A stretch of 38,597 nucleotides of DNA, taken from positions 1 to 38,597 of the IMG/VR virus record IMGVR_UViG_3300037587_000320. One strand, 5' to 3'. The position numbers and the translations under genes are program-made. The DNA is from a virus. Positions 1-38,597 of the stretch are shown here, piece by piece (the stretch's first letter is position 1; every line of letters starts with the position of its first letter). The notes beneath the pieces were generated by a model that was not told where the DNA came from, did no database searches, and worked only from the letters and a program-made list of their open reading frames with translations.

Positions 1-127
1 AGTAAACATTGAAAACAATACAGGAGCGGTGCTAACGGTTTACGGAGATATACCAAGCTCACTCGTATTAAGTAGGGCCGAAGTGACTGGTTGGTAATAA
101 AAAAGCGCCTACTCATCAGTAGGCGCC
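1..127. repeat. 127-bp exact terminal direct repeat, left copy
   Basis: Bases 1-127 are identical to bases 38471-38597. The repeat covers the last codons of the tailspike gene and most of its terminator hairpin. An overlap of exactly 127 bases is a common assembly k-mer length, so this most likely marks a circularised contig. A physical short terminal repeat is possible but less likely. Confidence 0.95.
2..97 (+). CDS. 3' end of the tailspike gene (duplicate of the right end)
   Basis: The frame starting at base 2 encodes the last 31 residues of the tailspike and ends with TAA at 95-97. It duplicates 38472-38567. It is not a separate gene: it is where the circular genome was cut, and the full reading frame is at the right end of the window. 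Confidence 0.9.
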   Translation, partial: VNIENNTGAVLTVYGDIPSSLVLSRAEVTGW

Positions 128-131
128 TTTT
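99..131. terminator. Bidirectional rho-independent terminator
   Basis: A perfect 9-bp stem (GCGCCTACT at 105-113 with AGTAGGCGC at 118-126) closes a 4-base loop. A run of A precedes it (99-104) and a run of T follows it (128-131). It can therefore stop the tailspike transcript from the left and the minus-strand operon from the right. The two transcription units converge here. Confidence 0.85.
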
Positions 132-159
132 CGTCCAGTGTAAGGATAGGAATCTAGCC

Positions 160-351
160 TCAAAGCGGCCTTACGCCCTCGGACGAGTTATGTATTGTAC
201 AACCAGTGATTGTAAAAGAACCGCAACTATCAAAAATCACCCATATCACGTCACTCGTTATAGGCTTGTCTGTCCAATCTTTAAATATCTCAGACTCAAG
301 CCTTTCAACTGCCAGTTTTAATTTATCCTGACCTTTAATTGCTTCGCTCAT
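160..351 (-). CDS. Hypothetical protein, last gene of the leftward operon
   Basis: This 63-residue protein is not recognised. It begins MSEAIKGQDKLK, with an amphipathic, probably helical, first third and a more hydrophobic second half containing two cysteines. An AAGGAAAG ribosome site sits just ahead of the ATG. It lies 43 bases downstream of the holin-like gene and just before the operon terminator. It may be a small lysis accessory protein, but that is only inferred from position. Confidence 0.6.
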   Translation of the reverse strand: MSEAIKGQDKLKLAVERLESEIFKDWTDKPITSDVIWVIFDSCGSFTITGCTIHNSSEGVRPL

Positions 352-394
352 TATTACTTTCCTTATTTGCTAACAGCGGGATTGCGCCTTGGTG

Positions 395-880
395 TTATTT
401 ACGCATATCCTTGTTTGCGCTGCTTCGAGTTGTTCCGAACCAAAATTGCATTGCGCCGCCCCATTCTTTAATGACGACACCGAGAAGCATAAATAAAACG
501 TCCCGACTGCCCTCTGGCGGCGATAAATAGAAAAGCATATAAACGATACCAGCAACAGCCAAAGTTAGCCCTATGCTTAATACGGCTGGCATACGGCTAT
601 GCTTATTCTCCATTCTTGCGTTTTGCTTATCACCAACCTCAAGCGCAAACACATCGACGCCCATTTTTTCCATCTTGAGCTTAAATTCATTATCAGCGTT
701 TTTAATTTCGGCTAATTGCTCAGGGCTTGCTTGTTCAATGAATATCTGTAAATCGTTTTCAGTTGAGCCTTCACCCAGGAACTTACCCGTTAAAAACTTT
801 GTTGCGGCACCGGCAAACGGCCCGCCAATAGCCGTGGCTAATGTCGGCGCTATTGCCGCTAATGTATCTTTCCAACTCAT
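395..880 (-). CDS. Three-TM holin-like membrane protein (GTA holin type)
   Basis: The 161-residue protein has a hydrophobic small-residue segment at about 11-30, a charged middle (40-95), and two clear membrane helices at about 99-119 and 127-148. It ends with the motif FWFGTTRSSANKD. This arrangement and ending resemble the three-TM holin family described from gene transfer agents. Such proteins open the inner membrane so that a lysis enzyme can reach the wall. The start codon overlaps the stop of the DUF5675 gene by 4 bases (ATGA), so the two are probably translated together. Family assignment is from memory of the motif. A second holin candidate exists at 15415-15723, so which one triggers lysis is open. 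Confidence 0.75.
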   Translation of the reverse strand: MSWKDTLAAIAPTLATAIGGPFAGAATKFLTGKFLGEGSTENDLQIFIEQASPEQLAEIKNADNEFKLKMEKMGVDVFALEVGDKQNARMENKHSRMPAVLSIGLTLAVAGIVYMLFYLSPPEGSRDVLFMLLGVVIKEWGGAMQFWFGTTRSSANKDMRK

Positions 881-1275
881 AATCCAATCTCCATCAAAAA
901 GCTATTCGGCAAAGAGTCCATCAGCCCGTTAAATGCGGTTACGCTTGCGCCAACATCCGGAATGCTATCACCATCAATAAACTGTATCGACGTACCAACT
1001 AAAATGCAGCCTTGGATTTGTTTGGTAAAATTCCCCTTGTGAATCCTAATGTGAGTTCGCCCAAATACTCCTTCAATATTAATACACTCACCAAGCGAGG
1101 GGCTTACTATTTTTTTACACTGGTAAACGCCGCGAGGGATGCAGCTAATATTTGGTTTATTATCCAGCCATGGCAACTCAAGCGTAAAGCACTGATAGTC
1201 GCCATATGACAATCGACCGAGTGTGCAATCACTATGGTTCACGCGGCCTCTAATTTTCAATCTTAATTCACTCAT
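877..1275 (-). CDS. DUF5675 family protein
   Basis: The 132-residue protein matches the DUF5675 pattern. It has FTLELPWLDN near residues 31-40, SCIPRGVYQCKK, then SPSLGECI, and GRTHIRIHKGN followed by GCILVG (about 71-93). The IHKGN...GC arrangement, a histidine-glycine followed by a glycine-cysteine, recalls the active-site order of L,D-transpeptidases. This suggests, but does not prove, a cell-wall-related enzyme. The gene sits directly upstream of the three-TM holin-like gene with a 4-base overlap, which supports a role in lysis. No experimental function for the family is known to me. Confidence 0.75.
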   Translation of the reverse strand: MSELRLKIRGRVNHSDCTLGRLSYGDYQCFTLELPWLDNKPNISCIPRGVYQCKKIVSPSLGECINIEGVFGRTHIRIHKGNFTKQIQGCILVGTSIQFIDGDSIPDVGASVTAFNGLMDSLPNSFLMEIGL

Positions 1276-1276
1276 T

Positions 1277-1750
1277 TCAATTCCTTATGTACGCCCATAG
1301 GCGCGTTAGTTTTATTAACGATAATGACAAGTGTGATTTTATAACAGTTATAGGGTTTCTATTTTTTTTAACTACGGATAAAAAAACAAACTCGTCACCC
1401 CTTAACTCACTTAAATCGGTTGACCCGTCAAACCTGCTGTTTTTATTACTGTCAATGAATTTACACCCATCCCAAAATATAGCGTGACCCTCACCGCTAA
1501 ATAGACCTATGAAAATAATCCCCGTTCCATGGTTAAATAAATAATTAGGGTATTCAAAGTACCCATCTTTAACAATGTCATATCCTTTAATTCCGAACTT
1601 CTTAAGAAGATTAACTCTAACTCCCAGTTTTTTTCTGTTTGTCAATAATTTTTTAAGTCTACGCTTTGATTGGTGCCACTCTATACCCTCTGACATAGCG
1701 TAGGCGCATATACAGCAATCTCCATGTGTGACCCCTCTAACTATTCTCAT
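1277..1750 (-). CDS. Putative papain-like cysteine hydrolase
   Basis: The 157-residue protein has an N-terminal cysteine cluster GDCCICAYAM (residues 10-19), a middle GIKGYDIVKDG, and a GHAIFWDG block with His89 followed by KFIDSN (98-102). The order of cysteine near the N terminus, then GH followed by a tryptophan-aspartate-glycine turn, then Asp or Asn, is the layout of C39-like and other papain-fold peptidases. The last 40 residues are basic and amphipathic. A good GGAG site precedes the ATG. The gene lies between an acyl carrier protein and DUF5675 plus holin genes, so it may be the lysis enzyme (amidase or peptidase) or act on a host protein. It is flanked by 17-bp direct repeats, suggesting it was inserted or can be lost as a unit. 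The substrate is unknown. Confidence 0.6.
   Translation of the reverse strand: MRIVRGVTHGDCCICAYAMSEGIEWHQSKRRLKKLLTNRKKLGVRVNLLKKFGIKGYDIVKDGYFEYPNYLFNHGTGIIFIGLFSGEGHAIFWDGCKFIDSNKNSRFDGSTDLSELRGDEFVFLSVVKKNRNPITVIKSHLSLSLIKLTRLWAYIRN
1292..1308. repeat. 17-bp direct repeat, copy A
   Basis: CGCCCATAGGCGCGTTA here is identical to 1766-1782. This copy encodes part of the C-terminal tail of the cysteine hydrolase. The two copies are 474 bp apart, exactly the length of that gene with its stop codon. Confidence 0.85.
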
Positions 1751-1765
1751 AAGTCTCCAAGTTTG

Positions 1766-1782
1766 CGCCCATAGGCGCGTTA
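1766..1782. repeat. 17-bp direct repeat, copy B
   Basis: Identical to 1292-1308. This copy lies between the acyl carrier protein stop and the cysteine hydrolase start. Recombination between the copies would remove the hydrolase gene cleanly. The repeat also contains a short palindrome (GCGCC/GGCGC type), so it could form a small intergenic hairpin. Confidence 0.85.
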
Positions 1783-1783
1783 A

Positions 1784-2011
1784 TTACACCAATGGCGTTA
1801 TGTAGTCGATTGCTTGTCTTACTGAAGTTATGCGCTCAGCGTCATTGTCAGGTATCTCTAAATCGAATTCCTCTTCAAGCGCCATAATACATTCGACTGT
1901 ATCGAGCGAATCCATACCTAGAGAATCAACCGTGCTTTCTAATGTAACTTCATCTTTACTTAGCCCAACGGTTTCGCATATTTCACGAATAACTCTATTT
2001 TCAATACTCAT
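1784..2011 (-). CDS. acpP: Acyl carrier protein
   Basis: The 75-residue acidic protein is collinear with bacterial AcpP. It has the helix I start [15 protein letters not shown], the phosphopantetheine motif GMDSLDTVE with Ser35 as the attachment site, [12 protein letters not shown] (44-55), [14 protein letters not shown] (58-71) and a shortened C terminus. Holo-ACP carries acyl chains in fatty acid and lipid A synthesis and binds several regulators in host cells. A strong AAGGGGAAAGAG ribosome site precedes the start. All core residues are kept, so the product should be modifiable by the host phosphopantetheinyl transferase. The gene lies in the minus-strand operon between a 40-residue coiled-coil gene and the cysteine hydrolase. 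Why a small phage needs its own ACP is unknown. Ideas include redirecting lipid synthesis, binding SpoT, or supplying an acyl donor. Confidence 0.95.
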
Positions 2012-2021
2012 CTCTTTCCCC

Positions 2022-2144
2022 TTATTTACGCTTCAATCGTTCCCGCTCTTTACGTTCTTTAGCGAGTCGTTTTATTTCCTGCTTCTGTCGCTCTAACTCG
2101 GTTAGCCGCTTAGGATCTTTGTCATTCGCAACGCCGTCTATCAT
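2022..2144 (-). CDS. Small charged coiled-coil protein (40 aa)
   Basis: The frame ATG to TAA encodes 40 residues, starting [14 protein letters not shown] and continuing as a highly charged helix rich in Lys, Arg, Glu and Gln with heptad-like leucines. A GGGA ribosome site lies 7 bases before the ATG. It fills the gap between the zinc-ribbon gene and the acyl carrier protein gene, which supports it being real. It has no recognised family. The charge suggests nucleic acid or protein binding. Confidence 0.65.
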
Positions 2145-2161
2145 TATAAAATCCCGTTAAA

Positions 2162-2380
2162 TTAAACCGTTTGCCCCGCTTCGTATTTTGTGGTTAATGG
2201 TCGGCAATCTTCACCGGCACTTTTTCCACAGTTTGAGCAATTTATATTTGGTATTACGTTTCTGTGATAAAAATCATCATCGTAACCATATTTAAGATCG
2301 TCCTCGTTGCCACAATGCCCACATTCCAGTATTGCAGTGAAATCCCTTCGATGTTGGCTAGTTATTTTCTTAATTTTCAT
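2162..2380 (-). CDS. Zinc-ribbon protein
   Basis: The 72-residue protein has two cysteine pairs, CGHC (20-23) and CSNC (48-51), followed by a further cysteine at CRPL. This is a typical single zinc ribbon. Small proteins of this type are common in phage recombination and early operons, where they probably bind nucleic acid or partner proteins. An AGGTAG ribosome site precedes the start. It sits downstream of the SSB-like gene in the same leftward operon. The specific role is unknown. Confidence 0.75.
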   Translation of the reverse strand: MKIKKITSQHRRDFTAILECGHCGNEDDLKYGYDDDFYHRNVIPNINCSNCGKSAGEDCRPLTTKYEAGQTV

Positions 2381-2441
2381 TATAAACTACCTGTTGTTTA
2401 ATTAATCATACCACGTATTAACGAGATAGATGCTCTTACCA

Positions 2442-2786
2442 CTAGAACGGGATTTCTTCATCCCAACCTTCATCTAACTGTGCCGGTTGCTGTTGTTGCG
2501 GTGGAGCTTGCTGGTATATGCTTTGCTGTGGTTCCGCCGGTTGCTGTTGCGGATCATGGTCACGCCAAAAAACCTTGCAGTTACCTAAGATATTACCTTT
2601 TACTCCCCGTTGCTTTTCTTCCTTGGTAACGTCTTGAGTGATCATTCCTGAATTGCCATATTGATCTAGTTGGTCAGTGTCGATAAAAACAGTAGCGTCA
2701 AGATAAACACCTTTTTGACCTTTAAATAACCGAGCCTTATCTATCTTGCTAACGTCTATCTTTAAACTTACGCCTACTTTAGCCAT
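2442..2786 (-). CDS. ssb: Single-stranded DNA-binding protein-like
   Basis: The 114-residue protein has a beta-rich N-terminal half of the size of an OB fold (about 1-75). A Gln/Pro-rich linker follows (80-103), and an acidic C-terminal tip ends DEEIPF (109-114). That tip matches the conserved SSB tail used to recruit replication and repair proteins. The N-terminal half is shorter than standard SSB and not clearly homologous by eye, so it is a divergent phage version. Its ATG overlaps the stop of the Rad52-like gene (TAATG), linking the two in one recombination module. The likely role is coating single strands for annealing and replication. Confidence 0.75.
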   Translation of the reverse strand: MAKVGVSLKIDVSKIDKARLFKGQKGVYLDATVFIDTDQLDQYGNSGMITQDVTKEEKQRGVKGNILGNCKVFWRDHDPQQQPAEPQQSIYQQAPPQQQQPAQLDEGWDEEIPF

Positions 2787-3244
2787 TACTTTGTTCCTTT
2801 ATTGGTTTGTTTTGGTATCGCCCAGCCTGGTAGGTTTGGCGGTCTTGTTATGTTACCGTTTTTTAGATCACACCACACATTATCGAGGTAGTATAAATAT
2901 CTAGCTACACCCCACAATACAGCGGCACGCTTGAAAGCATCTGAATAGCGCCCTTTCTCACCCTCTATGTCGGTTTCGCCAGCGCCGTTACTTCGCCAAA
3001 CCCATTCGTTATCGATTTTAATCCCGATTCGACAACAGCCCTCAAAAGGATATTCTACCTGCCAATTATCGCCGCACACATCATCAAGTCGCTTCATTAC
3101 GTCCCTGGCGTCAACATAAGCAAGAGCAATACCTTTAGTCGCTTGCTTGGCAGATACGCCCAAAGATCTTGCGTTAGTCGCGCCGGTGCGCCAATGAACC
3201 ACCTTTGGATCGAACGGCTGTTTTAGTTGGTTAGTTATTGTCAT
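2786..3244 (-). CDS. Rad52/Rad22-like single-strand annealing protein
   Basis: From the preferred start the protein has 152 residues. Motifs typical of the Rad52-like phage annealase family are visible: AYVDARDVMKRLD (42-54), GDNWQVEY, SNGAGETDIEGEKG (85-98) and SDAFKRAAVLWGVARYLY (101-118). These proteins form rings that anneal complementary single strands. The ATG at 3244 is chosen because GGAG lies 8 bases upstream and the homology begins near it. An in-frame ATG further upstream would overlap a separate 37-codon gene. The gene is followed at once by the SSB-like gene, matching the usual annealase plus SSB pairing. I see no exonuclease partner nearby. Confidence 0.88.
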   Translation of the reverse strand: MTITNQLKQPFDPKVVHWRTGATNARSLGVSAKQATKGIALAYVDARDVMKRLDDVCGDNWQVEYPFEGCCRIGIKIDNEWVWRSNGAGETDIEGEKGRYSDAFKRAAVLWGVARYLYYLDNVWCDLKNGNITRPPNLPGWAIPKQTNKGTK

Positions 3245-3344
3245 CGTCGCCACTCCAAAATGAACGATCATCTTCATGCGCTTGCTCGGGGGTTTTACCC
3301 TGCCTTGCTGCGCATTCATCAAGAAACTCTTTTTCTGAATCCAT
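3231..3344 (-). CDS. Small acidic protein (37 aa)
   Basis: The frame encodes 37 residues, starting MDSEKEFLDECAARQG and ending in an acidic tail SGDDDNN. The ATG overlaps the stop of the upstream gene (TAATG), with GGGAG about 8 bases before it. Its 3' end overlaps the Rad52-like start by 14 bases. These couplings suggest it is translated. It has no recognised family. Confidence 0.6.
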   Translation of the reverse strand: MDSEKEFLDECAARQGKTPEQAHEDDRSFWSGDDDNN

Positions 3345-3607
3345 TAGTATTTTCTCCCTGGATAAACAACTGATGATAATTGTTCCGGTGTTAAAGGTTC
3401 AACCTTAAGGTTTCCGCGAAGCTCAAGCCATTTCTCTCGCTCTTTAATTGATTTCAGCGCCATTGCCTTGCCAGCAGCTTCGAGCCTTAATTTAGCATCA
3501 TGAAAGCTTTCAGCATATCCTACCACTTTAACTTTTGACATTTGAGCGATACCACCGGCGATGGCTTCTTGAGTAGTTGGATAACCCTGGCGCATAGGTC
3601 TATTCAT
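3344..3607 (-). CDS. Hypothetical protein in the recombination operon
   Basis: This 87-residue protein starts MNRPMRQGYPTTQEAIAGG. It has a helical, basic middle (FHDAKLRLEAAGKAMALKSI) and ends PGRKY. It is not recognised. The start at 3607 overlaps the stop of the upstream gene by 8 bases, and its stop overlaps the next ATG, so the run of genes is translationally coupled. An in-frame ATG 33 bases upstream would overlap the neighbour more and has no better ribosome site. Confidence 0.65.
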   Translation of the reverse strand: MNRPMRQGYPTTQEAIAGGIAQMSKVKVVGYAESFHDAKLRLEAAGKAMALKSIKEREKWLELRGNLKVEPLTPEQLSSVVYPGRKY

Positions 3608-3806
3608 TTTCAGGCGTCCCCATTGTTTTGATGGGCTCATCCGCTTTAAACATCTTTGACTTTTTGTTTTGCGTGTTAACCGAGGCCATCAGTGCTTTTT
3701 TAGAAAACACATCATGATTGAAATCCGAAGACTCAACTGCGGCCTTATATTTTTTCTTTTCATCCGCAGTTAGCGAAATGTGAACTACTAAACCTTTTTC
3801 TGACAT
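3600..3806 (-). CDS. Hypothetical protein, basic (68 aa)
   Basis: The protein starts MSEKGLVVHISLTADEKKKYK. AGAGGT lies 5 bases before the ATG at 3806, a better site than the in-frame ATG 33 bases upstream. The N-terminal strand followed by a helix (LVVHISLTADEKKKYKAAVES) vaguely recalls ribbon-helix-helix proteins, but the match is weak. It ends with a lysine-rich tail and PENE. It lies between the coiled-coil gene and the 87-residue gene. Confidence 0.65.
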   Translation of the reverse strand: MSEKGLVVHISLTADEKKKYKAAVESSDFNHDVFSKKALMASVNTQNKKSKMFKADEPIKTMGTPENE

Positions 3807-3825
3807 AACTACCTCTGCTGTTAAA

Positions 3826-4494
3826 TTATAAGTTGGCATTTTTTAGGGATTCGTCGTACCACTCCCAATTATCAACTCCGCCTTTTTCAAGCGCTGCCAT
3901 TTTCTTTTGAGTAGCAAGTAATGACTCATGTTCTGATTTAGTTATAAACTTATCCTTACCACGCCAATCACTAATGTAAACTAGCATGGAATTAAATTTA
4001 TCTTGAATCTTATCTATACCGGCTTTTGCTGCTTTATTTATATTAAAGTTGGCTTCTCTTGCTAGCTCCAAAGTTTGTATTTCAGACTTTAATAAATCAG
4101 CCTTGGTATTTAAGCCACTTACAGCTTCGCGCCATTCAGCGTGTAAAATTTTAGTTTCTTCAAACTCTACCTTCTGTCTTTCGATTTCTTTTTGTAAGCT
4201 AATGATTGAATTAGCTTCGATTGGTGAGTCATGCAATAGTCTTTTCTCTACCATGCAAATTATTGAATGTTCCTCGTCTTGAATATCCGCAAGAATAGCT
4301 TGTGCCTGATCATATTCATCTTGCGCAGCTTCTCCACTAGACATAGGAGATCGACACTCTGACGGAGTGCAATAATACTCAGCCTCGATATTGGAAGCAA
4401 AGTGAGTGTTTAACTGTATTTCGCAGAACGCATCATTTACATCTCTAATAATTACGCACGGGTTGTTTTGATAAAACTTTATTTGGTCACTCAT
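3826..4494 (-). CDS. Coiled-coil hypothetical protein, first gene of the leftward operon
   Basis: The 222-residue protein has an N-terminal region with several cysteines (1-50) and a long heptad-rich helical region (about 55-180) with segments such as IISLQKEIERQKVEFEE and ADLLKSEIQTLELARE. Its C terminus contains tryptophans (WRGKDKF, DNWEWYDESL). AAAGGA lies 8 bases before the ATG. It is the first gene after the divergent promoter region, so it should be made early. It is not recognised. It could be a structural coiled coil or a regulator of the downstream recombination genes. Confidence 0.75.
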   Translation of the reverse strand: MSDQIKFYQNNPCVIIRDVNDAFCEIQLNTHFASNIEAEYYCTPSECRSPMSSGEAAQDEYDQAQAILADIQDEEHSIICMVEKRLLHDSPIEANSIISLQKEIERQKVEFEETKILHAEWREAVSGLNTKADLLKSEIQTLELAREANFNINKAAKAGIDKIQDKFNSMLVYISDWRGKDKFITKSEHESLLATQKKMAALEKGGVDNWEWYDESLKNANL

Positions 4495-4537
4495 GTTTTA
4501 ATTCCTTTTAGCTTTAGCTTTTCGTTTCGATGGATTA

Positions 4538-4565
4538 ACTTTACGCTAATTGAGATATAAAGCAA
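4538..4565 (-). promoter_or_regulatory. Putative leftward early promoter
   Basis: Read on the minus strand, TTGCTT (4565-4560) and TAAAGT (4543-4538) are separated by 16 bases. They lie about 45 bases upstream of the first leftward gene, in an AT-rich divergent gap. This fits a sigma-70-type promoter for the whole minus operon. Confidence 0.5.
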
Positions 4566-4611
4566 CATTTAATTAGATTTATTTTATTCTTTTTTTATTC
4601 CCAAATATCGC

Positions 4612-4639
4612 TTGACTATCCCACCAAACCTGATAAGTT
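4612..4639 (+). promoter_or_regulatory. Putative rightward early promoter
   Basis: TTGACT (4612-4617) is followed after 16 bases by TAAGTT (4634-4639), with TGATAAG overlapping it. The -35 match is good and the -10 match weak. It lies upstream of the first rightward small gene in the divergent gap 4495-4670. Confidence 0.4.
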
Positions 4640-4670
4640 GGTTGCATAAACAAAACGCAAGGATCAGAAC

Positions 4671-4946
4671 ATGAAAACTCACTTCGAGGTAAATTTAAAT
4701 ATAATGTCTGTTGAGTGCAGATTTAGAGCGACAATTGAATTTTTAACTAACGAGTCGTTTAAAGTTGTTGACCTGCACTATCGGGGCCCGTATTCAAAAG
4801 GCTTGATATTTAGCTCTGACCTGCTTCTTAACGAATCAACATATCAAGAAGCTGAAGAAAAAATTAAGGCTCAGATTAAAGAGTCTGAAATTAACAACAG
4901 GCGGGTAAACCTATTCTGCCAGTCAACTAAACAAGGATTAAACTAA
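4671..4946 (+). CDS. Hypothetical protein (91 aa)
   Basis: First gene of the rightward small-gene chain. It has a beta-rich N-terminal half (HFEVNLNIMSVECRFRATIEFL) and a charged helical C-terminal half (YQEAEEKIKAQIKESEINN). AAGGATC lies before the ATG. It is not recognised. The stop overlaps the next ATG by one base (TAATG). Confidence 0.65.
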   Translation: MKTHFEVNLNIMSVECRFRATIEFLTNESFKVVDLHYRGPYSKGLIFSSDLLLNESTYQEAEEKIKAQIKESEINNRRVNLFCQSTKQGLN

Positions 4947-5182
4947 TGAAAAATGCAGACAAACCATCAAGACCATGCACCGGAGATGCTTACGCAGATG
5001 TTACAGCCTTCGGTAACGAGCAAACATCAAACGGAACTGGACTAACCAAGCGCGAGGCTTTCGCAATGGCAGCTATTCAGGGTATGCTGTCTGGTGGAGC
5101 TTTGATAAATAAAAATTTCTCACTTGAATACATAAAGGACCGCTCTTATTTTATGGCCGATCTAATGCTGGAGGAAGACTAA
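4946..5182 (+). CDS. Conserved small phage protein (78 aa)
   Basis: The protein contains TKREAFAMAAIQGMLSGG (about 35-52), a motif I recognise as frequent in small phage early proteins of unknown role. It ends with the acidic LMLEED. It is coupled to both neighbours by one-base TAATG overlaps. The small alanine/glycine-rich helix could be a protein-binding or membrane-associated segment. Confidence 0.7.
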   Translation: MKNADKPSRPCTGDAYADVTAFGNEQTSNGTGLTKREAFAMAAIQGMLSGGALINKNFSLEYIKDRSYFMADLMLEED

Positions 5183-5268
5183 TGCCAAACTTAAACCGCC
5201 CATGGTTCCCGGCAGCCATGATAGTTGTTGTATTAATACTAAACACATGCGCCGGGGTGATGCCATGA
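5182..5268 (+). CDS. Very small membrane peptide (28 aa)
   Basis: ATG at 5182 overlaps the previous stop (TAATG), and GGAGGAAG lies just upstream. The 28 residues, starting MPNLNRPWFPAAMIVVV, form one hydrophobic helix ending LNTCAGVMP. The stop overlaps the next ATG (ATGA). It probably inserts in the inner membrane. The LNTC segment faintly resembles a lipobox but is far from the N terminus. Confidence 0.5.
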   Translation: MPNLNRPWFPAAMIVVVLILNTCAGVMP

Positions 5269-5390
5269 AGGGCCGAAACGTTTACTTGCTAGCGCTTCTA
5301 TTGGTATCAACAGTAACAGCCACAGCGTTCATTCACAGCGTGTTGAACACGCCGCCATTAACTGAGCTATCTAGTAAGGCTGGGGGTTAA
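5265..5390 (+). CDS. Small single-TM protein (41 aa)
   Basis: ATG at 5265 overlaps the stop of the preceding peptide by 4 bases. The protein starts MKGRNVYLLALLLVSTVTA, with one membrane helix at about 7-26, and has a short polar tail TELSSKAGG. The basic start followed by the hydrophobic segment could also be an uncleaved signal anchor. It forms a pair with the 28-residue membrane peptide. The function is unknown. Confidence 0.55.
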   Translation: MKGRNVYLLALLLVSTVTATAFIHSVLNTPPLTELSSKAGG

Positions 5391-5391
5391 T

Positions 5392-5691
5392 ATGAACACA
5401 ACATTTAAAGTTGGTGATATTGTTGATGCTAAATCAAAATGGTATCAAGCAACAGAAAGTCCAATACAAGAGATTGGAGTGCGTTATATTAAAGTTGATG
5501 GCGAGTTTTACTCTATTAACGAATTGACTTTAGTAAAAATACCTCCTTACAAAGACCAGTTTACGCCGTGGAAACCTGGCTGTCTGGTAACCATTAGTGC
5601 GGAGACAATAACAAAGCAGACAAAGTTAGAATCAGAAGCCCGCCTAATAGCCAATAAGTCAATACGGAAAGCAGTGAGGCGACAAAAATGA
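5392..5691 (+). CDS. Hypothetical protein with SH3-like features (99 aa)
   Basis: The N-terminal half begins TFKVGDIVDAKSKWYQ and continues with alternating strands (IGVRYIKVDGEFYSI), resembling a small SH3- or KOW-like barrel. The C terminus is basic and helical (KSIRKAVRRQK). GGGGGTT precedes the ATG. It overlaps the next gene by 4 bases. The fold is inferred from pattern only. Confidence 0.65.
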   Translation: MNTTFKVGDIVDAKSKWYQATESPIQEIGVRYIKVDGEFYSINELTLVKIPPYKDQFTPWKPGCLVTISAETITKQTKLESEARLIANKSIRKAVRRQK

Positions 5692-5897
5692 TTACAGCAA
5701 TAGGATGGACAACGACTCAAGAAGAAATAGACCGCAATGTAGCTCTGTCTCGCGAAAACGAAATTATAGCAAGAGATAATCCAATAATTAAAGCTGCAAA
5801 GCACAAACATACTTTAATGCGTAAAGACCTAAACCGCGAAATAGAAGATCAACTAAGCCGTCAGTGGATAGAGCAAGTATCCGGCGACATAATTTAA
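5688..5897 (+). CDS. Hypothetical helical protein (69 aa)
   Basis: The protein starts MITAIGWTTTQEEIDRNVAL and is mostly charged helix (NEIIARDNPIIKAAKHKHTL). The ATGA overlap with the previous gene implies coupling. It is not recognised. Confidence 0.6.
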   Translation: MITAIGWTTTQEEIDRNVALSRENEIIARDNPIIKAAKHKHTLMRKDLNREIEDQLSRQWIEQVSGDII

Positions 5898-5909
5898 CAA
5901 GGAAGCAGC

Positions 5910-6287
5910 ATGAATGATTTACAGCAAGAAATATACAACATAATGGATGATCTCCATGTTCTAGATATGGAAATAGACTCGTTAAGCGAGAAACTTGCAG
6001 GTATAGAACAGTCAAGTGAAGACGGTAATGATTTATTTGAAGAGCCGGACAAGGGATGGCGGCGTCGTGTTAGCTACGCCAGAAGAATGACATCGGTAGA
6101 ACTAAAAAACAAAAACAAAAACAGAATATTTAAAATTAACTTTTTGTCTATAAAAAGGGCAGAGTTAAAATCCGCTAATCATACTACTAACCAGAAAAAT
6201 GATTACACCAAGTTTAAGGCGTTTATTAGGAATTACCTTGGTGATGATGGATACAAGAAGATGTCGAGAGAATTTAATAAAATTTAA
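5910..6287 (+). CDS. Hypothetical coiled-coil protein (125 aa)
   Basis: Residues 1-35 form a heptad-rich helix (LQQEIYNIMDDLHVLDMEID). An acidic patch and then a very basic second half follow (WRRRVSYARR and KNKNKNRIFK). A C-terminal FKAFIRNYLGDDGYKKM helix follows. ACAAGGAAGCAGC precedes the ATG. The acidic-then-basic layout suggests nucleic acid binding, but no family is recognised. Confidence 0.6.
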   Translation: MNDLQQEIYNIMDDLHVLDMEIDSLSEKLAGIEQSSEDGNDLFEEPDKGWRRRVSYARRMTSVELKNKNKNRIFKINFLSIKRAELKSANHTTNQKNDYTKFKAFIRNYLGDDGYKKMSREFNKI

Positions 6288-6308
6288 TAAATAACCGAGG
6301 AAAGAGAA

Positions 6309-6581
6309 ATGTTTGATCACATGGATTCTGTTGGCTCAATAAGAAACATAAAAAAAGGCCAGTTATTAGTAATAACAAGAAAGCTGGACAAAAGACGTAT
6401 TTTGGTTAAATGCGCAGGGATAACAAACGATAACGAAGTGCTACTAAGTAAGGCCAAGAACGATTACTTCAACTTCGATATGTTTTTAACCGGAGAGTCC
6501 TGGGTGTGGCGAGTGTGGGCGCTTCCTTCAGACATTGAAATAACTGCAATAACAAACAATTTGAAAGAATTTCCACGCTAA
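6309..6581 (+). CDS. Hypothetical protein (90 aa)
   Basis: Beta-rich small protein with segments KKGQLLVITRKLDKRRILVK and FLTGESWVWRVWALPSDIEI. GAGGAAAGAGAA lies before the ATG, a strong ribosome site. No family is recognised. It is one of several small rightward early genes between 4671 and 6738. Confidence 0.6.
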   Translation: MFDHMDSVGSIRNIKKGQLLVITRKLDKRRILVKCAGITNDNEVLLSKAKNDYFNFDMFLTGESWVWRVWALPSDIEITAITNNLKEFPR

Positions 6582-6609
6582 ATAACGCCCACGGGCAAGA
6601 GGATAAATT

Positions 6610-6738
6610 ATGAAATGGTTTAAACGATTATATTGCCGCCATAATTATGTAAAAATAAATGGCACAGCAACGCATGGCACATGGAAATGCACGAAATGCG
6701 GCAAGAAGCAACGCAGAGAGTTGGCGGATTATTACTAA
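6610..6738 (+). CDS. Small zinc-finger-like protein (42 aa)
   Basis: The 42-residue frame starts MKWFKRLYCRHNYVK and contains CRH then HGTWKCTKCGKKQRREL. The one CXH and one CXXC pair (about residues 9-11 and 27-30) can form a zinc knuckle. Small proteins of exactly this pattern occur widely in phages with unknown role. GAGGATAAATT precedes the ATG. It is the last gene before a terminator. Confidence 0.7.
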   Translation: MKWFKRLYCRHNYVKINGTATHGTWKCTKCGKKQRRELADYY

Positions 6739-6762
6739 TTTAAAATAAACATACAAATCTGG

Positions 6763-6781
6763 AGGGCTGCGGCCCTTTTTT
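6763..6781 (+). terminator. Rho-independent terminator
   Basis: AGGGC (6763-6767), loop TGCG and GCCCT (6772-6776) run into six T (6776-6781). It closes the small-gene chain 4671-6738 and insulates the next promoter. Confidence 0.8.
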
Positions 6782-6798
6782 ATTGCGTGAAATAAATA

Positions 6799-6827
6799 TT
6801 GACGTGTACACGAATATAAACGATAAT
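6799..6827 (+). promoter_or_regulatory. Sigma-70 promoter of the replication region
   Basis: TTGACG (6799-6804) and GATAAT (6822-6827) are separated by exactly 17 bases. This is one of the best promoters in the window. It overlaps one operator palindrome and touches a second, so the downstream ribbon-helix-helix protein can be expected to block it. Confidence 0.75.
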
Positions 6828-6836
6828 GTGTACACG
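6803..6836. promoter_or_regulatory. Tandem GTGTACAC operator palindromes
   Basis: GTGTACAC occurs at 6804-6811, within the perfect palindrome CGTGTACACG, and again at 6828-6835. The centres are 24 bp apart, somewhat over two helical turns. One copy starts at the last base of the -35 box and fills the spacer next to it. The other lies just after the -10 box. The next gene encodes a ribbon-helix-helix protein, so autoregulation is the simple reading. Confidence 0.7.
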
Positions 6837-6856
6837 GACTAACAAAAGGAAGTTAT

Positions 6857-7048
6857 ATGGAAAAGTTAAATGTGAGATTTTCAGAAAGCACAAAAAAGGC
6901 TATAACAGCGGGGGCTAGCTGTTATGATCTTACCGACTCAATTGTAGCCAGGGCAGCTTTAAATATAGGGCTAAAGGCTATATCAGAATTCAATCACGAT
7001 GAAATAGTTAATTTCTACAATTGGATTGAAAAAAATCAAAAGGCATAA
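6857..7048 (+). CDS. Ribbon-helix-helix transcriptional regulator (Arc/CopG-like)
   Basis: The 63-residue protein shows the full ribbon-helix-helix layout: strand EKLNVRFS (2-9), helix A STKKAITAGAS, a turn, then helix B DSIVARAALNIGLKAI (27-42), followed by a C-terminal helix. Such proteins dimerise, and the strand pair reads the major groove of short palindromes. AAAGGAAG precedes the ATG. Its own promoter carries two GTGTACAC boxes, so it probably represses itself and possibly the replication genes downstream. It is the only recognisable repressor-type gene in the genome. Confidence 0.75.
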   Translation: MEKLNVRFSESTKKAITAGASCYDLTDSIVARAALNIGLKAISEFNHDEIVNFYNWIEKNQKA

Positions 7049-7050
7049 AA

Positions 7051-7070
7051 AACCCCGGTCGAGCGGGGTT
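7051..7070. terminator. Hairpin after the regulator gene (attenuator or antisense terminator)
   Basis: AACCCCG (7051-7057), loop GTCGAG and CGGGGTT (7064-7070) form a 7-bp stem. On the plus strand it is followed by AATTAAAC, a poor T tract. On the minus strand the A run 7047-7052 becomes six T, giving a classical terminator. It may therefore partly stop regulator transcripts and fully stop antisense transcripts from the replication region. Confidence 0.6.
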
Positions 7071-7103
7071 AATTAAACTTTACTATACGAGGTAATTATA
7101 ACA

Positions 7104-7829
7104 GTGCATTACTATAAATTCAACATAGCAGACTGGAGTCTACACACGGCCCATCTGTCACTAATTGAAGAGGCAATCTATTTTAGACTCGTCAATTATT
7201 ATTATGACACTGAGAAACCAATACCACAAGAAACCCAGATGGTTATTCGTAGGTTACGACTGGAAACCGAAGTGGGAACGGTATCGGCTATTTTGACTGA
7301 GTTTTTCACCTTAAAAGATGATCAATGGTTTCACTCGCGTTGCGAAAAAGAAATTAAAGCTTTTAAGAAAAAAGCCAAGGTTAATAAATCAAATGGGGCC
7401 AAAGGTGGTAGACCTCCCGCCAGTAAAGACTCAGAGAGTAACCCAGAAATAACCCAAACGGTTAGCGAAAATAACCCAGACATAACCTTAACCAATAACC
7501 ATAAACCAATAACCATAAACCATAAACCACCAACCAATAAACAAGTTATTAAAGATCCTTCCCGCTTCGCTGAATTTTGGGATCTGTATGCTAAGAAAAC
7601 TGATTCTAAAAAATGCGAGGCTAAGTTCAATAAATTAACCCGGGTCGAAATAGATCTGATATTCGAAAAGCTACCGCTCTACATCCAATCAACTCCAGAC
7701 AAGCAATATCGTAAAAACCCTATGACATGGTTAACTGGAAAATGCTGGAATGATGAGGTTCAATTAAATTTAAGCGAAAAACCAACCCACGAATTCAGCA
7801 CTCAAAACTACCGATCGGGGAATTTCTAA
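7104..7829 (+). CDS. Replication initiation protein, DUF1376 (YdaU-like)
   Basis: The 241-residue protein starts with GTG, with GAGGT 10 bases upstream. Residues 1 to about 90 are a DUF1376 domain: YKFNIADWSLHTAHLSLIEE, then RLVNYYYDTEKPIP and VSAILTEFFTL. A basic glycine segment NGAKGGRPPA follows. A low-complexity region rich in Asn, His, Pro and Thr (115-150) precedes a C-terminal domain with FAEFWDLYAKK and KNPMTWLTGKCWND. In lambdoid-type phages a protein of this type binds the origin and hands the helicase loader to it, like lambda O. The low-complexity part is encoded by an ATAACC/ATAAACC repeat tract that may itself be the origin. The next gene, the loader, overlaps by one base. Confidence 0.8.
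   Translation: MHYYKFNIADWSLHTAHLSLIEEAIYFRLVNYYYDTEKPIPQETQMVIRRLRLETEVGTVSAILTEFFTLKDDQWFHSRCEKEIKAFKKKAKVNKSNGAKGGRPPASKDSESNPEITQTVSENNPDITLTNNHKPITINHKPPTNKQVIKDPSRFAEFWDLYAKKTDSKKCEAKFNKLTRVEIDLIFEKLPLYIQSTPDKQYRKNPMTWLTGKCWNDEVQLNLSEKPTHEFSTQNYRSGNF
7441..7545. repeat. Iteron-like ATAACC/ATAAACC tract, candidate replication origin
   Basis: About ten copies of ATAACC or ATAAACC lie in roughly 100 bases inside the replication gene, followed by an AT-rich stretch. The lambda origin also lies within gene O and consists of repeats beside an AT-rich segment. The position and repeats fit an origin, but simple codon repetition could also produce the pattern. Confidence 0.5.
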
Positions 7830-8581
7830 TGTTCATTAAAAAAATGCCAGATACCCCAGAAATTATTAACTGCCATAAACACGGATCTTTTAATGTTAAA
7901 TACATGAAGCTTTTCGGCGGCAAAATAATGGAAACCCGTGAATGTTCAGATTGCATCATTGAGCGCGACGAGCAAAGCGCTATCGACGAAAGGCGAAAAA
8001 GAGATGAGCAATCTCAAACCCTAGAAACAAAAAAAAGACTCAAGGCTGGAATCTCCCAGCGAAACATTAACAAAACATTTGATGATTACATTTGCAATAC
8101 ACGGGAGGAGCAACACGTAAAAACGATAGCCGAAAACTTTGTTAAAAACTTCCCGGGTGATCAAAATATTTTAATGCTTGGCTCTGTGGGGACTGGTAAG
8201 ACGCTTCTAAGCTCTGTAATCATCGAAGCCTTGCTACCAGACTACCAATGCCTGATCATAAAAGTAATGGACATCGTACGAGCAATTAAGGGTACTTGGG
8301 GTGGCAAGTCAGAGCGATCAGAGTCAGATTTGATTGATATCCTAATAAACAAAGATCTTTTAGTCATTGATGAAGTTGGGACTCAATTCGGATCAGACAC
8401 TGAGAAGCTGTTTATTTTCGACATTATCGATGGGCGCTACCAGGCAATGAAGCCAACGATATTAATTAGCAACCTTGATGTTGATGGAGTGAAAAAGGTA
8501 ATTGGTGATCGTTGCGTTGACAGGCTTAGAGAGGGCGGCGGTAAAATGATCGCTTTCGATTGGGAATCAAAGAGAAAGTAA
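7829..8581 (+). CDS. dnaC: DnaC-type helicase loader (AAA+ ATPase)
   Basis: The 250-residue protein has an N-terminal zinc-type segment (CHKHG at 15-19 and CSDC at 39-42) and a charged linker (45-72). The AAA+ domain has Walker A GSVGTGKT (118-125), Walker B LLVIDEVG (177-184), sensor-1 ILISNLD (211-217) and the GDRCVDRL arginine region (227-233). This matches DnaC/DnaI loaders, which open the host DnaB ring and place it at the origin. It overlaps the DUF1376 gene by one base, the standard initiator and loader pair. The phage encodes no visible replicative helicase or polymerase, so it must use the host's. Confidence 0.9.
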   Translation: MFIKKMPDTPEIINCHKHGSFNVKYMKLFGGKIMETRECSDCIIERDEQSAIDERRKRDEQSQTLETKKRLKAGISQRNINKTFDDYICNTREEQHVKTIAENFVKNFPGDQNILMLGSVGTGKTLLSSVIIEALLPDYQCLIIKVMDIVRAIKGTWGGKSERSESDLIDILINKDLLVIDEVGTQFGSDTEKLFIFDIIDGRYQAMKPTILISNLDVDGVKKVIGDRCVDRLREGGGKMIAFDWESKRK

Positions 8582-8609
8582 TTTAAATTTAATAAGTGAG
8601 GAAACAGAA

Positions 8610-8834
8610 ATGAACAAATTAAAATTAAAGCCTTGTCCGTTTTGTGGTGGCGAGCCTGAAATGTGCGAGTCTGGCCCGTCAACAGCGCGATTTAACGAGG
8701 GGGCTGTTAACTTTGCTGTCCAATGCTTCGGGTTTGATTGTCCTGGCGTAAAGGCTAACATCTGGCAGTTAACACCTGAGGACGCAGCTAAGGCCTGGAA
8801 TAAGCGAGAGTCATTGTCTTTTAATTTAAGTTAA
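8610..8834 (+). CDS. Lar-like restriction alleviation protein
   Basis: The 74-residue protein matches the Lar pattern. LKPCPFCGGEPEM at the start gives a first cysteine pair. VQCFGFDCPGVKAN gives the second. It then ends with TPEDAAKAWNKRES. Lar of the Rac prophage lowers type I restriction and raises modification in E. coli. Many phage proteins carry this zinc-ribbon domain without proven activity. GTGAGGAAACAG before the ATG is a strong ribosome site. It lies just after the helicase loader. Confidence 0.8.
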   Translation: MNKLKLKPCPFCGGEPEMCESGPSTARFNEGAVNFAVQCFGFDCPGVKANIWQLTPEDAAKAWNKRESLSFNLS

Positions 8835-8848
8835 TAAGTGAGGAAATT

Positions 8849-9106
8849 ATGAGCGAAATAGACCAGATTATATTTGATATGTTTAACGAAAGATGGGTGG
8901 AGAAAAATCCATTTATAACCAAAGACATTAATAGCATGAAGAAACAGCTACACAAGAACCTTAGTAATCAAATCGACGGTTATTGGTCTGGCCATACCGC
9001 TTATCACTTAATGGTTGATGGTGGTTTTCTGATTGACTCAAAGCCAGGAACTGACAAGAGGTTAACCGCTTTAGGTGAATTATTCATGAGAGATTATAAA
9101 ACTTAA
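8849..9106 (+). CDS. Hypothetical small protein (85 aa)
   Basis: Mostly helical N terminus (EIDQIIFDMFNERWVEKNPF), then GYWSGHTAYHLMVDGGFL and a basic turn GTDKRLTALGELFMRDY. The helices followed by a two-strand LIDSKPGTDKRLTAL segment resemble a small winged helix, but the match is weak. GTGAGGAAATT precedes the ATG, the same spacer as the preceding gene, so both are probably co-expressed. The function is unknown. Confidence 0.65.
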   Translation: MSEIDQIIFDMFNERWVEKNPFITKDINSMKKQLHKNLSNQIDGYWSGHTAYHLMVDGGFLIDSKPGTDKRLTALGELFMRDYKT

Positions 9107-9126
9107 CTTTAACAAGAGGAAAGACA

Positions 9127-9567
9127 GTGGCATATAACGGCGAAGATCAGGAACAAAAACAGGTTTCAAAGTGGGGTAAATGCTCAGCTAGCGAATGCCA
9201 GATTCAAGCATCAATCAACACAGGCGAGTCATTATGCTCGTTTCATGCTGGGCAGGAGCGAATGTATTACCCTGAAATCACAATGGCAATTAACGAGTAT
9301 ATGGACGATTACAAGCGGTATTGCTCAATGATTAGATGGTCCGCAAAAGTGTGGGCGGCAAAAATGCCGATGCTGAAATCAGACGGGAAGGTCAATTTTT
9401 CTGACATGGGAGAGAATTTTTTCCCAACGGTTTACATTGATAGGTTTAGAAAGTATTTAGAATTAACAATAAAAGCCCGGGCCAATGATTTAGTAACCAA
9501 CCCGGGGCAGCAGGAATCAAAGCCATTCAGCGAGAAGTACACCAATGATGGTTTGTGGCGAGATTAA
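9127..9567 (+). CDS. Hypothetical protein with N-terminal zinc motif (146 aa)
   Basis: GTG start with AGAGGAAAGACA upstream. Residues 18-42 include GKCSASECQI and ESLCSFHAGQE, a likely CX4C...CX2H zinc site. The rest is helical with several tryptophans (IRWSAKVWAAKMP) and ends KYTNDGLWRD. It is not recognised. It lies in the run of small genes that follow the helicase loader. Confidence 0.65.
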   Translation: MAYNGEDQEQKQVSKWGKCSASECQIQASINTGESLCSFHAGQERMYYPEITMAINEYMDDYKRYCSMIRWSAKVWAAKMPMLKSDGKVNFSDMGENFFPTVYIDRFRKYLELTIKARANDLVTNPGQQESKPFSEKYTNDGLWRD

Positions 9568-9592
9568 ATAATTTAGAAACTAAGGAATAACA

Positions 9593-9760
9593 ATGAACGA
9601 AGGAAAAAAGAAAAGGCCGGGATGTGCTGTTAATGGAAGATTTCGCAGAGGCACAATGTTTGGTCTTTGTTGCTTCATGTTGGTTGGTGATAACTCAAAA
9701 TGCGGAGCGAATGAAAATAAAAAATGCAAACACAAAGTAGAAGTAAAGGATCTCAAATGA
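9593..9760 (+). CDS. Small cysteine-rich basic protein (55 aa)
   Basis: The frame encodes 55 residues, starting MNEGKKKRPGCAVNG. It has six cysteines, including GLCCF and KCKHKV, and many lysines. AAGGAATAAC precedes the ATG. The stop overlaps the HNH gene start (ATGA). It probably binds zinc. It is not recognised. Confidence 0.6.
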   Translation: MNEGKKKRPGCAVNGRFRRGTMFGLCCFMLVGDNSKCGANENKKCKHKVEVKDLK

Positions 9761-10158
9761 AAATGAGCAAAAAGCGACAAGACATCTATGACAAATCAGG
9801 CGGGAAATGCTGGTATTGTGGTTGTGAATTAGTCAAAGGGTGGCATGCTGATCACTTCCTTCCAGTTAGACGCAACAATATTGGTTGGTTATCCGAGGAA
9901 GCAAAGGATGCGTTAGGCGCTAGACCGTGCGAGCACCCAGAGAACGAAAGGGAGGGCAACAAAGTGCCATCCTGTGCTAGTTGTAACATTATGAAGTCAA
10001 GCCTAAGTATTGAGGATTTTAGGGTTCGTATAGGTAAGTTTTTAGATAGCTTGAATCTGTACACCAATAATTACAAATTCACTAAGCGTTACGGGTTGGT
10101 AATTGAAACAAGTAAGCCTGTTGTATTTTGGTTTGAAACTAAAGGGGATAAACAATGA
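9757..10158 (+). CDS. HNH endonuclease-like protein
   Basis: From the ATG at 9757 the protein has 133 residues. It shows CWYCGCEL (18-25), then GWHADHFLPVRR (29-40) with the paired histidines and Asp32. CASCNIMKS follows (73-81), giving the second zinc cysteine pair and the HNH Asn77. A helical C-terminal region follows. HNH proteins cut or nick DNA. Here it may be a free-standing homing or debranching enzyme rather than a packaging nuclease, since it lies far from the terminase genes. The ATG overlaps the stop of the preceding cysteine-rich gene, with AAGGATC upstream, and is preferred over an in-frame ATG 33 bases earlier. Confidence 0.8.
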   Translation: MKMSKKRQDIYDKSGGKCWYCGCELVKGWHADHFLPVRRNNIGWLSEEAKDALGARPCEHPENEREGNKVPSCASCNIMKSSLSIEDFRVRIGKFLDSLNLYTNNYKFTKRYGLVIETSKPVVFWFETKGDKQ

Positions 10159-10562
10159 AACCAGGAATAACTATTGAAAGATCCGAAAGGGCAGCTAAAA
10201 ACGGGTGGCATCATGGTTGGTATACTTGCACTTGCGAAAAATGTAAAAAACAATACTTGGGATCAAAGAGATCTTTTGAGTGTTCATCATGCGCTTATAT
10301 GGAAGAGGAGGAAGAAATAAAAACGGCAACAGCGGTTTTATGTATTGAAATATGGGTACACTGCCCACATTGCAACAATTACATTAATCTAAGAGATCCA
10401 GACGACACGAACGGCCATGACCATGACGATTGCGGCGATTTATTACAGCAATCATGCCCATCAGTGGGTCACTGGTCAGAAGAGCATGAAAAATTCGAAG
10501 TTGATGAGGTAACTTGTTCTCAGTGTAAAAAAGAATTTGATGTTCGTGGAATGGATTGGTAA
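10155..10562 (+). CDS. Multi-zinc-finger protein (135 aa)
   Basis: Four cysteine pairs are visible: CTCEKCKK (25-32), CSSCAY (43-48), CPHCNN (70-75) and CSQCKKEF near the C terminus. A histidine- and aspartate-rich loop NGHDHDDCGD lies between them. This looks like two zinc ribbons. It overlaps the HNH gene by 4 bases. A nucleic-acid-binding role beside the HNH protein is plausible but unproven. Confidence 0.65.
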   Translation: MKPGITIERSERAAKNGWHHGWYTCTCEKCKKQYLGSKRSFECSSCAYMEEEEEIKTATAVLCIEIWVHCPHCNNYINLRDPDDTNGHDHDDCGDLLQQSCPSVGHWSEEHEKFEVDEVTCSQCKKEFDVRGMDW

Positions 10563-10584
10563 TTAATAACCGGGGAGAAATAAC

Positions 10585-10770
10585 ATGAGAGAGCTAACGG
10601 AAAAAGAAATCGAAAACGCGCCAAGTTGGGCGACAGAATACTGCGCACTAGAAAGCTCGGTTAGGTTCAGCAATAAGAATTATTATCAATGGTTTGGCGC
10701 TAAAGTTATCGGCGGTAGAAATTGCTTTACTAGTAAATCAAAACTTAAAACAAAACCAATCCCGCGCTAG
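10585..10770 (+). CDS. Hypothetical protein (61 aa)
   Basis: Starts MRELTEKEIENAPSWATEYC and has an aromatic middle NKNYYQWFGAKVIGG. Short phage proteins with the ELTEKEIENAPSWA opening are common, and their function is unknown. GGGGAGAAATAAC precedes the ATG. It is followed by a non-coding gap with a conserved GTCAGACCACTAAC box. Confidence 0.65.
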   Translation: MRELTEKEIENAPSWATEYCALESSVRFSNKNYYQWFGAKVIGGRNCFTSKSKLKTKPIPR

Positions 10771-10772
10771 TA

Positions 10773-10786
10773 GTCAGACCACTAAC
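10773..10786 (+). promoter_or_regulatory. Repeated intergenic box GTCAGACCACTAAC
   Basis: The same 14-base box with one change (GTCAGTCCACTAAC) occurs at 14589-14602. Both lie in short gaps just upstream of genes. Here TGATACGAT, an extended -10-like sequence, follows 13 bases later. It may be a regulator site or part of an atypical promoter. Confidence 0.4.
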
Positions 10787-10831
10787 ACCACGCTAACGTG
10801 ATACGATCAATTAAACAACGAGGGAATGATG

Positions 10832-11377
10832 ATGAAAATATCAAGCAAGCAGTTACGGGCAGCAAAATTATGCCAGGCAAAGAACGACATTCGATATTAC
10901 TTGAATGGCATTCACATTTATAAAAACAAGATCGAAGCCACAGACGGACACATGGCCGTTCAAATGACAATGAGCAAAAGAATAAGGCGCGACATTATTT
11001 TAAACATTAATGGAGCGATTCCGAAAAAAGCTATCTCATCTGTTTTTGTGTTTGGGAAAGAAAACATTGTTAAAAACTATGACATATTTGGCGTCTTACT
11101 TAACGTTTTAGTCGTTGATGTTATCGATGGTAAATTTCCAGACCTTAAACGGGTTATACCAACCAAGTTTAAATCTGTAGATTGTATTGGTGTGAATACA
11201 TCATATATTGGACTGTTTGGTAAAATGTTCGAATGTCGATGGGGTGACATAGCAAAGCTTCAATTCACCAGTAAAAACGGGACAATGATGCTGACCTCTA
11301 ATAGTGTGTCAGTCAATTTTGAGTATGGCGATCCTAAATTCATTGTTATGCCGGTCAGGTTGGATAATTTAGATTAA
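10832..11377 (+). CDS. Sliding-clamp-like protein, DnaN domains II and III only
   Basis: The 181-residue protein carries the signature motifs of bacterial DNA polymerase III beta in order: NDIRYYLNGIHIYKNK (18-33), ATDGHMAVQ (36-44), DGKFPDLKRVIP (99-110) and the C-terminal FIVMPVRL (170-177). In E. coli DnaN these motifs belong to domain II and the end of domain III. Domain I is absent and domain III is shortened (about 68 residues against about 120). It could form a smaller ring, join the host clamp as a mixed ring, or bind and block the host clamp or its partners. GAGGG lies 7 bases before the third of three consecutive ATGs, which is chosen as the start. It lies in the rightward replication region. 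Confidence 0.75.
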   Translation: MKISSKQLRAAKLCQAKNDIRYYLNGIHIYKNKIEATDGHMAVQMTMSKRIRRDIILNINGAIPKKAISSVFVFGKENIVKNYDIFGVLLNVLVVDVIDGKFPDLKRVIPTKFKSVDCIGVNTSYIGLFGKMFECRWGDIAKLQFTSKNGTMMLTSNSVSVNFEYGDPKFIVMPVRLDNLD

Positions 11378-11395
11378 ACAACGAGGGGAAGTGAA

Positions 11396-11854
11396 GTGGC
11401 TATTAAAATGAGTGAAGTGTTTGAAAGTAAGCTAACTGGTCAAAGGTTATTTAAAGCGATAGACGATTGCGTTACCGGAGACGTTAAGTGGCTAACTCAA
11501 TACACAAACGCAGCAACAGCAATCAACGCATATGACGCCAACCAGCAAGAAATCGAAGAGCTAAAGGCGATGGTTAATAATTTAAATAAAACGCTAGATG
11601 AGTTTGATCGCTATTCATCAACTAATTTAGATTATCTACATAGCCCGTTTTGCCTAAAGGTTAGGGGCGCTATAGATAAAACCCCCGCTCAATGCCTACA
11701 AAGCGTAAAGGCTGATGCTATCGACGAGGCCATAAGTTGCATAGTCTCAAGGGCTGGGATTGCAGACGACCCATCACCTGAGTTGCAATCACATCTTGAA
11801 ACGTGCTCAGACTTCATGAACTACGCAAAACAGCTACGCGAGGGTAAATCATGA
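11396..11854 (+). CDS. Conserved phage coiled-coil hypothetical protein (152 aa)
   Basis: GTG start with GAGGGGAAG upstream; an ATG 12 bases later is an alternative. It contains a heptad helix NQQEIEELKAMVNNLNKTLD and the motif TPAQCLQSVKADAIDEAISC. That motif is typical of a widespread family of phage helper proteins of unknown role that often sit in replication or Ea-type regions. The stop overlaps the next ATG by 4 bases. The function is unknown. Confidence 0.7.
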   Translation: MAIKMSEVFESKLTGQRLFKAIDDCVTGDVKWLTQYTNAATAINAYDANQQEIEELKAMVNNLNKTLDEFDRYSSTNLDYLHSPFCLKVRGAIDKTPAQCLQSVKADAIDEAISCIVSRAGIADDPSPELQSHLETCSDFMNYAKQLREGKS

Positions 11855-12054
11855 TCAATTCAAGAATCGGAGATCTAATAGGTACGGGTGACGCTATGAT
11901 GTTTGATGATAACTCTAATTGCGACACGTTTTATATAACATGCCGACATGATGAGCCAGTACCGATTTCTAGGGATAGTTTTTGCAAAGACAAAACATTT
12001 GAACCGCCACACATTAAGCAGCGCCGAGGTAAACTCAAAAGGTCAGGACGATGA
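11851..12054 (+). CDS. Hypothetical protein (67 aa)
   Basis: Starts MINSRIGDLIGTGDAMMFDD and has several cysteines (SNCDTFYITCRHD) and a basic tail KQRRGKLKRSGR. ATGA overlap with both neighbours indicates coupled translation. It is not recognised. Confidence 0.6.
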   Translation: MINSRIGDLIGTGDAMMFDDNSNCDTFYITCRHDEPVPISRDSFCKDKTFEPPHIKQRRGKLKRSGR

Positions 12055-12314
12055 GTATCTACGAAGCAAAGATCAAGCATCACGACCTAATCGGCAATCA
12101 AGATTTTTATGATTGGTGCAGCAGTCAGAACCCTAACGTAAACTATGACGCAATCATTGAAGCTTATGAAAAAGTTGAATACCCACGAAACCGACCGATG
12201 GATTACGCGATAAAAAAAGGAATTCACGTCAACACGTATTACTCAAGATTAGCCAAATACATGGCGCTGGCCGAAAAATACAAGGAAGAGCAAAATGGAC
12301 ATAGCAACAGCTAG
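12051..12314 (+). CDS. Hypothetical protein, possible helix-turn-helix (87 aa)
   Basis: The C-terminal half NRPMDYAIKKGIHVNTYYSR has the rhythm of a helix-turn-helix (helix, GIHVN turn, recognition-like helix). The N-terminal half is helical with tryptophan and aspartates. It could be a small DNA-binding regulator of the late genes, since no Q-like antiterminator is otherwise visible, but this is only inferred. It overlaps the next gene by 20 bases. Confidence 0.55.
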   Translation: MSIYEAKIKHHDLIGNQDFYDWCSSQNPNVNYDAIIEAYEKVEYPRNRPMDYAIKKGIHVNTYYSRLAKYMALAEKYKEEQNGHSNS

Positions 12315-12495
12315 CATGATACTAAGCTGCACGACTAACACTCAACTTGCGGCGTTACATGATTTTTTCGAACTGGAAGTGGAAGAAATCAAAAACACCG
12401 GGCGAAAAGTTACCGTTTATTATAAAAACGAAACCAATATTAAAAGCCTAAGTCTTCCACTGGAATTACTTAGCCCAAGTGGTCGGGCCTCATAA
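12295..12495 (+). CDS. Hypothetical protein (66 aa)
   Basis: Starts MDIATASMILSCTTNTQLAA, with GGAAGAGCAAA upstream, and contains two short strands (GRKVTVYYKNETNIKSL). The 5' end lies inside the preceding gene in another frame. It is not recognised. Confidence 0.55.
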   Translation: MDIATASMILSCTTNTQLAALHDFFELEVEEIKNTGRKVTVYYKNETNIKSLSLPLELLSPSGRAS

Positions 12496-12543
12496 TCACG
12501 CAAATCGGGTTACAATAGGTCAAACAAATAATTCGAGGTAGTT

Positions 12544-12894
12544 ATGTTATTAGATGATGGTTTTTTAAGTATCGTTGGTACAGTGTGGGAGGTGGGACAT
12601 AGGCCAACCGGAAAAAACTCAGTAAGAATGAAGGGTGGCTTGTGGCGCAATGAAATTGGCATGGAAGATACCATAAGCGAATTAGAGTGGTTGTCTATTA
12701 ACGAAACAAATTGGAAGGGTGATGAATTTCTCTACATTAGAAGGGATCCAATTTGGGGCGTGATGTACCACAAAGATTATAATAATAGCTTTAATTGGTA
12801 CACTCGAAAAGAATGGCAAAAAACTAGATACTATCGAGGTCTAGATCAAAAGCCACGCTGTCGATTAGTAAAAGGCGAATGGGTGAAGCAGTGA
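12544..12894 (+). CDS. Hypothetical aromatic-rich protein (116 aa)
   Basis: The protein is rich in Trp and Tyr (GTVWEVGHRPTG, GGLWRNEIG, WKGDEFLYIRRDPIWGVMYH). It is beta-rich with a basic C terminus. CGAGGTAGTT precedes the ATG. It overlaps the NinB start region. It is not recognised. Confidence 0.65.
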   Translation: MLLDDGFLSIVGTVWEVGHRPTGKNSVRMKGGLWRNEIGMEDTISELEWLSINETNWKGDEFLYIRRDPIWGVMYHKDYNNSFNWYTRKEWQKTRYYRGLDQKPRCRLVKGEWVKQ

Positions 12895-13343
12895 GCGAAA
12901 CCCGCGACTTTAAACTGCATCGAGGCTCATTGCCTGAGTTGCTTGATATGATGCGCAAGATTGTATTGAGCGGCCTATCTTATCGAATATCAATAGTTGA
13001 GTGGTCAGATAAACGCGGGTTATCAGCTAACGCACAGCAACACGTTTGGTACAAGCGCATAAGTCAGTTTTACGGTTGCGACATTCCTACCGCTGGCAAT
13101 CAATCGAAGTTAGACTTTGGGCTTCCTATATTGCTTGCTGATTCGGATATGGGGCAAAAAGTTGACTTCCTACTGAAAAAAATAGGCTTCTACAGTTTCA
13201 CCAGGGAGCAGCAAGTAAACGTGATGGACTTAATCCAAGTCACATCGCTATTTTCAACTAAACAGCATAATCTTTATCGTGACAATTTGGTGATGTATTG
13301 GCATGAGCAGGGGTTAGAATTGGAATATAAGGAATCGAAATAA
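12879..13343 (+). CDS. ninB: NinB recombination protein (Orf family)
   Basis: The protein has up to 154 residues and matches NinB/Orf. It has an N-terminal strand region, then RGLSANAQQHVWYKRISQFYG (about 46-66), a helical middle KVDFLLKKIGFYSFTREQQV, and the C-terminal tail. Lambda NinB (Orf) binds single-stranded DNA and can replace RecFOR in phage recombination. The ATG at 12879 is used here. A GTG at 12891 that forms a GTGA overlap with the preceding stop is an equally good start. It lies upstream of the ABA-sandwich and NinG genes, as in lambdoid nin regions. Confidence 0.85.
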   Translation: MGEAVSETRDFKLHRGSLPELLDMMRKIVLSGLSYRISIVEWSDKRGLSANAQQHVWYKRISQFYGCDIPTAGNQSKLDFGLPILLADSDMGQKVDFLLKKIGFYSFTREQQVNVMDLIQVTSLFSTKQHNLYRDNLVMYWHEQGLELEYKESK

Positions 13344-13699
13344 TGAACTACGAAGAAATGAGCGATCAGCAAATAAACGAGGCAGTTACTTGCATTATGT
13401 TTCAGTGCAAAGGGTGGTCAATATCAAAGAATGAGAGCTTTTTTTATCATTGTGGTGTAACAGGCGATGAAATGTATTCTCAGGAAATTATTGATTACTG
13501 TAAATGCCCTAGCGCTTGGGGTTGGCTTATTCAGGACAATAAAATCAGCTGCAATTGGTGGGTTGACGAAGAAGGTGGTAATGATGACCGATGGGGCGCA
13601 TCTACAGGTAAGAAATGGGAAAACGCAACTCACCCCACAAGTCCAGGCCGCGCAGTGGCTATTTGCTATTTGAAGATGAAAGAGGCTAACAATGGCTAA
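13343..13699 (+). CDS. Phage ABA-sandwich protein
   Basis: The 118-residue protein begins MNYEEMSDQQINEAVTCIMF. It has a DYCKCPSAWGWLIQDNKISC segment (about 51-70) and ends with PGRAVAICYLKMKEANNG. This N-to-C layout matches the phage ABA-sandwich domain, found as small accessory proteins near nin genes. The role is unknown. AAGGAATCG precedes the ATG. It overlaps NinG by 8 bases. Confidence 0.75.
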   Translation: MNYEEMSDQQINEAVTCIMFQCKGWSISKNESFFYHCGVTGDEMYSQEIIDYCKCPSAWGWLIQDNKISCNWWVDEEGGNDDRWGASTGKKWENATHPTSPGRAVAICYLKMKEANNG

Positions 13700-14297
13700 C
13701 ACAAAACGCCGTTGCACTTTTTGCAAAGATTACAAATTAGCAGTAGATGGCGTTAAGTTACCGGCCGGGTTTTTTTGCAGCTTCGATCACGCGATAAAAT
13801 ATGCCAATGACAAGAAATTAAAAGCCAGCAAGATAAAAGTTAAAGCCAAAGCTAAGGCAGAGAGAAATCAAACTAAGCAGCGCAAAAAAGAGCTTATGAC
13901 ACGCGCTCAGTGGTACAACAAGCTGCAAAGCCTAGTTAACCAATATGTCAGGCTAGTTAGGGACGTTAACGAGCCATGTTGTACTTGTGGAACGACTAAC
14001 CCTAATATCAAATATGATTCGGGGCATTTCTTCACTCGCGCATCCCGGCCGGATATTAGATTTGAGCTAACCAATTTGGCAAAGCAATGTAGCGTAAAGT
14101 GCAATCAACACGGTTCCGGAATGCGTAACGAGTACGAAAAATTCATTATTGAAAAGTACGGCCGTGATCATTTAGATTGGTTAACACTAGAAAAAGAACC
14201 GTTAAAAGTTCAGTTTCCTAACTGGCAAGATATTGAAGCGGAGATTATCAGGTATAGAAAACTATTGAGAGAAAACGGCATAACGCCATCAGTTTAA
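13692..14297 (+). CDS. ninG: NinG recombination protein (Rap family)
   Basis: The 201-residue protein matches NinG/Rap. CTFCKDYKL (8-16) and GFFCS form an N-terminal zinc site, followed by a long lysine-rich helix (42-70). The nuclease-like core has PCCTCGT (95-101), YDSGHFFTRAS (108-118) and KQCSVKCNQHGSG (131-143). Lambda Rap is a structure-specific endonuclease that cuts Holliday junctions and D-loops. With NinB and the Rad52-like annealase this gives the phage a fairly full recombination kit. AGAGGCTAACA precedes the ATG. Confidence 0.9.
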   Translation: MANTKRRCTFCKDYKLAVDGVKLPAGFFCSFDHAIKYANDKKLKASKIKVKAKAKAERNQTKQRKKELMTRAQWYNKLQSLVNQYVRLVRDVNEPCCTCGTTNPNIKYDSGHFFTRASRPDIRFELTNLAKQCSVKCNQHGSGMRNEYEKFIIEKYGRDHLDWLTLEKEPLKVQFPNWQDIEAEIIRYRKLLRENGITPSV

Positions 14298-14321
14298 ACA
14301 TCACCGGGAGCGCATAGGCGA

Positions 14322-14585
14322 ATGAGCAATGTTATTAAGTATAATTTTGGCCCTGAAAATGAACGATCTGGTTACGTCATCGACGAAGATAAAAAATGTG
14401 TTGATGGCGTTTACTGTGGAGGCATATCAGCGATGAAACTAGGCGACGGAAGCGTGGTCATAGGAACTAAAACCGATGATGGCATAGAGCAAGCCACACT
14501 AACCAGCATGAAAGATATGAACGAATTTTGCTTGATGTGGCTATTAATATTTGACGAAAGCGTGATTAAAGAGGATCTAGAGTAA
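14322..14585 (+). CDS. Hypothetical protein (87 aa)
   Basis: Beta-rich, acidic protein with KLGDGSVVIGTKTDDGIEQA and a helical C terminus MNEFCLMWLLIFDESVIKED. GGGAG lies about 14 bases upstream and AGGCGA just before the ATG. It is not recognised. It is the last gene before the box at 14589. Confidence 0.6.
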   Translation: MSNVIKYNFGPENERSGYVIDEDKKCVDGVYCGGISAMKLGDGSVVIGTKTDDGIEQATLTSMKDMNEFCLMWLLIFDESVIKEDLE

Positions 14586-14588
14586 CAG

Positions 14589-14602
14589 GTCAGTCCACTA
14601 AC
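14589..14602 (+). promoter_or_regulatory. Repeated intergenic box GTCAGTCCACTAAC
   Basis: Second copy of the box at 10773-10786. TATGCTACTAAT, -10-like, follows after 10 bases. It lies just upstream of the membrane-gene cluster and could control it. Confidence 0.4.
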
Positions 14603-14646
14603 CGCCAAATAGTATGCTACTAATAGTGAAACACAGGGAGAAAGCC

Positions 14647-14832
14647 ATGAACAGATTACCAGCCAAAAACAAACTCAGCGCAACTCAGGTTAATCATAGT
14701 TTGGGCTCATTAATCGGCGCTGGAATTAAGATTCCGCAAACCCAATACAATAACTGGTTTTCTGATGGCGTGGTAATGGCAACCTCGGTGCTTTGCGTAT
14801 GCTTTCTGTTTCGTGTTACACTAGGCTTTTAA
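14647..14832 (+). CDS. Small protein with C-terminal TM helix (61 aa)
   Basis: Starts MNRLPAKNKLSATQVNHSLG, and a strong AGGGAGAAAGCC precedes the ATG. Residues 41-60 (GVVMATSVLCVCFLFRVTLG) form one membrane helix. It lies at the head of a run of membrane genes ending with a holin-like protein. It may be a lysis accessory such as an antiholin or spanin-like partner. An upstream in-frame ATG lacks a ribosome site. Confidence 0.6.
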   Translation: MNRLPAKNKLSATQVNHSLGSLIGAGIKIPQTQYNNWFSDGVVMATSVLCVCFLFRVTLGF

Positions 14833-14849
14833 CCAACCGAGGAAGCGTA

Positions 14850-14930
14850 ATGTTTATTGGCACTAAGGGCGACAAGCCGATCAAGAAATCCGAACGAAAA
14901 AAGAAGCAATCGAGGTTTACGACTAAATAA
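14850..14930 (+). CDS. Tiny basic protein (26 aa)
   Basis: MFIGTKGDKPIKKSERKKKQ and a short tail. CGAGGAAGCGTA precedes the ATG, an excellent ribosome site. It is composed almost wholly of Lys, Arg and Ser after the first residues. Similar in style to the 29-residue basic frame at 20718-20807. The function is unknown. Confidence 0.5.
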   Translation: MFIGTKGDKPIKKSERKKKQSRFTTK

Positions 14931-14932
14931 AT

Positions 14933-15418
14933 ATGAACAGCGTAAAGGTAAAAAACAGATTAGGCCCATTTATTGTTGTGATGCTTTTTGTGATGGCAAG
15001 TTTTGGGTTATCTGAGGTTGTTAGAGAAAGAAATTGGCAGTCCATTATGCTGATAACTACCTTATCTTTTTTTGCTTTTTACGTCATAGGTAGCGCCGGG
15101 TTCAGTCTAAATAAAGCCAGGGCGCTATGCTCGATATTAGCAATACACATCGCTTTTTGTTTATGCCCGTACGTACTGTTGTCATGGGTGTATGTAAACC
15201 TAGATATAGCTCGCATGGATTACCTCTATAATATCATTTACTCATCATTTCAATCATTCAGTGTTGTTATATCAGTATTGCTTATAATTGTTTCTCTGCC
15301 TCCATCGGAGTTGTTTGATGACATTGCTAGACGGTTTAGAATTGATATTTATTTGCATCGTTTTAATATGCGTGTTGGCATGTGTGTTTTCAGTGTTAAC
15401 CCGGCTTTACTCAAATGA
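14933..15418 (+). CDS. Four-TM membrane protein (161 aa)
   Basis: Membrane helices are visible at about 10-28, 37-57, 64-88 and 105-122. A charged cytoplasmic-type tail follows (ELFDDIARRFRIDIYLHRFN). It is not recognised. It could be a lysis or superinfection-exclusion protein. Its 3' end is overlapped out of frame by a 50-residue TM gene, and its stop overlaps the start of the holin-like gene. The ribosome site is weak. Confidence 0.6.
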   Translation: MNSVKVKNRLGPFIVVMLFVMASFGLSEVVRERNWQSIMLITTLSFFAFYVIGSAGFSLNKARALCSILAIHIAFCLCPYVLLSWVYVNLDIARMDYLYNIIYSSFQSFSVVISVLLIIVSLPPSELFDDIARRFRIDIYLHRFNMRVGMCVFSVNPALLK

Positions 15419-15470
15419 TTACGATAGTAAAAAGCTGCCTATCAAGCGCCCTGGACGGCGTGATAAATAA
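15318..15470 (+). CDS. Single-TM protein nested over two genes (50 aa)
   Basis: ATG at 15318 with GGAG 7 bases upstream. It starts MTLLDGLELIFICIVLICVL, with one membrane helix (about 8-28), then a basic tail KKLPIKRPGRRDK. It overlaps the end of the four-TM gene and the start of the holin-like gene in a different frame. The nested layout recalls lysis genes such as Rz/Rz1, but it has no lipobox or proline-rich region, so a spanin call is not justified. Confidence 0.5.
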   Translation: MTLLDGLELIFICIVLICVLACVFSVLTRLYSNDYDSKKLPIKRPGRRDK

Positions 15471-15723
15471 AATTGGAGCAACTAGCCTGTTTACGACAAT
15501 TGGGCTGTTTTTTGCTAGCGGCTCGGGCGCTATAGAGCTATCTCAGGCGGCTAATGGTGCGTGGGGTATGGCGGAATGGCTAGGCGTGTTAGCTGGCGTT
15601 GGTACTACATCATTTATACTCAAAAACCTGGCGTCATTTCGTAACGAGTATTTGGGCGCGGTGCTTAAGAAGTTGGATATCGAAGAAAAAGAAAAGAAAG
15701 CGAAAGAAAAGGATAAGCAATGA
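15415..15723 (+). CDS. Holin-like two-TM protein (102 aa)
   Basis: The protein has an N-terminal amphipathic region, a hydrophobic segment at about 22-40 (ATSLFTTIGLFFASGSG) and a second at about 52-70 (WLGVLAGVGTTSFILKNL). A lysine- and glutamate-rich C-terminal tail follows (EEKEKKAKEKDK). Two helices with a charged cytoplasmic tail is the class II holin plan. The start overlaps the previous stop (ATGA) and lacks its own clear ribosome site, so translation should be coupled. A lysis enzyme does not follow; the best enzyme candidates lie in the minus operon. Confidence 0.6.
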   Translation: MITIVKSCLSSALDGVINKIGATSLFTTIGLFFASGSGAIELSQAANGAWGMAEWLGVLAGVGTTSFILKNLASFRNEYLGAVLKKLDIEEKEKKAKEKDKQ

Positions 15724-15786
15724 ACTCTAAAGAGCTAAGTAAAGTAACGACAGCATAACCCCGACAAGCTTGATACTCCACTAGAC

Positions 15787-15798
15787 GGAGGTGATCCA
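15787..15798 (+). promoter_or_regulatory. Full-length anti-16S (super Shine-Dalgarno) sequence
   Basis: GGAGGTGATCCA is the exact reverse complement of the last bases of bacterial 16S rRNA (TGGATCACCTCC). No ATG follows at translational distance, and a weak stem (CTCC 15776-15779 with GGAG 15787-15790) can cover it. It may bind ribosomes without starting a protein, or it may be chance. Confidence 0.6.
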
Positions 15799-15858
15799 TA
15801 GCTTTCCCGCAGGCGCTTTATTACTGGCGAGAGTGAGAGATAAAGCAACACAACCAAG

Positions 15859-15880
15859 ACCCGCAGACGCGGGTTTTTTA
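15859..15880 (+). terminator. Rho-independent terminator of cassette 1
   Basis: ACCCGC, loop AGAC, GCGGGT, then six T. It closes the transcript that contains the holin-like gene and the anti-16S sequence. Confidence 0.85.
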
Positions 15881-15908
15881 TATCTAAAATAAATCGATCT
15901 GGTCGGAC

Positions 15909-15937
15909 TTGTTTTTCATTAAAATGGCTGTCATAGT
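15909..15937 (+). promoter_or_regulatory. Putative promoter between the cassettes
   Basis: TTGTTT (15909-15914), 17-base spacer, CATAGT (15932-15937), with TG one base before the -10 box. It could drive the second cassette and the genes at 16300-18850. Confidence 0.45.
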
Positions 15938-16082
15938 TAATGCCTAAGATGAAGTAAGCAGAAGCACACAGATAAATAGACCGATTAATCAAACCGAGGG
16001 TTAACGTTATGGACTAACTAAAACAGGTTTATATTAATGAACTTCGAAACCGCAACTGGCCAATAATAAAAAGGAGACAGCC

Positions 16083-16133
16083 ATGAAATGCAGAGCATCA
16101 CCAAAATCATATCGTTCATATAATAAAATCTGA
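16083..16133 (+). CDS. Possible 16-codon leader peptide
   Basis: MKCRASPKSYRSYNKI has AAAAAGGAGACAGCC immediately upstream, one of the strongest ribosome sites in the window. It ends 41 bases before a terminator hairpin. This leader plus terminator layout would suit attenuation, or the frame may be a real micropeptide. Confidence 0.35.
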   Translation: MKCRASPKSYRSYNKI

Positions 16134-16173
16134 TCCCTGGTCGCCGGTGTAGTTAGCCGAGAGTAGTACAAAC

Positions 16174-16197
16174 AGCCGCCGAAAGTTGCGGCTTTTT
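16174..16197 (+). terminator. Rho-independent terminator of cassette 2
   Basis: AGCCGC (16174-16179), loop CGAAAGTT, GCGGCT (16188-16193), then five T. It is followed by the same TATCTAAAATAAA string as the first terminator. Confidence 0.8.
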
Positions 16198-16299
16198 GCT
16201 ATCTAAAATAAACTCAATATAGAGCAGTGGTAGGAGCAGTGAACAGATAAAACCGTGTAATACTAACCAGGTCAAAACAAAAAATTAAAAGGAATTATC

Positions 16300-17337
16300 A
16301 TGAAGCTAGAATATTACAAATCAGAAAAAGGTATTTACGTAGCTCAGGAAAATATAAGCTACCTAAATCGACGCGAATTGCTCGGTAAGCGTAAACCGAT
16401 CTTAATTAACGGTAAGGTTCCAGAAAAAACCAATCACGTATCATGGTTGTTCATTAGCGGCGAGAGTGAGCTTCTATCCTTGTCAGCTAAAGTTACCGGC
16501 GAGAAGCACAACTACCGATGGGAGTTAAAAGAATCAACCCCAGAGCTCGTTGCTGATACCCTACCAAAAGTCATAACAAAAGAAGACGCTTCTGAATATT
16601 GTGATGATTACGAGCTTCACATTGGCAAAGAGTGTGAATATCACGAATATCGAAGCTTCTACACAAGAAAACACGATGTTAAACCTGATTATTTTAAAAA
16701 TTCTGAAATTGAAATATCATTTTTAGGCGATATTCAATCTGATTGGGTTGCAAACCCGCGAGAGGCCAAGTACTCGGTGTGGCGCAGTAGCTACAAGCAT
16801 GAAGGTGACACCACATTGGACGTGTCAGATATAGCTTCATTCTCTGAGTTATCTCAAATACTAACTCCTGACTTGCTGTTACACAATCAACCATGCAGCC
16901 TAGCGTCTGCGCAAACCTATAAAATTATACGTAAATATGTAAGTGACAATATCGATCCAAAGTGGGCAAACATAACTAGTGATTATGATTTTTGCTTTAC
17001 GGTCAAAAAGAAGATCGCCATCAAGCCTTGGGTTCGCAAAACTGAGCAAGTCAAACGCAGTGGCAGAAGCTACGCTAAACCTAGATTTAATGTAACCAAA
17101 ATAACACACAAAGAAGAGCAGATTTTTGAAATGACACACGCAGGCAGAGGAGGTAATTACAGAGGGTATACTCCTATATCTGGGTTTAAAGGCGATAGCT
17201 TGCAGGAGTTGATAGATAATATTGAGCAATACCTTAATGAGCTAATAGGGTATATTAACTTACCGCTATCTCAATGTGATCATTGTAATGGTACTGGTCA
17301 CGTATTTGATGATTTATTTGAAGTAAATAAGCGTTAA
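16300..17337 (+). CDS. Hypothetical protein with C-terminal CXXCXGXGH motif (345 aa)
   Basis: A large unknown with no recognised domain over most of its length. Near the C terminus it has CDHCNGTGHVFDDL, a DnaJ-like zinc knuckle repeat present once. A glycine-rich AGRGGNYRGYTP lies upstream of a helical IDNIEQYLNELIGYI segment. AAAAGGAATTATC precedes the ATG. It is the first gene after the non-coding cassettes. It may be a late non-virion or virion-associated protein. The single zinc motif may bind nucleic acid. Confidence 0.7.
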   Translation: MKLEYYKSEKGIYVAQENISYLNRRELLGKRKPILINGKVPEKTNHVSWLFISGESELLSLSAKVTGEKHNYRWELKESTPELVADTLPKVITKEDASEYCDDYELHIGKECEYHEYRSFYTRKHDVKPDYFKNSEIEISFLGDIQSDWVANPREAKYSVWRSSYKHEGDTTLDVSDIASFSELSQILTPDLLLHNQPCSLASAQTYKIIRKYVSDNIDPKWANITSDYDFCFTVKKKIAIKPWVRKTEQVKRSGRSYAKPRFNVTKITHKEEQIFEMTHAGRGGNYRGYTPISGFKGDSLQELIDNIEQYLNELIGYINLPLSQCDHCNGTGHVFDDLFEVNKR

Positions 17338-17382
17338 TTAACAAATCACGTTTAACCATCGGCCCACCATTGGGAGATAACA

Positions 17383-17580
17383 ATGAGTAAGAAAAGCGAA
17401 AGAATAAGTAATATTATTGGATGTAGAAACGCAATTAACCATCAAGTTAAGATTGGTCAGGATGGCATTTGTAGTTACGACCCGTTGCTGATTAAGAAAA
17501 TATTAGCAACACTGGAAGCTACTCTTAAGCTTGATGGCATTACAGGAATCCCTGCCGATGCTAAAGTTGGAAAAAAATAA
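17383..17580 (+). CDS. Hypothetical protein (65 aa)
   Basis: Starts MSKKSERISNIIGCRNAINH; the C-terminal half is helical (LLIKKILATLEATLKLDGIT). TTGGGAGATAACA precedes the ATG. After it lies a 6-bp hairpin (CTGCCT with AGGCAG, about 17583-17602) without a T run. It is not recognised. Confidence 0.6.
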   Translation: MSKKSERISNIIGCRNAINHQVKIGQDGICSYDPLLIKKILATLEATLKLDGITGIPADAKVGKK

Positions 17581-17626
17581 TACCTGCCTTAATTAACAGG
17601 CAGTAAACCAAAGGGAGAGAATAACG

Positions 17627-18700
17627 ATGAACACAGATAAGCTTATTCCAATTTCATATGTAAAGAAGTTCACGCCGTTAGTGCCTGGCGACAAATTGTA
17701 TGGATTCTCAGGTGATGTAACTGAAGGTCATGTTTTTAGCATACTTAATTCCGTTGTTGACAACTTTAACGGGCCAGAAAATAGCAACCAATATTTCGTC
17801 GTATCATTCGCCGGCCGCCCAAAAACCGGCAAGCAGCCAGTAGGTGACGATGTTATTGTTGATGTTTATTATAGAGCAAAGTGGCACACAGCAAAAGCGT
17901 GGAGCATTGAGTGGGACGATGACCTCGCGTTGCACAAAGTTAAAGCGTGGAGACCAAACCACGCCGCATTACTAGTTAAATATCAATCAGAGCAAGGAGC
18001 AAAGACAGTGAGACAATACGACGAACAGATAACAGAGCTTTCGACTCATTACAGCGCACACAACCATGGTTTTTATATTCAGGGGCATGGCATGGTAAAA
18101 AATGCCAGAGTTCTTAACAGTGCCGGACGTTGGATTTACAGCGACTGCACAACTAACGAAGAGCTAAATGGCATTGAATTCTGGAAACTCGACGCAGAGC
18201 ATTACAGCGGTGTGATTGACGCCGTTAAAGAAGTCGAAAGCCGTCCACAAATAATCGAGCCGTGGGTAGCCGAACAACTAACAGCCGGGTCAGAATTCAG
18301 CGCTAGTGCATATGAAGAATCATGCAAGGAATTTGAAGATCACCATGAGTCGGTATACACGCAAGAGATGTCTGATGACGGGGAGTTGCCTCCTGTTGGT
18401 ACTCGAGCCATGTTATACGTTGAATATAAAGGCGTTAACGAGTGGTACCCAGGGTTGGTTTGTGGTGAGTTTATGGGCAAAGCGGTAGCAAGATTGGATG
18501 ACTCGGAGGAAGAGGGTTACTTTGATGATTATTCAGCCGATCAGTGCAAGCCAATAGACAACAGGACAGAAGCGATGAAGGTACGGGACGATCTCTCAAG
18601 TCTCGTTAGTGGTTATGTTTCTTGTGGTGAGGCTTGTGATGTTCCACATTATATCGACGAGCTATTGCAAACATTCGAAATCAAACTAAACAAGGGGTAA
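17627..18700 (+). CDS. Hypothetical protein (357 aa)
   Basis: An acidic protein of unknown family. The N-terminal third is beta-rich (DKLYGFSGDVTEGHVFSIL and DDVIVDVYYRAKWHTAKAW). An acidic segment KEFEDHHESVYTQEMSDDGE precedes a barrel-like MLYVEYKGVNEWYPGLVCGEF, and a helical tail ends it. GGGAGAGAATAACG precedes the ATG. The VGTRAMLYVEYKG...WYPG segment resembles a small SH3-like module often seen in phage unknowns. It may act late in infection by position. Confidence 0.65.
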   Translation: MNTDKLIPISYVKKFTPLVPGDKLYGFSGDVTEGHVFSILNSVVDNFNGPENSNQYFVVSFAGRPKTGKQPVGDDVIVDVYYRAKWHTAKAWSIEWDDDLALHKVKAWRPNHAALLVKYQSEQGAKTVRQYDEQITELSTHYSAHNHGFYIQGHGMVKNARVLNSAGRWIYSDCTTNEELNGIEFWKLDAEHYSGVIDAVKEVESRPQIIEPWVAEQLTAGSEFSASAYEESCKEFEDHHESVYTQEMSDDGELPPVGTRAMLYVEYKGVNEWYPGLVCGEFMGKAVARLDDSEEEGYFDDYSADQCKPIDNRTEAMKVRDDLSSLVSGYVSCGEACDVPHYIDELLQTFEIKLNKG

Positions 18701-18703
18701 GAC

Positions 18704-18850
18704 ATGACAACAACACAAGATCAGGATCGCGAAAGTCACCAGCTACTTAAGGGTGGCAAGGTAATTATGACCGGAACAGAGGAGCGTTGCGAGTATTACA
18801 AAGACATGGCAGCTGATGGAGCTGAGTGTGAAGTGGTGGAGGTTAAATAA
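18704..18850 (+). CDS. Small acidic protein (48 aa)
   Basis: MTTTQDQDRESHQLLKGGKV start, with AAGGGGTAAGAC upstream. It contains ERCEYYKDMAADGAECEVVEV. It is the last gene before a terminator. It is not recognised. Confidence 0.6.
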   Translation: MTTTQDQDRESHQLLKGGKVIMTGTEERCEYYKDMAADGAECEVVEVK

Positions 18851-18868
18851 AGGCAAAGACAGCAAGCT

Positions 18869-18892
18869 AAGGCCCATTAATTTGGGCTTTTT
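18869..18892 (+). terminator. Rho-independent terminator
   Basis: AAGGCCCA and TGGGCTT pair with one bulged G around the loop TTAATT, followed by a run of T (18888-18892). It separates the middle genes from the virion block. Confidence 0.7.
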
Positions 18893-18918
18893 ATTACCTG
18901 CTAATATTGTGATATACT
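18890..18918 (+). promoter_or_regulatory. Putative promoter of the virion block
   Basis: TATACT (18913-18918) is a good -10 box. The -35 position (TTTATT, 18890-18895) is weak with 17-base spacing. It lies between a terminator and the first structural gene. Confidence 0.4.
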
Positions 18919-18946
18919 AACGTAAACCAAACACGAGATTGATATT

Positions 18947-20050
18947 TTGTTACAGCCACTATTGCAAGATCTACTACAAGATTTACTACAGCCGTTAATC
19001 GCGCAGCCCATACCTATTACGCAAATGGATTTTATTAGCAATCTATTTCTACAGCGCGGCATAGGGGTGGCGGCCTTCACGCGCTCGACAATTGGCACAT
19101 TCGATGATGGATTAGTCAAAACAGCAGCTATTGACGCAGCGAGGTTTGAAGCTAATGGGGTGCTGATTGAGGGAGACAGCACTAATGAAGCGCTGCATAA
19201 TCGAGATTTTACCAACGCAGCGCATGTTAAAACAAATATAACGGCGTTAAAAGATGCAGTGGGTGCTGATGGCGTAACTAATTCAGGCTCGACGCTAACA
19301 GCAACGGCAGCAAACGGAACCGTATTTCAAACAGTCACAAAATTATCAGCGGAAAATACATTTTCAATTGATATTCGTCGTAAAACTGGCACCGGAACTA
19401 TTGAGATATCTGATGATGGCGGTGTAGGATTTACTGATATAACATCAAGCATTAATAGCTCAACCTATACTAGATTTCAGATTACAACAACTCAAGCCAA
19501 CCCATCATTCGGTGTTAGAATAGTCACAAGCGGTGACGAGATTGAAGTTGATTATGAACAGCTGGAAATTTTGCCCTTTGCATCATCAAGAATTGAAACC
19601 ACCACAACATCAGTAACAAGAGCAAGAGATAATCTAAGCATTGATGCGGCTAATATTCCGGTGCCTACGGCTGATTACAGCTGGGGTGCAACAATTGATT
19701 TGTTAGGAGATACAACCACCCAGGATTTGTTAAATGTACTAGGCGAATCTTTTAGAGTGCTTAGACTATCACCTCAGACTATACTTTTTCACGGCTCTAA
19801 TAATGGCGTTGGTGACGTAATACCGGACAATACGAATCAAAAAATTATGAGTGTTAAAAATTCTAGCGTGGTTAAGGGTTACCAAGATGGTATAGAGACA
19901 ATTAGTTTCACACCATCGGCGGTAGCAGGTACAAAAACAGATATACGTATTGGCTCATTTGATACTGCTACAAATCATATGTTCGGTCACATAAAAAACT
20001 TAAAAATATATGATGTAGCATTAACGGCTGACCAGGTTAAAAACTTATGA
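18947..20050 (+). CDS. LamG/concanavalin-like virion-associated protein
   Basis: The reading frame opens at TTG, with GAGA upstream. The next in-frame ATG is at 19025 but has no ribosome site. The N terminus has a repeated LLQDLLQDLLQ segment. RGIGVAAFTRSTIGTFDDG then leads to ARFEANGVLIEGDSTNEAL, the opening common to phage proteins with lectin-like beta sandwiches. The C-terminal third (about 235-367) is a LamG-type sandwich ending HIKNLKIYDVALTADQ. Such proteins decorate capsids or tails and bind sugars. Its place upstream of the terminase suggests a decoration or adhesion protein. The role is inferred. Confidence 0.65.
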   Translation: MLQPLLQDLLQDLLQPLIAQPIPITQMDFISNLFLQRGIGVAAFTRSTIGTFDDGLVKTAAIDAARFEANGVLIEGDSTNEALHNRDFTNAAHVKTNITALKDAVGADGVTNSGSTLTATAANGTVFQTVTKLSAENTFSIDIRRKTGTGTIEISDDGGVGFTDITSSINSSTYTRFQITTTQANPSFGVRIVTSGDEIEVDYEQLEILPFASSRIETTTTSVTRARDNLSIDAANIPVPTADYSWGATIDLLGDTTTQDLLNVLGESFRVLRLSPQTILFHGSNNGVGDVIPDNTNQKIMSVKNSSVVKGYQDGIETISFTPSAVAGTKTDIRIGSFDTATNHMFGHIKNLKIYDVALTADQVKNL

Positions 20051-20445
20051 TGCGTGATTACATAATTAAGATTAAAGATATACCGCCGTGGCGAGCAGCG
20101 TTAAGGGCGGAGGCCGAAGCCAAAAGCCCGTATGCTTATATCGACGATAACGATGAAGCAAAACTAAACCTGGCAGTGACAGGTGTTATAGCTCAAATTG
20201 GCAACGCAACAGTATCTATATGCCGATTAAACGACGATGAACACCAATGGTTAACTGGTTTAACTCAAGTACAAGAGCTAGGAAGCGCAGATAAACACAT
20301 TAGAGAAATCAACGATATAAATTGGATAAACTCTGGAAAGGGGCTATATCACGCGATTCATTTACAAACAGATTATGATATAGATGACGGCGATGGCGGC
20401 ACGATCACAGTGACACCGCCATTACTTCATTGTATATTCGCATAG
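20047..20445 (+). CDS. Hypothetical protein (132 aa)
   Basis: Starts MMRDYIIKIKDIPPWRAALR and contains NDDEHQWLTGLTQVQELGSA. It is mixed alpha/beta with an acidic DDGDGG loop near the C terminus. The ATG overlaps the stop of the LamG gene by 4 bases, so the two are probably made together, perhaps as adhesin and chaperone. It is not recognised. Confidence 0.6.
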   Translation: MMRDYIIKIKDIPPWRAALRAEAEAKSPYAYIDDNDEAKLNLAVTGVIAQIGNATVSICRLNDDEHQWLTGLTQVQELGSADKHIREINDINWINSGKGLYHAIHLQTDYDIDDGDGGTITVTPPLLHCIFA

Positions 20446-20479
20446 AAACAGCATAAACAGTAAACAAAGAGGATTAAAG

Positions 20480-20716
20480 ATGTCACAACTTACATCAATT
20501 GGAACGTTCCCCGACGGGAAATATCAAATTACTGTCATTATTGGCACAGGAACCGCATCGTTACAAATGACCACTAAAGACCATGGCGCACAAGCGATCC
20601 CAAATGCCTCATGGTCAGCAAGCGTAATTAAATTTATATCTGTACCTGATTGTCAGTTAACGCCAGTATTAACCGGCGATGCTGAATTATTTATCGTTCC
20701 AAAGCGGAGCGTTTAA
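20480..20716 (+). CDS. Small beta-rich protein (78 aa)
   Basis: Strand-rich sequence (GKYQITVIIGTGTASLQMTT) with no helices evident, as in small capsid decoration proteins. GAGGATTAAAG precedes the ATG. The family is not recognised. The decoration idea rests only on composition and position. Confidence 0.6.
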   Translation: MSQLTSIGTFPDGKYQITVIIGTGTASLQMTTKDHGAQAIPNASWSASVIKFISVPDCQLTPVLTGDAELFIVPKRSV

Positions 20717-20717
20717 A

Positions 20718-20807
20718 ATGCCACACGAACCAAAGAAAGAAAGGGAAAAGAAAATAATCCGCGATAAGCAACGTGTAGCAAGTCGCAAGAAGAAAAAGAA
20801 GCGGTAA
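20718..20807 (+). CDS. Tiny basic protein (29 aa)
   Basis: MPHEPKKEREKKIIRDKQRV followed by a lysine run. It starts two bases after the preceding stop. GGAG lies 10 bases upstream. More than half the residues are Lys or Arg. It may bind DNA or RNA. Just before the terminase genes. Confidence 0.5.
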   Translation: MPHEPKKEREKKIIRDKQRVASRKKKKKR

Positions 20808-20818
20808 ATCGGGGTTGT

Positions 20819-21274
20819 ATGAGAAAATTAACAGCTAAAGAAGAAGCTTTTTGTAATGCTGTTGTTCTCAATGGTGGCGATAAGGTGAAAGCCTACGAGG
20901 ACGCAGGTTATAGCATGAAGATGTCTATACCGGTGATTTGCACTCAAGCTGATAAAACTTCAAAAAAACCCCATGTAGCCCTAAGAATAAAGTCTCTAAC
21001 GAAAGAAGCAAACAAAGTAGCCCTAAATAAGTTCAGTATAAGCGTTCAGCAACGATTAGAGTGGCTTGATGAGATAAGAGAGGCTGGCATGGATACCTAC
21101 AAAGATCAGGCCGGTAACGAGCGCAGAGAAAGCCTTACAGCATCAAACGCAGCAATAAAAACAATGAACGAAATGCTAGGAACCGACAACGATGACAAAA
21201 CTGCGGAATCATTAAATATTACATTCTCTGTTAAAAGCCCTGTTGGTGACATTAAAATAACCAAAGGTAAATAA
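20819..21274 (+). CDS. terS: Terminase small subunit
   Basis: The 151-residue protein begins RKLTAKEEAFCNAVVLNGGD. It then has KAYEDAGYSMK, the usual opening helix-turn-helix of the Terminase_2 family. A helical oligomerisation region (QQRLEWLDEIREAGMD) and the C-terminal strand NITFSVKSPVGDIKIT follow. Small terminase recognises the packaging site and regulates the large subunit. GGGG lies 5 bases before the ATG. The stop overlaps the large-subunit start by one base (TAATG). It is somewhat shorter in its N-terminal domain than lambda Nu1. Confidence 0.85.
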   Translation: MRKLTAKEEAFCNAVVLNGGDKVKAYEDAGYSMKMSIPVICTQADKTSKKPHVALRIKSLTKEANKVALNKFSISVQQRLEWLDEIREAGMDTYKDQAGNERRESLTASNAAIKTMNEMLGTDNDDKTAESLNITFSVKSPVGDIKITKGK

Positions 21275-22554
21275 TGGAACTGTCTGCGCCGCAAAACATA
21301 TTTCTCAACTCTCTTGATACTAAAAACACTGCATATGTTGGCGGGTTTGGTAGCGGCAAAACATTTGTTGCTTGCCTAAAGATATTAATTTACATAGGTC
21401 GTTTCCCTGGTCAAAGGTGGGGATTTTGGGCACCATCTTACCCGCTTATTAGAGATGTGTTTTACCCAACTTTTGATGAGGCTGCTTACATGATGGGCTT
21501 TAACATAAAGATCAACAAAGGCGATAAGGAGGTTTCTGTTTACAGGGGTTCGATTTATTACGGCAATGTCATTTGTCGGTCAATGTCTGATCCTTCATCA
21601 ATTGTTGGTTACAAAGTTGCTGGCGGTATATGTGACGAGATAGATACTCTTAAAAAGGACAAAGCAGAGGATGCGTGGCGCAAGATTAACGCGAGACTAA
21701 GGTCAACGGTTAAAGGGCTAGAAACTAACTGGCTAGGAGTAACAACAACACCGGAGGGGTTTAACTTTGTATATGACCATTTCAAAAAGGAACCGAAAAG
21801 CCGCTACTCAATGGTTCAGGCTTCGACGTATGAAAACCAAGAGTACCTTCCGGACGACTACATTGAAAATCTTTACGAGACATATCCCGACAACCTAATT
21901 AGCGCTTATATCAAAGGTGAGTTTGTAAATCTTACTAGCGGGACGGTATACGTTAAGTTTGATCGCAAGTTAAATCATTCATCGCGGGAATGGGATAAAA
22001 AAGAAGCCATACATATTGGTTGCGATTTCAATGTTGGCAGAATGTGTTCAGTTACCCACGTAATTGACGGAGAAACGCCAATAGCGGTTGATGAAATAAC
22101 AAAGGGCTATGACACGCCTGATATGATACGAATGATTAAGCAAAGATACTGGAACGAAACATCATTAGGTATATTTCAAAAAACTTGCCAAATATATGTT
22201 TATCCAGATAGTTCAGGCAAGAGTAGAAAATCAGTTGGCGCAAGCGAAACCGACATTAGCCTGATGGTGGCGGCTGGTTTTTCTATGATGTATAATTCTA
22301 CTAACCCGGCAATTAAAGATCGTGTTAACGCTATGAATGCCATGTTTTGTAACGCCAAAGGTGATCGAAGGTACTTAATTAACACTAATAAATGCTTGGA
22401 ATATACACAGAAACTTGAACAGCAAGCCTATAAAAATGGTGAGCCAGACAAGGACGGGACTGAAGATATAAATGATGCTGGTGGCTATTTTATCGCTTTT
22501 AAATATCCAGTTATTAAGCCGGTTATTCACATGCCGGTAAGATTCGCAATTTAA
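21274..22554 (+). CDS. terL: Terminase large subunit
   Basis: The 426-residue protein has both parts of a packaging motor. The ATPase has Walker A GGFGSGKT (23-30), Walker B GGICDEID (117-124) and a coupling TTTPEG motif (157-162). The RNase H-like nuclease has HIGCDFNVGRM with Asp251, YVYPDSSG with Asp312, and the final acidic block EDINDAGGYFIAF with Asp401. It cuts concatemers and pumps DNA into the prohead. The short linker and C terminus are in the normal range. Whether it packages by headful or cohesive ends cannot be read from the sequence alone. Confidence 0.95.
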   Translation: MELSAPQNIFLNSLDTKNTAYVGGFGSGKTFVACLKILIYIGRFPGQRWGFWAPSYPLIRDVFYPTFDEAAYMMGFNIKINKGDKEVSVYRGSIYYGNVICRSMSDPSSIVGYKVAGGICDEIDTLKKDKAEDAWRKINARLRSTVKGLETNWLGVTTTPEGFNFVYDHFKKEPKSRYSMVQASTYENQEYLPDDYIENLYETYPDNLISAYIKGEFVNLTSGTVYVKFDRKLNHSSREWDKKEAIHIGCDFNVGRMCSVTHVIDGETPIAVDEITKGYDTPDMIRMIKQRYWNETSLGIFQKTCQIYVYPDSSGKSRKSVGASETDISLMVAAGFSMMYNSTNPAIKDRVNAMNAMFCNAKGDRRYLINTNKCLEYTQKLEQQAYKNGEPDKDGTEDINDAGGYFIAFKYPVIKPVIHMPVRFAI

Positions 22555-22563
22555 GGGGCTAAA

Positions 22564-24033
22564 ATGCCAGTATCAGACCAAAATAAATTATATGTTGATA
22601 ACGTCCGCAGGTGGGAGGTTGTCCGCGATTGCGTGGAGGGTAGCGAGGCAATCAAGGCGGCACGTAAATTCAACAACAATGAAGATTCAAACGTTGATCT
22701 TGGATTGTTTGGCGTTGCCGGCTCAAGATATTTACCACCACCAAACCCGCGAGATAACAGCCAGGACAATCTAGATCGCTATGTTGCTTATAGAGAGCGA
22801 GCCAACTTTGTTAACTTCACTGGTCACACTAAAGACGGCTTCATGGGTATGATTGGACGAAGAAAGGCAGAGATTGAATTACAGACATCAATTGATTATA
22901 TCGAAGATAACGCTAACGGTGCTGGACTTCCATTGATGGGGCTTATTCAGCGCACCATTAGCGAGCTATTAGAGGTTGGTCGTTACGGTCTATTGGTTGA
23001 CTTCCCGGCGTTCAGCGATGGTGGCACACAGGCCCAAACCAAAGATTTAAAAGCCACGATTAAAACCTATCCAGCTGAATCGATAATTAACTGGAAAGAA
23101 ACGGTAGTCGATTATCGAACTATATTAACTCAAGTCGTATTATCTGAAGAAATCGAGGAAGTTTTAGCGGACGGCTTCGAGACTGAAACCGTAACGGTTC
23201 ATCGAGTGTTGTTCATCGAAAATGGCATTTACAAAATCAACTTGTATGACAAAGATGATGAGTTGGTATTTTTTGCAGATGAAGGCGGCGATCCTGATCC
23301 AGATATTATCCCGCTTCAATTTAACGGCACACCCTGGACGGAAATTCCTTTCGTGTTTGTTGGTGCGATTAATAACGACACTATGCCCGATAAAGCACCA
23401 TTGTATGACCTGGCTGAAATTAATATAGCTCACTATCGCAATAGCGCCGACTTCGAAGAATCTAGCTTTATTGTAGGCCAGCCAACGCCGGTTATTAGCG
23501 GCTTAACTCAAGGGTGGGTGGATGAAGTTATGAAGGGCGGCGTATTGCTTGGCTCTCGCACTGCTATATTGTTACCGGCTGAAGCCTCAGCTATGTTGTT
23601 ACAAGCCGATTCAAATCAAATGCCTGATCGCGGCATGGAATTGAAAGAATCGCAAATGGTTAAAATCGGGGCAAAGGTAATTGCCGATAGCGGCGGTGTT
23701 GAAACGGCTGAAGCGGCAAAGATTAGATTCGCCGGTCAAAACTCTAAACTTGGCTTGATAGTAATGAACACCGAAGCTGCTTTGATTAAGTGCTTTGATT
23801 GGCTAATGGTATTTATGAATGGCACAGGCGAAAACGAGCTAGATATTAACAAACAGTTTTATGATGCGACAATTAACCCGCAATTATTAGTTGCCAACAT
23901 GCAGTTGTTAGATCGCGGCGTTATTGCTAAATCAGATTTGCGTGATCATATGCGTAAAAGCGACTTAATCAGACCTGATAGAACTGATAAAGATATTGAT
24001 CAGGAAGTCGGCAATATAGATCCGTTGTCATGA
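22564..24033 (+). CDS. Portal protein, DUF4055 family
   Basis: The 489-residue protein follows the large terminase and precedes the Mu F-like head protein, the usual portal position. It has YLPPPNPRDNSQDNLDRYVA, HTKDGFMGMIGRRKAEIEL and VGRYGLLVDFPA. The C terminus is helix-rich with MELKESQMVKIGAKVI and TAEAAKIRFAGQNSKLGLI, as in DUF4055 portal-like proteins. The portal forms the dodecameric DNA channel at one capsid vertex. It overlaps the next gene by 4 bases. The length fits. The DUF4055 call is from motif memory. Confidence 0.85.
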   Translation: MPVSDQNKLYVDNVRRWEVVRDCVEGSEAIKAARKFNNNEDSNVDLGLFGVAGSRYLPPPNPRDNSQDNLDRYVAYRERANFVNFTGHTKDGFMGMIGRRKAEIELQTSIDYIEDNANGAGLPLMGLIQRTISELLEVGRYGLLVDFPAFSDGGTQAQTKDLKATIKTYPAESIINWKETVVDYRTILTQVVLSEEIEEVLADGFETETVTVHRVLFIENGIYKINLYDKDDELVFFADEGGDPDPDIIPLQFNGTPWTEIPFVFVGAINNDTMPDKAPLYDLAEINIAHYRNSADFEESSFIVGQPTPVISGLTQGWVDEVMKGGVLLGSRTAILLPAEASAMLLQADSNQMPDRGMELKESQMVKIGAKVIADSGGVETAEAAKIRFAGQNSKLGLIVMNTEAALIKCFDWLMVFMNGTGENELDINKQFYDATINPQLLVANMQLLDRGVIAKSDLRDHMRKSDLIRPDRTDKDIDQEVGNIDPLS

Positions 24034-25085
24034 GTCTTGAGGATTCGCTGGTTAGGCGATTGATATTTATCCAACGGTTTGCCGGGTCTGAAGCTCGAAA
24101 GGCCGAAGAAACGCTTTTGCGGATATCTGGAACTGTACAGGCCCGACTACTTCGAGAGCCAACAGAGTTTCAAGAGGGCAGATTAAAGCGATTGCGCGAT
24201 GACATTAATAATTTATTGGGCTTTGGGTTTCAAGAGTTAAACGAGCAGCAAATAGAATCAATATTAGCATTCTCAGCTAACGAGGCTGAATTTGCACAAA
24301 AAGCCATGCAGTTAGAAACCGGCGTTATCTTGTCGACTCCCGGTATAACTCAAATTGAACAGGCGGTGTTTTCGTCTGGAATGGATGCACCCATTGGCCC
24401 AAATCAAATAACCATCCGTGAAGCATTGGCTCAATTTGCCGGTAAGAAGTCACGCGAGATTAACACGGTTATTAACGATGGCATCCTGTTAGGCGATACT
24501 ACAACGCAGATAGCCAAGGACGTTGGATCATTCGTTGAGAATAGGCCCAAAGCTCAAGTTAACGCATTAACTCGAACAATGATTAATCATTCATCCAACC
24601 AGGCACACAAGGCCGTTAGCTTGCAAAATTCGGATATATTACAGGGCGAAGAATGGGTTGCAACACTCGACAGCAGAACAACGCTAATTTGCGGCGGCAG
24701 GGATGGCAGAATGTTCCCAGTTGGCAGGGGGCCATTTCCCCCAGCGCATTGGAATTGTAGATCTATTCGAGTCCCGGTCATCAAAGATGAATTTGATTTA
24801 CAAGATGATACAGCCACACGAGCATCAAAAGGTGAAGAAGGTGGTAAGCAAGTAAGCGCAAAGACAACATTCGACGGGTGGCTAAGAAAGCAACCAGCAG
24901 GGTTTCAGGATGAATACTTTTCTCAATTTCCCGATGGCAAAGAAAAGGCCGCACTATTTAGGCGCGGCGGGTTATCTATTCAGCAGTTCAGAGATGAAAC
25001 AGGCCGAGACTTTACACTTGACCAGTTAAGAGCGCTTGAACCGTTAGCATTTGAAAAGGCAAATGTTGATATTAATGATTCTTAA
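24030..25085 (+). CDS. Head morphogenesis protein, SPP1 gp7/Mu F-like
   Basis: The 351-residue protein has a helical N-terminal half and the Mu F domain at about 150-250. That domain has NDGILLGDTTTQIAKDV, ALTRTMINHSSNQ, EEWVATLDSRTTLICGGRDG and PPAHWNCRSIRVPV. The cysteine-rich ending GGRDG...HWNCRS is characteristic. Such minor capsid proteins sit beside the portal and help head assembly or DNA ejection. Its last 14 bases overlap the end of the convergent minus-strand membrane gene. Confidence 0.9.
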   Translation: MSLEDSLVRRLIFIQRFAGSEARKAEETLLRISGTVQARLLREPTEFQEGRLKRLRDDINNLLGFGFQELNEQQIESILAFSANEAEFAQKAMQLETGVILSTPGITQIEQAVFSSGMDAPIGPNQITIREALAQFAGKKSREINTVINDGILLGDTTTQIAKDVGSFVENRPKAQVNALTRTMINHSSNQAHKAVSLQNSDILQGEEWVATLDSRTTLICGGRDGRMFPVGRGPFPPAHWNCRSIRVPVIKDEFDLQDDTATRASKGEEGGKQVSAKTTFDGWLRKQPAGFQDEYFSQFPDGKEKAALFRRGGLSIQQFRDETGRDFTLDQLRALEPLAFEKANVDINDS

Positions 25086-25269
25086 CCCATTGCCATACGC
25101 CACCGATTGACCACTTAACCCCAGACCATATAAAATTGAGTATCACCATTATCGCGGTACACACAAAATAAACAACGTATAAGACCATTGCGGCGATTAA
25201 CACACCACCGGCAACGCTTAACATTAAACTACTATCGACCGAGCTTGCTAGACCTAGTGCGTTAATCAT
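25072..25269 (-). CDS. Small membrane protein of the opposite-strand islet (65 aa)
   Basis: A long hydrophobic region (about 15-48, LMLSVAGGVLIAAMVLYVVY and on) gives one or two membrane helices, and the protein ends SIGGVWQWVKNH. It is the last gene of a five-gene minus-strand operon and overlaps the preceding gene by 4 bases. A membrane product from a minus-strand moron-like operon fits superinfection exclusion, but this is an inference. Confidence 0.65.
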   Translation of the reverse strand: MINALGLASSVDSSLMLSVAGGVLIAAMVLYVVYFVCTAIMVILNFIWSGVKWSIGGVWQWVKNH

Positions 25270-25454
25270 TTTAAATCATCCGGTGTCAGTTTGACTGCTT
25301 TTGCCAAGGCGATTATATCTTGCTTGCTTAATGTGCAAGATTCAGAAGTTAGGCCATCATTGCTAACCCACATTGCTAATTCGCCGTCATCACATATTAC
25401 AACTTCAACGGATGAGTCGCTAAACTCATGGTTACTAATATCAAATTCGTTCAT
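25266..25454 (-). CDS. Hypothetical acidic protein of the islet (62 aa)
   Basis: Strand-rich N-terminal part (SSVEVVICDDGELAMWVSND), then a helix TLSKQDIIALAKAVKLTPDD. 4-base overlaps with both neighbours show coupled translation. A single-domain soluble protein. It is not recognised. Confidence 0.65.
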   Translation of the reverse strand: MNEFDISNHEFSDSSVEVVICDDGELAMWVSNDGLTSESCTLSKQDIIALAKAVKLTPDDLK

Positions 25455-25648
25455 TTTTCTTGCTCCTTCCTTGCTTCATTGGTAATGAACGCAGCGAACT
25501 TGCCAATTTCCACGGCTAACTTCTGCTTACTTAGAGAATGATCCATTTCGTTAGCGACAAAAGACCCGTCCGCAAACTCAATATACAAAATTGTCTTCTT
25601 TATTTCTGGTATTGTTTTGGCTTGCTCTGCCCATATTCTTTTAATCAT
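25451..25648 (-). CDS. Hypothetical protein of the islet (65 aa)
   Basis: MIKRIWAEQAKTIPEIKKTI start, then a strand pair LYIEFADGSFVANEM and helix KQKLAVEIGKFAAFITNEAR. The four-base overlaps on both sides imply coupling. The pattern of helix, strand, helix is similar in size to the 62-residue neighbour. It is not recognised. Confidence 0.65.
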   Translation of the reverse strand: MIKRIWAEQAKTIPEIKKTILYIEFADGSFVANEMDHSLSKQKLAVEIGKFAAFITNEARKEQEK

Positions 25649-25809
25649 TTCAAGTTCTCCAATTCATCAATCTGACTAACTAACATTTCGTGCTTTGGGT
25701 GACTCTCATGCTCGCGCCGCCGATAAGTTCTAAGCGCGATATCATGCAGTTTGCAAAACTCATCGAGTGAATAGCCTTTGTTTCTAATCTTTCGAGTTAG
25801 TACGTTCAT
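25645..25809 (-). CDS. Small helix-turn-helix protein of the islet (54 aa)
   Basis: MNVLTRKIRNKGYSLDEFCK then LHDIALRTYRRREHE reads as a classical helix-turn-helix (GYSLDEFCKLHDIALRTYRR, about 12-31), followed by a helical tail. It overlaps the genes on both sides by 4 bases (ATGA). It may regulate the islet's own promoter at about 26.13-26.15 kb. No family is recognised beyond the fold. Confidence 0.6.
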   Translation of the reverse strand: MNVLTRKIRNKGYSLDEFCKLHDIALRTYRRREHESHPKHEMLVSQIDELENLK

Positions 25810-26093
25810 TTTTTACCGCCATTAATCAGCCCTATATGCTGTACAACCTCATATAGGCCGCAAGCAACAGATTCAAGGTAGAATGCTTTTTGTGTTGAGT
25901 TTAGATCGGCGCTTTCGCAAATACTGCGCAATACAGTAATGATGTCCGGTCGCCTATTCATTGGTACGAATTGGCTTAATTCGTGAAAGATATTACTCCT
26001 TGCTGCGGAAGATCCAAGACCTATATATTCCATATAATCATAATTAAGCTTTATGTCAGCATCAAGAAGCGAATCGATTACGTTTAAAAGCAT
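25806..26093 (-). CDS. Hypothetical protein, first gene of the islet (95 aa)
   Basis: A mainly helical protein (LLNVIDSLLDADIKLNYDYM start, then NIFHELSQFVP and QKAFYLESVACGLYEVVQHI). It is the first gene after the minus-strand promoter and overlaps the helix-turn-helix gene by 4 bases. GGGG lies 7 bases before the ATG. It is not recognised. Confidence 0.65.
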   Translation of the reverse strand: MLLNVIDSLLDADIKLNYDYMEYIGLGSSAARSNIFHELSQFVPMNRRPDIITVLRSICESADLNSTQKAFYLESVACGLYEVVQHIGLINGGKK

Positions 26094-26125
26094 TGTAAAC
26101 CCCTTTGTTTGTCATCATTGACATT

Positions 26126-26154
26126 ACAATATAACACCTTTGGCACTATTACAA
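26126..26154 (-). promoter_or_regulatory. Promoter of the opposite-strand islet
   Basis: On the minus strand TTGTAA (26154-26149) and TATTGT (26131-26126) are separated by 17 bases, about 35 bases from the first islet gene. It is arranged back to back with the scaffold promoter. Confidence 0.6.
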
Positions 26155-26162
26155 GCGTTATT

Positions 26163-26190
26163 TTGATTACCGGCTAAAAAGGGTTATAAT
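26163..26190 (+). promoter_or_regulatory. Promoter of the scaffold and coat genes
   Basis: TTGATT (26163-26168), 16-base spacer, TATAAT (26185-26190), a perfect -10 box. It is among the best plus-strand promoters in the virion block and lies just upstream of the scaffold and coat genes, which must be made in large amounts. Confidence 0.7.
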
Positions 26191-26197
26191 AATGTTA

Positions 26198-26237
26198 GCT
26201 ATCGGTGATAGCGTGATTAGTGATCAATAAAGGTGAT
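26198..26237 (+). promoter_or_regulatory. 5'-UTR hairpin and GTGAT repeats upstream of the scaffold gene
   Basis: GCTATC (26198-26203), loop GGT and GATAGC (26207-26212) form a 6-bp hairpin that lies near the expected transcript start. GTGAT occurs four times (26205, 26213, 26220, 26233). This may stabilise the mRNA or be an operator. Confidence 0.5.
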
Positions 26238-26241
26238 AAAA

Positions 26242-26943
26242 ATGTTTAAGTTAAGCAATTATTTTGTTTTGCGTGAAGAAGCAGGTTCAGAAGGTGGCGA
26301 AGGTGGTGGCGGTGCAGAGTTTACCGCAGAGCAATTCCAGGCGCTACAGGCTGAAAACGAAAGTATGAAAACACAGACTCAAGCCATGCAAGGTAAAATG
26401 GATGAGTTGCTAGGCGAGACAAAGCGAGCGAAAGCGGCAAGGCGCGAAGCAGAGGATGCGGCAACGCAGGCAGCAAATGCAAAGGCCAAAAAAGATGGTG
26501 ACTTTGAGCAATTATATAACTCAAGTCAAGAACAGTCAGGCGCATATAAAACAGAGCTTGCAGAATTGCGTAATAACATAGCAACAGAACGACAAGGCAG
26601 CGCAGCCATGAAGTTAGCGGCAGAGTTAGCCGAAGGAGTAAACGCAGAACTATTATCGACCTTTATTGCACCACGTTTAAAGTACACCGATGAAGGTATT
26701 AAAATTTTAGATAGCAACGGACAGTTAACCGTGTCAACTGTCGAAGATTTAAAAGCGGATTTTCAAAGTAATCCAAGATTCCTTGCTTTATTAAAAGGTA
26801 ATCAATCATCCGGTGGCGGTGCCAGCGGCGGTCAAAAAAGTAGCGGTGCTGCAAGTAAGACAATAACCCGATCCGAATTTGACGCATTAACCCCATTAAA
26901 ACGAATGGAATTCGTCAAGGCCGGTAGTAAAATCATTGAATAA
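26242..26943 (+). CDS. Scaffolding-like capsid assembly protein
   Basis: From the ATG at 26242 the protein has 233 residues. It has an acidic glycine-rich start (AGSEGGEGGGGAEF), then a long coiled-coil region with QFQALQAENESMKTQTQAM and ETKRAKAARREAED. A more variable middle and a glycine- and serine-rich linker follow, then a terminal domain DALTPLKRMEFVKAGSKI. This is the layout of phage scaffolds, and it lies directly before the coat gene. Scaffold guides coat assembly and is then lost. AAGGTGA lies 5 bases before the ATG. A GTG nine bases upstream is less likely. Confidence 0.8.
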   Translation: MFKLSNYFVLREEAGSEGGEGGGGAEFTAEQFQALQAENESMKTQTQAMQGKMDELLGETKRAKAARREAEDAATQAANAKAKKDGDFEQLYNSSQEQSGAYKTELAELRNNIATERQGSAAMKLAAELAEGVNAELLSTFIAPRLKYTDEGIKILDSNGQLTVSTVEDLKADFQSNPRFLALLKGNQSSGGGASGGQKSSGAASKTITRSEFDALTPLKRMEFVKAGSKIIE

Positions 26944-26958
26944 ATAAGGCACCATACT

Positions 26959-28101
26959 ATGGCTAATACATTAACAAATCTAACGCCCGATCTATATCAG
27001 GCGCTCGACACCGTAAGCCGCGAGCTTGTCGGTTTCATCCCATCAGTAACACTCGACACCGGCGTTGAGCGTGCTGCTGTCGGTCAACTTGTCCGTAGCT
27101 TCGTTACCCCAGCGGTAACGGCATCAGACCTGACCCCAGGCGTAACCGCTCCAAACGATGGTGATCAGGTCATTGGCAACAAGACGATCACAATTAGTAA
27201 GGCTCGCGGTGTTCCTGTTCGCTGGAATGGCGAAGAACAGCGAGGCGTTAACACAGGCGCTGGTTACAACTCAATCTTACAAGATCAATTTGCCCAGGCA
27301 ATGCGAACTCTCACAAATGAGATGGAAGCTGACGTGGCATTAGTTGCCCGGTTAAATGCTTCTCGCGCATTTGGTACGGCTGGCGTGGCCCCGTTTGCCT
27401 CAACATTAACTGATACAGCTAACGTGCGTAAAATCTTAGTTGATAACGGCGCACCACTGTCTGATATGCAGTTAGTCATCGACACCACTGCTGGCGCTAA
27501 AATGCGTACACTAACGCAGTTAACCAAAGCCAACGAAGCGGCTGATAATACACTGTTACGTCAAGGTGTGTTGTTAGATGTTCATGGCATGGTCATTCGT
27601 GAATCAGCAGCCATTACCCCGATAACTAAAGGCACCGGCACTGCATACACATCTGACACGGCTGGTTATGCTGTTGGCGCAACATCTATCACGCTTATTA
27701 CTGGCTCTGGAACTGTGTTGGCTGGTGACGTTGTAACATTTGCTGGTGACACTAACAAGTATGTTATTGATGTTGGCATTGCGGCACCTGGCACTATTGT
27801 TCTAGCTCTACCTGGTTTGCGTGAGCCTTTAGCCGCGTCTGCTGTCGCTATGACAATTGGTGCTGATTTCACTGGTAACGTTGCGTTCAGTAAGTCTGCT
27901 ATCGTTTTAGCTACTCGCGCACCGGCTCGACCAGCAGAAGGTGATATGGCTGATGATGTAATGATGATTACTGATCCGCGATCAGGTATCAGCTTTGAGG
28001 TTGCACTTTATAAGCAATACCGTCAAATCCGTTATGAAATCTCAGCAGCTTGGGGTTTTGACGTAATGAAGGATGAACACACAGCAATCTTACTAGGTTA
28101 A
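26959..28101 (+). CDS. Major capsid protein, P22 coat family
   Basis: The 380-residue protein begins MANTLTNLTPDLYQALDTVS. It has ELVGFIPSVTLDT, GNKTITISKARGVPVRWNGE and a long alanine-rich helix region. A segment of about residues 230-300 has the strands SITLITGSGTVLAGDVVTF and IVLALPGLREPL. Then come DPRSGISFEVALYKQYRQIR and KDEHTAILLG. The opening and ending are typical of the P22-type coat family (HK97 fold with an added domain). It builds the icosahedral head. The strand-rich insert is where P22 has its I-domain. Confidence 0.88.
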   Translation: MANTLTNLTPDLYQALDTVSRELVGFIPSVTLDTGVERAAVGQLVRSFVTPAVTASDLTPGVTAPNDGDQVIGNKTITISKARGVPVRWNGEEQRGVNTGAGYNSILQDQFAQAMRTLTNEMEADVALVARLNASRAFGTAGVAPFASTLTDTANVRKILVDNGAPLSDMQLVIDTTAGAKMRTLTQLTKANEAADNTLLRQGVLLDVHGMVIRESAAITPITKGTGTAYTSDTAGYAVGATSITLITGSGTVLAGDVVTFAGDTNKYVIDVGIAAPGTIVLALPGLREPLAASAVAMTIGADFTGNVAFSKSAIVLATRAPARPAEGDMADDVMMITDPRSGISFEVALYKQYRQIRYEISAAWGFDVMKDEHTAILLG

Positions 28102-28124
28102 GCAAGTCGCTAAACCAATTTACT

Positions 28125-28146
28125 GGGGTCTAGCGGCCCCTTTTTT
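28125..28146 (+). terminator. Rho-independent terminator after the coat gene
   Basis: GGGG (28125-28128), a loop that can add a TC/GG step, and CCCC (28137-28140) are followed by six T. Partial termination here would make coat mRNA more abundant than tail mRNA. Confidence 0.75.
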
Positions 28147-28161
28147 GTTTACAGCTAATCA

Positions 28162-28170
28162 TGCTACAAT
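28162..28170 (+). promoter_or_regulatory. Putative extended -10 promoter
   Basis: TGCTACAAT gives a TG-extended -10 (TACAAT, 28165-28170) between the coat terminator and the next gene. No good -35 is present. It may restart transcription of the neck and tail genes. Confidence 0.4.
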
Positions 28171-28193
28171 GGAATAAACTAATGGGGAATATT

Positions 28194-28334
28194 ATGCGTT
28201 GTGAAACAGTCAAAATTAAAGACAGTAAAGATTCATTTATCATTATAAATAAGGAGGATTTCGATAAGGGTAAGCACGTCTTATTCAAAGAGAAGCCAGC
28301 AAAGAAAAATCAGGAAGAAAAGGCTAGTGACTAA
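28194..28334 (+). CDS. Small charged protein (46 aa)
   Basis: MRCETVKIKDSKDSFIIINK start, lysine- and glutamate-rich C-terminal half. GGGGAATATT precedes the ATG, and the stop overlaps the next start (TAATG). Small proteins of this kind between coat and neck genes are common in phages; the function is unknown. Confidence 0.65.
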   Translation: MRCETVKIKDSKDSFIIINKEDFDKGKHVLFKEKPAKKNQEEKASD

Positions 28335-29194
28335 TGGCTGCAATAAAGCCGTTTAAAAAACCAGTACCTGAAGATCGAACGATTGTTAACGGTATCTGGC
28401 TTGATATTTTAGATGATTGGTCGGCATCGTTTGAAACTTCACAAGAAGGAACAACGGCGCTAGGTGTTTTTATTCAAGGCCAAACAACACCTGATGTCGA
28501 CCTTTCTTTCCATCGAAACTTACAAGACGTAACTATCGCATCAGATACAGTTTTAGATACTCACACTATAACATTTGCACCGGGTCATGGGTTTACATTC
28601 CCATCATCTCCAACTGAGAACATTTGCCTCTTAGAAGGGGAGAACTTTTCTCAGTTTAACGTGTTAGGCGTTGCTGGTGATGTCGTTACAATTGACAGCC
28701 CAATGGATCATGTATTCACATCGGCGGCAACAGCTATCAGACATACGTTTGATATGCGGTTTAATGGCTCACCAGCCTCACCAGGCGTATACAGGATAAA
28801 ACCGATCCCTGGTCAAAAATGGGATATCACACGAGTTATTTTGGTTATAGAATCAAATAGCGCAATGGATTTTTCAAAATTTGGTTCGATTCCTGCGCTA
28901 CTCAATGGGTGTGTGCTCAGGAAAAAGAATGGTGATAGGCAGAATCTTTTTAACTTTAAAACCAATGGTGACTTTATAAACAGGTCATTTGATCACGCTT
29001 TCCAGACAAAAAGCGGCGGTGGAGGATTTGGTTTTACATCACGCCACACATGGGCGGGCCAAGGTAAGCAAGGCGTAGTTATTAGGCTGGACGGTGATTT
29101 GGGTGAAGAATTACAATTATTGGTTCAGGATGATTTAACAACCGGATTAACATCAATGTTTATGATTGCCCAAGGGCATTTGGTACAGGATTAA
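28334..29194 (+). CDS. Virion structural protein (286 aa)
   Basis: Beta-rich protein. Motifs include HTITFAPGHGFTFPS, PGVYRIKPIPGQKWDITRVI and MDFSKFGSIPALLNGCVLRK. These recur in structural proteins of many siphoviruses and myoviruses in the region after the coat gene, whose exact place in the particle is not settled. It could be a capsid vertex, neck or tail-associated protein. It is coupled to the preceding 46-residue gene. Confidence 0.7.
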   Translation: MAAIKPFKKPVPEDRTIVNGIWLDILDDWSASFETSQEGTTALGVFIQGQTTPDVDLSFHRNLQDVTIASDTVLDTHTITFAPGHGFTFPSSPTENICLLEGENFSQFNVLGVAGDVVTIDSPMDHVFTSAATAIRHTFDMRFNGSPASPGVYRIKPIPGQKWDITRVILVIESNSAMDFSKFGSIPALLNGCVLRKKNGDRQNLFNFKTNGDFINRSFDHAFQTKSGGGGFGFTSRHTWAGQGKQGVVIRLDGDLGEELQLLVQDDLTTGLTSMFMIAQGHLVQD

Positions 29195-29196
29195 TT

Positions 29197-29697
29197 ATGG
29201 CATTAACAAAAGAAGATGGCACAGGCGTAGCAAACGCAAATACCTATGTTGATGATGCTGAGTATGTCGCGTTCGCAGCCGCGAGAGGTCGCACAATAGG
29301 AGTCGACGCACCAACAAGGGAGAAAGAGCTAATCTTAGCTATGGACTTTGTGGAGAGCCATAGAACAAGATTTCAAGGCATTAAGATACTATCGACCCAG
29401 GCGTTACAATACCCACGGACGCCGGTTTACATTGATAGTTATTTATTTCCATCTAACGAAATTCCAGTAGAGCTTAAAAACTCCCAAATGGAAGCGGCTG
29501 CAATAGTCAATAGTGAATCTCTACTAAAGACCGGATCAACTAATAACGTACAGAGCGAAAAGGTTGATGTGATCCAGGTGACTTATTTTAACGGCGGCTC
29601 GTGGGACGTTGTAAGAATGGACACGGTTAATATATTCTTGAGGCCATTGCTGAATTTTGGCTCATTCGGCGTTAATGCCAGGGTGATACGGGGTTAA
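29197..29697 (+). CDS. Head-tail adaptor, DnaT-like domain
   Basis: The 166-residue protein begins with VANANTYVDDAEYVAFAAAR, then KELILAMDFVESHRTRFQG and ALQYPRTPVYID. This is typical of the DnaT-like neck protein family found as first head-tail connectors. The helical part binds the portal in related phages. The gene order coat, structural protein, adaptor, closure, gp10-like, terminator is canonical. CAGGATTAATT precedes the ATG. Confidence 0.8.
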   Translation: MALTKEDGTGVANANTYVDDAEYVAFAAARGRTIGVDAPTREKELILAMDFVESHRTRFQGIKILSTQALQYPRTPVYIDSYLFPSNEIPVELKNSQMEAAAIVNSESLLKTGSTNNVQSEKVDVIQVTYFNGGSWDVVRMDTVNIFLRPLLNFGSFGVNARVIRG

Positions 29698-29699
29698 CT

Positions 29700-30068
29700 A
29701 TGGGATTAGATTTAAGCGCAACAGCCACTAAGTTGTTAACCAAACTTGCGAGCGACACGCACGTTAAAATTAAACGCACTACAGGCGCGGTATTCGATCC
29801 GGTTGAAGGTACGCAAACGGGCGGGGTGACAACAGAAACCAATCTAGTTGCGGCGGTTACTAATGTTGATAAAAAACTATTCGACGGTGAGCGCATAAAG
29901 TACGGCGACAAGATGGTTATACTCGATAATCAATTTGAACCATTAATGAGCGACTTAATAGTTATCCCTGATGACCAGGGTGTAGATCTGGATTATGTTA
30001 TAATCGATATCGGCGGCGTTAACCATGCCGGTATACGTCAAATTTATAAAGTAATTTGCAGGGGTTAA
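29700..30068 (+). CDS. Head closure/neck protein
   Basis: The 122-residue protein is beta-rich (HVKIKRTTGAVFDPVEGTQT and GDKMVILDNQFEPLMSDL). Its size and position between the adaptor and gp10-like gene fit a head-closure (stopper) protein. The sequence itself does not give a clear family. The function is inferred mainly from synteny. Confidence 0.65.
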   Translation: MGLDLSATATKLLTKLASDTHVKIKRTTGAVFDPVEGTQTGGVTTETNLVAAVTNVDKKLFDGERIKYGDKMVILDNQFEPLMSDLIVIPDDQGVDLDYVIIDIGGVNHAGIRQIYKVICRG

Positions 30069-30069
30069 T

Positions 30070-30528
30070 GTGGCAACTGTCAAAATGGGCGGGTTAAACA
30101 AAGCTATCACAAAGATTTTTATTGATAGCAGGGCTGAAACATTAGTTAAGGCTAATCGCGCACTAAGGGCCGTTGTCGTTAAGAATTGGGGTGATGTAAT
30201 TAAAAGCACCCCGGTAGATGAAGGCAGGGCGCGAGGCAACTGGTTTGTGACTCAAAACTCACCATCATCAAGCGAGGGAAGCGGTACGGAAAATAAAGGC
30301 CCGGCATATGTACTTACTAACACCAACGCGACAATGTTTGGTACAAAATGGTTTCTAACCAATAACCTCCCGTATATTTTAAAGTTAGAATTCGGCGGTT
30401 ATGGGACAAAAAACCCGGTAGACGTAACGCCGCAAGGATTCAGCAAACAAGCACCGCAAGGCATGGTTAGAATAAACACGGTTAAATTTCCTTCGCAAAT
30501 AGCGAGAGCATTTAAGGCGACAGTATGA
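30070..30528 (+). CDS. HK97 gp10-like neck/tail-completion protein
   Basis: GTG start with GGGGTTAAT upstream. An N-terminal helix (KANRALRAVVVKNWGDVIKS) is followed by TPVDEGRARGNWFVTQNSP. Then LPYILKLEFGGYGTKN and a C-terminal strand part follow. The TPVDEGRARGNW and LPY...LEFG pair is the hallmark of HK97 gp10-like proteins. These join the tail to the head. It overlaps the tail terminator gene by 4 bases. Confidence 0.8.
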   Translation: MATVKMGGLNKAITKIFIDSRAETLVKANRALRAVVVKNWGDVIKSTPVDEGRARGNWFVTQNSPSSSEGSGTENKGPAYVLTNTNATMFGTKWFLTNNLPYILKLEFGGYGTKNPVDVTPQGFSKQAPQGMVRINTVKFPSQIARAFKATV

Positions 30529-30932
30529 GCAAACTTAATATACATAAGGCATTGACTCAATCAATAATAGACTTGGCTCTTAGTGTGACCCTGGCGCATG
30601 AAAACGTTGACTTCGACCTTGAGAGCTTCACAGGCGATGCTTTCATTGATTTAACTAATTTACCGGCGGGGCGCGAGTCATTAACCAAAAGCGACTTGCA
30701 CGAGGATTTAGGCGTTTATCAGATTAGTTATTATCAACGGTCAGGGACAAGTGTTGGATCTGCACTGGCTGACATCGACACAATAACCGATTTTTACAAA
30801 CAGAATCGAACAATTAGCAATAGTGGTACAACTATTGTTATAATAAGCACATCACTCACCAGTTTAGGCAATACGCTTGGCTGGTTTAGAAATGATATCA
30901 GTGTCAGCTATAAGGCAGACATACAACTTTAG
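30525..30932 (+). CDS. Tail terminator protein (DUF4128/gpU-like)
   Basis: The 135-residue alpha/beta protein has LAHENVDFDLESFTGDAFID and DLGVYQISYYQRSGTSVGSA (central strands), and the helix ADIDTITDFYKQN. It then ends with strands. This size and pattern fit DUF4128-type tail terminators, which stop tube growth and connect to the head. Its place before the tail tube gene supports this. Confidence 0.75.
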   Translation: MSKLNIHKALTQSIIDLALSVTLAHENVDFDLESFTGDAFIDLTNLPAGRESLTKSDLHEDLGVYQISYYQRSGTSVGSALADIDTITDFYKQNRTISNSGTTIVIISTSLTSLGNTLGWFRNDISVSYKADIQL

Positions 30933-30947
30933 ATAAGGATCTAAATC

Positions 30948-31367
30948 ATGGCTGGTGAAGTCAATGCAACAAATGTAATAATCCAAAACGGCACCGGCGC
31001 AATTGTCGGACAAGGTTCATTCACTCACACGTTCGGCGGGACTCCGATTGATATTAGCAACAAATCAAACGGTGATAATGTCACATTGCTCGACGGTGAG
31101 TTAGCGAGTAAGCAACATGTTTTTGCTGGTACGATTGTCTATAATGATGGCGATCAGTTTCGAGCTATGCGCGCAGCCGCGTTTGCCGGAACTCAAGACA
31201 CGTACACAATAACGTACACGTCTGATGCCACAACTGATGAATCATTTTCCGGCTCATTTGTCCCAACAGGGTTAAGTGATGACTTGCCTCATGGTGATAA
31301 AATAACGACCACAATCAGCTTCAACAGCAGTGGCGTAGTGACGATAGTCCCGGCGTCAACACCATGA
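30948..31367 (+). CDS. Major tail tube protein
   Basis: The 139-residue strand-rich protein (NATNVIIQNGTGAIVGQGSF, HVFAGTIVYNDGDQFRAM, TTTISFNSSGVVTIV) is of the size and composition of siphovirus tail-tube subunits, which stack as hexamers to form the tube. AAGGATC precedes the ATG. It sits between the terminator and the chaperone genes. Assignment by position and composition, not by a specific motif. Confidence 0.7.
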   Translation: MAGEVNATNVIIQNGTGAIVGQGSFTHTFGGTPIDISNKSNGDNVTLLDGELASKQHVFAGTIVYNDGDQFRAMRAAAFAGTQDTYTITYTSDATTDESFSGSFVPTGLSDDLPHGDKITTTISFNSSGVVTIVPASTP

Positions 31368-31777
31368 TAAAACTCTGCTACAAGGAGTATGATTTCAAGG
31401 TCAACCTGGCAGCGTGTAAGAGTTTTTACGAGCAAACCGGCACCGACTTGCAGCATACTTTGTTATTGTATCTTGATGCTAATGTGAAATCGGTCGGGCA
31501 AGGACTTCTTGAGCGCATGACAACTTATCACGGCGTATGTAAGTTTGACATTGCGGCTAAGTTAATGCACTGCCTTATCAAGCAAAAACATGACGGCATA
31601 CCGCTTGCTGAGATTGAAGATGCAATGTTTAGGGTTAGTTGGACACCAACAGAACAAACTACCGAGCTGTGCGAGCCTTGGCCATTAGTGATGCTTGGCT
31701 TAGCAACGCAGGTAAACGATTACTTTGCCGATAACTTACCTAAAAAAAAAGCGGATACCTCGGAAAAAGCAGCGTAG
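31364..31777 (+). CDS. Tail assembly chaperone (G)
   Basis: The 137-residue helical protein (YKEYDFKVNLAACKSFYEQT and so on, AKLMHCLIKQKHDGIPLAEI, DAMFRVSWTPTEQT) is the zero-frame product of the chaperone locus. It binds tape measure protein during tail building and is not in the particle. It ends shortly after a run of nine A (31742-31750) that acts as a slippery site. It overlaps the tube gene by 4 bases. Confidence 0.8.
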   Translation: MIKLCYKEYDFKVNLAACKSFYEQTGTDLQHTLLLYLDANVKSVGQGLLERMTTYHGVCKFDIAAKLMHCLIKQKHDGIPLAEIEDAMFRVSWTPTEQTTELCEPWPLVMLGLATQVNDYFADNLPKKKADTSEKAA

Positions 31778-31992
31778 AAATTGAGTATTTTAAATTCGAT
31801 TATTGGTCGTTTTTTAAAGTTTGCGTTAATCAATTAAAGATCGCGCCGTCCGAGGCTTGGGATCTAGATTACATAGAGATTAACTACCTGCTAGATCAAG
31901 AAAACAAGACTGATATTGACACGTCAATCATGCTCAACTATGAACGAATCGAAAACGGAGCGTCAAAAGAATGGCTACAACAGAATCATTAA
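31364..31992 (+). CDS. Tail assembly chaperone -1 frameshift product (GT)
   Basis: At CCT AAA AAA AAA GCG (31739-31753) a -1 slip on the A run moves reading to AGC GGA TAC at 31750. The new frame stays open to TAA at 31990-31992 and adds 80 residues, giving about 209 in total. The added part contains SSVEIEYFKFDYWSFFKVC and IAPSEAWDLDYIEINYLL, a pattern typical of lambda T-like extensions. The extension has no credible start of its own. The extension overlaps the tape measure start by 22 bases. The other shifted frame stops after 12 codons. Confidence 0.85.
31742..31750 (+). promoter_or_regulatory. Slippery A9 site for programmed -1 frameshifting
   Basis: Three AAA codons in frame allow both P- and A-site tRNA-Lys to re-pair after slipping back one base. 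A GC-containing region follows. It joins the G and T chaperone frames. Confidence 0.85.
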
Positions 31993-33419
31993 TTGTTGAA
32001 CTTGACGCAAAGGTTGACAAATATAACAAAAAAATGGAGGGTGCCGAACTAAAAACCGGGCGAGTAGGCGCAGCGGCAAATAAAGCCGGTAAAGCCATCG
32101 CCGGGATTGCCATCGCAGCAACCGCCGCCGCCGCCGCAGTATCAGCCCTAGTCGTATCATCCGCCGCATTCGCACGAGAAGTACAGGTTGCCGCTAATCG
32201 GGCCGGTGAAACGGTTGAGCGTATGCAGTCCCTTGCATTTGCTACCAATACGGTAGGCATATCGCTTGAAAAACTTGGAGACATCTCAAAAGACACCAAC
32301 GAGAAGATAGGCGAATTCCTAACTACTGGCGGCGGCGGGTTTGCTGATTTTGCTGATGTAATGCAGTTAAGCGCAGCAGAAGCAAGAGCGGCGGCTATTG
32401 AGTTTCAAAACATGTCCGGCCCTGATGTATTGCAAGAGATGGTCAAGCGCATGGAAGAAGCCGGGATTGCAACAAATCAAATCAGCTTTGCGCTCGAAGG
32501 TGTTGCAAGTGACGCAACAGACCTGATCCCACTGTTGCGCGATAACGCTAAAGAATTAAACAACCTAACAAATCAATTCGAAGATTTGGGGCTTGTTTTA
32601 ACTCAAGAGCAGCTTAATAGAATTAAAGAGGTTGGCAGGGAGTTTAGCACGTTAACCGCCACCTTTAGCGCTGAGGGTCGCGCTTTAATCGCTGAATATT
32701 CTGATGAAATATCAATTGCCATTCAATCAACTTTATTGTTGGGCACCAAAACAATTGATGCGTTTAATCTAATTGCTGTTGGTTGGGGCAATATAATTGA
32801 AATATCACAGGCGGCGTTAAGCGATCTATTCAATGGTACAGATACATTTGCTGACACCATAGAAGAAAGGGTTGCAAAAACTCAAGAAGCAATTAATGAG
32901 TTGCTTGATAAAGGCGAAAAAGCAACATCAATAATTATCAAACGCGGCAATGATGTAACAAATAAAAGCGACAAAACAGACAAGACATCTCAAAAAGATA
33001 AATTAGCTAATATACGAAATTTCACCAAAGGCGCATCAGCATTAAACGAGGCTTTTCTCGAAGATAACAAAGCAATTAACGCCGGTTTGATTATCGCTGA
33101 TACTGCGGCGGCTGCAATTTCAGCATATAAGACAGGAGGCCCAGCAGCGGCATTTGCTGCTGTTGCTTTCGGTCTCGCTCAATTGGCCGCTAACGCTTCA
33201 GCAAGCAAGGGCGGCGGGGACGTATCAGGCGGAACGGTGCCACAGGTGCAGCCACAACAACAAGACTTTGCGCCGGAAACAACGGGCCTGGAATTATCTG
33301 AAGCAACTGGGGCGGGTGGCGATGTACTTAGGATTGAATTTGCAACCGATACCGGTGACGAATTAATGAATGCGATAGCGGCAAGTCTAAACCAGGGTCA
33401 GAAGACGGGGCAAATCTAA
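31971..33419 (+). CDS. Tape measure protein
   Basis: The 482-residue protein has a charged helical start (ESLIVELDAKVDKYNKKMEG), a hydrophobic alanine-rich segment (about 42-67), and long helices (ETVERMQSLAFATNTV, LIPLLRDNAKELNNLTNQFE). A second small-residue hydrophobic region (AGLIIADTAAAAISAYKTGG and on) and a glutamine-rich tail follow. It follows the chaperone genes, as tape measures do. The usual scaling of roughly 1.5 angstrom per residue would give a tail of about 70 nm, which is short for a siphovirus. GGAG lies upstream of the ATG. Confidence 0.88.
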   Translation: MATTESLIVELDAKVDKYNKKMEGAELKTGRVGAAANKAGKAIAGIAIAATAAAAAVSALVVSSAAFAREVQVAANRAGETVERMQSLAFATNTVGISLEKLGDISKDTNEKIGEFLTTGGGGFADFADVMQLSAAEARAAAIEFQNMSGPDVLQEMVKRMEEAGIATNQISFALEGVASDATDLIPLLRDNAKELNNLTNQFEDLGLVLTQEQLNRIKEVGREFSTLTATFSAEGRALIAEYSDEISIAIQSTLLLGTKTIDAFNLIAVGWGNIIEISQAALSDLFNGTDTFADTIEERVAKTQEAINELLDKGEKATSIIIKRGNDVTNKSDKTDKTSQKDKLANIRNFTKGASALNEAFLEDNKAINAGLIIADTAAAAISAYKTGGPAAAFAAVAFGLAQLAANASASKGGGDVSGGTVPQVQPQQQDFAPETTGLELSEATGAGGDVLRIEFATDTGDELMNAIAASLNQGQKTGQI

Positions 33420-34195
33420 TGATAATAACCAGCACACCCACACCGCAAAGCTCAGGGATGGCCATCAGCTTGACCAATGTGTTAACCAATGTTGTGCCAG
33501 TAGTAACCGATGGCGAGATTGGCGCTGTGCCGTCAAACGTTACCAATCCCGATCACTCATTAACATTAAGCTCCGGCATTGCTGTTACTGATTTTTCGCT
33601 TTCGTTTGGTCTTATATCCAATTTAACATATGTTGCGATATCTGGTCATGATGCGGCAACACCAACTCAGGCAACGATAGAGTTATATGACGGACTAACG
33701 CTAATTGATTCGGTTGTTTTGCAGCGTAATAATAATGTGATGTTTACGTTTAGTTTGAGAGCGTTTACGGATTTAATAATTAAATTTGTCACGGTGCCTA
33801 ATACGTTTGTAACAACTGTGTCGTACATCGCAGCAGGTAGACACATGTTAATTATTGGCGGAGAGCAAGCAGGGTATAAGAGGCTCTGGCTAAAGCGCCA
33901 CCTAAGACAAAAGACCACCACCGGACTGCAAAGCTCGCCCATTGCAACAACTAAGCGCCGAAGACCTTTAAAAGCGGCTCTGTCGCTCCCTAATGAGGTA
34001 GTGAACTTTAGCAGAGGCACATGGCAAGACTTTTTAGATTTTGCTGAAACTCAGCCTTTCTTCATCCGCGAGGTCGATGCGCTTCCCGAGTCAACGTATA
34101 TCTGTTATGACCACGTTGAAGATGTTGTTTCTCATGCGCAAACAAGGGCGTTAGATGTATTAAGATTATCATTTAACGCGTACAACGGATTATAA
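33419..34195 (+). CDS. Minor/distal tail protein
   Basis: The 258-residue beta-rich protein has AVTDFSLSFGLISNLTYVAI, TPTQATIELYDGLTLIDSVV and a basic stretch KRLWLKRHLRQK. It ends RALDVLRLSFNAYNGL. Its position between the tape measure and the large hub gene is that of distal tail proteins. The N-terminal lectin-like strand pattern could bind the hub or the surface. The name is by synteny. Confidence 0.65.
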   Translation: MIITSTPTPQSSGMAISLTNVLTNVVPVVTDGEIGAVPSNVTNPDHSLTLSSGIAVTDFSLSFGLISNLTYVAISGHDAATPTQATIELYDGLTLIDSVVLQRNNNVMFTFSLRAFTDLIIKFVTVPNTFVTTVSYIAAGRHMLIIGGEQAGYKRLWLKRHLRQKTTTGLQSSPIATTKRRRPLKAALSLPNEVVNFSRGTWQDFLDFAETQPFFIREVDALPESTYICYDHVEDVVSHAQTRALDVLRLSFNAYNGL

Positions 34196-34197
34196 TA

Positions 34198-36594
34198 ATG
34201 GCGTCATTCGAATCAACGCGTAACATGCAGAATCAAGAACACTTCGAAGTAATCGAAATTGATCTGCCCGTAATCACTGGCGCTTGCACCATTGGCGGCT
34301 CTCCCGGTTTCGGTACGCCATTATCATGCGACGAGGCATACACTGACGAGATTAAAACCTATAAATTCACTAATGTAAACGCGCCAATTGTCCCTGGTGC
34401 GTTGCGTTATATTAAATCAATATCAGAAACAACAGCGGAAATCAAACCCGGCACCGGATTAGGTAGTCGCGGGACGTTATCAATAACGTTTATCGATGCC
34501 AAAGGCGATCCAAATATAGGCGCTCCCGGCGTAACGCAAGACGTTATAGATAGCGGTACATTTTTCGGTAAATTATCAGCTAGGCAAATCATAGTAAACA
34601 AAGAAATCAGGGTTAAACTTTACCGCGTTGAAGCAGATGGTACGATTGATTTAGCCGGTGGCGCGTTAACCCGTTTTTATATTGCTGACACATTAAAAAG
34701 TAACGGTAAAAGTTGGACGTTATCAGGAAAAGACGAGTTAAGCGTTGCAGATATTAATGAAAAGATATGGCCCCCGGCACAGGATGGCTCTTTGAGGCTT
34801 GATATTGACGATGCCATTGTTATTATACCAGTTGATTCAGTGGTTGATTATTCATCTGCTGAAGTTGTCAGAATTGGAGATGAATTTTTTGAGGTCAATT
34901 CAGTAACAGACAACCAAACCGGCACAGCAGCGTTAAACGTATCAGCGCGAGGCACTACAATATTAGCTCCAGTTTCTGGCGTGCAATTAACGAGGACAGA
35001 TAGAGATTCACACGATGCCGGTGATGAAGTATTCATTTGCAGAATCAGCGACGATGAACGAATAGATGATCTAGTATCAGATGTTTTAACAGATTCTGAC
35101 GTGCCGTTAGCGAGAATACCAACAGCCGCATGGGCAGACGAGATAGACGTATGGCACCCAACGACAGTAATCAATACGCTGTGGTACAAATCCGAACCGA
35201 CAAACGATGTTTTAAAACAAATACTAACTGACTTTTTAGTTGATATCGTTTTTGATCCAGAAGACCGAACTATAAACATGTTTGCGATCAGCGTATGGAA
35301 ACAATCACAGGCAACATTAATTGAAGGGGTTGAAATTAATGAAAATTCTGTTCGTATAGTGCCAAATGAAAATATCAGAGCAACCAGGGCGGTTATTCTT
35401 TATGATAAAGCGTTTTTGAGCCGTTCAGACGATACAGAAAATTACAATAAAGCATCCAGATTTACAAACCCCGCATTACAAGCGCCTGAATTTTTCGGTA
35501 AGCATAAGGATAATTTATTTAATAACTCCACATTATTAGTTAAGGCTTCAGCCGATTTATTAACCCAAAGATGGGTTAGCCGGTTTGGGTTAAAGCCAAA
35601 AGATCTAACTTGGAAAACACCAGAAAGCAAATTGAATATTAACGTTGGACAGGTTGTTGATTATCTAGCTTTTGACGATCAAGCTTTCGACGGTACGCCA
35701 TCAACAAACGCAAGAGCGCAAATAGTTTCAATCAGGCCGATGTATAAAGACACTGGCCGGGAATATCAAATAAAAGTAGCATCATATGAAGCTGTTGCTC
35801 TTGATGGTACTGAGTTTGTAATAACTGGCACAGTCGGAAACGGACTTAATCTATTCACTCACGCCGGTAATCCACCAACAGCAGTGACGTTAACATTCGT
35901 ATTTGATGGTGCGATAATCCGAAGCGGCTCTGATATTATCCCGTCTATAACTGCGGGTAATTTTGTTGCAGGAAGTAAAATAATATTGATATTCGCTAAT
36001 AGCGCCGATGGTCAAGCCAAGGGGGGCGATGGAGGTCGAGGCGAATCGGTGATATATGAAGCTGAAATTAATCAATGGGTATTTTCGTCATCTGCATTGC
36101 CAGGTAAAGTAGGCGGCACAGTATACGATGCTCAAGGCATAGACACCGATATATATTTAAGCGGCGCAACGACATCAACTAATTTCCCAGTTGCGCTAGG
36201 ATCAATCAAAGCACCAGGCGGCGGCGGCGGCGGTGACGAGTCCATAAGCGTTGGCACTGACGATGCTATAGGCATCGGCGGTAACGGCGGAGGTGGCGGC
36301 GCGGGTCGTGACGTTGGACTTGGTGGGACTGGTGGAACTTCAGACGACGCAGGGTTCCCACTTAAAACAGAACAGCCAGGCATTTCGGGCGCGGCTGGCG
36401 ATACCGTTGGTAATGGCGGGTCATCTGGCGGGACTGGTGATGGTGATGGTGGCGATTGGGGCTTACCCGGTGCGAATGGAGATAAATTAGGCGGTGCAGC
36501 AGGTAAAGGCATAGTTACAGGCGGCGCGGCTGTCACAATGTTTGGCGATAACGCGGGTAATTTTATAAACGGCAACGGCGATGCCGTACTTTAG
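34198..36594 (+). CDS. Tail hub/J-like protein with glycine-rich C-terminal domain
   Basis: The 798-residue protein begins EVIEIDLPVITGACTIGGSP. It has long hub-like beta regions (LYRVEADGTIDLAGGALTRF, NVGQVVDYLAFDDQAFDGTP). After about residue 600 comes a glycine-rich domain with runs such as APGGGGGGDESI and IGGNGGGGGAGRD, ending in glycine and asparagine turns. The front part is of the tail hub or host-specificity type. The rear resembles the polyglycine-sandwich adhesins known from T-even gp38, where glycine helices hold the receptor-binding loops. The gene follows the distal tail gene and precedes the tailspike. Rapid evolution at the glycine-rich end is expected. Confidence 0.75.
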   Translation: MASFESTRNMQNQEHFEVIEIDLPVITGACTIGGSPGFGTPLSCDEAYTDEIKTYKFTNVNAPIVPGALRYIKSISETTAEIKPGTGLGSRGTLSITFIDAKGDPNIGAPGVTQDVIDSGTFFGKLSARQIIVNKEIRVKLYRVEADGTIDLAGGALTRFYIADTLKSNGKSWTLSGKDELSVADINEKIWPPAQDGSLRLDIDDAIVIIPVDSVVDYSSAEVVRIGDEFFEVNSVTDNQTGTAALNVSARGTTILAPVSGVQLTRTDRDSHDAGDEVFICRISDDERIDDLVSDVLTDSDVPLARIPTAAWADEIDVWHPTTVINTLWYKSEPTNDVLKQILTDFLVDIVFDPEDRTINMFAISVWKQSQATLIEGVEINENSVRIVPNENIRATRAVILYDKAFLSRSDDTENYNKASRFTNPALQAPEFFGKHKDNLFNNSTLLVKASADLLTQRWVSRFGLKPKDLTWKTPESKLNINVGQVVDYLAFDDQAFDGTPSTNARAQIVSIRPMYKDTGREYQIKVASYEAVALDGTEFVITGTVGNGLNLFTHAGNPPTAVTLTFVFDGAIIRSGSDIIPSITAGNFVAGSKIILIFANSADGQAKGGDGGRGESVIYEAEINQWVFSSSALPGKVGGTVYDAQGIDTDIYLSGATTSTNFPVALGSIKAPGGGGGGDESISVGTDDAIGIGGNGGGGGAGRDVGLGGTGGTSDDAGFPLKTEQPGISGAAGDTVGNGGSSGGTGDGDGGDWGLPGANGDKLGGAAGKGIVTGGAAVTMFGDNAGNFINGNGDAVL

Positions 36595-36602
36595 GATAAC
36601 AA

Positions 36603-38567
36603 ATGAAAACATATAGTGATAATTTAATATTACAATTTGATGATGATATAACTGGCAACGCGGCGGCTGGTGCGCTTGTCACTGTCTTCGATGCGGGACT
36701 AGCTACTAAACCGTCGATTTTTGACGTTCTTGGCGCGCCAATAGCTAATCCGTTAACAACCGATGCAAAAGGAAACTATGCGTTTCAGGTGGCCGATGGT
36801 ATTTATGATGTTGTGGGCAAGGCTGGAACTCCTGATGAAACAAGGCGTGATAGAGTTGAAATAATCGAGCAGATTACTGCAAATGTTTTAATAAACAACT
36901 TATCACAAGCTTATGAGTTTGACACTATCGGATTAATGATGTCTAGCGTAATTATTTTTCCTTTGAATAAAACAGTATCGACAAAGGGACACACAGCATC
37001 TTATGACGGAGGTGGAGCAACGTGGTTCACGTCGGGAGTTACGGGGACCCCCAGCACTGTAAATTTAGCAATAGGCACAGTGTTTAATGCTAACGGTGAC
37101 GGTTTTGAGTATGCTTTCAATAACGCTATAGCACTGAAAGAAGTGAACCCTATGGCCTTTGGTTCTGTGGCTAATGGCGTAGTGAATAATTCGGGAATAG
37201 TAAATGCCTTACTATCTTTTGCTGACGCAGTATTCCTACCATCTAATGCGCTAGGCTTTGCTATGACTAATATCGCAGTCCCTATCGGGAAGAAGGTGTA
37301 CGGTATTGGTCATGAGTCTAGAGTTAAAGCGTTAACATCATCTAACACTCCACTCTTTTCCCTTAGCTCGTTCGCTAGCGTGTCCAATATATTCATGTTC
37401 GCTAGTGGCGGTAGGAATAGCGGCCTGACACTTCAGAACGCAATAGAGATTCCATTTGCACAAGTTCAAACATCAGTTGACAATGTCTGGTTCGATGGGT
37501 TTGGTGGTAGCGCATATCTAGGTATAGAAGCTGTTAATAATCACGAGGGCAACAGTATAACAAACTCTAAAATAAGAGAATGTAATATTGGGATTAACGC
37601 ATCAGAAAGATTTGAATACCTGAATATGACAGGAAACATTATATACCTATGTAACACAGGGCTGCGATCAGTTGGTGGAAACTTACTAGCTACTGGCACT
37701 ACTATATCTGACAACCTTATTGGCGTTCACATATTGACTGGCGACAACGCAGGTCACGGTCAGATTTCTGGTGCATTAATAAATCACAATATAAATAATG
37801 CAATAATCGTAGACGGTATTACTCAAGGGTACGATCTCACAGCGTGTGAGATATGGAATAACGGCCCAATACTATTGAAAAATTGTAATGGTATTTCGTT
37901 TATCGGCGGCACTAAGAGTGAAACTTCAGTGCTTGAAGAAAATTGTTTTGATTGTCGATTTGACAGTACGAGGTTGAGAGGTGGAGTAGACAACACACCG
38001 AACTTTAACGCAACATCTTCAGAAGTTTTTTATCACGACTGTCCGATGGAGCTAATCACTTCTGGATTGTCAATTAATAGCCTTAATGGTGGTCGATTAA
38101 GAGTAGCTAATAACACAAGTCAAACCGCAATTCCAGTTGGTGATACCACATTTGTTTTCGATACCATAACCAGCAATAGCATAACCGCAAACGCTACCTA
38201 CACTAAACAAAATTTCTACGCAAGCAATGTTTTCTCTGGCGCTACAGCGAGGGTTAGAGGAGGAGCTACGCTTGAGTTTGTAATGCAATTAAATATCGGA
38301 CGGACTGACACCGTAACTTTTGATGTTGATGATATCGTGGTTTCCTTAATAAACACAACAGATGGAAGCGCTCGGGTTGGAAATCTTATCTCTATGGATA
38401 AGACCACACAAACAGCAACCAATTACGCAAGATATCTATTTAATGGGCCGGTGCCCAGAGGCGATATAATAGTAAACATTGAAAACAATACAGGAGCGGT
38501 GCTAACGGTTTACGGAGATATACCAAGCTCACTCGTATTAAGTAGGGCCGAAGTGACTGGTTGGTAA
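36603..38567 (+). CDS. Tailspike/tail fibre with parallel beta-helix
   Basis: The 654-residue protein begins with a virion-attachment domain (ILQFDDDITGNAAAGALVTV to GNYAFQVADGIYDVVGKAG, about 8-74) of a type seen in many tail fibres. A beta-helix region follows (about 180-470), with repeated short strands and Asn or Gly turns: NSITNSKIRECNIGINASE, YLNMTGNIIYLCNTGLRSVG, ATGTTISDNLIGVHI. The last 150 residues form a beta-sandwich-type end. Such spikes bind and often cut surface polysaccharide. The catalytic residues cannot be assigned by eye. The stop is followed by the bidirectional terminator. The last 32 codons are duplicated at the window start. Confidence 0.85.
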   Translation: MKTYSDNLILQFDDDITGNAAAGALVTVFDAGLATKPSIFDVLGAPIANPLTTDAKGNYAFQVADGIYDVVGKAGTPDETRRDRVEIIEQITANVLINNLSQAYEFDTIGLMMSSVIIFPLNKTVSTKGHTASYDGGGATWFTSGVTGTPSTVNLAIGTVFNANGDGFEYAFNNAIALKEVNPMAFGSVANGVVNNSGIVNALLSFADAVFLPSNALGFAMTNIAVPIGKKVYGIGHESRVKALTSSNTPLFSLSSFASVSNIFMFASGGRNSGLTLQNAIEIPFAQVQTSVDNVWFDGFGGSAYLGIEAVNNHEGNSITNSKIRECNIGINASERFEYLNMTGNIIYLCNTGLRSVGGNLLATGTTISDNLIGVHILTGDNAGHGQISGALINHNINNAIIVDGITQGYDLTACEIWNNGPILLKNCNGISFIGGTKSETSVLEENCFDCRFDSTRLRGGVDNTPNFNATSSEVFYHDCPMELITSGLSINSLNGGRLRVANNTSQTAIPVGDTTFVFDTITSNSITANATYTKQNFYASNVFSGATARVRGGATLEFVMQLNIGRTDTVTFDVDDIVVSLINTTDGSARVGNLISMDKTTQTATNYARYLFNGPVPRGDIIVNIENNTGAVLTVYGDIPSSLVLSRAEVTGW

Positions 38568-38597
38568 TAAAAAAGCGCCTACTCATCAGTAGGCGCC
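38471..38597. repeat. 127-bp exact terminal direct repeat, right copy
   Basis: Identical to 1-127. It contains the end of the tailspike gene and the hairpin of the shared terminator, cut just before its T run, which is seen at 128-131. Confidence 0.95.

Follow-up and report, generated by a model that had tools for sequence, protein, structure and literature searches.

The DNA analyzed here, IMG/VR record IMGVR_UViG_3300037587_000320 from position 1 to 38,597, is a viral sequence of 38,597 nt and is referred to below as the window. Its forward strand carries an open frame at 10832-11377 for a protein of 181 residues, which we call the mini-clamp. These coordinates and this length agree with the original prediction, and all four motifs that it had named (NDIRYYLNG, ATDGH, DGKFPDLKRVIP, and VMPVRL) are present in the frame. 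Further in-frame ATG codons precede the gene at 10826 and 10829; the start at 10832 is favored by the GAGGG sequence in front of it and by the N-terminus MKI that is typical of the family. A scan for promoters and terminators found no signal exceeding that of shuffled sequences. The features of the locus are collected in Table 1.

Table 1. Features of the mini-clamp locus in the window (aa, residues of the mini-clamp; E. coli numbers refer to DnaN)
Feature	Positions	Strand	Basis
DUF1376 primosomal / replication initiation protein	7104-7829	+	
DnaC-like helicase loader	7829-8581	+	
Ribosome-binding site GAGGG, 7 nt before the ATG at 10832	10820-10824	+	Sequence
Mini-clamp gene, 181 aa, PHROG_3007 family	10832-11377	+	Sequence, profile and model matches
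Domain II equivalent, aa 1-112 (E. coli about 129-251), no second helix	10832-11167	+	Alignment, AF2 model
Loop NDIRYYLNG, aa 18-26 (E. coli 149-157); pocket R152, L155 and DNA-side position 149	10883-10909	+	
ATDGH, aa 36-40 (E. coli 171-175), pocket subsite I	10937-10951	+	
Site of lost domain II second helix, aa 61-68	11012-11035	+	DSSP on AF2 model, alignment
DGKFPDLKRVIP, aa 99-110 (E. coli 238-249); pocket P242, R246, V247	11126-11161	+	
Junction where E. coli about 256-314 (domain III first half) drops out	11174-11182	+	hhalign gap, 0/59 filled
Second half of domain III, aa 116-177 (E. coli about 315-366)	11177-11362	+	
VMPVRL, aa 172-177 (E. coli 361-366), pocket subsite II	11345-11362	+	
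NinB/Orf recombination mediator	12879-13343	+	
NinG/Rap junction endonuclease	13692-14297	+	

The mini-clamp gene is located among early genes, downstream of those for the DUF1376 protein and the DnaC-like loader and upstream of those for NinB/Orf and NinG/Rap, and the other arm of the phage encodes Erf and a RecBCD-inhibitor-like protein. The window encodes a protein of 222 aa (3826-4494, reverse strand) whose last ~40 residues match T7 gp5.9, a RecBCD inhibitor, and whose remainder belongs to no known family. The gene content is that of a lambda/P22-style phage, and from the DnaC-like loader we infer that this phage borrows host DnaB and Pol III. HMM searches of the entire 38,597-base record agree with the earlier observation that no polymerase or clamp loader is encoded. 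When the ORFs of the window were scanned for the clamp-binding motif (CBM), strict motifs were absent and matches were no more frequent than in shuffled sequences, so that no phage-encoded partner is evident. PADLOC defense models had no match.

The mini-clamp is a true homolog of the bacterial beta clamp, DnaN, as had been proposed, and the evidence from profiles and predicted fold is far beyond chance. Profile-profile comparison (hhalign) with eight full-length DnaN sequences gave a probability of 99.8 and an E value of 1e-28, and NCBIfam dnan matched at an E value of 1.4e-8, with a score (34.2 bits) that does not reach the equivalog cut-off of that model (137.65 bits). Single-sequence tools gave a weaker DnaN signal than profile and fold methods: the Pfam DnaN central domain scored 18 bits, under its gathering cut-off of 27, and phmmer against the PDB found beta clamps at an E value of about 1e-4. 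Given a 31-row alignment, AlphaFold2 (AF2) predicted a clamp fold for the monomer (pLDDT 94.4, pTM 0.88). The predicted model superposes on the domains of beta clamps; the best 50 PDB matches in VIA-align were all bacterial beta clamps (Z 13.1-14.8), with 158-165 residues aligned over E. coli-type positions 128-366 and an rmsd of 2.9 for the 165 aligned residues of the top match (Z 14.8).

Alignment and model also define what remains of the clamp. Domain I is absent, as had been noted. The description as domains II and III only was right in that domain II is present, minus its second helix, and has to be corrected for domain III, of which only the second half is found. The hhalign alignment covers DnaN 135-366 but omits about 59 residues, ~256-314. 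When aligned with full DnaN, the mini-clamp fills 0/59 of positions 255-313, and the same is true of 13 of 14 short relatives taken from the tblastn hits (2/59 in the remaining one). This stretch corresponds to the first beta-alpha-beta-beta-beta motif of domain III, and the second helix of domain II is absent from the AF2 model as assigned by DSSP. Instead of three domains with two such motifs each, the protein has only three motif equivalents, one of which is helix-less. The mini-clamp is the II/III boundary of beta, made up of the larger part of domain II and the latter half of domain III. The family also has a longer type, represented by L111 (225 aa), from hosts that include beta-proteobacteria. 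It shows the same domain III gap; in the AF2 model of L111 (pLDDT 83.5) the fold is as in the mini-clamp and a short second helix is kept in domain II. The combination of this helix with the domain III gap suggests that the clamp was reduced stepwise.

The ring interface of E. coli beta consists of I78 and F106 (domain I) against I272 and L273 (domain III), and of ion pairs that K74, R96, R103, and R105 form with the stretch E298-E304 (PMC11139829). Because domain I and DnaN 255-313 are both missing, every one of these published interface residues falls in a segment that is absent from the mini-clamp.

By contrast with the lost interface, the peptide pocket is kept. In beta it is formed by R152, L155, T172, G174, H175, R176, L177, P242, R246, V247, V360, and M362, and further by N320, Y323, V344, P363, M364, and R365 (PMC11139829). 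The mini-clamp is identical to E. coli at 13 of these 18 residues; V360I and M364V are conservative changes, and R176M and L177A are also found. R152, G174, P242, and M362 are invariant across relatives of the mini-clamp in both the pattern-found and the tblastn-found set, and L155 is so apart from one F, although conservation at E. coli 147-155 is biased in the former set, whose loci were selected by a sequence pattern (A[KVR][NKC]D[IVP]RY[YC]L), a filter of which the tblastn set is free. T172, H175, Y323, P363, and R365 are mostly retained in both sets. Identity to E. coli is 0.73 at the pocket versus 0.25 over all retained positions. Compared with other DnaN-invariant residues in the retained part, the pocket is not significantly better conserved (p about 0.2), and it may therefore persist partly for folding. 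In the subfamily of the mini-clamp, R176 and L177 of subsite I are usually replaced (by V or M, and by A, respectively), so that pocket specificity may have shifted, and the affinity or specificity of the mini-clamp pocket may differ from that of beta. In the enteric prophage alleles L011, L015, and L021, the equivalent of H175 is replaced by F, S, or R among close relatives, with the rest conserved, which suggests a changing pocket specificity. The pocket of beta has ssDNA as a further ligand (PMC11139829).

The mini-clamp had been described as a reduced clamp; this part of the description stands, but the protein is not a one-off and belongs to a large single clade of phage proteins of about 165-250 aa. 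It is a member of PHROG_3007 (E value 1.4e-45, residues 1-179 on positions 3-188 of the 190-position profile). Searches with tblastn detected 257 GenBank phage records at E<0.001 and 308 at E<1, and prophage copies occur in 59 of 5,426 complete E. coli genomes. In IMG/VR, 347 related loci were found with an alignment as the query; the mini-clamp sequence alone, used as the query, had no match. In a maximum likelihood tree built on shared columns, 43 short proteins and 12 full-length DnaN sequences lie on opposite sides of a branch with 100/100 support. The closest relative, S141_43 of Shewanella phage 1/41, is 53% identical, and proteins of similar length with the same deletion and motifs include Skatevirus CPT_Skate_041, Serratia phage Eta_0010, Sodalis phage SO-1 gp07, and Skarpretter gp04. 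The PHROG_3007 relatives differ from the mini-clamp in sequence only, the latter being more basic than most (+11) and carrying the R176M and L177A changes. Both the name "beta subunit" and the sequences can be found in public records, so this is not a new family; we found no paper on its half-domain architecture or function, in a search that covered few subscription journals.

Names on the family records diverge. Many depositors use "DNA polymerase III beta subunit", and PHROG and RefSeq use "RusA-like Holliday junction resolvase". These PHROG and RefSeq labels make up the entire case for a resolvase, an identity that we rejected and consider scarcely credible: hhalign of the family with E. 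coli RusA gave a probability of 0.1 over 20 columns, Pfam RusA matched 0 of 31 members (DNA_pol3_beta_2 matched 24 and dnan 30), and the PHROG_3007 profile recognized host-genome frames of 368-374 aa, evidently chromosomal DnaN, at E values of 1e-14 to 1e-21. The RusA label, which is wrong, is found on RefSeq records such as NC_025458, NC_013600, and NC_048112 and is spreading to many phage genomes. Another possibility is that the gene is a decaying, functionless remnant of a phage or host dnaN. The copy in Edwardsiella phage PEi21 is split (L136, 1489-2016) and that in Fels-1 is frayed (L145, 2211-2845), and in such places the gene must be dispensable. However, the deletion boundaries are uniform throughout a deep single clade, and the median dN/dS was 0.076 over 599 pairs among 46 distinct enteric prophage alleles. 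The prophage relatives are thus under strong purifying selection and encode a maintained protein, and, unless selection acts differently in the lineage of the mini-clamp itself, we regard decay as a highly improbable explanation.

The distribution of the gene among carriers was informative in other respects. Among 32 records of carriers, about 30 of them distinct and some perhaps fragmentary, none was found to encode a clamp loader or a DNA polymerase of family A, B, or C. The sole carrier, among those tested, that encodes a polymerase and loader is the T4-like Morganella phage Mm5. This phage (vB_Mm5; PP397179.1, L141, 3998-4516, and L144, 1616-7030) encodes a polymerase, a loader, and a clamp of the gp45 type and has the mini-clamp besides, a case of two clamp-fold proteins of different origin in one phage. 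Given its own complete replicase, processivity is an unlikely role for the mini-clamp there. The gene is often outside replication modules; in Shewanella phage 1/41, Skate, and SO-1 it stands alone, on the opposite strand and inside structural genes, and the depositor of SO-1 annotated it as a "possible moron". Among 105 flanking proteins we found no shared operon partner. Anti-repressors, helicases, ParB-like proteins, and methyltransferases were the most frequent types, and none of them accounted for more than 5 of the 105. In enteric prophages (L132, 8189-9567; L133, 5255-6570; E. coli lambdoid prophages), the gene follows one for a BRO-N or ORF6N protein of the anti-repressor type, and the early operon in L132 and L133 ends with excisionase and integrase. 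DNA methyltransferase genes are beside or near the mini-clamp gene in L137, L139, L140, and L141. MutL, a mismatch repair protein, is known to bind beta. The lone or opposite-strand placement, the lack of a constant partner, the Mm5 replicase, and the broken copies fit an accessory gene for interaction with the host better than a core subunit of replication.

Since the docking pocket is kept and all known ring-closing parts are lost, the mini-clamp probably does not encircle DNA but serves to capture host proteins or to redirect them. With middling confidence, and on the basis of sequence comparison and the predicted model, we propose that it is a ringless, clamp-fold receptor for CBMs that competes with host beta for its partners. 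Having kept the II/III boundary with the peptide pocket and shed both halves of the ring interface, it would bind, as a monomer or in some other non-ring form, the CBM peptides of host beta-binding proteins. Candidate partners include Pol III alpha, the delta subunit of the clamp loader, Pol II/IV/V, MutS/MutL, and Hda. By competing with host beta for such proteins, the mini-clamp would tilt replication and repair in the host in favor of the phage. A beta made monomeric by I272A/L273A binds delta about 50-fold more tightly than the dimer and is unable to tether Pol III for processive synthesis (PMC11139829). A protein whose ring interface is permanently lost would accordingly be expected to compete well but to contribute little to processivity. 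The earlier suggestions that the protein may poison the host clamp or recruit host Pol III come near to this proposal. Because the mini-clamp lacks the surfaces through which one DnaN touches another, host clamp-binding proteins, reached through the kept pocket, are a more likely target than host DnaN itself. Points against a CBM receptor are the R176M and L177A changes in the mini-clamp, the loss of H175 in some prophage copies, the chance that the pocket persists partly for folding, the binding of ssDNA by the pocket of beta, and the shift to positive charge described below.

Other readings have to be weighed against this proposal. The original prediction had raised a new form of ring, which is weakened by the location of the listed interface residues in the two missing stretches. 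In such an assembly, two half-domains III would pair into a composite domain, giving a dimer, a tetramer, or a C-shaped clamp around DNA; the pseudo-twofold symmetry of each clamp domain makes this pairing geometrically conceivable, and the half domain would expose a face that is buried in full DnaN. We nevertheless consider it very unlikely, because in addition to the known interface the second helix of domain II is lost, and the monomer alone is predicted with high confidence. Replacement of the host clamp, also raised earlier, is unlikely in view of the failure of monomeric beta to support processive synthesis by Pol III. A further reading, in which the family is a widespread class of loader-independent clamp substitutes that, as monomers or half-domain oligomers, take the place of host beta as the tool-belt that polymerases and repair proteins of the host use on phage DNA, appears rather doubtful to us.

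A somewhat stronger, though still tentative, competitor is a monomeric, basic, loader-free processivity or recruitment factor that, by a logic analogous to that of herpesvirus UL42/UL44, would itself bind to the DNA of the phage and keep host Pol III or another CBM protein there. Viral clamps that work without a loader are reported to carry positive charge and not to have the shape of a ring (PMC9690074). The charge of the retained module has a median of +1 in the family versus -4 in host DnaN (one-sided Mann-Whitney p 2e-5, the short proteins being one clade and hence not independent), and the mini-clamp itself has a charge of +11 and a pI of 9.6. This shift to positive charge suggests DNA contact, which a pure decoy would not need. 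The DNA-side loop 148-157 is highly conserved, the tested carriers other than Mm5 have no polymerase or loader of their own, and in the source phage the gene lies within the early replication/recombination region. On the other hand, some family members are neutral or acidic, the gene frequently sits elsewhere than in replication modules, Mm5 owns a T4-type clamp, and monomeric beta binds DNA yet gives Pol III no processivity (PMC11139829). The decoy and tether readings are compatible and do not exclude each other.

Like bacterial DnaN (E. coli b3701; TIGR00663), the mini-clamp has domain II, the second half of domain III, the CBM pocket, and the fold; it differs in lacking domain I, the first half of domain III, the second helix of domain II, and the ring interface, and in being basic where DnaN is acidic. 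Beta*, a UV-inducible short form of E. coli beta, also lacks domain I, but it retains the whole of domain III and has been reported to be a trimeric clamp. Herpesvirus UL42/UL44 offer an analogy in their clamp fold, basic character, open form, and independence of a loader (PMC9690074), but they are not of DnaN-type sequence and are partnered with a dedicated viral polymerase. Gp168 of Staphylococcus phage Twort, which binds the DNA channel of the clamp and blocks its loading, is likewise a case of phage interference at the host clamp (PMC11139829), whereas the mini-clamp is itself a piece of the clamp bearing the pocket.

The relabeling of PHROG_3007 alone would change many automatic phage annotations. 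If the proposed role as a ringless CBM receptor is true, the docking site of the host clamp exists in ringless form in hundreds of phages, among them common siphophages of Salmonella, E. coli, and Klebsiella. The mini-clamp would then be a natural tool for finding the clamp partners that a phage must capture or block, and a natural CBM trap of relevance to clamp-targeting antibiotics. It would also make it possible to test if the clamp fold functions when no ring is closed.
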